This document shows, piece after piece, positions 1-64,000 of a DNA stretch of 64,000 bases. This stretch comes from a virus: IMG/VR virus record IMGVR_UViG_3300042453_001086, positions 62,001-126,000 of that record. One strand, given 5' to 3'. Below the pieces are notes generated by a model. It saw nothing but the letters and a program-made list of their open reading frames with translations, made no database searches and was not told the origin of the DNA. The stretch's first letter is position 1, and each line of letters begins with the position of its first letter. The position numbers and the translations under genes are program-made.

Positions 1-1474
1 CAGTCATCTCCCTGAAGTAAGGTTGAACCGCCAACCACGAGAATAGAACTAGACACATCACAAGGTCATCGTTATATCCATCGTCAGCTTCAAACGATTG
101 ATTCTTTTGAATAAATGTAGTGAGTTCACTGATAATCTCATAGTCTGAGATTAATAGTTTATCGTCTTCAATCAATGTCTTTAAGTTTGAGCACCCAACT
201 TTCTTAGTCACCTTTGACATCTTCAGACCAAGTTGAGATTTGGTGCCAGAGAATCCCTGACCAACAATCTGACCAGCTCTACCACGCATGGCACACATTA
301 GAATATTTGGATACTCTAAATCGTAATGAAGAATATTAGTTACCTGCTCACCGATGTCATTGACTTCAGCAAGGATATATGCTTTGTTGTAGTTCTTGCC
401 AACCTGTTCAATAATGTTGGGGAATAGGATTGGTTTGATTTCGTTGTTTCTATACTTAGCAACTATCTTCCAAGGTAGTGTGGTAATATCAAATACAACA
501 AAAGCAGAGTAATCATTGTTGGTTCCACGGGATACATCGACTGTCATGATGTAGTCGTGATCCTTCTTCGCTTCCTCGTATACCTTTAATCCTTTGCTGT
601 TATCTTGTATAGGGTCTTCAAAGACCATTGAACGCAACTTAGCAGCCGAGATAAGTGTATCAACTGATCCTAGGAACTCACATTCAAACTCCTGCGTGAA
701 CTGCCTCTCTGAGGTGTTCCTAATGGTCTCTTCTTTCCACTTCTCATCTCTACCAGGAACTGCACTCCAATGCACTTCTAGGGGCACGTAGCCGTTCCTG
801 CCGCGCTCTGCGTCATGCCACAGCTTGTAGAACATATTCATACCCTGTGGGGTAGAAATGATAATAACCTTTGTGGTCTTACCAGACGAGATAGTAGGAT
901 ATACAGACGAGAAGAACTGTTCCGCCATGTGGTTAGGAACGAACGCAAACTCGTCAAGGAAGATGATGTTAAAAGAGTTCCCTCTAACGGCGCTAGAAGA
1001 CGTTGAGGCAGCGATGATCTTAGAACCGTTATCGAGCTCCATCGAACCTTTGTTCCATGCTACAATGCCTTGCTGCATCCACTTGGGAAGGTTCTCATAC
1101 GCAAGTTGCAAACGAGACAGAAGTTCTCTTGAAGTTTCTGCTTTGTTTGCTAGAATAGCAATCTTGATGTTGTCGTTGAATACTGCGTAGTGCAGTAGGT
1201 ATGAAATAACTGTGGTTGATTTTCCAGTCTGTCTGGGGAGTTTGGCGATGTTGAATCTATTATTATGAAAGTTTTCGATGAGTTTCTCTTGGAAATCATA
1301 CATCTCAAAAGGAACAAGACCTTCATCAAGTGAAATAATCTTCACATAGTTTTTTGCAAAGTAAACGGGATCATCTTTGCATTTAATAAACTCTTCTACT
1401 TGATCCTTTGTAAAACTAATAGCGGTATTAGCTTTCTTTAGATTGGGATTACCAAGATATACATTATCACTCAT
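1..1474 (-). CDS. gp17: Terminase large subunit gp17, C-terminus cut by window edge
   Basis: ATPase-nuclease motor that translocates DNA into the prohead and cuts the concatemer. Reading the minus strand from ATG at 1474 gives 491 residues without a stop before the window ends. The Walker A motif LPRQTGKST is at residues 79-87, and Walker B IIFLDEF with the catalytic DE pair at about 174-175. The RNase H-like nuclease acids are all visible: TVDVSRG (D313), ILAEVND (E370) and YNDDLVM (D469/D470), matching the T4 gp17 triad. Family members are about 550-610 aa, so roughly 60-120 residues are missing. The start overlaps the upstream zinc-ribbon gene by 8 bases (ATGAGTGA) behind an AGAAGAG ribosome-binding site, implying coupled translation. 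Unlike T4, gp16 is not adjacent but about 2.7 kb upstream. Family assignment is near certain. Confidence 0.97.
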   Translation of the reverse strand, partial: MSDNVYLGNPNLKKANTAISFTKDQVEEFIKCKDDPVYFAKNYVKIISLDEGLVPFEMYDFQEKLIENFHNNRFNIAKLPRQTGKSTTVISYLLHYAVFNDNIKIAILANKAETSRELLSRLQLAYENLPKWMQQGIVAWNKGSMELDNGSKIIAASTSSSAVRGNSFNIIFLDEFAFVPNHMAEQFFSSVYPTISSGKTTKVIIISTPQGMNMFYKLWHDAERGRNGYVPLEVHWSAVPGRDEKWKEETIRNTSERQFTQEFECEFLGSVDTLISAAKLRSMVFEDPIQDNSKGLKVYEEAKKDHDYIMTVDVSRGTNNDYSAFVVFDITTLPWKIVAKYRNNEIKPILFPNIIEQVGKNYNKAYILAEVNDIGEQVTNILHYDLEYPNILMCAMRGRAGQIVGQGFSGTKSQLGLKMSKVTKKVGCSNLKTLIEDDKLLISDYEIISELTTFIQKNQSFEADDGYNDDLVMCLVLFSWLAVQPYFREMT

Positions 1475-1700
1475 TTGCTCTTCTAATATCCTTTTCTATA
1501 TCGTCCATACTATTTAATCTCTTTTCCCACCCATCACCTTTTGTAGTTCCTTGTGCTGGATTGATACAGGTGTCATCTCCAAACTTGTCACAAACTAAAG
1601 AAGCGAGTTCAGTTTCATTTCCCTTCTTGTTTGTGCCAACCCAATAGTGCTGTCCACCAATCCAGCAAGCCCCGCATTTGGGGCAGGTTTTAGTATCCAT
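1467..1700 (-). CDS. Small zinc-ribbon-like protein, unknown function
   Basis: A 77-aa protein with a CPKCGAC cluster (C6, C9, C12) near the N-terminus and further cysteines at C37 and C45, suggesting a small zinc-binding knuckle. The C-terminal third is charged and probably helical (MDDIEKDIRRANE). The start codon follows an AAGGTAAG ribosome-binding site, and a good sigma70-type promoter lies just upstream at 1727-1754. It overlaps gp17 by 8 bases, so the two are probably co-translated. I associate similar small proteins with marine T4-like phages but know no function. A role as terminase accessory or regulator is only a guess from position. Confidence 0.8.
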   Translation of the reverse strand: MDTKTCPKCGACWIGGQHYWVGTNKKGNETELASLVCDKFGDDTCINPAQGTTKGDGWEKRLNSMDDIEKDIRRANE

Positions 1701-1726
1701 GTGTCTTACCTTGAGACGGTAATGCT

Positions 1727-1754
1727 ATTATATAGGTAAATCGTGTATCGTCAA
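1727..1754 (-). promoter_or_regulatory. Sigma70-type promoter for zinc-ribbon/gp17 pair
   Basis: Minus strand TTGACG (1749-1754), a 16-base spacer, then a perfect TATAAT (1727-1732). It lies in a 76-bp gap, one of the few real intergenic spaces here. No TATAAATA octamer is present in this gap, unlike most other unit starts in the window, so it should be read by the host-type housekeeping polymerase. The expected start is about 20 bases before the zinc-ribbon ATG at 1700. Confidence 0.75.
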
Positions 1755-1776
1755 GTTACAGTTTACACATATTTTA

Positions 1777-2505
1777 TTAGCAATTCCAAGCTCTTAATGA
1801 CTTATTGATACGTGAATCTTTATCGTTTGCTGTTTTTTTAGATGTTAACTTCTTTTTCATGCCTTTCATTCTGGCACAAAACGACGCCCTGCGGGGATTT
1901 CCAACCTTTTTTGAAGGTGCCTTAAGGTCGCTTCCAGGATTTTCGCGTTCATAAGATTTACGCCCCTTTTCGTTGAGTCCTCCACTGGAACTCTTACCAG
2001 ACTTTTTTGTCCAGGCAGCCCCCTCAGCAACATACTCTTCGTTCTTGCTTGACATATAGTTTGCTGATGCATCCATATAATCTGTAGCGAGCGTCACTTT
2101 AGACTGAACCCATGCTGGGATTTGCATCTGGGGATTTTTAATAACTTCTCTAAGTCTTTTGCAGTGCATTTCAATCTCATCAAGTTGGTTCATAATCATT
2201 GAACCTTCATCATCCATTTCCTTTCCCATGGCGATAGCGATATGATTTTCACAAATCTCTCGCATCTCCTTAACGGTTCTTTTCTTTTTGTGTTGTGTTT
2301 TTAGTTCTTTTTCCATCTTAAGTAAGTGGGTATAGTAATCTGGGAACTCATCTAAATGCTGAAGTGCAATACCATATGCTTCCTCGTGGGTAGTCACATG
2401 CTCGCGTTCTACAGTTGAACCAACTTCTGCCTGTTTGATAATACTTTCAACAGACACACCATGCTTCTTGGCGATTTCTTTTTCAGTGGGAACTTTCTTT
2501 TTCAT
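1777..2505 (-). CDS. Basic two-domain protein (DUF5661-like plus DUF6321-like)
   Basis: A 242-aa protein from the chosen start, which overlaps the upstream stop as TAATG behind GGAGGGAG; an ATG at 2523 would add six residues. The N-terminal part contains KKHGVSVESIIKQAEVGS and EEAYGIALQHLDEFPDYYTH, resembling DUF5661. The middle is helical and charged. The C-terminal 65 residues are very basic and contain GLNEKGRKSYERENPGSDLK, RRASFCARMKGMKKK and a terminal RAWNC, the pattern I associate with DUF6321 in marine phages. Neither domain has a known function to my knowledge. The basic tail suggests nucleic-acid or virion-interior binding (inference). It sits in a unit of structural and packaging genes, so a minor virion component is plausible. 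Confidence 0.75.
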   Translation of the reverse strand: MKKKVPTEKEIAKKHGVSVESIIKQAEVGSTVEREHVTTHEEAYGIALQHLDEFPDYYTHLLKMEKELKTQHKKKRTVKEMREICENHIAIAMGKEMDDEGSMIMNQLDEIEMHCKRLREVIKNPQMQIPAWVQSKVTLATDYMDASANYMSSKNEEYVAEGAAWTKKSGKSSSGGLNEKGRKSYERENPGSDLKAPSKKVGNPRRASFCARMKGMKKKLTSKKTANDKDSRINKSLRAWNC

Positions 2506-3899
2506 TAGTAAATCTCCCTCCATTGAAGAGTAGCAGCAGCGGTAGCAGTAGCATTATTAGCAGTAGAAATTGTTCTTATTGATACTACAAATATTTCAGA
2601 ATCCGTTGAATCAAAATTTTGAACAATAGTATTTTTCTTTGCTTGTGTAAGTTCACCAGAACTGACAGGTGATAGTGAGTTCTGTGAAGATCCTGCTACA
2701 ACAATACCAGCAGCAAAGATATCCAAATTAGCTCCAACAGCAAATGATGTTGAATTTCTACAATACTCAACACCGCTACTATCATCAACAGGGGTCCATA
2801 CAAGACCACCAACATCTGTTGTTGCTAATGAAGATGCTCCAGGAACTTTGATTAACTCATAATAAACATCATTAGTAGCAACATACATGCTAATATTATT
2901 TGGTCTTACTGTAATTCTATTTGGATAACCTTGGAAAGTATTTTTTAAACGGATTGCCAACAGAGGCAATCTTGTTCCCGAAGAAGTAGAAGTAGTCCTA
3001 GTAGCACCAGAGCTGGTTGCCCAGTCAATACCACTTTCAACATATCCACCTTCTGACATTACAGTAGCACAAACTTGTTTCATTGAACCACCTGATGTAG
3101 CTCCAGTATTTTTAATCTCACATCTTACAGGTAGATTGGGACTTGAAATATAAACTTCGTCAAGTACATTTGAGTGGTAATATTCGTGTGCCAAAACAAT
3201 TTGTCCATTATGAACAAATCCACAACGAACTCTACCAACTCCAAGCCACTGGAAGTCAATATAAATGAGTTGAGTTTTTGAAGTATTGATGTTAAACTTG
3301 GAAGGACCAGTGCCATCACAAGGATCAATGTTCCATTCTGATTGTGGAACTCTTCTCTTGTAATCCCCTACATTCGCTTCACTAACACTACCACTAACAT
3401 AAGAACGAATCACGAAGTTTAGCGTGCCATTATCTGTGCCGTTAGAAGTAGGACCACCAACTTGCTCAAAGTAGATACCATCTCTGTCATCAAAGTATCC
3501 AGTTCTTTTAGTTACATTCTGCTGAGCGTAACCGAAAGTAATGGAACTAAAAATCAGTTGAGATTTACCTGGCTGATAATGGTGGTAAAATTTTGATTGA
3601 TGAACAGCACGAGAAGCAGGGTTTGAAGATGTTGCTAACGTTCCCATTGCTTGATTTGCTGGGAATGTGATAGTGCCACCATTCTCCAACTTATCTAAGA
3701 AGTTTGGATCAACAGCATAGATGTGCTTGTAATCACCGAGAGTAAATAAACTAGAAGTCCTCGATCTGCCGAAAGCATCGGAAGCTGTAGAACCAGTACC
3801 AGCAGTAAGATTGCCGAAGTTATCGGCAAGCATAACTACTTCAAAATTTGTTTTTTCCTGTGGTAGAAAATCTTCGTAATGCTTACTATACTGTGCCAT
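2505..3899 (-). CDS. Fibre-like virion structural protein, 464 aa
   Basis: Predicted tail or head surface protein. Residues about 94-115 (SRAVHQSKFYHHYQPGKSQ) and 186-267 (WNIDPCDGTGPSKF, YIDFQWLGVGRVRCGF, NLPVRCEIKNTG) form a beta-rich core that recurs in the 2191-aa fibre at 15618-22193. The two genes are therefore paralogues by domain. The C-terminal part is Ser/Thr/Gly-rich and beta-like. It starts at a TAATG overlap with the upstream 92-aa gene and ends in a TAATG overlap with the next. Its position between gp16 and gp17 is unusual for a fibre-type gene. Binding target and exact location on the virion are unknown. Confidence 0.8.
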   Translation of the reverse strand: MAQYSKHYEDFLPQEKTNFEVVMLADNFGNLTAGTGSTASDAFGRSRTSSLFTLGDYKHIYAVDPNFLDKLENGGTITFPANQAMGTLATSSNPASRAVHQSKFYHHYQPGKSQLIFSSITFGYAQQNVTKRTGYFDDRDGIYFEQVGGPTSNGTDNGTLNFVIRSYVSGSVSEANVGDYKRRVPQSEWNIDPCDGTGPSKFNINTSKTQLIYIDFQWLGVGRVRCGFVHNGQIVLAHEYYHSNVLDEVYISSPNLPVRCEIKNTGATSGGSMKQVCATVMSEGGYVESGIDWATSSGATRTTSTSSGTRLPLLAIRLKNTFQGYPNRITVRPNNISMYVATNDVYYELIKVPGASSLATTDVGGLVWTPVDDSSGVEYCRNSTSFAVGANLDIFAAGIVVAGSSQNSLSPVSSGELTQAKKNTIVQNFDSTDSEIFVVSIRTISTANNATATAAATLQWREIY

Positions 3900-4177
3900 T
3901 ATCCTAGGTACGCAACTTTAGTAGCTGAGACATTATCAGTGCTGTCAACTTTAATCTTTTGAGCAGCATCTTTATTAATAATAACAGGAATGCCAACAGT
4001 TAAAGCAAAACTACCAACCACCGTAGTGCCATCTGATTCATATAGAGAAACTGTTCTGGTTGAAGCTTCTGCGGTTAAATCTGAATGTGTGTTGTAAAGA
4101 TACACATCGGTTGCTTTACTAATATCACTTGGAGTTGTTGTAAGCGTTTCCGCTTCAGCAAGAATCTTAATCCTCAT
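3899..4177 (-). CDS. Small beta-type protein, probable structural accessory
   Basis: A 92-aa protein predicted to be all-beta, with alternating strands such as RTVSLYESDGTTVVGSFAL and FALTVGIPVIINKD, resembling a single Ig-like or decoration-type domain. I do not recognise a family. It ends in a TAATG overlap with the 464-aa fibre-like gene, so the two are probably translated together and may form one appendage. Upstream is a 19-bp gap after gp16 containing only a weak GGTAAATAAG leader and an AATAAATA octamer inside the gp16 end, one base off the late consensus. Confidence 0.65.
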   Translation of the reverse strand: MRIKILAEAETLTTTPSDISKATDVYLYNTHSDLTAEASTRTVSLYESDGTTVVGSFALTVGIPVIINKDAAQKIKVDSTDNVSATKVAYLG

Positions 4178-4196
4178 CTTATTTACCGTTTATTTT

Positions 4197-4604
4197 CTAT
4201 TTATTCTTGGCAGCATCTTTAATCATCTTTTGAAGATCTGCCGTGGTGCCAATAAACATTGTGTTATTGACTGTTGTTGGGGTTGATTTTTTATCTTCTT
4301 TACCCAGATTTTTCATCTTGTGCTGAAGGTCGATCAACTTATCAGTCATGTCTGAGACCTGCTTCATAGCGTTCACAGCGACCTCATACGCTCTAGGGTG
4401 CCCCGACTCCTGCGCGACCTCTAAGGCACCTTGCACCGCCTCCTGACCCTGTGATATGAGTCTATACAGCTCACCCCTGGTGTATTCATAATCCTTGTTG
4501 GCATCAACACTGACTTCACTGTTTGCTTGTGTAATCATTTCAGTTGTTTGTTCAATCGGTGCTATATCAAAAATCTCTTCCATGTTATCTTCAAACTTGC
4601 TCAT
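4197..4604 (-). CDS. gp16: Terminase small subunit gp16
   Basis: A 135-aa small terminase that assembles as a ring and helps gp17 start packaging. The central helical hairpin HPRAYEVAVNAMKQVSDM, followed by DKLIDLQHKMKNLGKED, matches the T4 gp16 core in which a PRHMEVFATLM-type helix precedes a KLHKDMK helix. The C-terminal NNTMFIGTTADLQKMI matches T4 NATVFMGSPTELMD. It is a little shorter than T4 gp16 (about 164 aa). The start overlaps the gp15 stop as ATGA. Order gp13-gp14-gp15-gp16 supports the call. Four other genes separate it from gp17. Confidence 0.9.
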   Translation of the reverse strand: MSKFEDNMEEIFDIAPIEQTTEMITQANSEVSVDANKDYEYTRGELYRLISQGQEAVQGALEVAQESGHPRAYEVAVNAMKQVSDMTDKLIDLQHKMKNLGKEDKKSTPTTVNNTMFIGTTADLQKMIKDAAKNK

Positions 4605-5398
4605 AGTAGTTCAATACCTTCATTAAATCCAAAGTCATCGTCTGGCATTAATAGTTGATCATCTAAGTTATCAACAACACCATCATTATTTTTATCTTCT
4701 AGTGCTGACGCTTCCACGTCATAACGAAGAATCCTTCTATGCTCTTGGTAATCACCGAGACTTTCAAATACCGTTGCTTTTCTGATGATAGCGGCATCAG
4801 TAACTGGACCGTACATGTAAGTTTTTAATGTGAAATCTAAAGTATATGTTATACTTCTTCTTCTCATCATATCATCTTCATAGTCATCTTCATATGAAAT
4901 GCCATTTAAAATAACTGGTAAATCTTTTTTCTCTTCCATTTCTGGAATCATCATAACAGTAACGTTGAATGATGGTTGAAAAAATGGTAGAATCTGCTCT
5001 AGAATCTGTAGAGCATCATCCTGAGTTTTTGATAGAATACCTAGTTCAAAACGAAGATTATATGGAACAGGCATAAACTGAACTTTTACATTCTCTCCAT
5101 CATCATTTACTTTATATTTTTGAATAGGTGAAGTTTTTCTTTGGGCGTCATATGTAATGTCAGTCATCTCAAATGAGATGCGAGGCATAGTAACGCTGAC
5201 TTTTCTTTCTGTGTTTGGATCCTGTTCTAAACGAGCTAGAAACTTACTCTTAGGACCATACGCGAGAGGAACTTTTTCTTGACGTATAACTTCTCCTGTA
5301 TCTGGATCACGTTTAACAATTTGAATATTATTAAAAAGTGTGCCAAATGCTTTGACGTTTTTCTTTATAATCTCGTGATAATAATATTGACCTAACAT
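4601..5398 (-). CDS. gp15: Proximal tail sheath stabiliser gp15
   Basis: A 265-aa tail terminator that caps the tail tube and sheath and joins the tail to the neck. The N-terminal MLGQYYYHEIIKKNVKAFG and LFNNIQIVKRD match T4 gp15 (MFGYFYNSSFRRYATLMG, LFSNIQIKR). The segments PLAYGPKSKFLARLEQD, MPRISFEM and LQILEQILPFFQPSFNVT are close matches to T4 counterparts, and the length is nearly the same (272 in T4). The C-terminus is acidic, with NDGVVDNLDD. It shares one base with the gp14 stop (TAATG) and an ATGA with gp16, indicating a coupled neck operon. Confidence 0.95.
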   Translation of the reverse strand: MLGQYYYHEIIKKNVKAFGTLFNNIQIVKRDPDTGEVIRQEKVPLAYGPKSKFLARLEQDPNTERKVSVTMPRISFEMTDITYDAQRKTSPIQKYKVNDDGENVKVQFMPVPYNLRFELGILSKTQDDALQILEQILPFFQPSFNVTVMMIPEMEEKKDLPVILNGISYEDDYEDDMMRRRSITYTLDFTLKTYMYGPVTDAAIIRKATVFESLGDYQEHRRILRYDVEASALEDKNNDGVVDNLDDQLLMPDDDFGFNEGIELL

Positions 5399-6297
5399 TA
5401 GAATACTCCCATATCTCCATATTCACCAAATGGATTTCCTTCACTAAAGTCAAGAATCTCATCGGCTTTATCTTCGTAATATTTATTCTGTGCATTATCA
5501 AAATCTTCAATGTCAAAATCAATAGTAGAGAATGTATCCACTTCCCAGGATGCACCGCTATCAACTCCTATCAGTTCTTCGTTTTGTCTAAACACGCCAT
5601 TAACATAAGTTAAATCTAGTTTTCTAGATGGCGCATCCCATGCAGCAACCGTTGCTTTTACCATAACAGGAGTGCCGTCTACTATGTATGTTTGTTCAAC
5701 TTCTTCGCCAATCGTATAGTTGCCAACACCACCAGTTTTTAAATAAACTGGAAATACATAGTTTTCTTTTTTTGGGTCATCGATTTCTGGGTTGCCAGTG
5801 TCAAACATATTATCAGCATTTTCCAACAACTCGCAAGTTAGAGCAAAGATATAGTTTTTACCTAACTGATAAAAAGGAACTTCTCTTTCTACAAACTTGA
5901 TTTCGTAGATGTTTTTAGTCATAGGAACGTACAGTAAATCACCTTCATTTGGTCTACCAGGAACTGTAGTTGATGACATCAAATCTGGTTTGAGAGACCA
6001 CTTTCTTTTTGATACAGCAAACGTAACTTCATCAGAAAGTTTCAATCCAAACTTACTCATGGCAACAGCACCAGATCCACCAAAACCTTCTACATTGATT
6101 AGCATCATTTCTATCAGATGAGCTTCTTTAAACTCATTTAAAATAACATCATTAAGAGATCTGTCGATCAACATTTCCTTTGGAACATAAAAAATATCCA
6201 TACCGAACAGATGTATTTGTTCGTCTACCAAATCTTGTACAAGATTCTGTTCGGTATTTACACCACCATATTGGGGAAAATATACGCTCTTAGACAT
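5398..6297 (-). CDS. gp14: Neck protein gp14 (head completion)
   Basis: A 299-aa head-completion protein forming the neck with gp13 after DNA packaging. The N-terminal YFPQYGGVNTEQNLVQDLVD and the segment DIFYVPKEMLIDRSLNDVIL are typical of T4-like gp14, and the gene lies between gp13 and gp15 as in T4. It is somewhat longer than T4 gp14 (256 aa), with an acidic C-terminal extension (DFDIEDFDNAQNKYYEDKAD). It starts two bases past the gp13 stop with an AGGATAAT leader, so it is translated as part of the gp13 unit. Confidence 0.93.
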   Translation of the reverse strand: MSKSVYFPQYGGVNTEQNLVQDLVDEQIHLFGMDIFYVPKEMLIDRSLNDVILNEFKEAHLIEMMLINVEGFGGSGAVAMSKFGLKLSDEVTFAVSKRKWSLKPDLMSSTTVPGRPNEGDLLYVPMTKNIYEIKFVEREVPFYQLGKNYIFALTCELLENADNMFDTGNPEIDDPKKENYVFPVYLKTGGVGNYTIGEEVEQTYIVDGTPVMVKATVAAWDAPSRKLDLTYVNGVFRQNEELIGVDSGASWEVDTFSTIDFDIEDFDNAQNKYYEDKADEILDFSEGNPFGEYGDMGVF

Positions 6298-6298
6298 A

Positions 6299-7123
6299 TT
6301 ATCCTATTGCATCGAGAGGTGGAAGTTCGTAATCGCTAATCATCTTAGATTCTATTTCATCTATTTCTCGGATAGCATCCTCGTATATCTGGCGACCGTT
6401 TATCTGTACTCCACCAGGAAGTTGAACATTATTAAACTTGATTAGATTCTGTCCCCACTGTCTCTTGAATAATGCAGTGATATATCTTTTCAAGAACCAA
6501 TCATTCCATATCTTTGGAGAATCGGTTGGATTTAAAAGACGATGGCATTCGACAATAAAATAGTTATCTTGTTGTAAAACTTTTGGGTTGTAATCAATAA
6601 AAAGTTTTCCGTTTCTTTTTGTGAAACGACATTGAATAATCGCCCCGCTGTTTAAAACCATATCCAAAGTTTCAAAATATTGCTTAAACATGTAATAGTT
6701 AACTAGGTCAACATTACCTAGAGAATATCCAGAGTTCAAAGAAAACATGTCCATTAGAAAATATTGGTTTCCAAAACCAAAAAAATCAGAACGCAAAGCA
6801 GTCATCGATAAAGAAAATACTCTCTCGATTCCTATAATATGATCTGGAAGTTCAATATAGTTATTTCTTTCTTCCCATTCACTACCATCTTCTGAAGTGT
6901 GAATAGTATTACCTTCTCTAAATCTTTCTAGTTCTTCCGCAGTAAACTTATGCTTTAAGTAAAGTTTTTCCATGCCGTCAAAATGACGTTCATTAAAATA
7001 CTGTAAAGCATCATCGATTAGATCTTCTAGTTGATCATCATCTACATTGATTTCTAATACAGGAGCACCAAGTTTTCTGAGGCAATACTCTTTTAACTCT
7101 TCTCTTGTGGCTGGTTTAGCCAT
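6299..7123 (-). CDS. gp13: Neck protein gp13 (head completion)
   Basis: A 274-aa head-completion/neck protein. The N-terminal ELKEYCLRKLGAPVLEINVD, DALQYFNERHFDGMEKLYL and the C-terminal LPGGVQINGRQIYEDAIREI match T4 gp13 (LKDVILRRLGAPII, ELYGEYHFDGVNKG, LPGGVTIDGQRLIEEA). It is slightly shorter than T4 gp13 (309). The start is the ATG directly after a terminator T-tract. Its only ribosome-binding site (AGAGG) lies inside the hairpin at 7128-7155, and a late promoter overlaps the far arm of that hairpin. Expression from read-through RNA and from the late promoter may therefore differ strongly (see findings). Confidence 0.95.
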   Translation of the reverse strand: MAKPATREELKEYCLRKLGAPVLEINVDDDQLEDLIDDALQYFNERHFDGMEKLYLKHKFTAEELERFREGNTIHTSEDGSEWEERNNYIELPDHIIGIERVFSLSMTALRSDFFGFGNQYFLMDMFSLNSGYSLGNVDLVNYYMFKQYFETLDMVLNSGAIIQCRFTKRNGKLFIDYNPKVLQQDNYFIVECHRLLNPTDSPKIWNDWFLKRYITALFKRQWGQNLIKFNNVQLPGGVQINGRQIYEDAIREIDEIESKMISDYELPPLDAIG

Positions 7124-7155
7124 AAAAAAATACCTCTAGTTTCCTAGAGGTATTT
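7124..7155 (-). terminator. Intrinsic terminator after the 1771-aa fibre gene
   Basis: Minus strand: 12-bp perfect stem AAATACCTCTAG / CTAGAGGTATTT (7155-7144 and 7139-7128) with a GAAA tetraloop, running into a T-tract at 7130-7124 that ends at the gp13 start codon. It begins about 21 nt after the stop of the fibre gene. Confidence 0.85.
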
Positions 7156-7158
7156 ATA
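7151..7158 (-). promoter_or_regulatory. Late promoter TATAAATA for gp13-gp16
   Basis: Perfect T4-type late octamer on the minus strand, 27 bases upstream of the gp13 start. Five of its eight bases lie in the 5' arm of the terminator hairpin. If transcription starts about 7 bases downstream, as at T4 late promoters, the RNA would begin near 7144 and lack that arm. Confidence 0.85.
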
Positions 7159-7176
7159 AATCATGTTATTTATTTA

Positions 7177-10100
7177 TCAACTCCAAGTACCAGCAATAAT
7201 CGATGGGTTAGATGGACCCATAGCTTGAATCTCAAAGTATGAGTTGGTACGAGTATTTACAGTTGCGTTAGCAGTATCACTCTTGTTAAACTGAGGAGTT
7301 AATGTTCCACCAGTTGTTGAGTTTGATACGAAGTAACCTTCAAATCTTATCGCACAATCAGTTGTGACAGTTACTGCTTGAGTAACAGCAGTTGATCCAG
7401 TTGCAGTTGTATTTTGGAATAACAATGCAGTTGCGGAAGGTCCATTTGCTCCTATTGAGTTATATCTAAAGTTCGTTGGAGCGTTTGAGAATGTAAAGAG
7501 TAGGTTCCAAGTACCACTTGTAGTAGTTGACTTGGAAAGATAATAACATCCACTAAATTTATATAATGTGTTTGCTCTTAGTGGAGCGGCATCTTGAGTT
7601 GTTCCTGAGAATACGTTTCTGACTGTGTTTGTGGTTCCAGTCTGAGCGAAGTCAGCAGCAGCTCTTAAGATTTGTGGCGCGAGGATAATACCTCTTCCAC
7701 CTTCAGTAGTTGCAGAAGCATAGAAAGCAATCTGGTTATACTCAAAACCACCTTGAAGCGGAGATGTTAATAGTGCCGCTGATGATGGTGTGAATCTAAG
7801 AGGGGCTAATGTGGTAGTACCAGCAGGAACAATCAAACTATTTCTTACTGTAGTCGTTCCTGTTGTAGCACCGATAGTTAAAGCAGTTGATGCGTTGCCG
7901 ATATCCAACTGAGAAATGGTTGGAAATACTAAACCAATACCAGTCGAACCACTGACATTAGTATCGATCATGATTTCTTCAGTTACTAGAGCACCTGTTC
8001 CATCGGCAGCTGCTGGTTTCGAAGCAATATATTTTCCAGGGGCAAGTAAAAGGTTTTCACTAATATTAAATCTACCAGTAGTTGAAGAACCATCATATGA
8101 TATAGTTTTATCTGTGGTTCCTTTGATAGTCAAACCAGCACCCTGAATAGCAGAATCACCAGTGACATTTCCTCCTGCAAGAATGACGTTTACATCTTCT
8201 ACGATTAGTTCAGTGGTATTGATACTGGTTGTCGTTCCACTAACTTGTAAACTTCCTCCAACAATCATATCACCAGTAACATTGCTGTTTCCATTAACAG
8301 TCAAGTTTTTGTTTACGGCTTCTGATCCAACTGTAATATCTTCATTTGAACTAATGAAGTTAGTATCAACATATGTCTTAACTGCTTTTTGTGTTGGGAC
8401 AAATGAATCGCTACTTTCCGAACCTCCTAATGTAGCATCGGAATCAAACTTAGTGATCTGAACACCAACTTTAGTTCCATCTGCTAGTGCAAACTGTAGA
8501 TTGGATAGACCTGTCAAGTCAAATGCTGATGCATCAATGGTTGACTTACCAGTTGCTTGGTCAATCTTAAAGAACTGACCTACCTTAAAGTTACCATCTT
8601 GGTTAGTAGTTACATAATAAATTCTAGCAGGAGCGATGAAGTTAGTTTCCTTAGTTTCATCTGGTCTTATTATAGGTTCATCTGGGAAGTTGGTTGTAGC
8701 GATACCGCCAGTACCAATCTCAAGCATGTCGTGACCAGTTAGACGAATCTGACTGTAACGATAACGAATCTGGAGACGATTTCCGCTTCCTTCTGCAACA
8801 GATTTAACTGGGAAGAATGTTAGGATTGCAGTTCCAGGATTTGTTGAGGTCTTGAGATCTACTCTAAAGAACTCATTGTCAACCTTAATAAAATCATTTT
8901 CATTGATTGTTTTTGTTGCTATTCCTTCTTGATCTGTGAATGCGAAAACAGGAAGACCGCCATTACCAGTTAAAGAACTGTATGAAAGAACGTTTGAAAG
9001 ATTTGTTGTGTCTTGTCTCAGTGTGGTTACTGGAGTGTACTTAACTACAAATTTTACTACAGCGTTTGCTGGGAAGTTAGGTGAATCTTGGTCAGCATGT
9101 TCTTGGGCAATAGTTCCTTCCTGAGCTCTAGTAACAGTTACATAACTATTGAAAGCATCACTAACAACTGCTGTTGGTAGCATTAACTCATTACCTACTA
9201 GTAGATAAAGAGTTGTTGATGCAGTATTGTATGTAGCAAGAGCTGCTGTTACTCTTTCTGGATTTAAAATATTAATGTTAGTCGCTGAAGTTGAAGTTAA
9301 TAACTGACCAGGATTATCAATAAGAACTTGGTTATTTGTTCCAGTCAATAAACTATAAAGAGTAACGTCAGTTCCACCTACATGTGTTTCAGCTGGTCTA
9401 TTAACACCAGTTGGAAATGTTCCAGTTTTGGCAATAGGAATAGTTACTACAGTATTTTCTAAACTTGCTGTTCTTGTTACATCAAGAACTTTAAATGTAG
9501 CTGATGGACCATCACTGTAGTTTTCAATTTCTTGAATAACGTAGTTAATACCATCAATACTATCAGAAAATGTTACTGCACTAGTAATCTTTGGTTTTTC
9601 TGGTAGATTAATAACAGCAAACTTAGCACCTCTTGTTGCTCTGTTTGCAGCACTTTCACTTGGGGTTGCAGTTGGGAACTCGCTGTTTTCAATAACAGTA
9701 GATGCTTCTGGAATATTTACTGGTGGTGGATTGTTTGGATCTGCTCCTGTAATCTGAGCGCATCTTTGACCGTCACCGATAAATCCTGTGATTGGTTCGA
9801 TAAGAACTTTAGTATAATCATTACCAGCAAGAACATAAAGAACTCTTGCCTTACCCAATGCAGGTCTAACAGTACCACCAGCACCTAAAGTAGCGGTAGT
9901 TGTAGATGCAAACTGCACACCAGTAATAATACCATCTGTACCAACAATACCAGTAACCGTAAATGTGCCATTGAAAGCACTATTGGATACACCACTGATT
10001 GTAATTTGCTTACCAACTGCATAAGGATTAAATGGTTTAGTGGCAAATGAAACAGTGGCAGTTGTTCCATTTCCTACAACACCAGTAATACTAGTATTAT

Positions 10101-12492
10101 TTGCCGATCCTTCGTTAGAAATAATAGAACCTACTTGGAAATCTCCATTAATCTTTCCAGATTGAGCAATAGTTCCTAGTACTAAGTTACCATTAACAGT
10201 CGCTGTCGCAACTGCTGTTGTGGCATCATTATAGAAGTTTAATTCTGTGCCACGAATAGTTGCTTCAAGTGGAATCTCGGTTGGGTCAAATCCTCTTGCA
10301 GAACAACCATAGTTACCCCAAGAGTTGTTTCCGCCGAGGGAGCGCATACGAGCACCACCAGAGCAAGCATAACCAATATGAGCGTAGTAAGTAAAGCAAG
10401 AAACAATTTCTGAGTTTCCATTGTCCTTACACCAAATCGCAACACCCATTTCTGGGAACTGTGTTACGTTACCAAATAGTAAGCTTTGGTGACCAGAAGC
10501 AAAGTGAGATGGGTGATCTTTTCCTTCATTGACAGAACCATCTACAATAGCACCAACACCTTTAAATGAGTATGCCGCACAACTGTAAATATAAGGACTC
10601 TTAATAATATTCTGTGATACTAGGAATGGATTGATTCTCCAGAAAACGAACCCAACCTGACATTGTGTGATATCAGCAAGTTTGTTTCTTATTTCTTCCT
10701 CGATTGTCAATCCAGTTGTATCTGGCATAACAAAACCAGCATCGGGGTCTGGGTTGTTGAATACAAGATCCTTGAGCATCACACCTTCCGAAAGGAAGAA
10801 TAGAGTTGCTTTGGTGTTATCTAGATTTTCAACAGAAATGATATTTACTTCTGGTGCTGTTCCTAAATTAGTACCGTTTAAGAAAGTATCTGTATCGATA
10901 ATAGGACCGCCAGCAATGGTTTCAACATAAACCATTTTTTTGCGATTTGATTCTCCACTGCCCACGAGGGTAGCGTCAGTATCAGCGAAGTGAAGAACTC
11001 TTGCCGTTCTGGTTGCCCCTGCGACTGTATCAACAGTCAGTGTATCTCCTGGCTTTAATAAACATGTTGAATCAATGATTAATCTTTGAATCTTACTTAA
11101 ACCTGGACCTGGCTCGATAATAGTTCCTCTACTGTCGTCACCAACAACAGAACAATATGGCGGAACCGTAATAGGACACTCTTCGTCGTATACACCAGCT
11201 TTTACATAAATCGTTGCTGGGTTCTGTTCGTCGCAACCTTCTTGTGCAGCAATCTGAGTGGCGTACTTAACTGTTCTAAAAGCTCTTCCGATAGAACCGC
11301 CATATCCATCAGAAAAATCATCAACACCATCTAGGTTTACGAAGTAAACTTTTCTGGTTTTTGCATTACCCCATCCAGGAATACCATTTTCTGTAGCATA
11401 AAGAACCTGACCAGGATCTCCAATGGGCAATCTTGCGTTAGTGGCATTTGCTCTGTATAGAAGATCGCCTTTTGTTGTGATTGTACTTTCTTCATCACCT
11501 CTCGCAACTACAGACCAGAATCCATCTGCATCATTAGTTCCAGGATCTCTTCCTAAGTTATTGTAAGCAATGCTTACATAAGTACTAGAAGCTAGGGTGA
11601 TTACATCGTTCTTTTGATATGTTGTTTGGTCATCCCAATCACCTTTGTAAGATAAACCTTCGGAGATTAAACTCCATTTTAACGCACCATCTCCTGATTC
11701 ATTTGGAGCAATCCCAGCTACACTCGTAAGCATTTTAACGAATGTGTTTCCGCCAAAACGAACTACATCTCCAGGAACGTAAATGGTTGCTGGATTATAA
11801 ACACCTTTTGAATCAAAACCAATACTGATTACTTCCCAATCAGTACTAACATAGTTGTTTGGTTGCTTGTTAGTATTAATAGTTTTTGCGGTATATGAAT
11901 AACCACCAAAAAGAACGATGTCCCCAGGTTGATATTCCGTACTCGAATCCCAACTATCTTCAAACTTTACTGATTCTAAGTAAAGAGTAAACTTAGTAAT
12001 ATCAAATGCTGTCGTTGAAGTATGACCTAGATTGCATAGGTAAATGTTGTTTCCATATTTAACAAGATCATTGACTTTATACCAAGTGTTTTGCTGCCAA
12101 GTTCCTTTGTTTTCTGTGCCGTTATAAAAAAGATCCCAGTTACCAGCAAAGTTTGTTAGGTAAAAAAGATTTTGGTCGGATGGTGAAGTGTGGTTGTCTT
12201 TACAAATGTAAATATTACCACCATAACGCACAAGATCATTTTTAGCATAGAAAGTATTTGGTTGCCAAGAACCAGCATTTCTAATACCAGGAACATATAG
12301 TTCCCATCTTGGTGTACTTGCGTTGAGATCAACATCTTCCCATTGCTCTACTGAACCAGTAGAAGTGTGGTTAACCACACAAACGTAAGTATTACCTCTG
12401 AATGAGATAATGTCGTCCAGAACATAGGCGCGGTTTGGTTGCCATTCGCCAGTCCAGTTGAACTTTAGTCTACCTAATCTAAATTCAGCCAT
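7177..12492 (-). CDS. Giant tail fibre with carbohydrate-binding-like repeats, 1771 aa
   Basis: Predicted long adhesin. Residues about 14-340 hold six modules of the form W-x-Y-x-GD-V-x-YGGN-Y (for example GSWQPNTFYAKNDLVRYGG), like the CBM5/12 chitin/cellulose-binding fold. Next comes KGDLLYRANATNARLPIGD, a linker common in marine phage fibres. A region from about residue 383 (VYFVNLDGVDDFSDGYGGS, TIYVKAGVYDEECPI) looks like a right-handed beta-helix. Further on are FFKIDQATGKSTIDA and FVPTQKAVKTYVD, shared with the 1693-aa fibre, then NLTVNGNSNVTGDMIVGGSL and a C-terminal tip (LTSPLQGGFEYNQIAFY) related to the 540-aa fibre. The start has an AGGAAG leader. Binding specificity is unknown. Confidence 0.85.
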   Translation of the reverse strand: MAEFRLGRLKFNWTGEWQPNRAYVLDDIISFRGNTYVCVVNHTSTGSVEQWEDVDLNASTPRWELYVPGIRNAGSWQPNTFYAKNDLVRYGGNIYICKDNHTSPSDQNLFYLTNFAGNWDLFYNGTENKGTWQQNTWYKVNDLVKYGNNIYLCNLGHTSTTAFDITKFTLYLESVKFEDSWDSSTEYQPGDIVLFGGYSYTAKTINTNKQPNNYVSTDWEVISIGFDSKGVYNPATIYVPGDVVRFGGNTFVKMLTSVAGIAPNESGDGALKWSLISEGLSYKGDWDDQTTYQKNDVITLASSTYVSIAYNNLGRDPGTNDADGFWSVVARGDEESTITTKGDLLYRANATNARLPIGDPGQVLYATENGIPGWGNAKTRKVYFVNLDGVDDFSDGYGGSIGRAFRTVKYATQIAAQEGCDEQNPATIYVKAGVYDEECPITVPPYCSVVGDDSRGTIIEPGPGLSKIQRLIIDSTCLLKPGDTLTVDTVAGATRTARVLHFADTDATLVGSGESNRKKMVYVETIAGGPIIDTDTFLNGTNLGTAPEVNIISVENLDNTKATLFFLSEGVMLKDLVFNNPDPDAGFVMPDTTGLTIEEEIRNKLADITQCQVGFVFWRINPFLVSQNIIKSPYIYSCAAYSFKGVGAIVDGSVNEGKDHPSHFASGHQSLLFGNVTQFPEMGVAIWCKDNGNSEIVSCFTYYAHIGYACSGGARMRSLGGNNSWGNYGCSARGFDPTEIPLEATIRGTELNFYNDATTAVATATVNGNLVLGTIAQSGKINGDFQVGSIISNEGSANNTSITGVVGNGTTATVSFATKPFNPYAVGKQITISGVSNSAFNGTFTVTGIVGTDGIITGVQFASTTTATLGAGGTVRPALGKARVLYVLAGNDYTKVLIEPITGFIGDGQRCAQITGADPNNPPPVNIPEASTVIENSEFPTATPSESAANRATRGAKFAVINLPEKPKITSAVTFSDSIDGINYVIQEIENYSDGPSATFKVLDVTRTASLENTVVTIPIAKTGTFPTGVNRPAETHVGGTDVTLYSLLTGTNNQVLIDNPGQLLTSTSATNINILNPERVTAALATYNTASTTLYLLVGNELMLPTAVVSDAFNSYVTVTRAQEGTIAQEHADQDSPNFPANAVVKFVVKYTPVTTLRQDTTNLSNVLSYSSLTGNGGLPVFAFTDQEGIATKTINENDFIKVDNEFFRVDLKTSTNPGTAILTFFPVKSVAEGSGNRLQIRYRYSQIRLTGHDMLEIGTGGIATTNFPDEPIIRPDETKETNFIAPARIYYVTTNQDGNFKVGQFFKIDQATGKSTIDASAFDLTGLSNLQFALADGTKVGVQITKFDSDATLGGSESSDSFVPTQKAVKTYVDTNFISSNEDITVGSEAVNKNLTVNGNSNVTGDMIVGGSLQVSGTTTSINTTELIVEDVNVILAGGNVTGDSAIQGAGLTIKGTTDKTISYDGSSTTGRFNISENLLLAPGKYIASKPAAADGTGALVTEEIMIDTNVSGSTGIGLVFPTISQLDIGNASTALTIGATTGTTTVRNSLIVPAGTTTLAPLRFTPSSAALLTSPLQGGFEYNQIAFYASATTEGGRGIILAPQILRAAADFAQTGTTNTVRNVFSGTTQDAAPLRANTLYKFSGCYYLSKSTTTSGTWNLLFTFSNAPTNFRYNSIGANGPSATALLFQNTTATGSTAVTQAVTVTTDCAIRFEGYFVSNSTTGGTLTPQFNKSDTANATVNTRTNSYFEIQAMGPSNPSIIAGTWS
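11470..12455 (-). repeat. Six CBM5/12-like repeat modules in the 1771-aa fibre
   Basis: Six coding repeats of about 50-60 residues at the N-terminus of the fibre, starting at GEWQPNRAY, GSWQPNTFY, GTWQQNTWY, DSWDSSTEY, GVYNPATIY and GDWDDQTTY. The first three are the most alike and share the ending C-x(3)-HTS, while the last three have diverged. This suggests recent duplication at the N-terminal side. Confidence 0.75.
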
Positions 12493-12509
12493 TTTTATAC
12501 TTCCTGAGA

Positions 12510-13169
12510 TTAACGTGGTGATTGTGAATAATCATGGTTTCCGAACTTGGCAACCAAATAACCTTGATCATCGATATAGTAAGAGATTTTTCTCGCATCA
12601 AATCTATACTGTTGATATTTATCAGATGGGGAGTTTGAATATGTTTTTACCAACTCATCAACATATAAATGTAAATCTGATTGAGATGATTCTTCTTTTA
12701 TAAAAGTGGAAGAAACAATAATCTCATCGCCCACGGCAAAATCTTTGCCACCGTCAGTTACATTAATTTCGCTAATAACTCCATCAGAATCTCTTGTTAT
12801 AGAAACTGATAAATTTTTTCCTTTTTTATTGGATACTAATCCATTAACTACATATGTTTCATTAGCTTCTGACGTTAACTTAGTTCCTCCTGCAATAAGT
12901 TTCAGTCTAAGAACAGGTGCTTTTGCGTCAACATTATCTATTCCATCGAGTAAATCAGACAACTGAGTGTTTTCTTCGTTGAAAACATCAATGGTTCCTT
13001 CATCGGTAGGTCTTAGTGTGTTGTAATACAACATACCCTCGGAATCTCTTCTAAGTGCATGAAAATACCAACTAGTAGTAGTTCTTATTACACTACTAAT
13101 ATCTCCACTTCCGCCACCGCCGCCGCCACTACCAGAACCAGATAAATCACTACTTAAATATAGTGCCAT
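12510..13169 (-). CDS. Probable fibre-associated structural protein, 219 aa
   Basis: A 219-aa protein I do not recognise as a family. It opens with MALYLSSDLSGSGSGGGGGG, a glycine/serine linker at residues 10-23. A mixed region follows with HALRRDSEGMLYYN and an aspartate-rich LLDGIDNVDAKAPVLRLKLI. A GKDFAVGDEI segment is typical of beta-strand phage modules, and the C-terminus includes YQQYRFDARKISYYIDDQGY. The flexible start suggests an N-terminal tether to a larger assembly. It sits between two fibre genes with short gaps (17 and 11 bp) and an AGGAGAAA ribosome-binding site, so a fibre accessory or baseplate adaptor role is inferred from context only. Confidence 0.65.
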   Translation of the reverse strand: MALYLSSDLSGSGSGGGGGGSGDISSVIRTTTSWYFHALRRDSEGMLYYNTLRPTDEGTIDVFNEENTQLSDLLDGIDNVDAKAPVLRLKLIAGGTKLTSEANETYVVNGLVSNKKGKNLSVSITRDSDGVISEINVTDGGKDFAVGDEIIVSSTFIKEESSQSDLHLYVDELVKTYSNSPSDKYQQYRFDARKISYYIDDQGYLVAKFGNHDYSQSPR

Positions 13170-13180
13170 TTATTTTTCTC

Positions 13181-13870
13181 CTATCTTGGGAATACTCTCC
13201 AATATTGACCATCCCAAACTATTCTAACGATAGCATTAGAAACATCAAAAACATATTCAGTGTCTTCAATATTTGCTGAGTTTATAAAAGATGCATTAAC
13301 ATCTCCAGGAATCAATCTGACAAAATTTATACCCCAGGTTCCTTTGGAATCTATAAACTCTATACCTTCACCATCTTCTACAACTAACAATCCAGTGGAA
13401 GAATCAATCTCCGTTGTGCTTGGTAGTGTTATTTCTACGACATTATCTGATGTATCTACCAAATATAATCCTTGTGATTCTGCATTAAAATCAGAATCAT
13501 ATGGAACATATCTAGGAAGACCATTAAATGTGTCTGCCCACGTCATCCCATCACCAGTGGCTTTGAGGATTTGACCTGATGTACCACCAGAACCATTTAC
13601 GATCATTGTGCCGATGGCATAAAAATCGTCTAAAGTTTTATTTTTTAGGGTATCTGTGGTATTTCTTGCTACTAAAGTATCAGTAGAGTTTGGTATCGTA
13701 ATGGTTGCAGAACCAGCAGTAGCGACAAGTTGATTGCCACTTAACTTTAACGTATTAGAATCTGCGCTATCAAATGTGAGATTTCTTAGCTTTCGGTCAA
13801 TACTGATAACTTCAGTATTAACAATGGATAAACCATTTTTAACAGAAAAGTTTTTGTTTTCTAGTGCCAT
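13181..13870 (-). CDS. Small tail-fibre-like protein, 229 aa
   Basis: The protein contains the phage fibre linker NTTDTLKNKTLDDFYAIGTM and GTSGQILKATGDGMTWADTF, a motif found ahead of fibre tips. The C-terminal half is beta-rich and ends VRIVWDGQYWRVFPR, a short W-rich tip pattern. The NKTL linker is also present in the 540-aa fibre just upstream (QTLTNKTLTSPAINGG). It is the first gene after a terminator and late promoter (13908-13942), so it heads a unit with the 219-aa and 1771-aa genes. It may be a short fibre or adaptor carrying the 1771-aa protein (inference). Confidence 0.75.
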   Translation of the reverse strand: MALENKNFSVKNGLSIVNTEVISIDRKLRNLTFDSADSNTLKLSGNQLVATAGSATITIPNSTDTLVARNTTDTLKNKTLDDFYAIGTMIVNGSGGTSGQILKATGDGMTWADTFNGLPRYVPYDSDFNAESQGLYLVDTSDNVVEITLPSTTEIDSSTGLLVVEDGEGIEFIDSKGTWGINFVRLIPGDVNASFINSANIEDTEYVFDVSNAIVRIVWDGQYWRVFPR

Positions 13871-13907
13871 GAAGGTTCACTTTCCCCCCCACATAAGGTT
13901 TCATAGA

Positions 13908-13915
13908 TATTTATA
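13908..13915 (-). promoter_or_regulatory. Late promoter TATAAATA for the 229-aa/219-aa/1771-aa unit
   Basis: Perfect late octamer on the minus strand, 37 bases upstream of the 229-aa start. It shares base 13915 with the T-tract of the preceding terminator. The leader carries a run of seven G (plus-strand C at 13884-13890) before the start codon. Confidence 0.85.
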
Positions 13916-13942
13916 AAAAAAATCCCCCCGTGAGGAGGGATT
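13915..13942 (-). terminator. Intrinsic terminator after the 540-aa fibre gene
   Basis: Minus strand stem AATCCCTCC / GGGGGGATT (9 bp with one U-G pair), loop TCAC, followed by eight T residues (13922-13915). It begins about 20 nt after the stop codon at 13963 and runs directly into the late promoter. Confidence 0.85.
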
Positions 13943-13962
13943 GGAAAATATGTGAAAAAATA

Positions 13963-15585
13963 TCACGCAACAAAAGTTCCAATACTTCCAGCAGGTAATC
14001 TTCTTACAGTGTAGAAACTGCCTCTCTGCAGTGTAATACCGTTAGCAGAAGAAGTGACACGCAGACGAATGTTTCCAGCAGTGGTTGCATTTGCATGGAA
14101 GTAAGCTCTCACAACATGGTAGTGGTTACCAATGTTCATTGAGGGGGATGCTGGAAGTGCTAGAGAAGCAGCAGCACCAGTGCTAATGTGCTGACCAACC
14201 GTACCAGCGTTTTGTAAACCAATAGAGCTTAATGCAGCATATTGCCAGTTTTGTGTACTGACTAATGTGTATGTATGTGTGCCAGCAGTAGTGGTGCGAA
14301 TCCAATACATGTGATATTCAATCTCATAGTATGCACCAGCAAGGAAAGGAAAACTACTATTTGCAGGAAACGCATCAATAATAGCAGTACCAGTAATAGT
14401 AGTGTTATTTGCTGTTACTTGATGACGTGTGAGAACTTCTGCGTACTTTCTACCGTTGGTAGTATCACCGTTTGTTAAATACCACAAGTCCCCATCATAT
14501 TCAACGCAACCTGCTGCTGGAGATGACAATAGAGATCCATTCGTAAAATGAATAGGAGCTTTTGATGTAGTACCTGCTGCTGGTTTGAAAGAAGTATCTG
14601 CATCAATAACAATATCTCCAGTACCAGCTGCGCCAAGTCTTAGGTTAACATTGGTTTCTCCAACAGATTCAATCAGAGGTCCAGTAAGACCAGTAGCAGC
14701 ATTAGTAATCTTAACTTCATTGACAGCACTTGCAGTGACACCAAACTTTAAAAGTTCTGCACCATTACTATCTGCAATAAATCCATCGTTTACAAAACGA
14801 GGAGCAGTTAATGTTTTGCCAGATAGTATTTGTGATCCATCAATAGAAACAATATCACCAGCGTTTGTTCCACCGATTGTTTTACCTAAAACAGCAGATG
14901 AAGAAAGAACTACAGAACCATTGATTTCGTATGCTTTACCGCTAGCAAGGTTGAAATCTTCTGTGGAATCAAATCTCGCACCAGTATTATTATACTGAAT
15001 ACCAATACCAGTAGTACCTAGTGTGAATCCACCAGTATCTACACCAGCAGCAGTTGTTTGCCCATCACCTAAAACAATCAAAGGATCATTGATTGTCATT
15101 GTGGTAGAATCAATGGTAGTAGTAGTTCCAAGAACTTCTAAGTTACCTTTAATCTGAACAGTGCCAGTATCATTACCAACTACAGCTGGATCAATAACAA
15201 GAGTTGATGGACCTTGAATCTGAGCGCCAGTTCCAAGAATAATACTCTGGTTAATAGTACCATTGATAGTAACAGTGTCTGCAGAATCGCTTCCGAGGAT
15301 AACGTTACCATTTGCATCTAAGGATGTGAAAGCACCACTGTTTCTAGTGGTAGCTCCAATGGAAGCATTATTGATTGTACCTCCATTGATTGCTGGAGAT
15401 GTGAGTGTTTTATTGGTTAGAGTTTGGGTGGCAGTTCTGCCTACCATCTGCTGTCCTCCAGCAGTCACACCATCATGGACAACGACTACATCTAGGTCAG
15501 TATCTACAGTTACTTCAGCAAGAGCACCCGTAAAGGAGCTATGCTGAGTTGTAGTGCCCCTTCTAAACTGAACTTCTTTTGTCAT
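13963..15585 (-). CDS. Tail fibre, 540 aa, with Mtd-N-like head domain
   Basis: The N-terminus MTKEVQFRRGTTTQHSSFTG followed by VVVVHDGVTAGGQQMVG is the short beta domain seen at the start of the Bordetella phage major tropism determinant and many marine fibres. Next is the linker TQTLTNKTLTSPAINGGTIN, then a beta-repeat shaft (NLEVLGTTTTIDSTTMTIND) shared with the 1771-aa fibre. The C-terminal tip begins PAAGTTSKAPIHFTNGSLL and ends in a beta-sandwich-like segment (YHVVRAYFHANATTAGNIRL). The tip start resembles the matching region of the 1771-aa protein. The gene is bounded downstream by a strong terminator. No diversity-generating template or reverse transcriptase is visible nearby. Confidence 0.85.
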   Translation of the reverse strand: MTKEVQFRRGTTTQHSSFTGALAEVTVDTDLDVVVVHDGVTAGGQQMVGRTATQTLTNKTLTSPAINGGTINNASIGATTRNSGAFTSLDANGNVILGSDSADTVTINGTINQSIILGTGAQIQGPSTLVIDPAVVGNDTGTVQIKGNLEVLGTTTTIDSTTMTINDPLIVLGDGQTTAAGVDTGGFTLGTTGIGIQYNNTGARFDSTEDFNLASGKAYEINGSVVLSSSAVLGKTIGGTNAGDIVSIDGSQILSGKTLTAPRFVNDGFIADSNGAELLKFGVTASAVNEVKITNAATGLTGPLIESVGETNVNLRLGAAGTGDIVIDADTSFKPAAGTTSKAPIHFTNGSLLSSPAAGCVEYDGDLWYLTNGDTTNGRKYAEVLTRHQVTANNTTITGTAIIDAFPANSSFPFLAGAYYEIEYHMYWIRTTTAGTHTYTLVSTQNWQYAALSSIGLQNAGTVGQHISTGAAASLALPASPSMNIGNHYHVVRAYFHANATTAGNIRLRVTSSANGITLQRGSFYTVRRLPAGSIGTFVA

Positions 15586-15608
15586 TTTTCTATGTTACCT
15601 TTATTAGA

Positions 15609-15616
15609 TATTTATG
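15609..15616 (-). promoter_or_regulatory. Probable late promoter CATAAATA for the 540-aa fibre
   Basis: One-base variant of the late octamer on the minus strand, 23 bases before the 540-aa start, in the gap right after the stop of the 2191-aa gene. An AAAGGT ribosome-binding site lies between it and the ATG. Confidence 0.55.
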
Positions 15617-15617
15617 A

Positions 15618-18600
15618 TTATGCCTGTGATTCAGACCAAGTGATCCTTGAGGACAGAGATAGAGGAGAGTTAACCGTAATACCCGAAGTATTCAAAGGAG
15701 CAACAGCAACTGTTAGTACGTCTGGTCCATCAGGGAATACACCATCACCACCTAGAATAGAGTTGCCGAGTGATAGTAGGTTATCAATAGCTTGGTTAAA
15801 CACGTTAGATAGTTTCTTACCACTTGACTCAGTAGATCCACCAGAAGCACGGAAGGTGAACACGGTTGTTCCACCAGTTACAGTATCGTCGTTGACGTGA
15901 GAAATATACTGACATAGTGAAGGTCTTCCGATGTTCTGCCAGTTATACTGACTCAATGCTCCGTTTAGAATCAAACGAATCTCAATATCATGTGTGGTAA
16001 GCATACCAACCGTTTGTAAAGCAAGTTGCATTCGGTTGATGATATCCCTAACGCCAACGTCACCAATCAAACCACTATCAACAGAAGGAGCAAGACGAAT
16101 GGAAAGCATTGGAATCAGTGAAGGGATTGGAGTATCCGTACCAACTGTATGTGTTAATGCTGCTGATGTGGTGGCAGCAATAAAACCAGATGTTCCAGGT
16201 GGATTTGTAGTTTGTGAGGCAGCTGCAGCGGTGAAGAAGAAGTCAATATCAGCACTACCACCACCAGTGTTGAGAACACGATAGATTCTTGCCTGACCAC
16301 CAGCAACGGCAGTTACTGCATTGATAGCAGTTGAGGCAATCTGCGTACCGAATGAAACTGAACCAATCGCAGCAAAACCAGAAGCGTCTGTTCTGAATCT
16401 ATGAATGATTCTGTTACCATAACCAGGAACAGATGTTAGAGTTACGTTATAACGGAAGTTAAAACGGAAGAACTGTAAAGCATTACCTTGAGTTGTAAAG
16501 TCAATAGCAGTGCCATTAAGAGTATTAGAAAGTTGGAAATCGTTCGTTGCTGAACCAACAACATAATAGTAGTTTCCATTTACCAATGGTGCAATAACAG
16601 CACCACCACCAGAGTCATATCTCAACAGAGTTCCATTAGAGAAACCATGTGCAGTAATAGTGATTCTATTTGTTGTGACGTTAACGTTTGCGGTTGGAAT
16701 GACAGAAGTAGATGAAGAAGTAGTTGGAGCAGTTGTGGTAGAACCATCAGTGTTTACATAAGTATAGTTTCCAGCAGTACCAGTTGTAGTTGTTGAACTA
16801 CCAGAGAATGAAAGTAGAGATGAAGAACCAGTGAATAGGTATGAACCGTCATCATCATACTTACCATCCATCTGAATGGTAGTACCCCAGTGTGCTAGTG
16901 AAGGAGCAAAAGCTGGTACACCAGTGTTGAGAATCTCATAACGAGCAGGTAAGTTACCAGAACGTAGGTATGCTTCGTACTCTTTGTTGTTATGCTTGAA
17001 CTCGTGCATGTACTTAACATGACCGTTCTGATCCTTGAATCCAAAACGAATCTTACCTGCACCGTACCACGAGTAGTCAATGTAGGCCATCTGAATCTTG
17101 CCAATATTTAAGACATATCCAGTTGGACCAGTACCGTCGCACTTGTCAATGCTGAACTCATGCTGTGGAACTTTAATGTCAATAGTTTTGGTGATAACTG
17201 CACGAGTTGTTGTAACTCCTTTATAAGAAGGAGAAACATACATTGTGCTGTTTGAAGCAATATTAACGATCTTATAAGATTGCCCTCTGATTGCTACATA
17301 ATCACCAGCGGATAACTGCTCAAGGAAACGAGTACCTTGACCAGAAATAACAGGACTATTGTTTGTTGCGTTAATAGTACCAGCAACTTGCTGAGTGCTA
17401 TTTCTTCTAACTGCATATAGGGTTGTGCCATCATATTCCCAGAACATACCGTTCTGCATATCAAACATACCACAACGAATAGCAGAACCATTCCAGTTTC
17501 TGATTTGTAGTTTAGGGAATCCATTTGCCGAAGTGTCAGATGGTTCTCCATCCATAACGTAAGTAAATGTTGTTTGTGAAGGAACGCTTTGAACTGGGAA
17601 AGTCCCGTTGTAATAGTTTACACCCGAGCTAACTTCTGCTTCTGCAACTGTGAATGTTTTGTTTGCAACTAGACCATGTGGAAGAAGTGTGGTTACAGTA
17701 GCAACGTTGCCACTTGCTGTGATTGACTGAATCTCAATAGATGGATTGAAGTTAATAGCGAACTGACACGCTAGACCTTTACCTGACTGGTAACGGAAGT
17801 ATCTACGAGTCTGACGAATGATTTGTGAGTCAGCACCGTATCCAGCATTAATCTCAACACCACCGTCAAATGGTCTGTGAAGACTGAATGCACCAGGACG
17901 TACATAAAGACCAGAAGGAATCAGATATGTTAGACCAGAAGTAGTTGAAGCTGCAGCATCTGCAATCGTTAGTGAGGTGTTGGACTTGATAGCAATAATC
18001 TCAGAAGCAAGTACAGAACCTGTTCCTAGATTGATGATAATCGTATCACCAACACGGAATGTTGAAAGGAAAGTAGTATTCGTTCCAGTGACAGTTGTTA
18101 AACCACTACTGATGGCAACAGTACCTGTTCCAGCAACTTCGCCTACAACACTAGATGACGTAAAGATGTGCGAAGTTCCTGTTCCAATACTGGTAATGTC
18201 TCTTGCCGATCCCCCTAAAGCATTTTCGTAACTATCTGCCAACTTGAATGTATCTTTATCAAGTCTGATAATAAAGTATGTAGCATTGTTAGTTAAGTTT
18301 CCTAAAGAAGTATTGCCATTATTACTATACTCAACAGAAGTACCAGATGCAAAACGGTGGTTTGTGATAGTGAATACATCTGTAGTAGTATTCAACTGAG
18401 TTGTTGGGTTTAGAGATCTTTGAATCTTTGGAATCTGAGCAGAAACGTCAAATGTATATTGAGTAGGTGAAGCTACGTTGGTTACAGTGTAAGCACCATC
18501 AAACGATCCAGCAGTTTGAATGTTTAATGACTGTGTTCCAGTACCAGCAGAGGTTAGATTGATTCTAGTTCCATTGCTGGAAGCAGCGACAGTGAATCTA

Positions 18601-21600
18601 TCTAATCCAATAACTTCCTTTACATAATACGTTTGAAGGTCAGTTAAACCACCGATTGTAGTATTGCCACCATCATCATAAACAAGTTCTGTGCCAGGTA
18701 CTAGACCGTGGTTTGCCTTGAAGATAGTGTCAGCAGTTGGGTTGGTAACAGTCTTAGTGAAGACATGGGCAGAACCAGTACCAAAACTCTCAAGGTCTAA
18801 ACGATTACCTACAGAAGTTGTTTTGAGACCAAACTTAGTTGGCGAACTTAAGTCAATATAGTAACCCTTAGTTACAGAACCAAATGCAGATCCAGTTCCA
18901 GGATTTGCGGTTGATGTAACAGTAAACTGAGTACTTCCGTTAGTCGTAGCAATCGTCCAGCTTCCATTGTATGCAGATGGTGTTACACCACTGATAACAA
19001 CACCTTCTCCAACAGACCACGATGAAGAGTTAGTTGTTACTGTAAAGTTGGATGCGGTTGAAGTGATGGCAGTAATAGTAACAGCAGAGTTTTGGGTTAT
19101 GCCAGCAATAGATGTTCCGCCACCATTTGAATATGTAACAATATCATTGTCAGCAAATCCATGTGCGCTTGAGAAGTTGATTAGGTTTCTTGCTGCATAT
19201 TCTTGGTAAGGAACGAATGCATGAATACCACTTGTTTGTGAGAAACTATGTGTAAATGATTGAGTGCCGTAATCAGTTAAGTTGATTCTAACTCCACTAG
19301 AAGTTAGAGATAATCCAAATCTGTTTGCATCATAACGTCTTACGAAGTACTTCGTATTTGTTGTGAGACCAGTGATAGCAGTGTTTCCATTAGAATCATA
19401 ATTTACCTCATCGTTATCATTATATCCGTGGTTTGCTTGATAGATAGTCCAAGCAGTTTCTAGTGAACGATAAGGAACGAGTAGATGAATCTGACCACCC
19501 GCAGCAAATGTATATCCAGCACTGAATGTGAATGCCGTACCACCTCTTGTTGTAGCAAGAGTCATTTGAGTGGCAGCAGGATAAGACCTTGAGAAGAATG
19601 TAGTTCCTAGATTAGTATTTACTGCCGTGATAACACCACTGGTTGTTGCGTTAGCTGCTGTGTTTAAGGTATAAGTACCAGCACCACCAGCACCAGTTCC
19701 AAAAGCAATAATAAATGCACCAGCAGGAATACCAGGACCAGAAACGGCAGAACCGATTTCTAGTGCTCCACTGATTGCAGTTGGAGATCCGCTAACAGTA
19801 ATACTAGCACTTCCATTTGTTGTGCTGACTGATCCAATAAATGTAGTTGCATGTGCGCCGCTGCTATACCATTGAGCAGTGTTTGCTTCAGCACCTTGTA
19901 ATACGTTACCAGTGGATGAGAGGTTGGCTAATGCTGGACCTTTGTAATAAACAAACTTTTGATCGGTATTTCCGCTGATTGCGAATCCTCTACCAGCGTC
20001 ACTGTTGTTAACATCAGTTGCTTGCATAGTGATGGTGGCAACACCATTCGTAACAGAGTTGATACACATACCAGCAACAAGTAGGAATCCAGGTCCACTC
20101 AAACCAGATAAAGTTAGTGCAGTAGTTCCGTTTTGAACTAATGTGAGAGCAGGAGCTGCTGGTGTAGCACTGGCAACGCCTGTAGTTCTAATAGCGTATG
20201 CTCTACCATTCGTAAGAGCAGCTGGTAGTGTAGTACCAGGAAGAGCAATAAGTGCTACACCAGTCTGGTCCGTGAATACTGTAGTGTTAGCACCAAAGTT
20301 AATAAAGTTACCTGAAATCATGTTAGGTGTCACCAGGGCAATACCGCTGTTTGATGCACCATGTAAAGTTCCCTTACGAGAAGTGGCGTTTAAAATATTG
20401 ACACCTAAAGAATCTGGTGAATACTGTAAGTTGCCAGTAATAGTTGTTGCAGTAGAAACAGTTTGCGAAGCACTAACTGTGTATGTTCCAGTTCCGCCAG
20501 TGCCAGTTCCAAAAGCAGTGATTCTAGTTCCAGCAGTTACACCAGTACCAGAAATGACACTACCAATCTCTAAACGACCATCTGTAACAGCAGAGATTGT
20601 TAGTGTTGTTGTGGCGATAGTACCAGTACCACTGAAAGCACTAGCCTCTTTTCTTAATGGACTGATTGCTAGAAGTGGACCTTCGGTTACATTATAGTTT
20701 CCAGTTGAAGTTGAGTTGATGGTCCAATCTGCAGAAGCACCACCAGTAACAAAATATGTACTGGTTAAGTTTGCCGAATCAGCAGTATACCAGTCTGCAA
20801 TAGTGCCAACAGCATCAGCAGGACCAGTAGTGCCAGCAGAAGACTGTTGAATCAAAGCAGGGCTTTGATCTCCTCTGTAGTAAACAAATCTCTGTGAACT
20901 AGCCCAACCAGGATTCTCAAAGAACTTGATTTGGTCGTTGCTATAGTTAATGCTTCTTACGCCATGCGCTCTAACAATAGCGAACTGACCGCTACCAGTG
21001 CTGGTGATATCTACAGGAGTTGTTGAACTCCAGTATCTTGTTAGATAGAAGGTATTGACATCAATAGTTCTAAGAACATATGCACGACCACCTGTTACAC
21101 CACCAGGCATTGTAGAACCAGCAGCAGGGAAAATAACTACTGCTTGGTTATCAGAGAATCCATGTGAGCTTAGCGTAATGTTATTTGTTGCTGCATCAAC
21201 AGCATCGCTTGTGAATGCTTTAGTATTAGAAATACCAGATGCACCTTGCTTGTCCCAGATAGTTACGTTGTAAGAATCTAGTGTTCCTACGGACTGAGTT
21301 CCTGTTGGATTGACGGTTGCAGTTGATGTGATTGTATCTGCAGTATCAACTAGAGTTGCATCAAATGAAATATTGCTCAGAGCAATAGTATTTGTCAAAT
21401 AGAAAGCAGCTCCATTAACAAACCCTGATGGATATGGAGTTTCAATCGTAATGGTTGATGGGTTGGCAGCATTAGTTGTGATTGTCTTATACTGAACTTG
21501 CGAACCCTGATAAAACTGTCCAGGAGTAATGGTTGTGTAAGATCCAAAAACAGAACCAGTAAATGTTGCTTTCTCTCTGGCAACAAAAGTAAAACGATCT

Positions 21601-22193
21601 GTGTCTAGTACGTTTTTGATAATGTAGCTACCCTCTAGTGTAGTTACACTAAGACCACGAACGTCAATAGGTGTACCTACTGAAAGTCCGTGTGAAGGAG
21701 CTGTTACGATAATAGTATCGTTGTCATTAGTTACAGCAACTTCAGTTACTACTAGAGGACTATCACCACTTCTACTGAAGAACGATGGAATGTTGTTTAA
21801 CATTTCCAGCGTTTCCCACTTGGTTGACTGAAGACCATATTCAAAGTCTGTGTCAATCAGAGTCTGTGCTTCGGAGATTCTGAACTTTGATACGGGGTCA
21901 GTATACGCTTCATCTGGTTCAAAAGCAACAGCATCTTCTTCGTAAAAGATTTGTAGAGTATCAGTAGCACTCATGCCACTGCAATCTTTTACAAGAGTAA
22001 TAGTTGTCTCTTCGGTATCTGTGTCGAAATCAAATGATGTTGCACCTAGAGTTGGTTCAGCAAAGTTATAGATAATAATATTTTCAGTTACATTAGTAAT
22101 AAGAAGAAGTCTTCTTCTACGAATGTTGCCCTCAATAGTTACTTGATTGGTTGAGGGAGAAAATGTGGATTTGAAAACTAATCGTTTTGCCAT
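15618..22193 (-). CDS. Giant fibre/virion structural protein, 2191 aa
   Basis: The N-terminus [20 protein letters not shown] and [20 protein letters not shown] is of a type I associate with marine T4-like structural proteins and probably anchors it. Residues about 110-140 ([19 protein letters not shown]) are also typical. Much of the length is built from beta modules of about 65-75 residues marked by an HGF/HGL/HGY turn and a following [13 protein letters not shown]-like strand; I count about eight. Around residues 1480-1760 lies the [26 protein letters not shown] and [12 protein letters not shown] core shared with the 464-aa protein. The C-terminal part ([35 protein letters not shown]) is distinct. 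No catalytic motif is seen. It is predicted to be a very long fibre or baseplate appendage. Confidence 0.82.
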
Positions 22194-22222
22194 TTTTTAT
22201 ATCTCTGAATATTTTTTACTGA

Positions 22223-22411
22223 TTAACCACCTAGGGCGATTGATAGGGCAAGTGAGGTACTCTGTTTTGCTACTTCAAACCCACCTTGAGTTGCTCCATC
22301 GTGCATGATTACTGTATTCTTATCAGTGTCAAATGTGATTTCCGCTTCGGCTCCAGTAAAAGCAGCGTGCTCAGCGGTAGTTCCTCTTCTGAGTTTGACT
22401 CTGGTAGTCAT
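22223..22411 (-). CDS. Stand-alone Mtd-N-like fibre head domain, 62 aa
   Basis: A 62-aa protein, MTTRVKLRRGTTAEHAAFTG followed by NTVIMHDGATQGGFEVAK, nearly the same domain as the first 50 residues of the 540-aa fibre but ending soon after. It has its own late promoter (22442-22449) and an AGGATAGG ribosome-binding site, so it appears to be expressed, not a random remnant. It could be a short adaptor that caps or trimerises a fibre, or the stump left when a fibre gene lost its shaft and tip. Neither can be decided from sequence alone. Confidence 0.75.
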   Translation of the reverse strand: MTTRVKLRRGTTAEHAAFTGAEAEITFDTDKNTVIMHDGATQGGFEVAKQSTSLALSIALGG

Positions 22412-22441
22412 AGAGATACCTATCCTAGTGCTTTCTTTTCT

Positions 22442-22449
22442 TATTTATA
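22442..22449 (-). promoter_or_regulatory. Late promoter TATAAATA for the 62-aa and 2191-aa genes
   Basis: Perfect octamer on the minus strand between the stop of the 3032-aa gene and the 62-aa start, 30 bases upstream of the latter. No other promoter is seen before the 2191-aa gene, which follows 29 bp after the 62-aa stop. Confidence 0.85.
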
Positions 22450-22452
22450 AGA

Positions 22453-25400
22453 TTAGATAATGGAGACATATGTTCTTCCTGGACGATATGGATTGTTAAC
22501 AGTATTTGCATTACCAGTAACGACAAATATATTTGTGTCTTCTTCTGGATTTCTACTTATAGATTCTGCAGCACCACTAAATGCAAGAACAGATCCAGAT
22601 CCAATAACAATATTGGATTTAATTGTAACTGCTGCACCAGAAATAGTTGTGAAGATATCACTTTCAGCAACATTTGTAGTTGTTTCTGCCGCTTCGCCAA
22701 ATCCAAACAGGGAACCAGAAGCAGAAAACACAATGGTGTGTGATTCTGATGAGAATACATCTACCGTTGCTGTTCCTTTTCCTCGGTAAGATCCAGGAAT
22801 AAACTCCTCAACGGAGAAACCAGTGATTACTGCAGTAACATCTCCATTGAATACTCTAGATCTTGTGTCATCAGAGTAACCACTAACTGTAATGAATACA
22901 GTAGTATCAATCACTACAGTCGCGGTAACAGCACCACTTCCAACATTGTAAAGTGAACCAGAACCCTCGTAGGATTCTGTATTCTTCTCGGTTGCAGCAC
23001 CAGTGAATGTGTAAAGAACTGTATCTTCTGGTGGGTTGACACCGAACGCCTCGGCAGCACCACTTATAGCAAATAGCGAGCCAGATGCTACATAAGATTC
23101 TGTATTGCTCTGGTCTGCAGTGCCAGTGATGGTTGCTGTTCCAGTTCCGTTGTATGCCTCGGTGTTTCTCTCAACAGAGAATACATCAACAGAGATGTCA
23201 CATAGACCGACATAAGACTCGGTGTTCTTCTCGGTAGCTGCTCCACTGTATGTGAAGAGTTGAATGTTTTCTGGTGGATTTGCACCGAATGCTTCCGCTG
23301 CACCACTGAAGTTGGAGATAGAACCAGAACCGTTATATACATTTGTTTTAGTCGATTCAGAATCAACGTTAATATGAATATATCCTTCTGGATAATATTT
23401 TTCGGTATTTTTCTCTGTAGCAACACCAGAAAGATTAAAGAGTTGAATGTTCTCTGGTGGATTTGTGCCAAATGCCTCTGCTGCACCAGATGCTGTAGAT
23501 ATAGATCCAGTGCCAACATAAGATTTAAATATTGGTGCATATGCATCGCCAAATACTGTTAAAGATCCACTAGAATCATATGCTTCTGTATTTCTCTCAA
23601 CTGCTTCTCCACTGATAGTAAAGAGTTGTGTTGTTTCTCCGCCTTGAGATGTGAAGGATTCTGTGGCAGATCCAACGAACGTGAAGAGAACTGTATCCTC
23701 TGTTGGTTGAACAGTGAAGGACTCTGCAGCACCGTTGTAGTTGAAGAGTTGACCAGTACCAACATAGGACTCGGTATTCTTCTCAACTGCACTGCCAGTA
23801 ACAAACTCTGTGCCAGTGCCGACTTCTTTGTATGTATTGAGAACAACAGAAGATCCAACAAACGTAAATAGTGCAATATCTTCTGGTGGATTTGCACCAA
23901 ATGCTTCTGCTGCTCCAGTGTATGTAAATAGTTGACCAGAACCAACATAAACAGGCGAGAAGCTTTCAAGTCCAACACCAGAAGCAGTGAGAGTTCCTGT
24001 GCCATTGTATGCTTCAGTGTTCTTCTCAACTGCCGTGCCACTGAGAGTTGCAGTGCCAGTAGCAAAGTGTGCTTCAGTATTTCTCTCAACTGCTGCACCG
24101 CTGATAATGAAGAGATGAGTATTCTCTGGTGGTTGAGCAACGAATGCTTCAGCAGCAGAGCTAGAGAATGTGAAGAGAACTGTATTCTCTGGGGTCTGAG
24201 CAGAGAATGCCTCTGCTGCACCAGATAGAGCAGTGATTAATCCAGTTCCAATATAGGACTCTGTGTTCTTCTCTACTGCTGTGCCGCTGAGTGTCTCTGT
24301 ACCAGTGCCGACATATGCCTCTGTATTTCTTTCTGTAGCAGCACCAGAGTAAACAAATAGATGAGTATTCTCTGGTGGATTGACACCGAATGCTTCGGCA
24401 GCACCAGATAGAGTTGAAACAGAACCAGTACCGATGTAAACTTCGGTGTTCTTCTCCACGCCAACACCAGAAGCAGTGGTAGTTCCAGTACCAACATATG
24501 CTTCGGTATTTCTTTCCTTGGCAGTACCAGATAGTGTCTCTGTTCCAGTACCAACCCAAGATTCTGTATTCTTCTCTGTTGCTGTGCCAGCGAATGTGTA
24601 TAGTAGAGTATCTTCGTCTGGGTTGATTGTTCTGCTTTCTGCAGCACCATTGAATGTGAAGAGTTCGCCAGATCCAGTGAATGTCTCTGTGTTCTTCTCA
24701 ATGGCAACACCAGAAGCAGTGGTAGAACCAGTACCAACATATGCTTCTGTATTTCTCTCAACATGAGATACGGAGATTGTGTATGTTCCTTGACCGTCTG
24801 TTTCAAATCTGTAGAGATAGATAACTCTAGTTTCTGCGACACCAGAAGAGACGAAGAGGTGTGTATTTTCTGGTGGATTGACAGTGAAAGATTCTGCCGC
24901 ACCAGAAACAGTGGATAAGGAACCAGATCCAACAAACGCTTCCGTATTCTTCTCTACACAGACACCGCTTGCAGTTGTGGATCCTGTGCCAACGTAGGAC
25001 TCGGTGTTCTTCTCTACCGCAGCTCCAGTGTAGGTGAATAGTGTAATATCTTCTGGTGGGTTGGCACCAAATGCTTCAGCAGCACCAGAGATTGTAGAAA
25101 CAACACCAGTACCGATGTAAACTTCGGTGGTATTGTAAATACCAGCACCACTTAAAGTCTCTGTGCCAGAACCAACGAATGCTTCGGTGTTCTTTTCAAC
25201 TGCTGTTCCAGTAATAGATTCAGTTCCAACACCAACATAAGACTCAGTGTTCTTCTCTGTAGCAGCTCCAGTGTAAGTGAATAGTTGAGTGTTCTCTGGT
25301 GGATTAGCACCAAATGCTTCCACTGCGCCAGACAGAACAGAGAAGGTGCCAGTTCCAACGTAGGACTCGGTGTTCTTCTCTGCGCCAACACCGCTGAGTG

Positions 25401-28400
25401 TCTCTGTTCCTGTGCCAGCAAATGCTTCAGTGTTCTTCTCTGTGGAGAATACATCAATCGTAAAGATTGGATTATCACCAACATAATCTTCGGTATTTCT
25501 CTCAACCGCTGCTCCACTGAGAGTGGTTGTGCCAGATGCAGATGCTGTGTAGACTGCAATCTCTCTAGTATTGCCAACGCCAGATACAGAGAAGAGTTGA
25601 GTGTTTTCTGGGGGATTAGCGCCGAATACTTCAGCAGATCCAGATGCGGTGAATAGGTTACCAGAACCGTTGAAGCTTTCTGTGTTTCTTTCGGTTGAGA
25701 ATACATCAATAGAAGTGCTGCCAGTACCAATGTATCTTTCTGTGTTGCTTTCAACTGCAGAACCACCGAAAGTAAACTGACCTGTCGCACCAATAATAGT
25801 TTCTTCGTAACGAATATATCCATAATCAAATATGCCGCTAGTTGGTGGTAGAGCGACAGATCCATAATCAATGTCAATAGATGGAATCTCAGTAACAAAC
25901 TCATAATCAACTTCATTAAATCCGATAACAACATCAATATTGTAAACATAAGTTACAGACTCAGCAGCACCACTAAATCCGAATAGAGATCCAGTACCGA
26001 CATAAGATTCTGTGTTTGTAACTACAGCAGAACCAGATGTGGTTGTTGTGCCAGTTCCATTGAAGGCGTTGACTTCCTTATAAGAAGCAGCACCAGATGT
26101 GAAGAATGTAATATAATCAGTATATGGGAAGTAACCAATGAAGAAGATTGATCCACTGATGCTAACGAGAACACCAGATCCAACGAAGGACTTGACGAGA
26201 TCTTCGTCACCTTCACCTGTGAGAGTTTGAGATCCAGTACCGACCCAGGACTCAGTGTGCTTGATGTCAGAAGCAGCACCAGTGTATGTGAATAGCTGTG
26301 TATTCTCTGGTGGGTTGACTCCAAAGACTTCTGCAGCACCAGATGTTGCAAATAGAGAACCAGAAGCAATCTCTCTGGGAGTTGAGCGAACAATAGAAGT
26401 TGGAATAATCTCAATGTAGTTTCTTACTGTAGTGCCGTTATCAATAAACTCACTGGCAATAGAAGAAATCAGACCATAATCTTCTGTGGATGTTGTAGCA
26501 TCCTTAATAAGATTTCTATACTCATTGACAACTTCGACAGTTTCAACTGTGTAATCGTAAGTTCTTCTCTCTTCAGAATCAATAAATGTGAATGCGTTAC
26601 CAGAACCAACATAAGATTCGGTATTCTTTTCAGTAGATTCGACATCAATATTGATTGTTCCATTACCGATCCAGTTTGGAACGAAACGCATTGTGTGTGT
26701 AACGTCAATCTCAGTTGTTCCTGCGCCAATATAAGACTCTGTGTTCTTCTCGGTAGCAACACCTGAGTAGACAAAGAGTTGTGTGGATTCTGGTGGATTT
26801 GCACCAAATACTTCAGCAGCACCAAATGCAGTGAATAGAGATCCAGTGCCAATCTCAGATACAGAAGTTACATCAACAGCAACACCAGTTACGGAAATAT
26901 TTTGTGTATTCTCTGGTGGATTGAATCCAGCAGACTCGATAGCAACACCAGAGAATGTAAACTGAGCAAAGTCTTCTGGTGGGTTTGCTCTGAACTTCTC
27001 TGTTGCTGTTCCGCTTGTTTGGAATAGCTGAATATTTTCTGGTGGGTTCGCACCAAATACTTCAGCAGCACCAGATGATGTAAATAGATTACCAGATCCG
27101 ATTTCAGCAACGGATACAGGTACTGTACCAGTGCCACTGATAGTGATTGTGCCATCCTTGCTGACCCAACGTGGAATCTCGCGTACCTTGCCAAAACCAC
27201 TGATAGTAATAGTACCAGAAGCAGTATATAATCCTTCTCCAAAAGATTCTGAGGCAGTTCCTCTTAGGAATAAGAAATCAAAGTCTACTGCACCATATGA
27301 TTCAGTTTGTGTGAATGCTATGTCAACAGTGCCATAATCTTCGGAAGAAGTAATGGCATCAGTAATCAATCCATAATCATCTACACTTAGTAGATTGGAT
27401 TGAGATACAGTGTAGTCATACGTTCTACTTTCAATCTTATCAACAATCTCAAATAGAGTTCCAGTACCAACATAAGATTCAGTATTCCTTTCAACTGCAG
27501 ATCCACTGAGAGTAAAGAGCTGAGTATCTTCGCCACCTTGAGTAGTAAACTTCTCTACCGCAACACCAGAGAATATAAACTGTGCAAAATCTTCTGGTGG
27601 GTTCGCTCTGAACTTCTCAACTGCATTGCCACTAGTAGCGAAGAGTTGGATATTTTCTGGTGGGTTGGCACCAGTAGATTCTGCTGCACCAGAAGCATTG
27701 AAGAGATTGCCAACACCAATATAATCTTCGGTGTTCTTCTCAACTGCACTACCAGTAATAGATTCAGTTCCAACACCAACGTAAGATTCCGTATTCTTCT
27801 CAACAGCTGCGCCCGAGATAACAAAGATCTGAGTATTCTCTGGGGTATTTGGAGAGAATGCTTCAATCGCAGCACCACTTAGGTTGATTGAACCGAATGG
27901 TAGTACAGATTCGGTGAAGATTACTGTGCCATAATCTACTTCGCCACCAGAGAATGCACCAGCAACAGTACCATAATCAATCTCTATAAATGCGGCAGCA
28001 CTGATAGAACCATAATCAACATCTAGGAACGGTACTACGTCGTTTAGATCATAGACATAGGTTCTGCTTTCATCCGAATCAATGAACTCAAATAGAGTAC
28101 CTGTGCCAACATAGGATTCGGTGTGCTTCTCAACCGATGTAATATCAATATTGATAGTACCCGAACCATTCCATTTTGGATTGACCTTGACTATAGCAGC
28201 ACCAGATACTTGGAATAGTTGTGTATTCTCTGGTGGGTTTGCACCAAACGCTTCTGCAGAACCATTGGTTGTGAAAGCGAAACCAAATCCAACATATGCT
28301 GGTATGAGTTTTCTGAGTTCTGAGAATACATCTAATGTTGCCTGACCAGTACCAACATAAGACTCAGTATTCTTCTCTACGCCACTGCCAGTATATGTAA

Positions 28401-31400
28401 AGGTTACTGTCTGTTCTGGTGTTTGAGCAACAAACTTCTCAACCGCAGTACCATTAGTATCAAATAGTTGTGTATCTTCTGGTGTCTGAGCGGATAGTTT
28501 TTCTATCGCATAACCATAGAGTTTGAGGTAATCTCTTACTACGCTACCAGCAGTCTCAAACTCAGTAGCAGCAGACGTGATCAATCCGAAGTCTTCTGTA
28601 GATCCAGCAGACTCTCTGAGATCACCATAATCAGAGAGAACATGAATAGATGCTTGAGCAACTGTGTAAGACTCAGTGTTCTTCTCAACCTTAGTAACAT
28701 CAATAGAAGTGCTACCAGTACCAACGTAGTCTTCTGTATTCTTCTCTACACCAGCACCAGAGAATGTGAAGAGTTGAGTTGTCTCACCGCCTTGTGTAGT
28801 GAACTTAATAATATGACTACCAGAAAGAGTAAACTGAGCAAAGTCTTCTGGTGGATTTGCTCTGAACTTCTCTGTTGCTGTTCCGCTAATGTCATATAGC
28901 GAGAAGTCTTCGGACGGATTAGCACCAAATGCTTCAGCTGCACCAGAAGTGTTGAAGAGGTTACCAGTACCTACATAAGATTCTGTATTCTTCTCTACAG
29001 CAGATCCAGTGAGATTTACAGAACCAACACCAATGATGCTTACCGCAAGAGGTAGAACAACAGCACCACTTAATGTGATTGTTCCGCCATTATCAACGAT
29101 GTTCTTGCTGAATAGTTCAACAGCAAAACCAGAAGTCGTCCACAATCCATAAGGGACTACTTCATTATTAAATGTGATTATACCATAATCTTGTTCGCCA
29201 CCTGTATTAGGAGCACTTACGCTACCAAGATCAATATCATTTGTTGGAGATTGAGTGACACTACCATAATCAAACTCAAAGAATGGAACAAACGAATCAA
29301 AGCTGTAGCGATAAGTTACAGACTCTGCAGCACCAGAGAACGAAGAGAATGTGCCATCACCAATATAAACCTCAGTGTTCTTCTCAACCGCTGCTCCAGT
29401 GAACTGGAATATTTGAGTGTCTTCTGGCGTCTGAGCAACAAAGGATTCGGTGGCAGCACCAGAGAATGTGAAGAGCGAGAAGTCTTCTGGTGTCTGAGCA
29501 ATAAACTTCTCAACTGCAGATCCAGCAATATCATAGTAATCGCTAGTGAGATAACGATAATCTATATTAGTTGCAGACTGCGTGATGAGACCATAATCTT
29601 CAGACTCTGTTACTGCCGTCAGATCGCCGTAGGAAGCGAATAGATCGGTGACATCAGATAGTTCCGCTACATACGTTTCAGTGTTCTTCTCAACGCTTAT
29701 AACGTTGATTGAGGCGCTTCCAGTACCTACATAGTCCTCGGTGTTCTTCTCCACCGCAGCGCCGCTTAGAGCGAAGAGTTGCGTGGTTTCTCCAGCACCA
29801 CTGGTGAACTTCAGGTCAGTATATTCGCCAGCAAAAACAATACTTCTTGGTTGATTAGAAGTTAATCTGATCTCGGTAATGCCGTAGTTATCAAAACCAG
29901 TTCCACTTGAAGATGCTTGTAGTATTTTGAAAATAGTGGAAGATGTTTTAGCAGCACTTGGTATAGTTAATGATACATTTTTTAGTGTGTTAAAAGACGT
30001 ATCATTGTATGATACTATAGGACCAATAATAGTAAATGTAGTTCCGCCATTTATACTGTATTCTAATATTAAATTTTCTGATGATGTATCTGGATCTTCA
30101 CCGCCGTTATTATCGTTTCCTCTTATTGCACTGAATGAAATGCTGTCGTAAGTTGTAGTATCAAGGGGTGTTAATAGAAAACTTCTTGAACCTAATCCAT
30201 TGAATTTAATATGCCTACCAATATTAAATCCGCCATCATCACCAACTCCAGTGCCTGAGTTAGATATTGCTACATTAATAAAACTATTTGTATTAAGTTT
30301 ATTTGAATATGTGGATAAAGTTGTGGTAACAATACTATTACCTACATATGTGTCAGTATTCTTTTCTACTGCAGAACCAATATAAGAGAATATTTCAACA
30401 CTGCTTGGTATAACTGAACTAGTTGATTGCGATGCTCCAAATGCAGTGAAGAGACCACCAGTTCCTATATAAGATTCTGTATTTTTTTCAATATGAGTGA
30501 CATTAGTAGAAATAGATCCACTGCCAATAATAACAGCATTAACTGGAACAATACTAAAACCAGATATCGCAATCTGAGTTCCAGTAGTTATTGTTTTCTT
30601 ATTAAATGACTCTAATCCAGTACCATTTGTTTCGTAGAGACCAAATGGAGTTACTTCGGAATTATTTGTGATTAGACCATAATCTTTCTCTCCATCATTA
30701 TTCTGTTGAACTACAAATCCAAAATCAATATCTGGATTTATTGGAGAAGAAAGAGATCCATAATCTAATATATTAAATGGTAATGCGTTTTCAAAATCAT
30801 AACTTCTAACATGCACCTCCGAGGAGGTGATATCCAATCGCAGGGGACCAGAAGTTCCAACAGTAGAAAATGCTTTTTCTATTTCATTAGCAGATCCACC
30901 AATCTCAAATGGCGTTCCGCTGCCAACCCAATAAGACAATGATGTTGACGAAGAAGCGCCATAAAAATAAAATAATGTTGTTTCTGCATCTTCTTTTGTA
31001 ACAAACTTAACCAGTGCTTCATTTGAAGCGTAGGTATAAGCAGTTTCCATTGCAAGAACACTTTGGTTCTGTATGATTAGGTAACGATCTTCTCTGGTGG
31101 TTATGCCATCACCAGCTGTTAAAGTGCCATAATCTTCTGAACTATCTGGTGTTGTCGCTGTAAATGTAGTTACAACACCTAGATCTTCATTTGTTGCTGT
31201 GTCTCCTAACAGACCCCAATCCTGAGTTTCTGCAGATTGGGTGTCAATAGTTCCATATCTTTCTATTAATACAATATCACCATAATCTTCCGAAGTGTAG
31301 AGATTATCGGAAGTCGATGAGTATCTATATCTTTTTGGTTTCCAGTATGTTGCTGAACCATTTACAGTGGCAAAACCATAGGGAGTATCGTTTCCCTGAC

Positions 31401-31551
31401 GCACTGTAACGGTATCGTATGATTCCTGTGAAGTTGATGCTACGTTTACTGCACCAAAATCCTCAGTAGACGTAGCGGGTGTATATGTAAACCCGTTATC
31501 TACTGAGGAAAAAGGATAACTGTCAGTACTATCGTAAACGTATGACGCCAT
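22453..31551 (-). CDS. Giant repeat-built virion protein, 3032 aa
   Basis: A 3032-aa protein almost wholly made of short repeats. The main unit is about 20 residues, of the form AVEKNTESYVGTGTETLSG, with over forty recognisable NTE-Y-G copies. It alternates with a second unit, AEAFGANPPENTQLFTYSGA, of about thirty copies. The N-terminal 250 residues use a different motif (SEDYG, TEDFG), and a 65-70-residue DYG super-unit returns four times. Only two or three cysteines and no hydrophobic membrane segment are apparent. The unit predicts a beta-solenoid or beta-strand shaft. It ends NNPYRPGRTYVSII, a non-repeat tail that could be an anchor. It lies among fibre genes and follows a strong terminator, with no clear late promoter directly in front. 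The function is inferred to be a very long fibre or whisker. Confidence 0.85.
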   Translation of the reverse strand: MASYVYDSTDSYPFSSVDNGFTYTPATSTEDFGAVNVASTSQESYDTVTVRQGNDTPYGFATVNGSATYWKPKRYRYSSTSDNLYTSEDYGDIVLIERYGTIDTQSAETQDWGLLGDTATNEDLGVVTTFTATTPDSSEDYGTLTAGDGITTREDRYLIIQNQSVLAMETAYTYASNEALVKFVTKEDAETTLFYFYGASSSTSLSYWVGSGTPFEIGGSANEIEKAFSTVGTSGPLRLDITSSEVHVRSYDFENALPFNILDYGSLSSPINPDIDFGFVVQQNNDGEKDYGLITNNSEVTPFGLYETNGTGLESFNKKTITTGTQIAISGFSIVPVNAVIIGSGSISTNVTHIEKNTESYIGTGGLFTAFGASQSTSSVIPSSVEIFSYIGSAVEKNTDTYVGNSIVTTTLSTYSNKLNTNSFINVAISNSGTGVGDDGGFNIGRHIKFNGLGSRSFLLTPLDTTTYDSISFSAIRGNDNNGGEDPDTSSENLILEYSINGGTTFTIIGPIVSYNDTSFNTLKNVSLTIPSAAKTSSTIFKILQASSSGTGFDNYGITEIRLTSNQPRSIVFAGEYTDLKFTSGAGETTQLFALSGAAVEKNTEDYVGTGSASINVISVEKNTETYVAELSDVTDLFASYGDLTAVTESEDYGLITQSATNIDYRYLTSDYYDIAGSAVEKFIAQTPEDFSLFTFSGAATESFVAQTPEDTQIFQFTGAAVEKNTEVYIGDGTFSSFSGAAESVTYRYSFDSFVPFFEFDYGSVTQSPTNDIDLGSVSAPNTGGEQDYGIITFNNEVVPYGLWTTSGFAVELFSKNIVDNGGTITLSGAVVLPLAVSIIGVGSVNLTGSAVEKNTESYVGTGNLFNTSGAAEAFGANPSEDFSLYDISGTATEKFRANPPEDFAQFTLSGSHIIKFTTQGGETTQLFTFSGAGVEKNTEDYVGTGSTSIDVTKVEKNTESYTVAQASIHVLSDYGDLRESAGSTEDFGLITSAATEFETAGSVVRDYLKLYGYAIEKLSAQTPEDTQLFDTNGTAVEKFVAQTPEQTVTFTYTGSGVEKNTESYVGTGQATLDVFSELRKLIPAYVGFGFAFTTNGSAEAFGANPPENTQLFQVSGAAIVKVNPKWNGSGTINIDITSVEKHTESYVGTGTLFEFIDSDESRTYVYDLNDVVPFLDVDYGSISAAAFIEIDYGTVAGAFSGGEVDYGTVIFTESVLPFGSINLSGAAIEAFSPNTPENTQIFVISGAAVEKNTESYVGVGTESITGSAVEKNTEDYIGVGNLFNASGAAESTGANPPENIQLFATSGNAVEKFRANPPEDFAQFIFSGVAVEKFTTQGGEDTQLFTLSGSAVERNTESYVGTGTLFEIVDKIESRTYDYTVSQSNLLSVDDYGLITDAITSSEDYGTVDIAFTQTESYGAVDFDFLFLRGTASESFGEGLYTASGTITISGFGKVREIPRWVSKDGTITISGTGTVPVSVAEIGSGNLFTSSGAAEVFGANPPENIQLFQTSGTATEKFRANPPEDFAQFTFSGVAIESAGFNPPENTQNISVTGVAVDVTSVSEIGTGSLFTAFGAAEVFGANPPESTQLFVYSGVATEKNTESYIGAGTTEIDVTHTMRFVPNWIGNGTINIDVESTEKNTESYVGSGNAFTFIDSEERRTYDYTVETVEVVNEYRNLIKDATTSTEDYGLISSIASEFIDNGTTVRNYIEIIPTSIVRSTPREIASGSLFATSGAAEVFGVNPPENTQLFTYTGAASDIKHTESWVGTGSQTLTGEGDEDLVKSFVGSGVLVSISGSIFFIGYFPYTDYITFFTSGAASYKEVNAFNGTGTTTTSGSAVVTNTESYVGTGSLFGFSGAAESVTYVYNIDVVIGFNEVDYEFVTEIPSIDIDYGSVALPPTSGIFDYGYIRYEETIIGATGQFTFGGSAVESNTERYIGTGSTSIDVFSTERNTESFNGSGNLFTASGSAEVFGANPPENTQLFSVSGVGNTREIAVYTASASGTTTLSGAAVERNTEDYVGDNPIFTIDVFSTEKNTEAFAGTGTETLSGVGAEKNTESYVGTGTFSVLSGAVEAFGANPPENTQLFTYTGAATEKNTESYVGVGTESITGTAVEKNTEAFVGSGTETLSGAGIYNTTEVYIGTGVVSTISGAAEAFGANPPEDITLFTYTGAAVEKNTESYVGTGSTTASGVCVEKNTEAFVGSGSLSTVSGAAESFTVNPPENTHLFVSSGVAETRVIYLYRFETDGQGTYTISVSHVERNTEAYVGTGSTTASGVAIEKNTETFTGSGELFTFNGAAESRTINPDEDTLLYTFAGTATEKNTESWVGTGTETLSGTAKERNTEAYVGTGTTTASGVGVEKNTEVYIGTGSVSTLSGAAEAFGVNPPENTHLFVYSGAATERNTEAYVGTGTETLSGTAVEKNTESYIGTGLITALSGAAEAFSAQTPENTVLFTFSSSAAEAFVAQPPENTHLFIISGAAVERNTEAHFATGTATLSGTAVEKNTEAYNGTGTLTASGVGLESFSPVYVGSGQLFTYTGAAEAFGANPPEDIALFTFVGSSVVLNTYKEVGTGTEFVTGSAVEKNTESYVGTGQLFNYNGAAESFTVQPTEDTVLFTFVGSATESFTSQGGETTQLFTISGEAVERNTEAYDSSGSLTVFGDAYAPIFKSYVGTGSISTASGAAEAFGTNPPENIQLFNLSGVATEKNTEKYYPEGYIHINVDSESTKTNVYNGSGSISNFSGAAEAFGANPPENIQLFTYSGAATEKNTESYVGLCDISVDVFSVERNTEAYNGTGTATITGTADQSNTESYVASGSLFAISGAAEAFGVNPPEDTVLYTFTGAATEKNTESYEGSGSLYNVGSGAVTATVVIDTTVFITVSGYSDDTRSRVFNGDVTAVITGFSVEEFIPGSYRGKGTATVDVFSSESHTIVFSASGSLFGFGEAAETTTNVAESDIFTTISGAAVTIKSNIVIGSGSVLAFSGAAESISRNPEEDTNIFVVTGNANTVNNPYRPGRTYVSII
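22900..30520 (-). repeat. Coding repeat array, about 60-bp units
   Basis: Region where the EKNTESYVGTG and GANPPENTQLF units alternate. At DNA level, variants of a phrase reading, on the plus strand, CATAGGACTCGGTGTTCTTC recur many times with few mismatches (for example near 23215, 23765, 24995 and 25365). This provides abundant short homology for slippage or recombination. Copies between about 23000 and 26000 look most alike, while those nearer 30500 are more diverged. Confidence 0.85.
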
Positions 31552-31574
31552 GTATTACCAAGCCCTCTTTTAGT

Positions 31575-31605
31575 AAAAAAGGGGATTGCCAAGGCAGCAA
31601 TCCCC
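31575..31605 (-). terminator. Intrinsic terminator after the 359-aa gene
   Basis: Minus strand perfect 9-bp stem GGGGATTGC / GCAATCCCC (31605-31597 and 31589-31581), loop TGCCTTG, followed by six T residues (31580-31575). It starts about 35 nt after the 359-aa stop and ends 23 nt before the 3032-aa start codon. Confidence 0.88.
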
Positions 31606-31640
31606 AAATAATATAGAAAAGTATTCTTTTCTAGGAGATA

Positions 31641-32720
31641 TCAGTCAAGGCTGATGTTGAGGGTGATCTTAATCTGGTCACCGTTGTTCTGAATCTCGTA
31701 AGGACCGTTTGTGAATCTCTCAGCGTACATAATGGCGCTGTAGAGAGTTACGTCACTGTTACCAGTGAAAGCAGTACCACCCGAGGTTAGAAGTGAAGGT
31801 GTAGTTGTGAACTCAGTTGCCGAAGGTGTCTTATAAACGGTGTATGTGTTAGCAGCAACAGTACCACCAGCAGTTGAAGTACCACCAGCAACGTAGATTA
31901 CGTCGCCAGGTTGTAGTTGGTGAGCAGTGTCAGTTACAACTTTACCGAATGAGAACTCAACGGTAGGATCGGTAGCGTTCTGAATGTTAGCAGTTAGGTT
32001 AGCACTGAGGTATACTCTGTGACCGTTATAAGGAGAATCGGTTGCAGTGGTTCTCTCAATACCGATAACCTTGGTGTTTGCAGGGATAGCAGCGTTACCA
32101 CCAGCAATCATGCCGATTGTTAGATCGTCTACACCACCAAATGAAGCACTGTTAGCAGTAGTAGGAACGGTGATGAAGTTGGTGTTGATAAGACCAATAC
32201 AATCCTTAGTACCAGCAGCACCTGCTTCACCTTTGGTGATTGTAGTACCAGCAGAAGCAGTAGCACCATCAAGTACACCCTGAAGTGCTAGTGGCATGTT
32301 GTTGGCGCGGGTGATGTAGTAACCGTAAACGTTACCTGCAGCAGCAGTGAACGTAAAGGTTTGCTCTGGGTAGGTAGCAGTTGTAGTTCCACCAGACTGA
32401 GTAATCGCCCAACGCGAACCGTTTAGAAGAATACCGTACTGTGAATCATAGTCGTAACGGGCTTCTGTACGGTTGTTGACGCAAGTTGGATAACCAGTTT
32501 CAATAGATGAACCGTAACCGAAGCTGCCATCATTCTGATAAGGCTCGTAATAAGCAGACTGAGAAGGTACGTCGTTCTCAGCGGGAGTTGTATCTGATGA
32601 GAATAGTTTTAGAACAAGATCTCTAGGTGCGGTATCTTCTCTGTCAGCAACGTGATTGCTTTGGTTGATGAGATAACGTAGTGAGTCTAATTCACCAATA
32701 TTTGGAACTAGAAGTGCCAT
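31641..32720 (-). CDS. Virion structural protein, 359 aa
   Basis: The N-terminus MALLVPNIGELDSLRYLINQ matches a type of structural protein I associate with marine T4-like phages, in which the first 40 residues (to RDLVLKLFSSDTTPAEND) form a conserved head domain. The middle contains a YYEPYQNDGSFGYGSS segment and RYDYDSQYGILLNGSRWAI. The rest is beta-rich with QPGDVIYVAGGTSTAGGT. It ends with DQIKITLNISLD, a short hydrophobic strand. It has the best expression signals in the fibre region: a perfect late promoter at 32754, a GGAGGAAA ribosome-binding site and a strong terminator behind it. It is probably abundant in the virion (inference). Exact location is unknown. Confidence 0.82.
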   Translation of the reverse strand: MALLVPNIGELDSLRYLINQSNHVADREDTAPRDLVLKLFSSDTTPAENDVPSQSAYYEPYQNDGSFGYGSSIETGYPTCVNNRTEARYDYDSQYGILLNGSRWAITQSGGTTTATYPEQTFTFTAAAGNVYGYYITRANNMPLALQGVLDGATASAGTTITKGEAGAAGTKDCIGLINTNFITVPTTANSASFGGVDDLTIGMIAGGNAAIPANTKVIGIERTTATDSPYNGHRVYLSANLTANIQNATDPTVEFSFGKVVTDTAHQLQPGDVIYVAGGTSTAGGTVAANTYTVYKTPSATEFTTTPSLLTSGGTAFTGNSDVTLYSAIMYAERFTNGPYEIQNNGDQIKITLNISLD

Positions 32721-32753
32721 TTAAATTTCCTCCAGGGATTTCTCTTTTTCTTT

Positions 32754-32761
32754 TATTTATA
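32754..32761 (-). promoter_or_regulatory. Late promoter TATAAATA for the 359-aa gene
   Basis: Perfect octamer on the minus strand, 33 bases before the 359-aa start, with a GGAGGAAA ribosome-binding site in the leader. A second weaker copy, GATAAATA, lies at 32785-32792 overlapping the stop of the 230-aa gene. Confidence 0.85.
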
Positions 32762-32790
32762 AGAATAGCAAAGTTGCATACATGTATTTA

Positions 32791-33483
32791 TCACAAATGA
32801 ACCTTCAATGCTATTAAAAATCTTTTTATATTTGATACCGCAATGACCTCATATTGAAGAACATCGCTAGCGTTTAATACTCTATTCCAACTAGTCAAAT
32901 CTTCATCTTTATTTTTTCTTTGCTGAGATCCATTTATAACACCTAGATATGGTTTTTCTGTTCCTGTGATAGAAACCATATCTGGGTAATTTTGATATGA
33001 AGATTTTTTGATGTCTAATAATAAAGTTCCAGGTTGATCCGCAACTATTGTCCACGAATCAATAGTGCCAGTGACATCTAAAGTTATTTCTCCTTTTATT
33101 CCTGGTTCCATATCAAATGAACCACTTTCAACAACATAGTTTATTGTTCTTGTTAAATCTGCTGTTGTTGCCATAGCAACACAGAAAAAATCAGAACCTT
33201 GTGCTGGCGGAGAAGTGAAAACAATAGTATTCCCAGATATTAAATAATCAACTTTTGGTTCTAAAATAATATTATTTAAAGATACCAATATTTGTTGCTC
33301 ATTTATAGGATAATATGGTTCATCATCTAAAGTTAGAGAAAATGATGTCGTTGAGTTGTTGAAGAGCAAACTAAAATCATCAAGTATCTCATTTAGATAC
33401 TGCAATGATTTTGAAGGAATCTGATAACTTATCCCTACTTTATATTGCTTTCTTCCACCTACAGTAACTCTATAATCAGTCAT
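32791..33483 (-). CDS. Fibre/baseplate structural protein, 230 aa
   Basis: A 230-aa protein with an N-terminal RVTVGGRKQYKVGISYQIPS and a central module ILVSLNNIILEPKVDYLISG followed by TIVFTSPPAQGSDFFCVAMA. This is the LxGVLQEPGxDYxVxG beta module common in phage fibres and baseplate proteins, also present three times in the 2984-aa protein of this window. The second half (GSFDMEPGIKGEITLDVTGT, SWTIVADQPGTLLLDIKKS) resembles a surface beta domain. It shares TAATG with the 111-aa gene, so the two are co-translated. Specific partner unknown. Confidence 0.75.
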   Translation of the reverse strand: MTDYRVTVGGRKQYKVGISYQIPSKSLQYLNEILDDFSLLFNNSTTSFSLTLDDEPYYPINEQQILVSLNNIILEPKVDYLISGNTIVFTSPPAQGSDFFCVAMATTADLTRTINYVVESGSFDMEPGIKGEITLDVTGTIDSWTIVADQPGTLLLDIKKSSYQNYPDMVSITGTEKPYLGVINGSQQRKNKDEDLTSWNRVLNASDVLQYEVIAVSNIKRFLIALKVHL

Positions 33484-33818
33484 TAGGTTACTCCTGGAGA
33501 AACTTCTACTATGCCTTCTACAACTCTAGTTTTAACTCCAGAGGGAGAAGTGATTACAACATCGTAAACATATCTCTTTGCAGTAAGAACTGATGACTGT
33601 TGAGGTGTAAGAGATAGTCTAATAACACCAGCTAGTCTATCCACAAACTCTACATTCATTGAATGAGATGTTGCGGAAGCAAATGAACGCTTCATTTTTG
33701 CCTCGGCAGTAAATCCTGTCAGATTTAGAGGCAATCCATTATCTTCATCAGCAATAGTTAATGTAGTATCAAAATTTGCGTTTTTTTCTACTGGTAGATT
33801 AATAGAATATGCAGACAT
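33483..33818 (-). CDS. Small Ig-like structural protein (BppU-N-like), 111 aa
   Basis: A 111-aa all-beta protein of the form VEKNANFDTTLTIADEDNG, LNLTGFTAEAKMKRSF, VYDVVITSPSGVKTRVVEG. This resembles the N-terminal domain of BppU-type baseplate proteins that join fibres to the tail. It overlaps its neighbours by TAATG at both ends. With the 64-aa coiled-coil and the 230-aa protein it forms a tight three-gene set that may build one attachment node (inference). Confidence 0.72.
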   Translation of the reverse strand: MSAYSINLPVEKNANFDTTLTIADEDNGLPLNLTGFTAEAKMKRSFASATSHSMNVEFVDRLAGVIRLSLTPQQSSVLTAKRYVYDVVITSPSGVKTRVVEGIVEVSPGVT

Positions 33819-34012
33819 TAATCCTCTGAGGATGTTTCCTCTATGTTTGTGGTTTCTTTAATAATGATCTCTAAGGTTTCCAATCCACCTTGCAGTTTGA
33901 GTTTGTATTCTTTGAGTTTTTCTAAATCAGATTGAAGTGTGTCGATTTTTTCATCAACTTCTTTAATTTGATTTTCAAAGTTTTGTTTCGTGCTAGTAAT
34001 AATGTTTTCCAT
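33818..34012 (-). CDS. Small coiled-coil protein, 64 aa
   Basis: Almost entirely heptad-like: QIKEVDEKIDTLQSDLEKLK, then EYKLKLQGGLETLEIII, with acidic ends. No family recognised. It starts 9 bp after the stop of the 1693-aa fibre and ends in a TAATG overlap with the Ig-like gene. A trimerisation or chaperone role for a neighbouring fibre would suit its size and position but is not shown by the sequence. Confidence 0.65.
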   Translation of the reverse strand: MENIITSTKQNFENQIKEVDEKIDTLQSDLEKLKEYKLKLQGGLETLEIIIKETTNIEETSSED

Positions 34013-34021
34013 GAATCTAAA

Positions 34022-37000
34022 TCAGAACATTTGTGTTTTTATAACTTTAACCTTTAGATTTGCAGTTGTAAGTAGATTGTTTGCAGTAAACAGCAATCTA
34101 ACTTCATTATTATTTATTTCAGCACTGAATGAACCGAGATAAACATCACTCACTAGAGTTGCATATTCAGTCATCAAAACATCTACATTATCATGGACTA
34201 ACATGATTTCTGTGGAGTGAACTCTAAGACCTTCTTCATTTTCAGTAACTTGAATCAAATACTTGCATGTGTTAGTTTTATCTTTATTGAACGAATCAAT
34301 AACATGTGGAGCATATGCAGTTATAAAATCAACACCTGGCTTTTCGTATGAACCAACAACAATAATACCATAGTTATCTTCAGTATTTCCAGACTGGTAA
34401 TATAGAATGGTTGGAGAATCAAACGGAACAGTAAAATATAAAATACCAGATTCTCTGTTAGTTACTCTTACTCCGTCTGAATAGTTTGATGATGGCGTGG
34501 TTTCTAGGGGTTCTAAAATATCTTTTGGTTCGGTTGTAATAAAGAATGGTTCACCTGCAACAGACAGATTGAACTTATAAGATTTTCCAGGAACTAAGTG
34601 TAGTGTTGGTAATGCACCTAGATTTTTATCAATGATTCTATCAACTATTCTATACTGACCGTTTAATAAGGATACATTAAAAACTGTAACTTGTTCTACA
34701 TCTTCGCCCAATCCAAGTTCAAGAACGTTTCCTTCGTCGTTTGATAAAGTTGGGAACTCGTTGTTTCCTAGTAATGTTCTTCTCTTGATATTTTCTAGTT
34801 TTCCTAAAGTTACACCTTTTTCTCTTAGTGCTAAAACTGACGACGAATCAATCTCAAATGTTCTCCAATCATACTTAACTACGCCTACATCACTGCTTCC
34901 AGATGTTTGACCACTGAAGAAACTAGCTCTTCTTATATCCAGTTCTGTGAATCCAGCATCATATCTAACACCAGATGTCACAAATCCTTCCGAAACATAT
35001 TCTCCTGGATCTGATGCCAAATCATATGTAAATGCAGTCGGTGATGTTACAGTAACTTGGAAAAATCCATTGTAACCATATGGGAAAATAGATTCCACTT
35101 CTACCCATTGATTATTTGTTAATCCATGTGCAGTTGTTGTGGTTAACGTTACTTTTAATGTGTTACCATCCCACACAGCAGAACTCACGTTTGTTGTGCT
35201 TCCTGTTTTTAGAACATTTAGTCTATTTCCACTTATAAGAACTGGGGAGTTTGTTGATGGAACAAGACCCTGTGTTACTGGAGAATACTTGCTAATTCCA
35301 GACAAAAATACTGATTCATTTGAAATACCAGTTCCCAATCTTGCTGGAGAAATGATACCAGAAACAATATTATTAGCATTGATGTTAGTACCACTAAACA
35401 CATTCCAGTTATCTGGATTGTTTACTGGTTCGTCGAGAAGAATATATGCTATTTCTGTGTCAGTCTGATACGCAACATCTCCAGGTATTGCGATAGTCAA
35501 TCCTAGTCTTTCTTCTTCATTTGCTACTGTAAAAACGTTTACTGGGTTTGCAGGTGGTAGCAACTCTGAGTTGATTCTTCCGTTGCTATCGAGAAGAACA
35601 AGTTGACCTGGAGCACGACTAGTTGTTTTATTTAATCCAATCAGATTTCCTAGTACTGAGGGTTTATTGATGTAATCTCTTACCGCTTTCTGTGTGGGTA
35701 GAGCAGTATTTTTTGAACCAGTGCCACCACCTAATGTGTCATCTGTAGAGAACTCATAGATTGGAACACCAGGAGATGCCTTTAACTGTAGTTCATCAAG
35801 AACGCCAAGAGCAACTGCTCCACTAAAAGTAGCTTTACCAGTTCTTAAATCTACTCGGAAGAAAGGACCAACAAAGAAGTTACCATCTTGATCGGTGGCA
35901 CTTACATATGATTTTCCACTGGAAGATTCTACTGATTGAAACTCTGCTCTAGATCTGCCACCATTTTGTGGTAAAGCAGTATAGTTAATACCAGCACCAA
36001 CATATTCAAAAGTGTGCCCTGAACTATTTACAGTAGATGGAGCTCGTAGTTGAATAGCAGTATTACTTACAATCAAACCTAAATCAGAATCTGGTATTTT
36101 AGGTTGTGTTGTGAGAACCGTAATATCTGTATCTTCTTCAAATCTACTAACAATATCCACAACATATTCAACACCACTTGGGTGTGGTGGTAGATTTATA
36201 GCAGGAAACTTAATAACATAGTTTGGAAGTGCTTTTGCATCAAACCCAGTTATCTCTATTTCAGTATAAGTTGCACCACCAGTAACTATTACTTCTCCTG
36301 TTTGACTTCCACTTAAAGTTTCATATACAGAGTTCCATGAAATATTTAATAATATTTCTACAATATTATCAGATAATACTATTCTGTTAACTTCTAAGGC
36401 AGTTCCATTAATATATGATTGTAATGCTGTTATAGCGGCACTGCTTGCTGGATTAGGAAGTATATGAGAATCAATGTTTAATGATTGATTGGGTTCAAAC
36501 TTACCAATATCTGTAGAAGAAACTTTCAAAAACATTCTAACTTTAGTGGCATCTTCTTCAAAAGATGTCATTATGATATTAGATGGAGAAGAGTTAAAGT
36601 TTGTCTTAGTGAGGTTATTGATCTCAGAAACGTTACCAATAAAGAATGGATATGGATTGTTGCTATATCCAATAGCTTTTAGACCTTCATTGCCAAAGTT
36701 GGTTGCTGAGTTTGTAATCGATGTGTATGCTCCACTTTCACATAATACACCAACATCTTCAAAAACTTCAAACACCGAAACCAACTGTGCATATCCATCA
36801 TTTTTTAAGTGGAAACCGATGCCACCAGAAACAACTTGTGTGAAAGCATCACACACCATAGATTTGATAGGAGTATTTGGTTCTAGTTGATCGCCATCAA
36901 CTAATATACCACCAGCTCTAGTTTTTCTAGCATCATAGGTTTCCACTCCATTGATAACTTCACTATAACTGTCTCCTAAAACAGAAATGGCAGAGCAGTT

Positions 37001-39103
37001 TTGTGTGTATGGAGATAAGAAAATTCTTTCTTTTGGTGGAATAAATCTAAACTTTCTGGCACTTAAGTTTGCTGTGGGTGTGGTTACTAATACTAGTTGA
37101 GTGTCGTTCGTTACCGATAAAATTTTATATGTAGTATCATTTGATGGATTAGAATCTAAATCATCAAATCTAATAAAACCACCAGCAAAACATTGTTCGG
37201 TAAACTTAGTATTTGTTCCTGTTACTGTGGGCGTGCTGGTTTGTAAAGAAACTCTGCCTTTACAAACAATACCATCTTGATCTGGATATGCTACAGCGTA
37301 TCTCCATGTTCTTGCGCCCTGTGTAACAACAGAACCACTAATATGTCTAGCAGGTTCTACAAGTGCTTGTTCACCTGTAAGAGGGTTGTTTATGTTTCTT
37401 GTTTTAATAGTAAGAACATTTCCATCGAGATCATCAACTTCCATCCATTCTTGATTCACCAGAACATATCCTGGACCAGGATTGATTCTGGGTGCATCAT
37501 TTCCATCAAGAATAGATATGACTATGGAAGTTAAGTTATCAATGTTAGTTACAACATTGGAGCAGTCTCCTTCAATAATAGTTCCATAATCTTCTACAAA
37601 CTCTGGATTATTGTTAACTGTTGCGGCGTCTTGAACATATGCTTTAGCAGCAAATGAAGCTCGGTTGAAAGCAAACTTAGTTTCTTCAAACTCGCCAACA
37701 ATGTGATCTAAATTTCCTAAAGCATCGAAATAAGACTGACCAACATCGATCGAATGCATGTTACCGCCATATTTTAGATCGTTGATCAATCCATCAATAA
37801 AATACCCAATATCTCTTTTACATGTTGCGTCTCCACCTTGATCTATGCCATCTGGAATAACTAGATCTGGATATTCCAGGACCATCTGATTAAAAGCATA
37901 ATCAATGATTTCTTGACGACGGAAAGTTAATATATTCGCTCCATCTTTAAATATCCCATCAACTCTTTTGAGTGTATGTCCAGGAAATAGATTGATTACT
38001 GTTTCTGAGGGACTTATTTCTCTATCTGCTCCAGTATTTAAAACACCAACCCCTCTAGATGCATCCGATGGGTTAGAAACATCACCATAGTTATCTCTAA
38101 AAACAAGATAGTTAATATAAGATCCACTAGTTACCCAAAGAAAATCTTTGCCGTCATTTAGAGGTCTAACGATAGTCTCTCTTAGGTTATCTCCAACTAT
38201 AGATGTACCTTTGGGAACATAGATAGGATTATCTTCATAATACTCTCCAGAGAACATTCTAATAGTAATGTTACCATTAGTATTTCTGGCAATCTCACAT
38301 GCTTTTTTGAGAGTTTTTACTGCATTTCGTACTGATAACCCACTTCTATCATCACTGCCATTTCCATTCACAAAAATAACAGTGCCAACTTCTTCTTCGC
38401 TGAGAGGAATGGGAATGCCCCACCCACCTGACGTTTTTGGTCCATAAAGATTTCTAGATGTAGTATCGATATAGAAATCGTTTATTTTTCCTAGAGTGCT
38501 AAGGGGAGCTCCTGATCCAGATAAGAACTGTTCCGACAATGAAATAGGTTCTGCCCAATCACCTTCTGTTTTTGGACCATATAAATCTCTTGAGGTTAAA
38601 TCAAGATAATAATCGTTATTTTTCCCTAAAGAAGAACTTGGTTCTCCTGACCCAGAAAGAAGTTGTGGAGATAATGAAGTGGCAGTTAAACTCCACCCAG
38701 ATTCTGTTTTTGGTCCAAATAGATCTTGTGTAGTCGTTTTAATGTAAAAACTACCAAGAACGCCATCAGAAGGAGATGGATTTGTTTCCCCAAATAAAAG
38801 ACCTTTGAAGTTTATTGGTTCAGTTGGCCAAACATTGTTTTCTTTGGGACCAAACAACTCTTCTGTAGTTGTGTTAATATAAAAATCACCATTGGTGCCA
38901 GTAGTATTTTCTGGGTCAGTTGTTCCATTTAGAAGCAATCCCGATGTTGGGTCGAGAGAGTTTCCAATGGCGTTGATAGCCGATACTATATCAGTTTGAG
39001 CAGTATTTAGTAAACTGAGATCACCAAGATCTTGACCAATATTGTTGATTACTTGACGTTGCTGCTCAAACGTATAGTTTTTTAAGACTTCTCTAAGTGC
39101 CAT
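34022..39103 (-). CDS. Giant tail fibre, 1693 aa, beta-helix and cupredoxin-like parts
   Basis: The N-terminus MALREVLKNYTFEQQRQVIN is helical. Residues about 55-235 carry four repeats ending LYGPKTEGDW or LFGPKTESGW. From about residue 240 (VIFVNGNGSDDRSGLSVRNA, YVPKGTSIVGDNLRETIVRP) comes a pectate-lyase-like beta-helix. Later NFFVGPFFRVDLRTGKATFS and ALPTQKAVRDYIN match the 1771-aa fibre. An AHGLTNNQWVEV beta module follows. Near the C-terminus LVPGKSYKFNLSVAGEPFFI with VPFDSPTILYYQSGNTEDNY looks like the cupredoxin-like domain seen in marine phage adhesins. The start lies inside the end of the upstream 73-aa gene (11-base overlap). No catalytic residues for a depolymerase are evident by eye. 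Confidence 0.83.
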   Translation of the reverse strand: MALREVLKNYTFEQQRQVINNIGQDLGDLSLLNTAQTDIVSAINAIGNSLDPTSGLLLNGTTDPENTTGTNGDFYINTTTEELFGPKENNVWPTEPINFKGLLFGETNPSPSDGVLGSFYIKTTTQDLFGPKTESGWSLTATSLSPQLLSGSGEPSSSLGKNNDYYLDLTSRDLYGPKTEGDWAEPISLSEQFLSGSGAPLSTLGKINDFYIDTTSRNLYGPKTSGGWGIPIPLSEEEVGTVIFVNGNGSDDRSGLSVRNAVKTLKKACEIARNTNGNITIRMFSGEYYEDNPIYVPKGTSIVGDNLRETIVRPLNDGKDFLWVTSGSYINYLVFRDNYGDVSNPSDASRGVGVLNTGADREISPSETVINLFPGHTLKRVDGIFKDGANILTFRRQEIIDYAFNQMVLEYPDLVIPDGIDQGGDATCKRDIGYFIDGLINDLKYGGNMHSIDVGQSYFDALGNLDHIVGEFEETKFAFNRASFAAKAYVQDAATVNNNPEFVEDYGTIIEGDCSNVVTNIDNLTSIVISILDGNDAPRINPGPGYVLVNQEWMEVDDLDGNVLTIKTRNINNPLTGEQALVEPARHISGSVVTQGARTWRYAVAYPDQDGIVCKGRVSLQTSTPTVTGTNTKFTEQCFAGGFIRFDDLDSNPSNDTTYKILSVTNDTQLVLVTTPTANLSARKFRFIPPKERIFLSPYTQNCSAISVLGDSYSEVINGVETYDARKTRAGGILVDGDQLEPNTPIKSMVCDAFTQVVSGGIGFHLKNDGYAQLVSVFEVFEDVGVLCESGAYTSITNSATNFGNEGLKAIGYSNNPYPFFIGNVSEINNLTKTNFNSSPSNIIMTSFEEDATKVRMFLKVSSTDIGKFEPNQSLNIDSHILPNPASSAAITALQSYINGTALEVNRIVLSDNIVEILLNISWNSVYETLSGSQTGEVIVTGGATYTEIEITGFDAKALPNYVIKFPAINLPPHPSGVEYVVDIVSRFEEDTDITVLTTQPKIPDSDLGLIVSNTAIQLRAPSTVNSSGHTFEYVGAGINYTALPQNGGRSRAEFQSVESSSGKSYVSATDQDGNFFVGPFFRVDLRTGKATFSGAVALGVLDELQLKASPGVPIYEFSTDDTLGGGTGSKNTALPTQKAVRDYINKPSVLGNLIGLNKTTSRAPGQLVLLDSNGRINSELLPPANPVNVFTVANEEERLGLTIAIPGDVAYQTDTEIAYILLDEPVNNPDNWNVFSGTNINANNIVSGIISPARLGTGISNESVFLSGISKYSPVTQGLVPSTNSPVLISGNRLNVLKTGSTTNVSSAVWDGNTLKVTLTTTTAHGLTNNQWVEVESIFPYGYNGFFQVTVTSPTAFTYDLASDPGEYVSEGFVTSGVRYDAGFTELDIRRASFFSGQTSGSSDVGVVKYDWRTFEIDSSSVLALREKGVTLGKLENIKRRTLLGNNEFPTLSNDEGNVLELGLGEDVEQVTVFNVSLLNGQYRIVDRIIDKNLGALPTLHLVPGKSYKFNLSVAGEPFFITTEPKDILEPLETTPSSNYSDGVRVTNRESGILYFTVPFDSPTILYYQSGNTEDNYGIIVVGSYEKPGVDFITAYAPHVIDSFNKDKTNTCKYLIQVTENEEGLRVHSTEIMLVHDNVDVLMTEYATLVSDVYLGSFSAEINNNEVRLLFTANNLLTTANLKVKVIKTQMF
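38400..38940 (-). repeat. Four LYGPK repeats in the 1693-aa fibre
   Basis: Four tandem units of about 40-45 residues, each of the form LLSGSGEPSSSLGKNNDYYL followed by DLYGPKTEGDW. Units three and four are the most similar to each other. This pattern is widespread in phage fibre necks and usually precedes the shaft. Confidence 0.75.
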
Positions 39104-39314
39104 GTTCTTTTATAAACTCTCGTAGAAGGGATTTTAATTCTAGCATTTCATTTTTCAATACCTCGATATCAGAGTTCATCTGAGAAAGATTCAGATTATT
39201 TCTTCTGATACGTCTAGACTGTTCAAATACTTCTTTATCAGTATTTATAATCGCTCCTGTATGCCTGTCACGATAAAGGTTGTCGTAACCTTCTACTGGT
39301 ATATAATCTTTCAT
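39093..39314 (-). CDS. Small helical protein, 73 aa, unknown function
   Basis: Starts MKDYIPVEGYDNLYRDRHTG and continues with a long amphipathic helix (SQMNSDIEVLKNEMLELKSL). The chosen ATG at 39314 is two bases past the stop of the 2813-aa gene; an in-frame ATG at 39329 would add five residues inside that gene. The N-terminal motif is of a kind I associate with T4-like phages but I know no function. The helix suggests oligomerisation. It overlaps the start of the 1693-aa fibre by 11 bases, so it may assist that fibre (inference). Confidence 0.7.
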   Translation of the reverse strand: MKDYIPVEGYDNLYRDRHTGAIINTDKEVFEQSRRIRRNNLNLSQMNSDIEVLKNEMLELKSLLREFIKEHGT

Positions 39315-39315
39315 T

Positions 39316-42300
39316 TTAGTATGAAGCAACGATTCTCACATCTTGAACCTTGGGCACAAAAACGGGTTGAGAACTTCTCATTACAATTTTTACTCCATAT
39401 GAAGAAAACTCATTTAGACCAGATACGCTATACTTATATTCTTTATAAGAAGATTGAGATTCTAGATACGCAGCAATAGTGTTATCCGAAGAAGGTAACA
39501 CTGGTACATCTGGTTCCCCAGATTGATTAAATGGGGTCCAATCTAAATCATCAAAGTTGTATTGTGATGATACATCTTTAGTTTTATAATACACTAAAAT
39601 ATCATCACTATTAAATACATTCGCGGTCAATCTTACATCTACTGATGTAGAACCATTTTCTATAACTATTTCTTTGGTGGTATATTCCGCTAAAGAAGAA
39701 GTGTTATTAGTAGAAGTGTCTGGCACATATAATACACCAGGAGTATAATCAATCTGTTTTATTTCGGTGAAAGATTCTGTTCCAGATACAATACCTTGAT
39801 AAGACAGTAAATCACCAACACGGAAAATATCTGCCTCCTGTGTAGCAACAGAAGTATCTTTTCTAGCGTAGATTGATCCAAATGTCGCTGCACTTGTGTA
39901 GTTATCATTCAATGGTTTTTTGTTATTAGAAACTGTTAACTCTCTTCTAGAAGAATCCCAGTTAATAATTTTTCCTTGAATGAGACCAGTGTATGTTTTT
40001 TCTACATCTGTTTTTTCTATTGCAACCACATCTGTACCAACTACAAATTCTGGAACAACTTCGATTGGTGATGCAGACCCAACAAAAACTGATGTATCAG
40101 TTGGGTTGTTTCTAAAGATAAGATTTTCAGAAGGTTGGAATAAAGTGTCGGTTGACATCTTCACATAAAGTTGACCAGAATCTAGTTTAACTATAGTTCC
40201 TACAGCTTTACTGGTAAACCCAGTTACTATAGCAGGCACCGATGGACTTCCAACATCAATATTTAAAGGATTTTGTGAAGTAATCTGGAATCTATATACT
40301 GGATAGAATTTCAGTACTTGATCTCGTCTCCCATATCTATTTTCATATCCAGAAGGTTTTTCGATAATATTATTGATTAGTTTCACTGAGCAAAGACGTA
40401 AATCAACAACTGGTGATAGGAATGATGATGTAGAAGACATCTCAATCTTATATGACAATGATTTTTCAGTTATTGTTTGGTTCTTTAACTCATTCAACCT
40501 AGACATTACAACCTTTTGGTTATCGAAGAAATGCTCTTCGTTTAAGAAAGTTCTCTCGTATCCATTATTATCTAGTGATTGTGAGTATGTCGAATAAGTT
40601 ACAGAACCAGAATCTACAGGAACAATATTTGTTGTCTTAATACTTGATAGAACAGTGGTATTGTCAAAAGATAAGAAACCTATTTGTGCATATGATTTTT
40701 CAAACTTCTTATTGTAAGATGCTTTAACAGTTGATCCACCACCAAATAACGTAGAAGTTGCTGGGATTTCTGATTTGATGTTATAGAAGTTAGATCCACT
40801 GTTATAAACTTTGAAGAAGCTATTATTCAAGTAATCATCCGATATTCCAGCAATAGTCTGTGCATTCTTGAACGAAACATATGATTTACCACTATCTTCA
40901 AATCCATTATGTCTATGATTTATTTTTACAATAGATTTGTTGTTCTTGAATAGCTCGGAAGTTGCATTTGTTGAAGCAGATGAATCCGTTTCGATTGGAT
41001 TTGGGTCTAATAACTCATACCCTAAATCTTCGTTAGTTAACTCAATAATAGCAGTTTTTGAAGTATCAAATTGAGCTCTGTAAATAGTAAACTTAATATC
41101 TTCAAAAATATCTTCTACCCAAGTATTGATATTTTGCGAACGGAATACAGATCCCAATAGTGGTTGTGAAGTTACCGCAGAGTTTGTTGAAACTTCGGTT
41201 TGCCCTAGTTCAGAAGTCCAAATACTATAATCAATAGAATCACTTTCTACTACGAAAGCATATTCTGTATTATTTTGCAAATAGACTGGATATTCAAACT
41301 TAAACTTGGTTGGGGTAGTAGAATCTGTAGCAATATCCGAACCAGGATCAACGGCAACACCCATTCTTATAGCAGGTGTATCGATAGTAAGGATAGATTC
41401 TATTACAGCCCCACTTGGAGCAGTGCCTGTGCCAGTGATGATAACTGATGGTGCTTCGGTGTATCCAGAACCATTGATTATCAAAGAACTTTCAAAAACG
41501 TTTCCGTCGTAGCATTTTCCAGATGCAGTTGCAACTGCTCCACCAGGAAGTTGTGGACTTTCTATAGTTAGATTGACAGTTTCATATCCAGATCCCATAT
41601 TTTTAATATACAATCCAGTTATTCTTCCAGAATCTTTTGCTGTAGTTACTTTCAAATCAGTATTTGAAGTAGCATTGAAACTAGTGAGAGATGTAAACAA
41701 TAGATTTTCATTCTGTTTAAAATCAACTCCATTGTGATTACTTAAAACTACAGTGTAAACCTGATCATTATTTAATGTAAATCTATTTTGAGTGTCTACG
41801 GGTAGTTCAGCACCATTTCTATCAATAACGGTCTTGAGTGGTCCAGAAGCTCCAGACACTTGACCAACTGCATTTTCTCCTTTTGTGATCTTGAGAACAC
41901 CGTTGGTGTAAACTTTAATATAGGTGTCTGGCAGTAAAACAGATTCCGAACCAGGAACAACATAGTTTCCAGGTTTCCCAGATTCAATGTTAGTTAGATA
42001 AACTTTTACTGGTATGCTACTACTTTTTTTGTTGAAGAACAGATCCATTCCAGTAACAAATACTCCACCAGGAGTATTCTCTATCTTAAATGATTGTGAG
42101 ATTGGATTTGGTTTTACAGAAGCTCCACCTACAGTCTGCACTCCTTCATCTGATCTAAACTTAGCTGGATATGTAGAAACTATTGAAGATGGTTGTTGTG
42201 GTAATGCACCAGTTGCATAATAGTTGACTTCGGTATAAGAATCAACACTACTATCATTTTTTCCATCTACACTAGTAGTAAATCTGATAGTTTTGATACC

Positions 42301-45300
42301 TGTAGTAAACTTCAGTGAGTTTGGCACTCCAGTTTGCTCTGAAGTATCATAAACAATACTATCTAATGAACCGCCCCATGAAGACAATGGTTGTGGGGGC
42401 AATCCATTTGGAATAATCAACAATCCACTAGCATTTCCATTTGCGTCTGTAGTAATACTGGGGAACGCAACATCTGTGAATGGACCTACAGAATTTCCTC
42501 CTATTCCAGTAAAATCATAATCTTGTGCTACCCATCTATCTATGTTTTTATTATCCATGAAAACATAGAACTGGGAGTTTGGCTTCATTCTTTGTAGAAC
42601 AAAGAATATTGCATTTGATCTACAAATAGGATTGATGTATGTACTTCCAGTGCCTCTGCCAGATTCATTATTCTGAGGACTAATATTAGAGGAAGTGGCA
42701 ACAGTTGCAGAAACTGTATTTGCTAAAGATGTTTCGCTGCTTAATGAAGATAAAGCGTTTGTGGTGAAAAATACTCTATTTGCTCCGATCCAGTTAACAA
42801 TAAAATTATTGTAAATACTTTCATAACCAAGTCTAGAATCATTCTTTGAATAGAAGACGGAGAATATTTTTGAATCATTATCCAAGATTATTGGTTGGGA
42901 TTTTTCATCATACCATTGATCTGCAGAAGGACTAATAAATGCATCACCAACATACTGAAGAACAACAAATGGATTAATATTTGTTGTTGTGGTTGCAAAA
43001 TTATTTCCGATGAAAGATGTATCTGAATATGGTAAAGTTAAAACATCTCCAGATTTTTTATAACCACTGAAGAATCTTTGATCTTCTCTGGTGTTGACTT
43101 CTTTCAATCGTAATGATGTTTCTCTGGACGTTGCTCTCAAAACAGATTGCTGAGTATCAATAGCACATTTATATGATAAAGAAGCAACATTTCCAAAAGC
43201 ATGGTTCTGGAAATTGTCAACTGCAAATCCACTCTTAAATCTATCGAGACCTAAATCATCCTTTATCTGCATATTTAATGCTTGCTGCTCAAGCATACTC
43301 AATAAAGTATACTCTTCTAGTCTTTCGATCCTCTTCTCTAGTTTGCCAATATCTCGCATAGTATAGCGACGATTATCAACAGGAATGATGCGAACATCTA
43401 CGGGTGATAATGTATAGGCTGGGATGTACGCATAATAAAGAGGTATAGAGTCTTCAATATCCGAAGGTTTTGTTGGGTTTAGTGATGAGTTTCCTTCTTT
43501 AACGAAAAAGTCTCCCTTCTTGTTTAAATAGATGCCATCGATTCTATCCAAATACTGATTCGTGTTAAAAGATATTGTATATTCAATATTGGAATCTACT
43601 GCAGGGGTGCTTGAAATAATACCACCAGAACGAATAAAACTAGTGGAGTCTTCAACGGAAAGAAGAGAAGTATCTTGATAACCAGAGATGATAGCAGTGC
43701 TATCTACTTTTGGTCTAAAATCAATAACATCTCTTAAAGCCACTCTTCCATAAACGGTGGAGTTGAAGTATGGGATTTCGTCAAGAGGTAACCCAGACTC
43801 GTGGGTATAAGAATCGATCGTACAGAAATCTCCTTGGGAATGCTCAAAATAATCAAATGTAACTAACAGTTGACCATTTGGGGGATCAAATCCTGGTTTT
43901 AAGACAATCCTAGAAACATCATATAATGTATCTCTTTGACCATCATCAAAAGTAAATCTATCTGTTATGTCGATACCTGATACTAGATTTCCAGCGGAAT
44001 CTACAGATGGAGGTGCAGTAATAGAACCCTCATAGATTTTTATCAAACGATATGCATCTGAGTATGTGAGAATGTCATTACTATCAGAATCATAATCATA
44101 TCCTCTTAAAGGAATAACTCTATCTCCTGGAGAAGCAATGACGATTCTTCTATTTTTTACAGCAGTTTTAAGTCTAGCTCTTGCCTTAGAAACTTCTACC
44201 GTTGCGGTGAGTTTTATCTTTGGGAAGTTTGTGCTAGTTCCAAAGAAGTTTAATGGAAGATTTACAGTAACGCTACCAGCAGTTAATCCTGTACTGTCAT
44301 CGGTTGAGTTAGCAATAACAACCTTGTCAGAAGTTAAGTAAATAATATCGCCAGTCTCGACTGTAGTTGCTCCTCTTTTGTCTAGGACTGTTAATAAGAA
44401 TGCTTCTTGTGAGAAAGAGACAAATCTCTGTGTTCCAAATGGGAGTTGAGCAGCAAATGTCAAACCACCACCTGAAGTGGAAGCGGTTGTTACAAAATCT
44501 CTTCTAAAGTAATATTTTATTTTAGAATCAGCCGAAGTTTCTTCTATTGATTTGAGGTTCTTTGCACCAGCTGGAATAATCAAGGAAGAGTTAGTAGCAT
44601 TATCAATTTTTGGTCGGATTCTAATAACGTTCGATGCGGTGACATTTTCTGTCAAAACTCCATCTAGATACACTCTCGAACGAATCAAACTTCCTGGTTT
44701 GGTGACGTATTGAACTACAGATCTTACTAGTTTGTTGTTTGAATCTGTAAACTGAATGATATCTCCTTGAATCAAATCATTTGATGGGTCGCCAGAAAAT
44801 CCAGAACACTCTATGTATTGAGATCCCTTTGAACCAAAAAATGTGAAATCAGTTAAAGTTTTTGGAACAAAATAACTTATATCTTGATTAACAACATCAC
44901 ATGTAAATGTATTACTGTTTCCTACACCAAATGTTGAATGTATTGATTTTACGTTTTCTGCAGAATAGTTGACAACAGTGTTTCTATATAATACTGGCGT
45001 CAACTTGGCATATGTAGTTGGTGTAGTAGAACTATTAATATTTAATATTGGTGGGGAAGTATAAGTTTCGGAAACTAGATTTCTATCTAAAACATTAATC
45101 TTATAAACACTACTTCCAAGTAAACTAATGCGAATAGCATTATCACTATACTGAACACCATTTAATAGAACTGTGGAATTTGAAGAATATCCACCTCCCC
45201 TCTCTTTAACGATAATATGAGAAAGTGTATTTTCTCTGGCAATTCTCCTGGAGTTACCAATCTCATCGGTAATAGTTTCTCCTGGTCTAAACTGTCCAGA

Positions 45301-47757
45301 TAAGGTTCTTACAAATAAAGTTTCCACAGAAGACATTCCATACGAAGAAGAACCCTCGATAATACCATAGGCTCCGCTGCTTAATCCAACTATATACTTG
45401 CCTGGTTCAAAAACATCCGCTGTGATAGGTTCATCAACAATAATCTTGGTGAAGAAAACTGGGTTGAAATAAGATAACTGAAATGTAGTATTGTAAGTTG
45501 GTTGTGATAACAGAGCGGTAGCAGTAGCTCCAGACCCAGTAGTTCCTGTAAATGCTATGGTTGGTGCGGTTATATATCCAGATCCAGGATTGGTTACTTT
45601 GATGGAGATTATTTTACCATCGGCAATAATCGCCTCTCCAGCGGCATTAGCACCACCTCCACCCGTGAACGTTATTCCTGGGGGATTCGATGATGAATAA
45701 CCATTGCCACCGTTAGTAACAACAATAGAAGTTAAACCAGCATTAGCAGAAGATCTTCCTTTTGATAAAATAATATCACTATCTGGATTAAATCCAACCC
45801 CAGATTTAACAAACTTAAAATCTTTTGGTTTTGCTATTCCTACTACTGGTGATATAACAGGATTATAATCTACCACATAACCATATGGGAAAATAGTTTG
45901 TGGCGTTGTGGTCTGGAAAGAATATTGTCTTGCATCAGACTCAGAAAGGAAAAATCTTCTTCTTTTCGTAACATCAGATTCATCATATTCTTTAATCAGT
46001 TGTTGCAAATCACTTTTATTTCCAGCAACAGTTAACTCCAAAAATAGTTGATTGTACTCACCATCTTCATCCACAGAATCTGCGATATCTGGTCTAGCAA
46101 CTATAGAATATGCTAATAACTGAACACTAGAAACTAATGTATCTACTGCTGTAGTTTGTTTTGATTGAATGTACCAAAACTTCTCAAAGTTTCCACCAAC
46201 CAAACCAAAGTCTCCATTATTAGGAAAACTCACTGAAGGATGTTCTTTTTTAAGATAAATGGTCATTACTCCAATATCAGGAGTAAAATATTTCCCTCTA
46301 CGGATTAATGTTTGCTTTTCTAGCGCACCATCAGTCAATGATTCTGTGGAGTTAAATCCTAAACTACCATCATTAAAAACAGAGTTTAGATAAATGGTTG
46401 GATATGCAGTTAGATCTTCTCCCTCTGAGTTTAAGGGAACACTGTTATAAACATTGGTAATCTTATAGGAAGACAATGGATTAATTTTTATTCTATTATC
46501 TTCTTTCTTTAACGTATCTCTTGCTTTACTTACTTCAATATATTTTGTGTTTTTATTTACTATCTCAAATCCCTTAACATATGCTTTTCCAGAACCAATG
46601 CCAGCAACCATCAATCTAGAAGCTTCATCGATCGTTCTAGATACAGTTTCGTTTGTTTCTGGATCTAATGGTCCAGAAACTAGGTTTGTTTCAGTGTTTA
46701 AAGGATAAATGCCGCCATTATCATTCTTTTTATAATACTCTCTCAAATCAACTGGGAAGTTTTCTACAACATAATCCCCAGATTCATCGAACGTTCTTCT
46801 TGCTAAAGTTTCTTCGATGATGCTATAATCATTAGCTTTAACTAATCTTTCAATATTACCATTTCTTAATGAAACTAACTGAATGAAGTTGGGATCTAAA
46901 GTATCATCGTATGAATAAACTTTTAGTTGTAAATCTATTTTTAGTCTATGAGCTCCTGGAGCAGATTCATTCGAGAATCCACGAGCATTATCATAAAGCG
47001 TCACATCTTCATTTGGAGTTATGATAGATTCTAATATTTCAAATCCCACCTTCACTGAAGGTGAGTTATAATACTTATCTACAATAACTAGTTGTTCTTG
47101 ATTTGTAACAAAAAATCCGTTTACGAAATAAACTCCCTGCTGTACTTGAACTGCAGAGGCAAATCCCATTGCAGGACTATCTATTTCCGTGATAGTTTTA
47201 GTATCATAATCTAAAACCCCAATACGATTAGGAAGAGCACTTCCATCCGTACCAACAACTAAAGTAGGAGTATCAGATACTCCTACCACTTCTAGGGTTT
47301 CTCCTTGTCTAAAAGTTTCCTCGTTATTACTATTTCCGCTAGTTAAATATTTTACATAAAGAATATCAGATTCTAACTCATTCCCATATTCAGTGGCAAT
47401 AACTGTTGCCTGAACGCCAGAAGTTAATCCTTGAATAGTAGCATTTCTTAGTAAAGAAATATCATATTTCTGAAATGTTATAACACCATTGATGTTAACA
47501 GCAACTTCAGAAACAGATGATAACTTTACATAGTTTAATCTATTATTGTAGGATACCTCTCCAGGTACTACAAGATCACCTTGTTTGAAAATATGTCTTC
47601 CAAAATTTTCAATCTGATTTTGTAGTATTGACTGTAGGTTATTTAACTCTCTTGTTTGTATAGAATATCCTGGTCGGAATAAGACTCTATAAAACCCTTT
47701 TTCTGACGCAAAATCATCATTATATACTTTATTGTTGAGATTAATATTCTGAGGCAT
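39316..47757 (-). CDS. Giant baseplate/fibre structural protein with DUF4815-like head, 2813 aa
   Basis: The N-terminus NLNNKVYNDDFASEKGFYRV, LFRPGYSIQTRELNNLQSIL and GRHIFKQGDLVVPGEVSYN is the DUF4815-type start found in phage tail proteins. Residues about 680-750 hold glycine-rich GNGYSSSNPPGITF / GSGYITAPTIAF repeats, which recur around 2050-2120. A coiled coil at about 1465-1512 (MRDIGKLEKRIERLEEYTLL) fits a trimeric stalk. The large C-terminal half is beta-rich (YVFMDNKNIDRWVAQDYDF). Placed directly after gp8, it may replace the T4 gp7/gp10-type wedge components or carry long fibres; this is inference from position. No enzymatic motif seen. Confidence 0.82.
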   Translation of the reverse strand: MPQNINLNNKVYNDDFASEKGFYRVLFRPGYSIQTRELNNLQSILQNQIENFGRHIFKQGDLVVPGEVSYNNRLNYVKLSSVSEVAVNINGVITFQKYDISLLRNATIQGLTSGVQATVIATEYGNELESDILYVKYLTSGNSNNEETFRQGETLEVVGVSDTPTLVVGTDGSALPNRIGVLDYDTKTITEIDSPAMGFASAVQVQQGVYFVNGFFVTNQEQLVIVDKYYNSPSVKVGFEILESIITPNEDVTLYDNARGFSNESAPGAHRLKIDLQLKVYSYDDTLDPNFIQLVSLRNGNIERLVKANDYSIIEETLARRTFDESGDYVVENFPVDLREYYKKNDNGGIYPLNTETNLVSGPLDPETNETVSRTIDEASRLMVAGIGSGKAYVKGFEIVNKNTKYIEVSKARDTLKKEDNRIKINPLSSYKITNVYNSVPLNSEGEDLTAYPTIYLNSVFNDGSLGFNSTESLTDGALEKQTLIRRGKYFTPDIGVMTIYLKKEHPSVSFPNNGDFGLVGGNFEKFWYIQSKQTTAVDTLVSSVQLLAYSIVARPDIADSVDEDGEYNQLFLELTVAGNKSDLQQLIKEYDESDVTKRRRFFLSESDARQYSFQTTTPQTIFPYGYVVDYNPVISPVVGIAKPKDFKFVKSGVGFNPDSDIILSKGRSSANAGLTSIVVTNGGNGYSSSNPPGITFTGGGGANAAGEAIIADGKIISIKVTNPGSGYITAPTIAFTGTTGSGATATALLSQPTYNTTFQLSYFNPVFFTKIIVDEPITADVFEPGKYIVGLSSGAYGIIEGSSSYGMSSVETLFVRTLSGQFRPGETITDEIGNSRRIARENTLSHIIVKERGGGYSSNSTVLLNGVQYSDNAIRISLLGSSVYKINVLDRNLVSETYTSPPILNINSSTTPTTYAKLTPVLYRNTVVNYSAENVKSIHSTFGVGNSNTFTCDVVNQDISYFVPKTLTDFTFFGSKGSQYIECSGFSGDPSNDLIQGDIIQFTDSNNKLVRSVVQYVTKPGSLIRSRVYLDGVLTENVTASNVIRIRPKIDNATNSSLIIPAGAKNLKSIEETSADSKIKYYFRRDFVTTASTSGGGLTFAAQLPFGTQRFVSFSQEAFLLTVLDKRGATTVETGDIIYLTSDKVVIANSTDDSTGLTAGSVTVNLPLNFFGTSTNFPKIKLTATVEVSKARARLKTAVKNRRIVIASPGDRVIPLRGYDYDSDSNDILTYSDAYRLIKIYEGSITAPPSVDSAGNLVSGIDITDRFTFDDGQRDTLYDVSRIVLKPGFDPPNGQLLVTFDYFEHSQGDFCTIDSYTHESGLPLDEIPYFNSTVYGRVALRDVIDFRPKVDSTAIISGYQDTSLLSVEDSTSFIRSGGIISSTPAVDSNIEYTISFNTNQYLDRIDGIYLNKKGDFFVKEGNSSLNPTKPSDIEDSIPLYYAYIPAYTLSPVDVRIIPVDNRRYTMRDIGKLEKRIERLEEYTLLSMLEQQALNMQIKDDLGLDRFKSGFAVDNFQNHAFGNVASLSYKCAIDTQQSVLRATSRETSLRLKEVNTREDQRFFSGYKKSGDVLTLPYSDTSFIGNNFATTTTNINPFVVLQYVGDAFISPSADQWYDEKSQPIILDNDSKIFSVFYSKNDSRLGYESIYNNFIVNWIGANRVFFTTNALSSLSSETSLANTVSATVATSSNISPQNNESGRGTGSTYINPICRSNAIFFVLQRMKPNSQFYVFMDNKNIDRWVAQDYDFTGIGGNSVGPFTDVAFPSITTDANGNASGLLIIPNGLPPQPLSSWGGSLDSIVYDTSEQTGVPNSLKFTTGIKTIRFTTSVDGKNDSSVDSYTEVNYYATGALPQQPSSIVSTYPAKFRSDEGVQTVGGASVKPNPISQSFKIENTPGGVFVTGMDLFFNKKSSSIPVKVYLTNIESGKPGNYVVPGSESVLLPDTYIKVYTNGVLKITKGENAVGQVSGASGPLKTVIDRNGAELPVDTQNRFTLNNDQVYTVVLSNHNGVDFKQNENLLFTSLTSFNATSNTDLKVTTAKDSGRITGLYIKNMGSGYETVNLTIESPQLPGGAVATASGKCYDGNVFESSLIINGSGYTEAPSVIITGTGTAPSGAVIESILTIDTPAIRMGVAVDPGSDIATDSTTPTKFKFEYPVYLQNNTEYAFVVESDSIDYSIWTSELGQTEVSTNSAVTSQPLLGSVFRSQNINTWVEDIFEDIKFTIYRAQFDTSKTAIIELTNEDLGYELLDPNPIETDSSASTNATSELFKNNKSIVKINHRHNGFEDSGKSYVSFKNAQTIAGISDDYLNNSFFKVYNSGSNFYNIKSEIPATSTLFGGGSTVKASYNKKFEKSYAQIGFLSFDNTTVLSSIKTTNIVPVDSGSVTYSTYSQSLDNNGYERTFLNEEHFFDNQKVVMSRLNELKNQTITEKSLSYKIEMSSTSSFLSPVVDLRLCSVKLINNIIEKPSGYENRYGRRDQVLKFYPVYRFQITSQNPLNIDVGSPSVPAIVTGFTSKAVGTIVKLDSGQLYVKMSTDTLFQPSENLIFRNNPTDTSVFVGSASPIEVVPEFVVGTDVVAIEKTDVEKTYTGLIQGKIINWDSSRRELTVSNNKKPLNDNYTSAATFGSIYARKDTSVATQEADIFRVGDLLSYQGIVSGTESFTEIKQIDYTPGVLYVPDTSTNNTSSLAEYTTKEIVIENGSTSVDVRLTANVFNSDDILVYYKTKDVSSQYNFDDLDWTPFNQSGEPDVPVLPSSDNTIAAYLESQSSYKEYKYSVSGLNEFSSYGVKIVMRSSQPVFVPKVQDVRIVASY

Positions 47758-47799
47758 TTTACAAACTTCTAACGGTTAATAGTATAGTTGAATAATATA

Positions 47800-49566
47800 T
47801 CAAAACTCAATAACTAGTTTAATATCTTCAATTTGGTCTGGAGCTCTTGAAATAGTTCTTCTGTTTTCTAAGTATAGAATCTCACCAGAACGAGGTTGAA
47901 CTTCTGGTAAAGCAATGCCATTCTCAAAGTTAACACCTAAAACATCAGTGTCATATGATGTATCTACTGTACCTGAAATACCCGAACCCCCCAGCTCAAC
48001 TGGAGCTGAAACGGCGTTTGCTCCGTTAGAAGCAAATCTTCTCACTACACCAGTAGAATCTCTGTGGAAATCGGAACTTTGGAAATATTTCAACACACCA
48101 GAAGTTGTACTATTTTCATCCAGAACCCATGAAACAACGGTTCCATAAGCAGTTCCACCAGTAACAGTTTGCTGGATAGTTTCATCTTGAATAAAATCAC
48201 CAGAAACATTAGTCAACTTAACTGCATATAGGCATTGAGCAGTATCTGCTAATAGTGTAGAAGATGATTGATAAACTTTAGGATCAGCAACAATACCAAT
48301 TCTTCTAAAATCATTATCGATTGGGAAATCGCCTTGCCCTTCAGCATAAGTCAAACGAACATTGAGCATAACTCTCTTCGAGTTCAACTCATTGATTAAA
48401 TCTGCTCCATGTCCACCCTGAGGAGGGATAATAACATCTAAATCGCCTTGAACGTTACTTACGCCAGTTGCGAGAGTCGATAAATCTTGGGAAGTGTAAA
48501 TAAATGCGGGATCAATAATAACGCTTGCATATGAATAGTCAGATCCAGATGCCACTACTTCTACCGATGAAATTGCGGCAGAAGCATTTGTCATTATCTT
48601 TACTTTTCCGCCAGTACCATCTCCGCGAACAGGGGAGTAGAAAGTGGAAGATTGTGGCCATCCAGACCCAGCATCTCTAACTAAAACAGTTGAAATACCG
48701 CCATCAACAACTGCTGGTCCATTATATGTACAGATAGGCATGAAATCTGTAGATAAGAAACGGATTACATCATCTGTTGGGATAGTATATAGATATTTCC
48801 AAGAATAGTTGCCATTTGGTTCGGTATAAACACCAGTAGTTCCATTATATGTACCTTCACCTTGTTGTAAGAATGCACTGGTTTTTGGTTCGTAGGTGAC
48901 ATTCGCGCCACTACCATTTGTTAGGCAAACAAAAACTTCATAGTGTCTATTTTTACAGAAATATTTTGCATCCTTGAGAGCAGTTGCGCCAGTAGCAGAT
49001 GGATTTTTTACGGAATAGTCAGGTCTCCAAATATCAAAAATTGGATTTACGATTGGATCATAATCATATCTTCTGATTACAGGTCTACCATATGAAGAGG
49101 TGATTCTCTTCATTGCAATCATATCATCATATACAGTATACTTATCTTCCTGGTTATCAAATGGAAGGATAGGAATCTCGTCAGTTGCAAAACGATAAAC
49201 ACCAGTTTTACACTGAGCTCCTGAAGTAGCACCTTTTAGTGTAGAAGCATTTACGGGAAGAGCATTGACAGTTGGACCAATATTATAAAGTAATAGACTG
49301 TTTTGATAAACTGCGGCTACTTTTGCTTTGAAGACGGCATTTGCTAATCCTGGAGTAACTCCATCTATATAAACAAACTCGTTTACTTCAAAACTGGAAG
49401 AATTTTGAGAATAAATCTCTAAGTATGAATACCATCTTTCTGGTCTGCCCAAAAAGAAGTACATTTTTGAGCGGTCTGAAGAAGAATCTGTAGTTCCCTC
49501 GGAAAGAGATTCTAAAAACTGCTTCGCGTTAAATATTCTAAACTTATCAGAAATAATTGGTGCCAT
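47800..49566 (-). CDS. gp8: Baseplate wedge protein gp8, enlarged
   Basis: The N-terminal SDKFRIFNAKQFLESLSEG with MYFFLGRPERW matches T4 gp8 (SKFRTEKMLNFYNSIG, FITFGRSEPW). The middle has NGNYSWKYLYTIPTDDVIRF (T4 GYVWEYLFEIPPDV) and IGIVADPKV (T4 ISIITNPLE). The C-terminus SGEILYLENRRTISRAPDQI matches T4 GEMIYMENRPPIIMAMDQ. It has 588 residues against 334 in T4, so about 250 extra residues are spread between these anchors. T4 gp8 is a wedge dimer. Two overlapping late promoters precede it. Assignment is based on three separate motif matches. Confidence 0.88.
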   Translation of the reverse strand: MAPIISDKFRIFNAKQFLESLSEGTTDSSSDRSKMYFFLGRPERWYSYLEIYSQNSSSFEVNEFVYIDGVTPGLANAVFKAKVAAVYQNSLLLYNIGPTVNALPVNASTLKGATSGAQCKTGVYRFATDEIPILPFDNQEDKYTVYDDMIAMKRITSSYGRPVIRRYDYDPIVNPIFDIWRPDYSVKNPSATGATALKDAKYFCKNRHYEVFVCLTNGSGANVTYEPKTSAFLQQGEGTYNGTTGVYTEPNGNYSWKYLYTIPTDDVIRFLSTDFMPICTYNGPAVVDGGISTVLVRDAGSGWPQSSTFYSPVRGDGTGGKVKIMTNASAAISSVEVVASGSDYSYASVIIDPAFIYTSQDLSTLATGVSNVQGDLDVIIPPQGGHGADLINELNSKRVMLNVRLTYAEGQGDFPIDNDFRRIGIVADPKVYQSSSTLLADTAQCLYAVKLTNVSGDFIQDETIQQTVTGGTAYGTVVSWVLDENSTTSGVLKYFQSSDFHRDSTGVVRRFASNGANAVSAPVELGGSGISGTVDTSYDTDVLGVNFENGIALPEVQPRSGEILYLENRRTISRAPDQIEDIKLVIEF

Positions 49567-49602
49567 TTCTTGCTAATCTCTCGTAAGTTGGTAGGTTCTG
49601 TT

Positions 49603-49616
49603 TATTTATATTTATA
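49603..49616 (-). promoter_or_regulatory. Overlapping double late promoter for gp8
   Basis: Minus strand TATAAATATAAATA, two perfect octamers sharing two bases (49609-49616 and 49603-49610), 36 bases before the gp8 start. The octamers are offset by 6 bp, so two close start points are expected. Confidence 0.85.
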
Positions 49617-49619
49617 CTG

Positions 49620-52600
49620 CTATTCCACAACAAAACTGCCTGTTCTTGTTAAAACAAGGTTTGTTGTGATATCTGAATATGTGTTCTGGAAAGTGTAAAA
49701 ATAACCTGGAAGTGAATATGATACAGAATCAATAATAGTGGTGAAATAAAACTCCATGTCTTCTGTAAATGTCCTCAAATAATCTCCAGCAGTATGTTGT
49801 TGAGGCATAGTGCCATTCATACCTCTAGTAATATTTAAGAAACGATCTGATAACTTACTTGCATAAAATACAACTTCATCTCCTATCAACAATGCTCCGC
49901 TATCGGGAAATGGTGTGGTTGGATTATTTTCACCTGAAATATAAACTACAGAATCAGTTTCATTTATAGAGATGCCCAAAAATGCTCCATATTCAGTTAC
50001 ACTATCTCTACCAAACATCCAGTATTCTTTAGATTGTGAGTAGTTAGATTCTGAGTTGATTTCAAAATCTTCAATAGTTAAAGTTGGGTGAGCATTTTCC
50101 AGCATTTCCAAAGTCAATGCGGATGAAGTATTATACCCAACTGCAGCATTTTGCAAACCATTGAAATCATAATAACCCAATGGAGCGCCTAACTGATATT
50201 GAGTGTATTCTACAGAATAGTTTTCATCTCCATAAGAATCAACAGCTCCACTTATTATATTAGCGGTTTTTATGCAAGAAGTTTCGTAAGAAGAAATACT
50301 TGTAACGTCTTGCAATGGAGTTTCTAGATGTATTCTGATAATAGAATAGATATCACTATACGAAGAAATATCCGCACTGAGATTCATTATTACGTTTACT
50401 CTTGTCTCTTTCCACCCAAACTCATTTCCAGTATCGACCTTAGGTTGTATAATATTAGTTCCTAAGTGTGCAGTTGATAGTGGAGAAACAAAAGGTATTG
50501 ATGTATTGTAAATATTTGGTTTTAATGTTGGGATTATTACTGTTACAGTATTTGATAACTTGAGACCTGGAACTAGATAGGTTTCTAACCCCAGTTTGAA
50601 GTATGCTGTAGTTAGATTTTTTTCGGATTTAAGAATATCATATCCATAAGTAACATATACCTTTGGAGGCGTTAAGTATCCACTGCCACCAGAAAGAAGA
50701 ACTAAATCTATAACTTCTCCATTGTGAAGGATAGCAAAAGCTCTAGCACCACCACCTTGGGATGGGGATGTAATAGATCCACCTTCATCTAAAACTGGTT
50801 GAGGAACAAACATCAACTCAGGTAAATCCTCGTAACCATATGCATTTGGTTGTGGGAACACTTTAGTTTGAACATAATCATTGTAATCTTTTTTGTTCCA
50901 TGTCAAAGAAATAATTTGACCATATGTGGGGGATGTGGGATCTGTGTCAACTTCTGGTAGGATAGTTAAACCCTCACCTCGCTGTGGTTTATTGTAAGAT
51001 GATACCTCAATCTTTCCGTAATAACTAGTGTTTACATCATCATTATCTCTGTATTGTGTTTTATACGCTTCTGTTGGAGTAGATCTGACGGTTCTAAAGT
51101 CTTCTTCTCCATCAATTTTTATTAAATCATCTACTTCAATATTGTCATCATATATTGGTTTTAAGGAAGTACCTTGTAACCATCCTGGTTTAGATTTATC
51201 GATGATTTCTAAAGTTTGATCATTTTCTCTAAACTCATCTACAGATAAAACTTTAAAATCAGAAATATAAACATCAATATCACCATAGTTTCCTCTAATC
51301 TGTCTCACTATCAAGGCGTAACCAGATTCTATCTTTTTATTGATAGAAGATTCAACTGTTATTACATAGTTTGTATTTTCTTTGCTAATTTTAGCAACTC
51401 TTCCGCTAGATATCACATTAAACTGTTCGTCTACGGCATCTATGACAGCATTTACATATTGACCATAACCATAGTTCAAGTCAACTTGAAATGCGTTAAC
51501 TGTTATATTATATCGATTAAAAAATGGAGTATCTTCAAATCCGAAAGCTGTTGCAAACTTTTGAAAATCTCTGCCATATAAGTAAACTATGTCAATTTTG
51601 CTATCTGGTTTCAATGATTCTTTAAATGTGATTGTAGAACCATTAACGTCATAAGATTTTAATCTTCTCTGCAAGACATTATCCACAAAAACAAATAGAT
51701 TTCTATCATCATCAATAAAAACACTTTTTCTATCGACAACTGATCTTAAAATAAATGGACCCGTTTTTTTAGATTCGATTAAATATTGATCAATCCCAAG
51801 TGGTAGATAGTTACCAACTCTATACGCAAAGAATGATTGTGGAACACCTTCTTGTATTAATGGTGGTTCTGTAAATACAATAACATTTGGTGTGACTGTT
51901 TTTCTTATATAATAAGATCTCTTGAGTGGTATTAATGGAGTAACACCAGGAACCTGTAAGACACCATCTAAAGAAACGAAAAGATTGTCATTTGCATCTA
52001 AAACAACAGGAGTATTATCTTCATAATAGAGATCAAATTCTGTTTGCACTCCATTAAACTGAGTAGAAATACTCTTTATTTTCTTGAAATATTGTGTGTT
52101 TAGTTGCGAATCTTTAAATCCAACATATCTACCAATAAAAAACTGAGACTTAGTATCAACACCTTCTCGATACTGGGACAGAGAAATTGGATCTCCAAAA
52201 ACATCTCTATATCCCAGCGGTGCCTGACTAAATGTAATCTGAGTTCCAGAAACAGTATATGCTAATCCTGGCTCTTGTAAGATACCATCTAAAGTTACAA
52301 TCAAGTTGTGTACATTAGAAACATTCAATGGTAGATTAGAACTACGCAACTTCATTGTAAATGTTTTTGTTCCAGAACGATTACCGTTGGCATCAAAATA
52401 TCCGTTAAAATCTGGAGTTAAGTAAAAATCATACGATAAAGTTTCTGAAGAATCATATTGAAGAGGTACGATAGATCCTTTTCCACGGAACTGATTTATA
52501 TTTGTAGTTTGTGCGATAATCTCTGTAACTTTAGTTGTGCTACTTTGTAGAGTAACTCTGCGGTCTAAAGATTCGTCGTCCCATAACTGCAGTAATCTAA

Positions 52601-55600
52601 CCGAACTAATGGAAGTTGGATTTTGGATGAACGAAGCATTGCCAGTTGATATAATATTGAGTTCTCCAAAACTTATAAAACCAGCTGGATGTGTAGTTTC
52701 TTTGATGGTGTTACGCCAATCATTTATTTGACTATTCGATTCAATCACATACGAATAATCTTGATAGAAATATGAATCTGCCAATCTCTGAGACAAAGAT
52801 CCTAACTTAGACCTATCAGACGAATAATAACCAATATTATTATAATAAGACTTGATGTTTGGTTCTAATGTTCCTCTAAAAACTTTAGAAACTATAGCTT
52901 CAGATTTTCTAATGCTTCCAATGATAGACAATCCTGAAATAAATGTTCCATCTATGTTTTCTACCTTCAAAATATTTGATCCTGATTTCCAACCAAGTTT
53001 AGATACTAAACCTCTCGCAACTTCTATCTCACCATCATATTGAATGATAGTTTCGTTTTCTAAGAATCCTCCATCAAAATCTTTTAGAATCAAGAATGCT
53101 GGTGTATAGAATGATCTTTGAATGGATTTATCATTATTGAAAGATTTTCCATTATTTGATATTTTTAAACTCTTTATAGTACCAATATCATTACTATAGC
53201 AATACATTTCAACATCTGATTCAATAATTTTTACTTCTGGTTTAAAGGTATAATCAACACCTCTATTTTCAACAACAATCGAAGCAATAGATCCATTATT
53301 ATCTGTGGTTATTTTAAACGAAGCAAATCTACCATCACCATTCGTTACAACAGCAATCGGATTCACGTAACCTTTTCCAGGATTTGTTATTATCAATGAA
53401 GCGACGTTTTTAGAAACTGAACTCCAGTTCACATCAACAACACACTCATATGCAGAATTAGGTGCAACACCAACAACTGTTGGTAGTAAAGAAAATCCAG
53501 ATCCAGAGTTTGTAATATTTACAGATTTTATTTTTCCGACAGCAGTTCTAGAAGATGTTATGTATTTCATAAATCCAGAACCATCATATAATGGAACTGT
53601 ATTTAAATCATACACAAAACTTGTGTCTGTCACATATGTGACAACTTTAGATCCCTGTAAAGGATCTGGTACTAACTTGACAAACCCATTATCAGTAACT
53701 GTAAGTCCAGATTTATCAAAATAAAAATAATTTCCGTATTCTACTGGTTTTTTAGTTGAAGTATTGTTTGGATCTAACTGTTCACCATATCCAGTTTTTA
53801 TTATCAAATAAGAACCTGGATATCCAGGAAGGATATTATTTTTTGTTACATTATTTGCAATAATATTATAGTTTCCACTAGGAGAAAACTCCAACGAAGA
53901 CCCAATCATCGAAAAATGATCGGTTGTAAACTTGTAAGTATAATATGTCTGGGCATCTATAACAGGATTCTTTATCCAGTTGATCCCATCTAAAGAGAAC
54001 TCAAATCTATAAGATGGTTCTTCGATGATGTCCGATACTGTTACAATTTTTGCAGGAGAACTTTGGTCAAAAAATGTCATATCTGACATCAGTTTGTTGA
54101 TAGCAGATAATGGAATGTTTATATCAAAATATACTTCTAATGTTTGTGTTTTTTTATCATATACATTAACAAAAGGAGATCCTGTCTGAAATCCTACACG
54201 GTATCCTTGATTCAGAGTAAAAGCAGATTGATTTACAGTGACTACGGAAAGATCCGAATGATTTTGTAAAATAGTATCATCTACAGATCTTTCAACTGTT
54301 ACTGAGCTTTCATTGGCATTGATTGTCAACACTTTCATTAGTTCATCATTAATTTTTATCGTATCATTTACTGATAACGACTCTACATCAGTTAAAAATA
54401 CTTTTGTATTAGAAAGATGCAATCCAACATGATCCACTTCACCCAGAAATGATCTTGTATTAGAAGAATTTATAGGTCTGCCTATTGCGGACGCATTTAT
54501 GGTTAAAATATCTCCTTTTTTATAGTTTTTTCCTTTTGAAGTTATAACTACAGAAGTCACTATTCCATTTGTTATATTAACTGTCGCCTTTGCGTTATTT
54601 TCATTGTTTGGACTCCCCACCAATATTTTTCCTTCGAGTTGTCTACATAAGGATTGATCGGCAAATATTAACTCAACATTGTTGTATGACGCATTTCCTC
54701 CATTAGCATAATCTCCTTCTGGATTTGCATTTCCGTTCTGATCATAAACATAGTACCCACCGCCATTTAATAGTTTTAGCGAACCAACTCCACTATCTTT
54801 AATATTTTTGGTTATATTTAATGATGGTAACTTTACTTTTTGGTATATTCTTCTTCTTACTTGATACGTAGTTGTGGTCTGAGTGTCATTTGGATTTATA
54901 TCTACTATTACAGTATCTCCTTCCGTGAGAAGGTGATTTTCATCAGTTGTTACGATTGCGATCTTATCATTTATTTCTGATATCTCTATGTTATTATGTA
55001 AATATCTAATAACCGATATTTTTGAGTTAGAAGTGTCAAATACATTAGAACTTCTTATCAAATATTCCTGATCAACGATAAACTCTCCTCGCAAAACTTT
55101 AACTATTAAAGTATTCCCATCGATTAGTGATTGCAGAACTTCTCCTTTAGCTTGCTCACTTAAAATCAATGATCCAGGGGGAGTTAATACAGTAGATAAA
55201 GATACTGGTGTTCCATTTTCTGTTTGAGATACTTGGAATGTGGTTGCTTCTGCATTCACAACAAAATATGGCGTGTCTAATAAAATATTACTAAAAGATT
55301 TGGTGAAAATAACTCTTTCTCCATTTTCAAATGGATTTCTTGCCAATACTACTTTGTTATTCTCTACTTTTTCAACACCAGCCTGTTTACCATTGGATAA
55401 AGTTACAATAGATCCAGAAGCAAACGACGAAGATCTATCCAACAATAAAGATGCTACTACAATATTACTGAATAGTTTATCAGTAGAAGTAAATGTTCCG
55501 TTTACTTCTTTTAAAACAATATTAGTATCATTTATAACATTGCCAAGCACAGTACCATATGCATTTGTGTTTTCTTGGTATAAAGTAGAATCCGCAAACA

Positions 55601-58574
55601 AATATGCTGTGTTAATAGTTGAAATCTTTATTGCTTTATCTTGTTGTGATTGAATAGATGTAATAGATTTTCCTTCTACTTCTTTTACGACGGATGATAT
55701 TTCTTTCGTGAAATCTTGATCTGCGTAATCAAATACGATTTTATTTCCAGGACTAAAAATAGCATTTGAATCTACGCATTCAATTTCACTAATCGTACCA
55801 GTATTGATTTCTTCAATAACTGCTTCTATTGGTTCTCCATTCTGTGAAATGCCATCAGTTTTTATTCTTTTGATATTTCTTGGAATATCCAGTTGAGTTA
55901 TTTTTTTGTAGTTTGAATCTACAGGAACTCCATAAAACTTATCACCAAGTAGATATGGATATATTGGATTTTGATTTTCACCAATAGTGATGAAATATGC
56001 ATATGTTCCTTCTGGATATTCAGGAGTAACACAGTACCTTCCGTTATTTTCGTCCAAACTACCAGATCTATGAATATATTCATAGTCTTCTACGAAATAT
56101 CCCAATGGATATGTTAATGTCGATGGTCCAAATGGTCTAGAGCTTTTCAGTGAATATGAACTGGACATTCTAACAATAGAAGAACTCTTGTTCACTGGAT
56201 TTGAATATCCATATGCACCATAAATGGGGTATCCATCAAAAGCAAACCCAATAATAGGAGAATGTCTCAATACATTAGGTACAATATAATTTGAGTCTAT
56301 ATTATCATTCAGTTGAACTCTGAGACCCTTTGGATTTGCTAAGTAAGAATATCCATATCCAATACCCTCTTTTTTATTTAAAAAGTAATATCCATTGTGA
56401 TCATCAACAGATGACTGATATTTGTAGAAACGGTTTCTTGTCCAAGTTCTTACATTAGAAATAGCAGTAGCTCCGCTACCAACAGACTCTAACGTTACTG
56501 TAGTTTCTTCTGGATTATAATCTCTACCTTCATTTATTTTTTTAAACCCAACTATTTTGCCGTCATCAGATATTTGTGAAATGTACTCTGCATACTTTCC
56601 TTTTCCAGAAGCGTCCCTGATAAAAACTTTGGGTGGAGTTGAATAATACTCACCTGGATTATCAATCTGTATGGATGTTATTTTACCACTCGTGATAACA
56701 GGTGATGCAGATGCGTTTCTGCCAGAGGTAATAGTTACTACAGGAACAGGTGGGAAAAATCCTGCACCAGGATTTACAACTTCGATAGTTTCTACAACTT
56801 CTCCAGATAAAACAGCTCGTGCATCAGCTACACCTATACCAGTACTATCTTCTACTAAAACAAATGGTGGATCTAAGTAACCAGATCCTTGATTAGTTAC
56901 AAAAATTTCTTGTATTTCGCCAAAAACGATTTGTTCTTCATCTTTGTGACTCATGATAGTCACGCCATTGAGAAGAACTCCAGTTTCATGACTTCCGATA
57001 GTAGTTACATCAGTGCTTACGGAAGACTGTTTTTTGATTATCTTTAAATGTTTTTGATCATCTAACTCTACATTCCAAAAACTCTCTCCAATACTATGGG
57101 ATGGATATCCAGAAGATGTAATGTAAAAATACTGCGAATCTTCAAAAACAGCAGAAACATCAGATATTACTCTAGATAAATCATTTGCAATACTGGTATT
57201 TGACGAAGAAGGAGCAGCAAGAGACTCATTTATTCTCCACCTAATACTACCAGTATTTTTATCGATTACTTTAACATCAGATACAATACTACCAGAAGAA
57301 GTTACTTGTATTCTGTCATTTTCAGATAAATAAGGAACATTTTCTTTAATATCTAAGTTATAAACTACACCAAGAGGAACGGCGGAAAATGTTTGAATAT
57401 TTCCAGAAATATCTTCGTAATCAGCAGTAATCAAAGTTTCATCATATACTAAGCTTTTTTCTGTATGGTAAACTGGAGAAAGTCTTGTGAGAGATTGAAA
57501 CTGATTTACATTTTTGTTTTCAAAAGTTATCTTTTCGTTATCAATGAAAAAACTACCAAAATTTTCCCAACCAAGAGTAGAGAACACATTAATGATATTA
57601 GTTTCTGTGCTCAGCACTTCATCAGTTAAGTAAGTTTGTGACGCAATCTCAAACTCACCGACTATAGTATTTGTTGCTAGTACAATCTCATAAAATCCTT
57701 CACCAATATCAATGATATTATCAATCACACCAAATGATTGTACTTCGTCAGAAAAACGTTTTTTCTGAATCAACTTTGTTCCAACGATACGATTTGTATC
57801 ACCAGATAAAACTCTAACTTTTAGACCGTATTTTGAGATCCAAGTACCATTAGATGATTTAAATGTGAAATCTTTTGGATAATATACAGAAGGAACATCA
57901 TTAGGCTCCTTTGCAACAATTGCATTAAAAATAAACTGTACTGATTTTTCTGTTCCTTTTACTTTATAAAAATCTTTGATGTTTTTTATAATCAGATTTT
58001 TATTTACAGAAGATTTCAGACTTGATTCGGGGAAAGATCCCAAATATTCTTTTTCAAAATTTTTGACTAATGCGTATAAAAATAGGTTACTGATGTTTTT
58101 TACAATAGAACCAAAAGAAATAGCATCAGTGCTATTTCCAGAATCTTTATAATCTACATCTGTGTTTGTACTCTCGGCATACAAATCGCCAAGATTAGTA
58201 GTTGCGTTGATATTTCTATAGCAATCTAGAAATACATTTCCTTGTTTTTCTTTATAGAAGATTGCTTCGTCATTGATTAAAATATACCCATTGGCATCTG
58301 GAAACGAAGAAGCATCTTCAACCGTAATGCTAATACTGTTGTTCTGCTGAGATAATGAAACAAAAACCGTAGATTCTGTTAGACTCTCTTTATCATACGA
58401 GTCTACATCACGATATTTGTCTAAGTTATTAATAATATGTATGGGGTTGCCTGGCAACTCAAGATACTCATAGTATTTCTGCAAAAAAGCAGAAAATCTA
58501 GGATATTCTGTGTTGATAAATGCTGGTAGCTGATGATCTATCAGGTATGAAAGATTGCGTATCTTTGATGCCAT
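49620..58574 (-). CDS. Giant baseplate-associated protein with YHYH-like domain, 2984 aa
   Basis: The N-terminus KIRNLSYLIDHQLPAFINTE, FLQKYYEYLELPGNPIHIIN is of a type I associate with large structural proteins of marine T4-like phages. Residues about 550-700 hold GSGYLDPPFVLV / GEYYSTPPKVFI repeats. At about 710-885 lies a segment with DDHNGYYFLNK, GFAFDGYPIYGAYGYSNP and YIHRSGSLDENNGRYCVTPE, resembling the YHYH domain (PF14240). Three LDGVLQEPG-type beta modules come near 2090-2350 (IVTLDGILQEPGLAYTVSG). The C-terminal segment includes SGSGYLTPPKVYVTYGYD. It is sandwiched between gp6 and gp8, five bases from gp6, so it is almost certainly part of the baseplate. No signal peptide or transmembrane segment seen. 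Confidence 0.82.
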   Translation of the reverse strand: MASKIRNLSYLIDHQLPAFINTEYPRFSAFLQKYYEYLELPGNPIHIINNLDKYRDVDSYDKESLTESTVFVSLSQQNNSISITVEDASSFPDANGYILINDEAIFYKEKQGNVFLDCYRNINATTNLGDLYAESTNTDVDYKDSGNSTDAISFGSIVKNISNLFLYALVKNFEKEYLGSFPESSLKSSVNKNLIIKNIKDFYKVKGTEKSVQFIFNAIVAKEPNDVPSVYYPKDFTFKSSNGTWISKYGLKVRVLSGDTNRIVGTKLIQKKRFSDEVQSFGVIDNIIDIGEGFYEIVLATNTIVGEFEIASQTYLTDEVLSTETNIINVFSTLGWENFGSFFIDNEKITFENKNVNQFQSLTRLSPVYHTEKSLVYDETLITADYEDISGNIQTFSAVPLGVVYNLDIKENVPYLSENDRIQVTSSGSIVSDVKVIDKNTGSIRWRINESLAAPSSSNTSIANDLSRVISDVSAVFEDSQYFYITSSGYPSHSIGESFWNVELDDQKHLKIIKKQSSVSTDVTTIGSHETGVLLNGVTIMSHKDEEQIVFGEIQEIFVTNQGSGYLDPPFVLVEDSTGIGVADARAVLSGEVVETIEVVNPGAGFFPPVPVVTITSGRNASASPVITSGKITSIQIDNPGEYYSTPPKVFIRDASGKGKYAEYISQISDDGKIVGFKKINEGRDYNPEETTVTLESVGSGATAISNVRTWTRNRFYKYQSSVDDHNGYYFLNKKEGIGYGYSYLANPKGLRVQLNDNIDSNYIVPNVLRHSPIIGFAFDGYPIYGAYGYSNPVNKSSSIVRMSSSYSLKSSRPFGPSTLTYPLGYFVEDYEYIHRSGSLDENNGRYCVTPEYPEGTYAYFITIGENQNPIYPYLLGDKFYGVPVDSNYKKITQLDIPRNIKRIKTDGISQNGEPIEAVIEEINTGTISEIECVDSNAIFSPGNKIVFDYADQDFTKEISSVVKEVEGKSITSIQSQQDKAIKISTINTAYLFADSTLYQENTNAYGTVLGNVINDTNIVLKEVNGTFTSTDKLFSNIVVASLLLDRSSSFASGSIVTLSNGKQAGVEKVENNKVVLARNPFENGERVIFTKSFSNILLDTPYFVVNAEATTFQVSQTENGTPVSLSTVLTPPGSLILSEQAKGEVLQSLIDGNTLIVKVLRGEFIVDQEYLIRSSNVFDTSNSKISVIRYLHNNIEISEINDKIAIVTTDENHLLTEGDTVIVDINPNDTQTTTTYQVRRRIYQKVKLPSLNITKNIKDSGVGSLKLLNGGGYYVYDQNGNANPEGDYANGGNASYNNVELIFADQSLCRQLEGKILVGSPNNENNAKATVNITNGIVTSVVITSKGKNYKKGDILTINASAIGRPINSSNTRSFLGEVDHVGLHLSNTKVFLTDVESLSVNDTIKINDELMKVLTINANESSVTVERSVDDTILQNHSDLSVVTVNQSAFTLNQGYRVGFQTGSPFVNVYDKKTQTLEVYFDINIPLSAINKLMSDMTFFDQSSPAKIVTVSDIIEEPSYRFEFSLDGINWIKNPVIDAQTYYTYKFTTDHFSMIGSSLEFSPSGNYNIIANNVTKNNILPGYPGSYLIIKTGYGEQLDPNNTSTKKPVEYGNYFYFDKSGLTVTDNGFVKLVPDPLQGSKVVTYVTDTSFVYDLNTVPLYDGSGFMKYITSSRTAVGKIKSVNITNSGSGFSLLPTVVGVAPNSAYECVVDVNWSSVSKNVASLIITNPGKGYVNPIAVVTNGDGRFASFKITTDNNGSIASIVVENRGVDYTFKPEVKIIESDVEMYCYSNDIGTIKSLKISNNGKSFNNDKSIQRSFYTPAFLILKDFDGGFLENETIIQYDGEIEVARGLVSKLGWKSGSNILKVENIDGTFISGLSIIGSIRKSEAIVSKVFRGTLEPNIKSYYNNIGYYSSDRSKLGSLSQRLADSYFYQDYSYVIESNSQINDWRNTIKETTHPAGFISFGELNIISTGNASFIQNPTSISSVRLLQLWDDESLDRRVTLQSSTTKVTEIIAQTTNINQFRGKGSIVPLQYDSSETLSYDFYLTPDFNGYFDANGNRSGTKTFTMKLRSSNLPLNVSNVHNLIVTLDGILQEPGLAYTVSGTQITFSQAPLGYRDVFGDPISLSQYREGVDTKSQFFIGRYVGFKDSQLNTQYFKKIKSISTQFNGVQTEFDLYYEDNTPVVLDANDNLFVSLDGVLQVPGVTPLIPLKRSYYIRKTVTPNVIVFTEPPLIQEGVPQSFFAYRVGNYLPLGIDQYLIESKKTGPFILRSVVDRKSVFIDDDRNLFVFVDNVLQRRLKSYDVNGSTITFKESLKPDSKIDIVYLYGRDFQKFATAFGFEDTPFFNRYNITVNAFQVDLNYGYGQYVNAVIDAVDEQFNVISSGRVAKISKENTNYVITVESSINKKIESGYALIVRQIRGNYGDIDVYISDFKVLSVDEFRENDQTLEIIDKSKPGWLQGTSLKPIYDDNIEVDDLIKIDGEEDFRTVRSTPTEAYKTQYRDNDDVNTSYYGKIEVSSYNKPQRGEGLTILPEVDTDPTSPTYGQIISLTWNKKDYNDYVQTKVFPQPNAYGYEDLPELMFVPQPVLDEGGSITSPSQGGGARAFAILHNGEVIDLVLLSGGSGYLTPPKVYVTYGYDILKSEKNLTTAYFKLGLETYLVPGLKLSNTVTVIIPTLKPNIYNTSIPFVSPLSTAHLGTNIIQPKVDTGNEFGWKETRVNVIMNLSADISSYSDIYSIIRIHLETPLQDVTSISSYETSCIKTANIISGAVDSYGDENYSVEYTQYQLGAPLGYYDFNGLQNAAVGYNTSSALTLEMLENAHPTLTIEDFEINSESNYSQSKEYWMFGRDSVTEYGAFLGISINETDSVVYISGENNPTTPFPDSGALLIGDEVVFYASKLSDRFLNITRGMNGTMPQQHTAGDYLRTFTEDMEFYFTTIIDSVSYSLPGYFYTFQNTYSDITTNLVLTRTGSFVVE

Positions 58575-58579
58575 TTAAC

Positions 58580-60382
58580 TTACTCTTGGATAGCAGTAAT
58601 AGTACTCTTGTCAATATCAACATCTAAGAAGATTTCTCTCTTAGCAATAATATCATTGAATCTTGGTTTTACTCGTATTTCTATCTTGTTATCTGAAAAT
58701 GATCCTTGTATGATAGTAAGATCATTGATTTTTATTTCACCTTTCAAATAATCAACACTTCCTTGATTGCTATTCAAAACTATTTTATCGTTAGTTTGTG
58801 AATCAAGTCGGTATAAAACAATAACACCATTTCTATCTTCAAGATAACAAATATATGAAGGATATTTTTGAACAACAAACCCAGTAGAAACAATAGAAGG
58901 TGTTTCTGCATCATATTCAAACTGATTACTAAAACACAACTCATAATATGTTGAGTTATTTAATGAAGGATAAAAATCCTTTCTCATCTTAACGGAAGTT
59001 AGGTTAGATTTTATGGATCTATCAGAGTTATCTATTACGGAAGTGAACTTACTATATCTAAACTTTCCCCCAAACTTTTCGGTATCACTAGATAAACTGT
59101 AACTAGTGATATTGTTTATCACTTTAGTTTTAATATCATCTGGAGTTAATGTAGTTGCATTTAGAGAATAAAACACTCTACTATTTAACTCTATAAAAAT
59201 TATTGATGGATCTACAATCTCTGGAGTAACTGATCCGACAGAATATTTTTTAAGTTCTTCAATGATTAATCTTTTTGAATAAGAAGACAGGAAAGAGAGA
59301 TTTCTTGGTTTAATCGCTATCTTTACTTTTCCATATTCTGGGGGATCTGCTTCTTCTCCTCCGTATGTTATGACATCTGCCGCAGCTGGATAAACTCTTC
59401 TTATTATAGATGTGTAATCTGATGATGTCACCGCTCTATTTTGAGTGCCATACATCGCAGGAGCATTGACTTTAATACTATCAATACTTTCGATATCACT
59501 GCCACCAAAAGATTTGACTAATAAAGTAATATTTTCAACTCCCGTTAAAAATGTACTAGAACCGTTAGAAGTATCAACTAATACTCCATTAAAAGTAAAG
59601 TTTGATGCATTATTTGTAGATGGACCATTGCAGACCAGATAAGAAACTTCGACAACTTGCCCAACCTGTAGTTTTTTACCAAATATACCATCCCCAAATA
59701 CAATTTTGTAGTTCTCGTCTTCTATCTCATTAACATAAAAAACGGCAGATGTCGGAGAAACATTTAATATATTATCAGTTAAAACGTATTTTTCAAAAGT
59801 ACTTGAACTTCCGCTTTCAAATACTTTGATAGTAAGGTTGCTAATATCTATTCCTGGGTTAGATAAAACTATGGAAGTATTTTCTTGAGTTACTGGATAT
59901 CTATCAGTTACTAAAGAACCTTCATATATTTTAACATTTGAGAAAGTTACCTGATTTTCACTGTTTACTGGAGCAGTGATATCTTCTAAAACGTTATATT
60001 GATATAAAGAATCATTTACTATAGTTAAAAACGCCAATCCTTTCTTCAGCGTTATACTATTGGGAGTATTAGCTCCATTAACAGAAAATGTTATGTTTAA
60101 AGCGGCAGACGAAGCAACAGCAGATCTAGGAGTATATCCTAGTTGCTTTGCCAAAGAAACAACGTTATCACGAAGAGTAGCGGAATCGAGAAACATCTCG
60201 TTCGCAATCATGTTGGCATTAAATGCCGTGTAATAGGTATTATACGCCAATAAATCAATAATATGACCTAAAGCGGAACCTTCGAAGTCATAATCAGTAA
60301 AATCCGAGTTAGCCCTCAGATAATCTCTGAGGGCAGCTTTTATATCAAAGTAATCTAGATTTGTAAGTTGATTGTATGGCAT
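58580..60382 (-). CDS. gp6: Baseplate wedge protein gp6
   Basis: A 600-aa baseplate ring protein. The N-terminal YDFEGSALGHIIDLLAYNTY, NEMFLDSATLRDNVVSLAKQ and LGYTPRSAVAS match T4 gp6 closely. A second block at about 310-350, YGTQNRAVTSSDYTSIIRRV and GGEEADPPEYGKVKIAIKP, corresponds to the T4 NTQNRAVTAEDYKTIL / DPPQYGKV region. It is slightly shorter than T4 gp6 (660). It begins one base past the gp25 stop, giving the same gp25-gp6 order as other marine T4-like phages. In T4, gp6 forms a dimer that closes the inner baseplate ring. Confidence 0.95.
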   Translation of the reverse strand: MPYNQLTNLDYFDIKAALRDYLRANSDFTDYDFEGSALGHIIDLLAYNTYYTAFNANMIANEMFLDSATLRDNVVSLAKQLGYTPRSAVASSAALNITFSVNGANTPNSITLKKGLAFLTIVNDSLYQYNVLEDITAPVNSENQVTFSNVKIYEGSLVTDRYPVTQENTSIVLSNPGIDISNLTIKVFESGSSSTFEKYVLTDNILNVSPTSAVFYVNEIEDENYKIVFGDGIFGKKLQVGQVVEVSYLVCNGPSTNNASNFTFNGVLVDTSNGSSTFLTGVENITLLVKSFGGSDIESIDSIKVNAPAMYGTQNRAVTSSDYTSIIRRVYPAAADVITYGGEEADPPEYGKVKIAIKPRNLSFLSSYSKRLIIEELKKYSVGSVTPEIVDPSIIFIELNSRVFYSLNATTLTPDDIKTKVINNITSYSLSSDTEKFGGKFRYSKFTSVIDNSDRSIKSNLTSVKMRKDFYPSLNNSTYYELCFSNQFEYDAETPSIVSTGFVVQKYPSYICYLEDRNGVIVLYRLDSQTNDKIVLNSNQGSVDYLKGEIKINDLTIIQGSFSDNKIEIRVKPRFNDIIAKREIFLDVDIDKSTITAIQE

Positions 60383-60383
60383 T

Positions 60384-60779
60384 TTATGCTCTTGTTCTCT
60401 CTAGAGTAAGCTGAATAGTATCAAGTTTTTCAGGTAATCCAATAACAGAGTACTCAATCTCTATATCGTAAGCATTATTATCGTAATCTTCATTCACTAA
60501 AACATTCTTTAAGTCAACTCTAGGCTCAAAAGCACGAATAGTATATTCAATTTCGGATTTGATACTTGATGATGTAATGAAATCCATTGGTTCAAAGAGT
60601 AAAGTGTAGATTTTACTCCCGATATTTGGATTGAAAAATCTTTCGCCAGGGACTGTAAGGATTAAACTCATGACAGAATTTTTAATCGCATTAAAATCCT
60701 TCACTATAAGTAGATCATCAGTAACAGGATGCTTACCGAAAGTAATATTAATATCTCGGAATGCTCTGCTGACTGGCAT
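60384..60779 (-). CDS. gp25: Baseplate wedge protein gp25
   Basis: A 131-aa protein of the GPW/gp25 family (132 in T4), which helps start sheath polymerisation. Family marks visible are DLLIVKDFNAIKNSVMSLIL, TVPGERFFNPNIGSKIYTLL and EIEYTIRAFEPRVDLKNVLV. No ribosome-binding site is seen: the leader is TACGGTCTTTTT, and two late promoters lie so close that RNAs would have leaders of only about 4 and 16 bases. It is followed directly by gp6. Confidence 0.95.
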   Translation of the reverse strand: MPVSRAFRDINITFGKHPVTDDLLIVKDFNAIKNSVMSLILTVPGERFFNPNIGSKIYTLLFEPMDFITSSSIKSEIEYTIRAFEPRVDLKNVLVNEDYDNNAYDIEIEYSVIGLPEKLDTIQLTLERTRA

Positions 60780-60789
60780 AAAAAGACCG

Positions 60790-60809
60790 TATTTATAGTA
60801 TTATTTATA
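60790..60809 (-). promoter_or_regulatory. Tandem late promoters for gp25-gp6 unit
   Basis: Two perfect TATAAATA octamers on the minus strand, at 60802-60809 (overlapping the TAA stop of the 62-aa gene) and 60790-60797, spaced 12 bp apart. The nearer one ends only 10 bases before the gp25 start codon. Confidence 0.85.
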
Positions 60810-60993
60810 CCCACCACTCCACATAATCATCAAATCCTTCTTTACCACCGCAGTGTTTTTCCAGTCTATTCTTTGGGGGTTCGTTTTTCTTTAATTTTGT
60901 CGGAGACAACGCACCATAATCGGTGATTAGGCGAGTTGTGCCCCAATTTTTCTGCATGTAATCCGTATCTCGGTCTACTTGGTACTTAGCCAT
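60805..60993 (-). CDS. Small conserved-type protein, 62 aa, unknown function
   Basis: MAKYQVDRDTDYMQKNWGTT, then a lysine-rich middle (SPTKLKKNEPPKNRLEKHCG) and an acidic aromatic tail ending YVEWWV. Good AGGAG ribosome-binding site. I associate similar small proteins with marine T4-like phages but know no role. Last of four small genes between the PAAR tip and gp25. Confidence 0.72.
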   Translation of the reverse strand: MAKYQVDRDTDYMQKNWGTTRLITDYGALSPTKLKKNEPPKNRLEKHCGGKEGFDDYVEWWV

Positions 60994-61029
60994 CTGTTTT
61001 TCTCCTAAAATGAGTGAAAACAGAACTTT

Positions 61030-61254
61030 TTACGGGGTTGCTATCCCGAATTTTTCAATATTTTCGCGCCTAAATGTGATATTTTTCTGTATTCTAACAT
61101 CAGAGTTGCGAAAGGTCCAGCAATATCCTCCCTCATCCAAGAAAACTACCCATTCTAGGTCATGTTCTTGACTTCTATCGATTAAAAAAAATGCCCATCC
61201 AGACCCCTTGGGAGTCAGGACGGGTATTTGGGGGTCAAGTTGGAGCATTGACAT
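61030..61254 (-). CDS. Small conserved-type protein, 74 aa, unknown function
   Basis: MSMLQLDPQIPVLTPKGSGW, then AFFLIDRSQEHDLEWVVFLD and GGYCWTFRNSDVRIQKNITF. Compact alpha/beta look with aromatic core, no cysteine cluster. The start could be either ATG of MSM; the gap after the 61-aa stop is 9 bases and has no clear ribosome-binding site. I associate this type with marine T4-like phages; function unknown. Confidence 0.72.
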   Translation of the reverse strand: MSMLQLDPQIPVLTPKGSGWAFFLIDRSQEHDLEWVVFLDEGGYCWTFRNSDVRIQKNITFRRENIEKFGIATP

Positions 61255-61263
61255 GTACTCAGA

Positions 61264-61449
61264 TCATGCTGGGACTTCTGGATTGGTGTCTGGGTGAATC
61301 TGACGGTTTGCATTTCTGCCTGCAACCCATCCAAACACTCTAGGAGTTACCTCGTTTTCGGGTACTTCTTCCCATGCTTCGTTTTCTGGGGTATTTGGAT
61401 CGTCAGCAACGAATGTTCCATCTTCGTTCCTTGCGCGTCTTTTAGCCAT
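61264..61449 (-). CDS. Small proline/acidic-rich protein, 61 aa
   Basis: MAKRRARNEDGTFVADDPNT, then ENEAWEEVPENEVTPRVFGW. Basic first seven residues, acidic middle, probably unstructured. It overlaps the upstream 48-aa gene by 8 bases (ATGGCTAA), so the two are likely co-translated. No family function known to me. Confidence 0.68.
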   Translation of the reverse strand: MAKRRARNEDGTFVADDPNTPENEAWEEVPENEVTPRVFGWVAGRNANRQIHPDTNPEVPA

Positions 61450-61588
61450 TTCCTTGTCCTCTGTAACGTTTTTTACGACCGTTGCGACTAGATGCCGCTA
61501 GGTTTGTGTTTTTTGAGCGACCCTGGCGAGTACACTTGGGTTTGCCAGGAACATAACTAGACTTATTAAAACTAGGTGCTTTTGCCAT
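61442..61588 (-). CDS. Very basic 48-aa protein, unknown function
   Basis: Too short for most gene callers. Reads MAKAPSFNKSSYVPGKPKCT, then RQGRSKNTNLAASSRNGRKK and ends RYRGQGNG. About 14 of 48 residues are Lys or Arg, with one cysteine and no hydrophobic core, so it is probably disordered and nucleic-acid or capsid binding (inference). Real gene status rests on its fit between two genes, 17 bp from the PAAR stop and an 8-base overlap with the next start, and on its first residues (MAK), as in three of its neighbours. A CATAAATA octamer at 61594-61601 is too near its start to serve it. Confidence 0.65.
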   Translation of the reverse strand: MAKAPSFNKSSYVPGKPKCTRQGRSKNTNLAASSRNGRKKRYRGQGNG

Positions 61589-61605
61589 AATCTTATTTAT
61601 GAAAA

Positions 61606-61995
61606 TTAAATGGATACAAGAGGTATTGCTGGTAAATCAGAGACATTGACGGTGAACGCTCCTGCTCTTAGCGTCCCAGCAGGCGCTAGAGGTGCGGGGT
61701 AAAACGTTTTAGGAGCACGTATTGCATCGCCAACTCTACCCATGGGTTGACCATTACACCAAACATTTGGGCAACCTTCCGCAACTTCATCATTATGGGG
61801 AGGTCTAATCGCCAAACTTACCACATCAGTGGGAATGTCATGAACGATAAACTTACTTCCTGCTGGTATAGCAGGTCTACCCTCAATAAAGACGTTGAGA
61901 GAAAAACCAACGCCAGGAATAGGCACTGATCCTGTTGGTGTAAACATAGTGTGATTACACATGTTTGATGGGTGGAGAACCGCTGGTTTTGCCAT
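61606..61995 (-). CDS. PAAR-like spike tip protein
   Basis: A 129-aa protein with the PAAR signature GCPNVWCNGQPMGRVGD (residues 74-90) and an N-terminal HPSNMCNHTMFTP. Candidate metal ligands are C13, H15, C75 and C80, fitting the single metal site that sharpens PAAR cones in T4-like spikes (gp5.4 in T4). It would cap the central baseplate spike and contact the outer membrane first. It lies beside baseplate genes as expected, seven bases past the stop of the 366-aa gene. The hub lysozyme gp5 itself is not in this window. Confidence 0.85.
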   Translation of the reverse strand: MAKPAVLHPSNMCNHTMFTPTGSVPIPGVGFSLNVFIEGRPAIPAGSKFIVHDIPTDVVSLAIRPPHNDEVAEGCPNVWCNGQPMGRVGDAIRAPKTFYPAPLAPAGTLRAGAFTVNVSDLPAIPLVSI

Positions 61996-62002
61996 TATAG
62001 TA

Positions 62003-63103
62003 CTATTCTAGTTGAAAGTCAACACTGTCCTCATCTAAGAAGGGGCAAGTGTCTTGTTTGGGATTCTGAAATCTTTGAGCCCACTTAAGACGTTCTGTTC
62101 CAACGTCCTGATTATATTTAACAGTCATTGTACCAAAAAAGTTATTAGTTGTTATCGGACTAATATCAACGTTTGTTGTGGTCTGAAAGTAGAAATAGTA
62201 TCTCAAACTACCTATCTCAGAAGGTTTATACTGTAAAATACTTGTAGCACCTTTGATAAACTGTTCTATTATAGGAGCATCAATCTTACTCGCTAACCCA
62301 ATATTTGGTTGGTAGAATAAATCAGGAGTCCAATTTCTAAATGGAATCCAGTTAAATGGAGTTAACTCTAAAGGAGGAATAGCATATGTTAATGGATTCT
62401 GAAAATATGCACCAAAAGCATCAAGCTTGATTCTAAATGGGCCCCATTGAGTAATCCACTCACGATCAAAGAAGTTTCTCTCCGTAAAGTAACCTTGTAC
62501 TTTATAAGTAAAACTTTCTCCAGCAGTATCTTCTGGAGTTGAAAAACTAGGTTGACTGATAGATGTATAATCACCCAAAGGATTTGATGCAGTTAATGAT
62601 ACTATAGGACTGGCACCATATACATGTGGTTCTTGTAATGCACCAATCCTCCAAATAGGTAATCCCAACGGATTTAACTTCAATCCTTTTAGTTTAGGAT
62701 TGCCTGCTTGCCAATCTACTTGCAACTTACCATCTGTAGGTAACGGAGATTCAAACTCACAACATAACAAACGACACCGTACCCCAGTTATAACTGGTAC
62801 TCCATTGGGTCCGTATAACTGCGCCGCCGCTAACCAATCCAGCTCATCAACTTCAAATGTAATCGGCACAGTAAATATATCGTAGGTACTGACATACGGT
62901 TGAATAGGATTGTCGGAGTACTTCCTGTTTTCAATCAACTTCCTAGGATTCAGAAGGTTCGGACGCATCTGAAACTGCGGAACATTAAAAAATGGCAGAG
63001 GAAAGTCAGGTGGTTGATAACCAGGAGGGATTCTACCTGCTAACGAAAAATCGGCAAATGGATACGCTGTATTGTAGTTAGTTATTGGACTGACTGTTAC
63101 CAT
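62003..63103 (-). CDS. Probable baseplate/virion structural protein, 366 aa
   Basis: I do not recognise a T4 counterpart. It is proline and aromatic rich: YPFADFSLAGRIPPGYQPPD, FPLPFFNVPQFQMRPNLLN, then a YDIFTVPITFEVDELDWLAA block and VRCRLLCCEFESPLPTDGKL. The middle and end are beta-like (IWRIGALQEPHVYGASPIVS, TMTVKYNQDVGTERLKWAQR). The start ATG lies 26 bases inside the upstream gene in another frame. Its position directly upstream of the PAAR tip and baseplate wedge suggests a spike or hub role. That is inference only. Confidence 0.72.
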   Translation of the reverse strand: MVTVSPITNYNTAYPFADFSLAGRIPPGYQPPDFPLPFFNVPQFQMRPNLLNPRKLIENRKYSDNPIQPYVSTYDIFTVPITFEVDELDWLAAAQLYGPNGVPVITGVRCRLLCCEFESPLPTDGKLQVDWQAGNPKLKGLKLNPLGLPIWRIGALQEPHVYGASPIVSLTASNPLGDYTSISQPSFSTPEDTAGESFTYKVQGYFTERNFFDREWITQWGPFRIKLDAFGAYFQNPLTYAIPPLELTPFNWIPFRNWTPDLFYQPNIGLASKIDAPIIEQFIKGATSILQYKPSEIGSLRYYFYFQTTTNVDISPITTNNFFGTMTVKYNQDVGTERLKWAQRFQNPKQDTCPFLDEDSVDFQLE

Positions 63104-63275
63104 CTTTGAGTTTCTCTACTTCGTGATACAGATTATCCAAAGCCTCGTTAAGCTTAGAATACTCCTCTTTGCCTGGTTCTTTATAGTAAATCACGAAAGG
63201 ATCTGGAATCTTGCTGATTCGATTCTCCAAAACTCTCAAACGAGTTTTGATATCCTCGATATCATTCATTACCAT
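63078..63275 (-). CDS. Small coiled-coil protein, 65 aa
   Basis: The best start is the ATG at 63275 (MVMNDIEDIKTRLRVLENRI), overlapping the stop of the 98-aa gene by 14 bases; an ATG at 63269 is also possible. Longer in-frame starts would lie deep inside the upstream gene. Heptads in DIKTRLRVLENRISKI and NEALDNLYHEVEKL predict a short coiled coil with a proline break between. Function unknown. Confidence 0.65.
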   Translation of the reverse strand: MVMNDIEDIKTRLRVLENRISKIPDPFVIYYKEPGKEEYSKLNEALDNLYHEVEKLKDGNSQSNN

Positions 63276-63558
63276 CTGAATCTTCTGATCCGTCGTCAAC
63301 CAACTCTGTGAGAAGGGTTTCAAGTTCTGTGTTGTCATCTTGCTTAAAACTCGCTTGATCTTGATAAAGAATCTTACCTGTATTATCAAAAGTCGTCATT
63401 TCAACAGTAGTGTCTGGATCGACTAATCCTTGATAATATTTGTCGGCTTGCTCCATCATGAAGTCTGCGAGGGAATCAAAGTCATCAAACATTTTATTGT
63501 CAATGACTTGACCATCTTTACCAATCAAACGGTATCCGAGTACACTATCTTCACTCAT
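63262..63558 (-). CDS. Small acidic protein, 98 aa, unknown function
   Basis: Start chosen at MSEDSVLGYRLIGKDGQVID because it overlaps the AbrB-like stop as ATGAGTGA, the same 8-base overlap seen between the zinc-ribbon gene and gp17. Contains FDDFDSLADFMMEQADKYYQ and ends ELVDDGSEDSDGNE, giving a strongly acidic tail. No family recognised. Confidence 0.68.
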   Translation of the reverse strand: MSEDSVLGYRLIGKDGQVIDNKMFDDFDSLADFMMEQADKYYQGLVDPDTTVEMTTFDNTGKILYQDQASFKQDDNTELETLLTELVDDGSEDSDGNE

Positions 63559-63745
63559 TTTCTTCTCCATCAAAAAACTCATCGACACGCTCAAGTAAGA
63601 CCGTGCCATCTTTGTTCATGTGCCATTCTATCACATCACCCTCTTCCCAACCAACATGCCCTAAAAGCTCGTCAGGAATGGTGAGGTAGTATTCACCAAA
63701 ATCTTCGTTATATTCTACGGTAGATTCGTATACGTTTGCAGTCAT
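63551..63745 (-). CDS. AbrB/MazE-like small DNA-binding protein, 64 aa
   Basis: The core NEDFGEYYLTIPDELLGHVG with GWEEGDVIEWHMNKDGTVLL fits the swapped-hairpin AbrB fold (strand, IPxELL, GW-x-GD-x-IEW). Such proteins are small transcription regulators or antitoxin halves. No toxin gene lies next to it, so a regulator role is more likely (inference). The domain call is by pattern only. No Shine-Dalgarno is clear, and a weak sigma70-type promoter lies just upstream. Confidence 0.72.
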   Translation of the reverse strand: MTANVYESTVEYNEDFGEYYLTIPDELLGHVGWEEGDVIEWHMNKDGTVLLERVDEFFDGEENE

Positions 63746-63764
63746 TGTTATATAATCAGTTTAC

Positions 63765-63792
63765 ATTATATATCACTATTGAACCCAGTAAA
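63765..63792 (-). promoter_or_regulatory. Possible sigma70-type promoter before the AbrB-like gene
   Basis: Minus strand TTTACT (63787-63792), 16-base spacer, TATAAT (63765-63770). The -10 is perfect but the -35 has only four of six bases, and the site overlaps the end of the 55-aa gene. The spacer equals that of the better promoter at 1727-1754. Confidence 0.4.
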
Positions 63793-63943
63793 TGTCTTGG
63801 GGCAAAACTCTATTGCTTATGTGATGCATCACTGATGGAAAAACGGTGGAGCTGAACGATATCGTTACAACTCTACCGTGAGTGCTGTGGCATTCTATCT
63901 TTCCTTCGTGTCTGTATATTACCACAGCTCTAAGTCCTTCCAT
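63776..63943 (-). CDS. Small protein, 55 aa, unknown function
   Basis: Open frame on the minus strand from ATG 63943: MEGLRAVVIYRHEGKIECHS, then THGRVVTISFSSTVFPSVMH and a final PQDIYWVQ. It looks like a compact beta protein and fills the only gap of this size near the right edge, on the same strand as its neighbours, so I take it as real. An in-frame stop five codons or fewer upstream rules out a much longer start. Bases 63983-64000 may be the last codons of another gene (ending SQEER and a TAG stop), but that is too short to support. Confidence 0.6.
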   Translation of the reverse strand: MEGLRAVVIYRHEGKIECHSTHGRVVTISFSSTVFPSVMHHISNRVLPQDIYWVQ

Positions 63944-64000
63944 CAACAGTCTTCACTACGAACGTCAAAGAAGATAAACAAACTAACGCTCTTCTTGCGA

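Follow-up and report, generated by a model that had tools for sequence, protein, structure and literature searches.

A late promoter box nested in a terminator-like hairpin before gp13: a probable late-start-dependent switch in T4-like cyanophages

We describe a 35-bp element between a tail fiber gene and the neck gene gp13 of a cyanophage, in which a T4-type late promoter box, a hairpin resembling an intrinsic terminator, and the gp13 ribosome-binding site overlap one another. The element is likely to be a late-start-dependent switch of the T4 e/49/I-TevI type that has been fused to an intrinsic terminator. The geometry of the junction, folding of the two predicted RNAs, covariation and conservation in relatives, and recurrence of the same layout at other genes all bear on this reading.

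RESULTS

A late box, a hairpin, and a ribosome-binding site overlap at the fiber/gp13 junction

The window, i.e., the whole stretch of 64,000 nucleotides analyzed here, covers positions 62001 to 126000 of a 189,882-base virus record. Synechococcus and Prochlorococcus phages make up most of its closest annotated relatives, and the record is that of a T4-like cyanophage. Profile matches place gp13, gp14, and gp15 consecutively in the window. gp13, the neck protein or head-tail adaptor Ad2 (274 amino acids [aa]), occupies positions 6299 to 7123 of the minus strand (phrog_211; E value, 5e-42). Upstream of it, on the same strand, lies a 1771-aa tail fiber gene with CBM_5_12 modules (positions 7177 to 12492; phrog_9851 and PF02839); this carbohydrate-binding module was matched in three stretches of the fiber protein (Pfam, 5e-28).

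From the fiber stop codon to the gp13 ATG (positions 7123 to 7121, minus strand), the window sequence is TATAAATACCTCTAGGAAACTAGAGGTATTTTTTTATG. Read directly on the minus strand, the junction has the form TATAAATA/CCTCTAG-GAAA-CTAGAGG-TATTTTTTT-ATG. The octamer TATAAATA (7151 to 7158) is an exact match to the T4-type late promoter box, and we call it a late box on the basis of NATAAATA, a late motif reported for cyanophages (PMC2984593). Direct reading and folding of the same strand reveal a hairpin with a 5′ arm, AAATACCTCTAG (7144 to 7155), a GAAA tetraloop (7140 to 7143), and a 3′ arm, CTAGAGGTATTT (7128 to 7139). The stem is a perfect 12 bp with only 4 G-C pairs. The late box (7158 to 7151) and the 5′ arm (7155 to 7144) overlap by five bases. 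AGAGG (7137 to 7133), the only good Shine-Dalgarno sequence (SD) of gp13, lies within the 3′ arm; its pairing with the anti-SD through GAGGT is worth −6.2 kcal/mol, and the 5′ arm holds ACCUC, letters identical to the anti-SD of 16S rRNA. A terminator scan identified a tract of seven T residues (7130 to 7124, minus strand), which serves both as the U-tract of an intrinsic terminator and as the spacer between the SD and the ATG; three of the seven are paired within the stem. In all of these particulars, namely, the hairpin with its loop and T-tract, the five-base overlap, and the position of the SD, the initial annotation had been correct to the coordinate.

A 49-nt segment folds with an energy of −17.2 kcal/mol (z = −6.0), and 0 of 200 shuffled sequences were equally stable. 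The hairpin is among the best terminator-like sites in the first 16 kb of the window. By itself, TATAAATA is neither enriched nor rarer than expected in the window (9 copies, compared to 5.95 by chance), and the significance of the arrangement is the nesting of the box in the stem, not the frequency of the box. A search of Rfam identified no family above its gathering score, the best overlapping match reaching 21.8 bits against a gathering score of 60. In T4, the late box precedes the transcription start by about one turn (PMC2988020). By analogy, with the box at −13 to −6, transcription is predicted to start at positions 7145 to 7143 of the minus strand.

Elsewhere in the window, the layout is conventional: a terminator hairpin (13942 to 13921) is followed by a late box TATAAATA (13915 to 13908), both on the minus strand and identified by terminator scan and box match, respectively. 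The unit containing the fiber gene apparently starts at this box. Since a late box precedes the fiber gene as well, the purpose of the element at gp13 cannot be early/late timing. The initial annotation had proposed that the element makes the neck genes dependent on late initiation; the late-start logic is supported, but at gp13 it would insulate late from late transcription rather than separate early from late.

The element is conserved before gp13 in many, but not all, relatives

Loci found by the DNA pattern of the element itself are biased for conservation. We therefore repeated the measurement on relatives collected by gp13 protein alone, which gave 72 distinct leaders. Twenty-one are of class A, with a stem as in the window and nearly always a T-tract. 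Six are of class B, in which the stem is mismatched or bulged and lacks the T-tract but still covers the SD. Two are of class C, in which the late box is in the loop of a terminator and the SD is outside. The initial annotation had held that relatives keeping the promoter but losing the stem would speak against it, and this is partly what we found: 15 leaders have a late box without such a stem, while 28 have neither. The stem is missing from many relatives and is therefore not required for gp13.

Among the 21 class A leaders of the protein-only set, identity reaches 0.94 to 0.98 across the box and 5′ arm; it is 0.30 upstream of the box and, at the third codon positions within gp13, 0.58. Thus, many T4-like cyanophages have nearly the same element before gp13, with unrelated sequences upstream of it. 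The tetraloop varies (GAAA, AAGA, GACA, or GAGA). All 77 class A loci with enough flanking sequence have a same-strand gene upstream; one class B leader (L132) has an upstream open reading frame (ORF) on the opposite strand. A class A element precedes gp13 in S-SCSM2R, a cultured phage of Synechococcus WH7803, and hence the element is directly testable.

Other named phages differ. S-PM2 and S-RIM32 have class C leaders before gp13 (L265 and L274, respectively), with the box GATAAATA, whose ATAAATA coincides exactly with the 7-nt loop of a terminator that has a 12-bp stem. The gp13 leaders of S-CAM1, S-CAM3, P-SSM2, and S-SRM01 have no late box, and those of S-SSM7 and HTVC008M, where the upstream gene is divergent, have no hairpin. 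In S-CAM1 (L270), S-CAM3 (L271), L005, and L017, fiber genes with similar C termini (…EAQA followed by the stop codon) nearly abut gp13; these junctions have an AGGAG site and neither promoter nor hairpin, and represent a natural read-through version.

The element sequence occurs once in the 190-kb record, and a mobile repeat was ruled out, there being one copy per record. An exact scan with the 16-mer ATAAATACCTCTAGGA, from the 5′ half of the element, showed that the viral-contig matches listed are mostly before gp13 and that the remainder lack the hairpin. We also considered whether cyanophage late promoters generally include CCTCTAGGA as a downstream part. It is absent downstream of the other late boxes of the window and was rejected in that role; among the viral-contig matches listed, the 16-mer is gp13 specific.

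Folding predicts that the SD is masked in read-through RNA and exposed in late RNA

We used the energy required to open the SD as the measure of exposure, with T4 switches as positive controls and other late genes as negative controls. Mean unpaired probability was set aside because it varies with the length of coding sequence folded. In the window leader, and in the identical leader L001, opening the SD is predicted to cost 10.8 to 11.9 kcal/mol in read-through RNA and 0.6 to 2.5 kcal/mol in RNA begun at the nested box. This agrees with the initial annotation, in which late RNA could not fold the hairpin and would expose the site whereas read-through RNA would hide it. Median values for read-through and late RNA, respectively, are 13.5 and 2.9 kcal/mol for gp13 leaders of class A (n = 81) and 4.8 and 1.1 kcal/mol for those of class B. 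The same calculation for T4 gave 14.1 and 4.1 kcal/mol for e, 12.0 and 4.2 kcal/mol for I-TevI, 8.6 and 1.1 kcal/mol for 49, 9.2 and 4.0 kcal/mol for segB, and 3.0 and 1.4 kcal/mol for soc; the last pair of values indicates that a reported case can escape this calculation. Control late-box genes (n = 127) had values of 2.5 and 1.8 kcal/mol, and the difference was at least 7 kcal/mol in only 3 of them. By this model, masking at gp13 is predicted to be as strong as at the switches proven in T4.

Judged by mean equilibrium pairing, the SD is only partly free in the late RNA. When the late RNA of the window was folded with 60 nt of coding sequence, the SD was nearly all paired, weakly, with codons at about positions 14 to 16; it is the opening energy alone that is low.

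The same layout occurs before other genes

We surveyed 657 late boxes in nine related genomes; a stem of at least 7 bp straddles 20 of them, compared to 0.8 expected from resampled flanks. We conclude that stem-straddled late boxes are not due to chance. The genome that contains the window has three: at gp13, at a resolvase-like gene, and at a gene for a 427-aa protein.

The second case, with its box at G000:21552 on the minus strand (L258, G000:C1:20001-40000), reads GATAAATACCTCCATCGTGGAGGTTTTTTATT-ATG and precedes a 115-aa gene that matches the PHROG "RusA-like Holliday junction resolvase" (8e-23) and, below the cutoff, Pfam PDDEXK. This gene is directly behind a 48-aa ORF and two genes that we take, from their sequences, to be nrdA and nrdB. 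Its relatives have the same box/stem layout with many different stem sequences, and the median cost of opening the SD is 11.7 kcal/mol in read-through RNA and 2.0 kcal/mol in late RNA (n = 49).

The third case (L258, reverse complement position 6851) reads GCCTCCCCTAAATATATTAGGGGAGGTATTTTTAT-ATG and precedes the 427-aa gene (phrog_13937), directly behind genes for a gp41-type helicase and MazG. It has a CTAAATA-type box, and its SD is near the predicted 5′ end of the RNA. Relatives of this gene mostly keep CCTCCCCTAAATA…GGGGAGG and the T-tract. The genes upstream of the resolvase-like and 427-aa genes function in DNA metabolism, so the T4 logic, in which a late gene is silent on early RNA, would apply there.

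A further candidate switch was seen in another genome (G010; L418, reverse complement position 19190). Here, TATAAATA occupies the loop of a perfect 12-bp hairpin that has a T-tract, and the gene downstream encodes a 112-aa protein matching the PHROG for L-shaped tail fiber assembly.

These results bear on a simpler explanation, in which the following late promoter was placed within the fiber terminator for economy of space and masking of the ribosome-binding site is a by-product. Such compaction is consistent with a canonical terminator carrying a T-tract, with the genes on both sides of the gp13 junction being late, and with the late box being in the terminator loop and the SD region outside in S-PM2, S-RIM32, L006, and L022. 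However, class B leaders have kept the stem over the SD without a T-tract, masking differences as large as that at gp13 are confined to 3 of the 127 control late genes, and the layout recurs before other genes that are behind DNA metabolism operons. We consider compaction alone to be an unlikely explanation.

Covariation preserves the stem

Changes in the class A arms keep the pairing; the fourth pair from the last A of the box, for example, is U-A, U-G, or C-G. Pairing is also retained in relatives with the arm variant CCCTTAG versus CTAGGGG, and L015 has an 11-nt loop with an intact stem. Across gp13 leaders, 93% of arm positions are paired, and the covariation score is 0.391, compared to 0.247 for shuffled arms (1 of 500 shuffles), as counted on distinct arm pairs with class B included, in which one pair is usually broken. 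The initial annotation had named compensatory changes in relatives as a check. For the resolvase-like gene, 92.7% of arm positions are paired, with a score of 0.693 compared to 0.369 for shuffled arms (0 of 500), and both sides change at 5 of 6 pairs.

Classes A and B alternate among near-identical gp13 genes (L008 and L021), which suggests exchange at the fiber/gp13 junction. This pattern would also fit an account in which the near-invariant CCTCTAGGAAACTAGGGG is recognized by a protein, or is a recombination seam for exchange of fiber modules, and the hairpin is secondary; so would conservation above that of the neighboring gp13 codons and the sharp boundary on the fiber side. However, the class A arm changes preserve pairing, the leaders of the resolvase-like and 427-aa genes have the same layout with other stem sequences, and the element is not found at other genes among the viral-contig matches listed. 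We therefore regard a sequence-specific site as very improbable.

Some leaders have additional upstream late boxes

The initial annotation had also named a transcription start upstream of 7155 as evidence against it, and candidates for such a start do exist. Two overlapping late-box-like sites, GATAAATA (7178 to 7171) and AATAAATA (7174 to 7167), are present in the intergenic sequence on the minus strand (7167 to 7178), although neither is a perfect consensus. RNA begun at either is predicted to contain the whole hairpin. A perfect copy of TATAAATA lies 17 to 20 nt upstream of the nested box in 7 of 81 class A leaders, compared to 0.6 expected; these tandem perfect boxes are in gp13 leaders L004, L103, L108, L115, L137, L142, and L175, and RNA begun at the upstream box is likewise predicted to include the complete hairpin. 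An attenuator, in which short RNA begun at an upstream box stops at the hairpin and gp13 output depends on the balance between the two boxes, could draw on second boxes 16 to 20 nt upstream in the window and several relatives (12 of 81, compared to 1.9 expected), but such boxes are imperfect in the window, absent from most class A leaders, and largely from one part of the gp13 tree, and we give this explanation scarcely any credence.

DISCUSSION

In the late-start-dependent switch that we favor, polymerase arriving through the fiber gene would make the full hairpin. With its U-tract, this terminator-like structure should stop the fiber RNA. In any read-through RNA that escapes, the gp13 SD would stay paired (about 11 kcal/mol by folding), and gp13 would presumably not be translated. 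In contrast, polymerase carrying the phage late sigma factor at the nested TATAAATA would start near 7145 to 7143, if T4 is a guide. No more than two bases of the 5′ arm would be included in the late RNA, such that termination would not occur and, by folding, the ribosome site would be open (0.6 to 2.5 kcal/mol). gp13, gp14, and gp15 would then be expressed from their own late promoter and may be insulated from the fiber transcript. Units with other stem sequences would serve the resolvase-like and 427-aa genes in the same genome. Class B leaders keep the mask over the SD without a T-tract, which argues against termination as the sole purpose; class C leaders combine a terminator and a nested promoter with the SD outside, which argues against masking as the sole purpose. 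The common denominator of the classes is that RNA begun at the nested box escapes the hairpin.

Hairpins over the ribosome-binding site that are relieved by a late promoter in the 5′ arm have been described for T4 e, soc, 49, I-TevI, and segB (PMC3014915, PMC2988022). The gp13 element has the same layout as T4 e (TATAAATACCTTC…GGAGGTATT-ATG) and I-TevI (AATAAATACTTCT…AGAGGTATTT-ATG), and nearly the same letters. As in the T4-type hairpins, the box overlaps the 5′ arm, which RNA from the predicted late start would lack; the SD is in the 3′ arm and, by folding, hidden only in read-through RNA; and compensatory changes in relatives preserve the stem. The change in the cost of opening the SD is of the same size as for e, I-TevI, and 49. 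Two differences stand out. A T-tract follows the stem at gp13 but not in the T4 leaders. Transcripts arriving from upstream are early or middle at the T4 switches, whereas the fiber gene before gp13 is late; early or middle upstream transcription is plausible at the resolvase-like gene (behind nrdA-nrdB) and the 427-aa gene (behind gp41-mazG). By analogy, the gp13 element would work like the T4 e/49/I-TevI switches, as a variant of them. No late box is present in the 80 nt upstream of T4 gene 13 itself. At the T4 wac-13 junction (L459, 43550 to 43624), a GC-rich hairpin, GGGGCCGCAAGGCCCC, is just upstream of the gene 13 SD.

The element also resembles an intrinsic (Rho-independent) terminator in having a stable 12-bp stem with a 4-nt loop followed by a U-tract. 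It departs from a plain terminator in that just 4 of its pairs are G-C, a promoter box lies within it, and its position is in the ribosome-binding region of the downstream gene. PeSL cassettes of T4-like phages, as cited in PMC4503421 (Arbiol 2010, Comeau 2014), are early promoters with stem-loops found in many places. As far as that account of them goes, the likeness is that both join a promoter and a stem-loop in a short unit at a junction beside variable genes; the difference is that the promoter here is a late one enclosed by the stem, and the sequence is gp13 specific among the viral-contig matches listed and present once in the 190-kb record.

The switch logic of the initial annotation is thus backed by the positions of the parts, by covariation, by conservation in relatives, and by opening energies like those in T4, but the mechanism is not new, being that of T4 e, 49, and I-TevI. 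What is new is the added U-tract, use between two late genes, and spread over several cyanophage genes. The literature searched, which left aside the PeSL papers and most subscription journals, contained no report of such a switch in cyanophages.

More tentatively, the combination of terminator, ribosome-binding site mask, and nested late promoter in about 35 to 40 bp might be a general insulator in T4-like cyanophages, making selected late genes deaf to upstream transcription, whether early or late. At gp13, it could allow unrelated fiber modules to be swapped in without altering expression of an essential virion gene.

Our findings extend to marine cyanophages a control mechanism that is classic in T4, here as a unit that recurs upstream of different genes. 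The resolvase-like nuclease gene is predicted to carry a control that T4 uses on its unrelated resolvase, gp49. The terminator and the position between two late genes suggest a role beyond early/late timing, in which a core virion gene would be insulated from hypervariable fiber modules.
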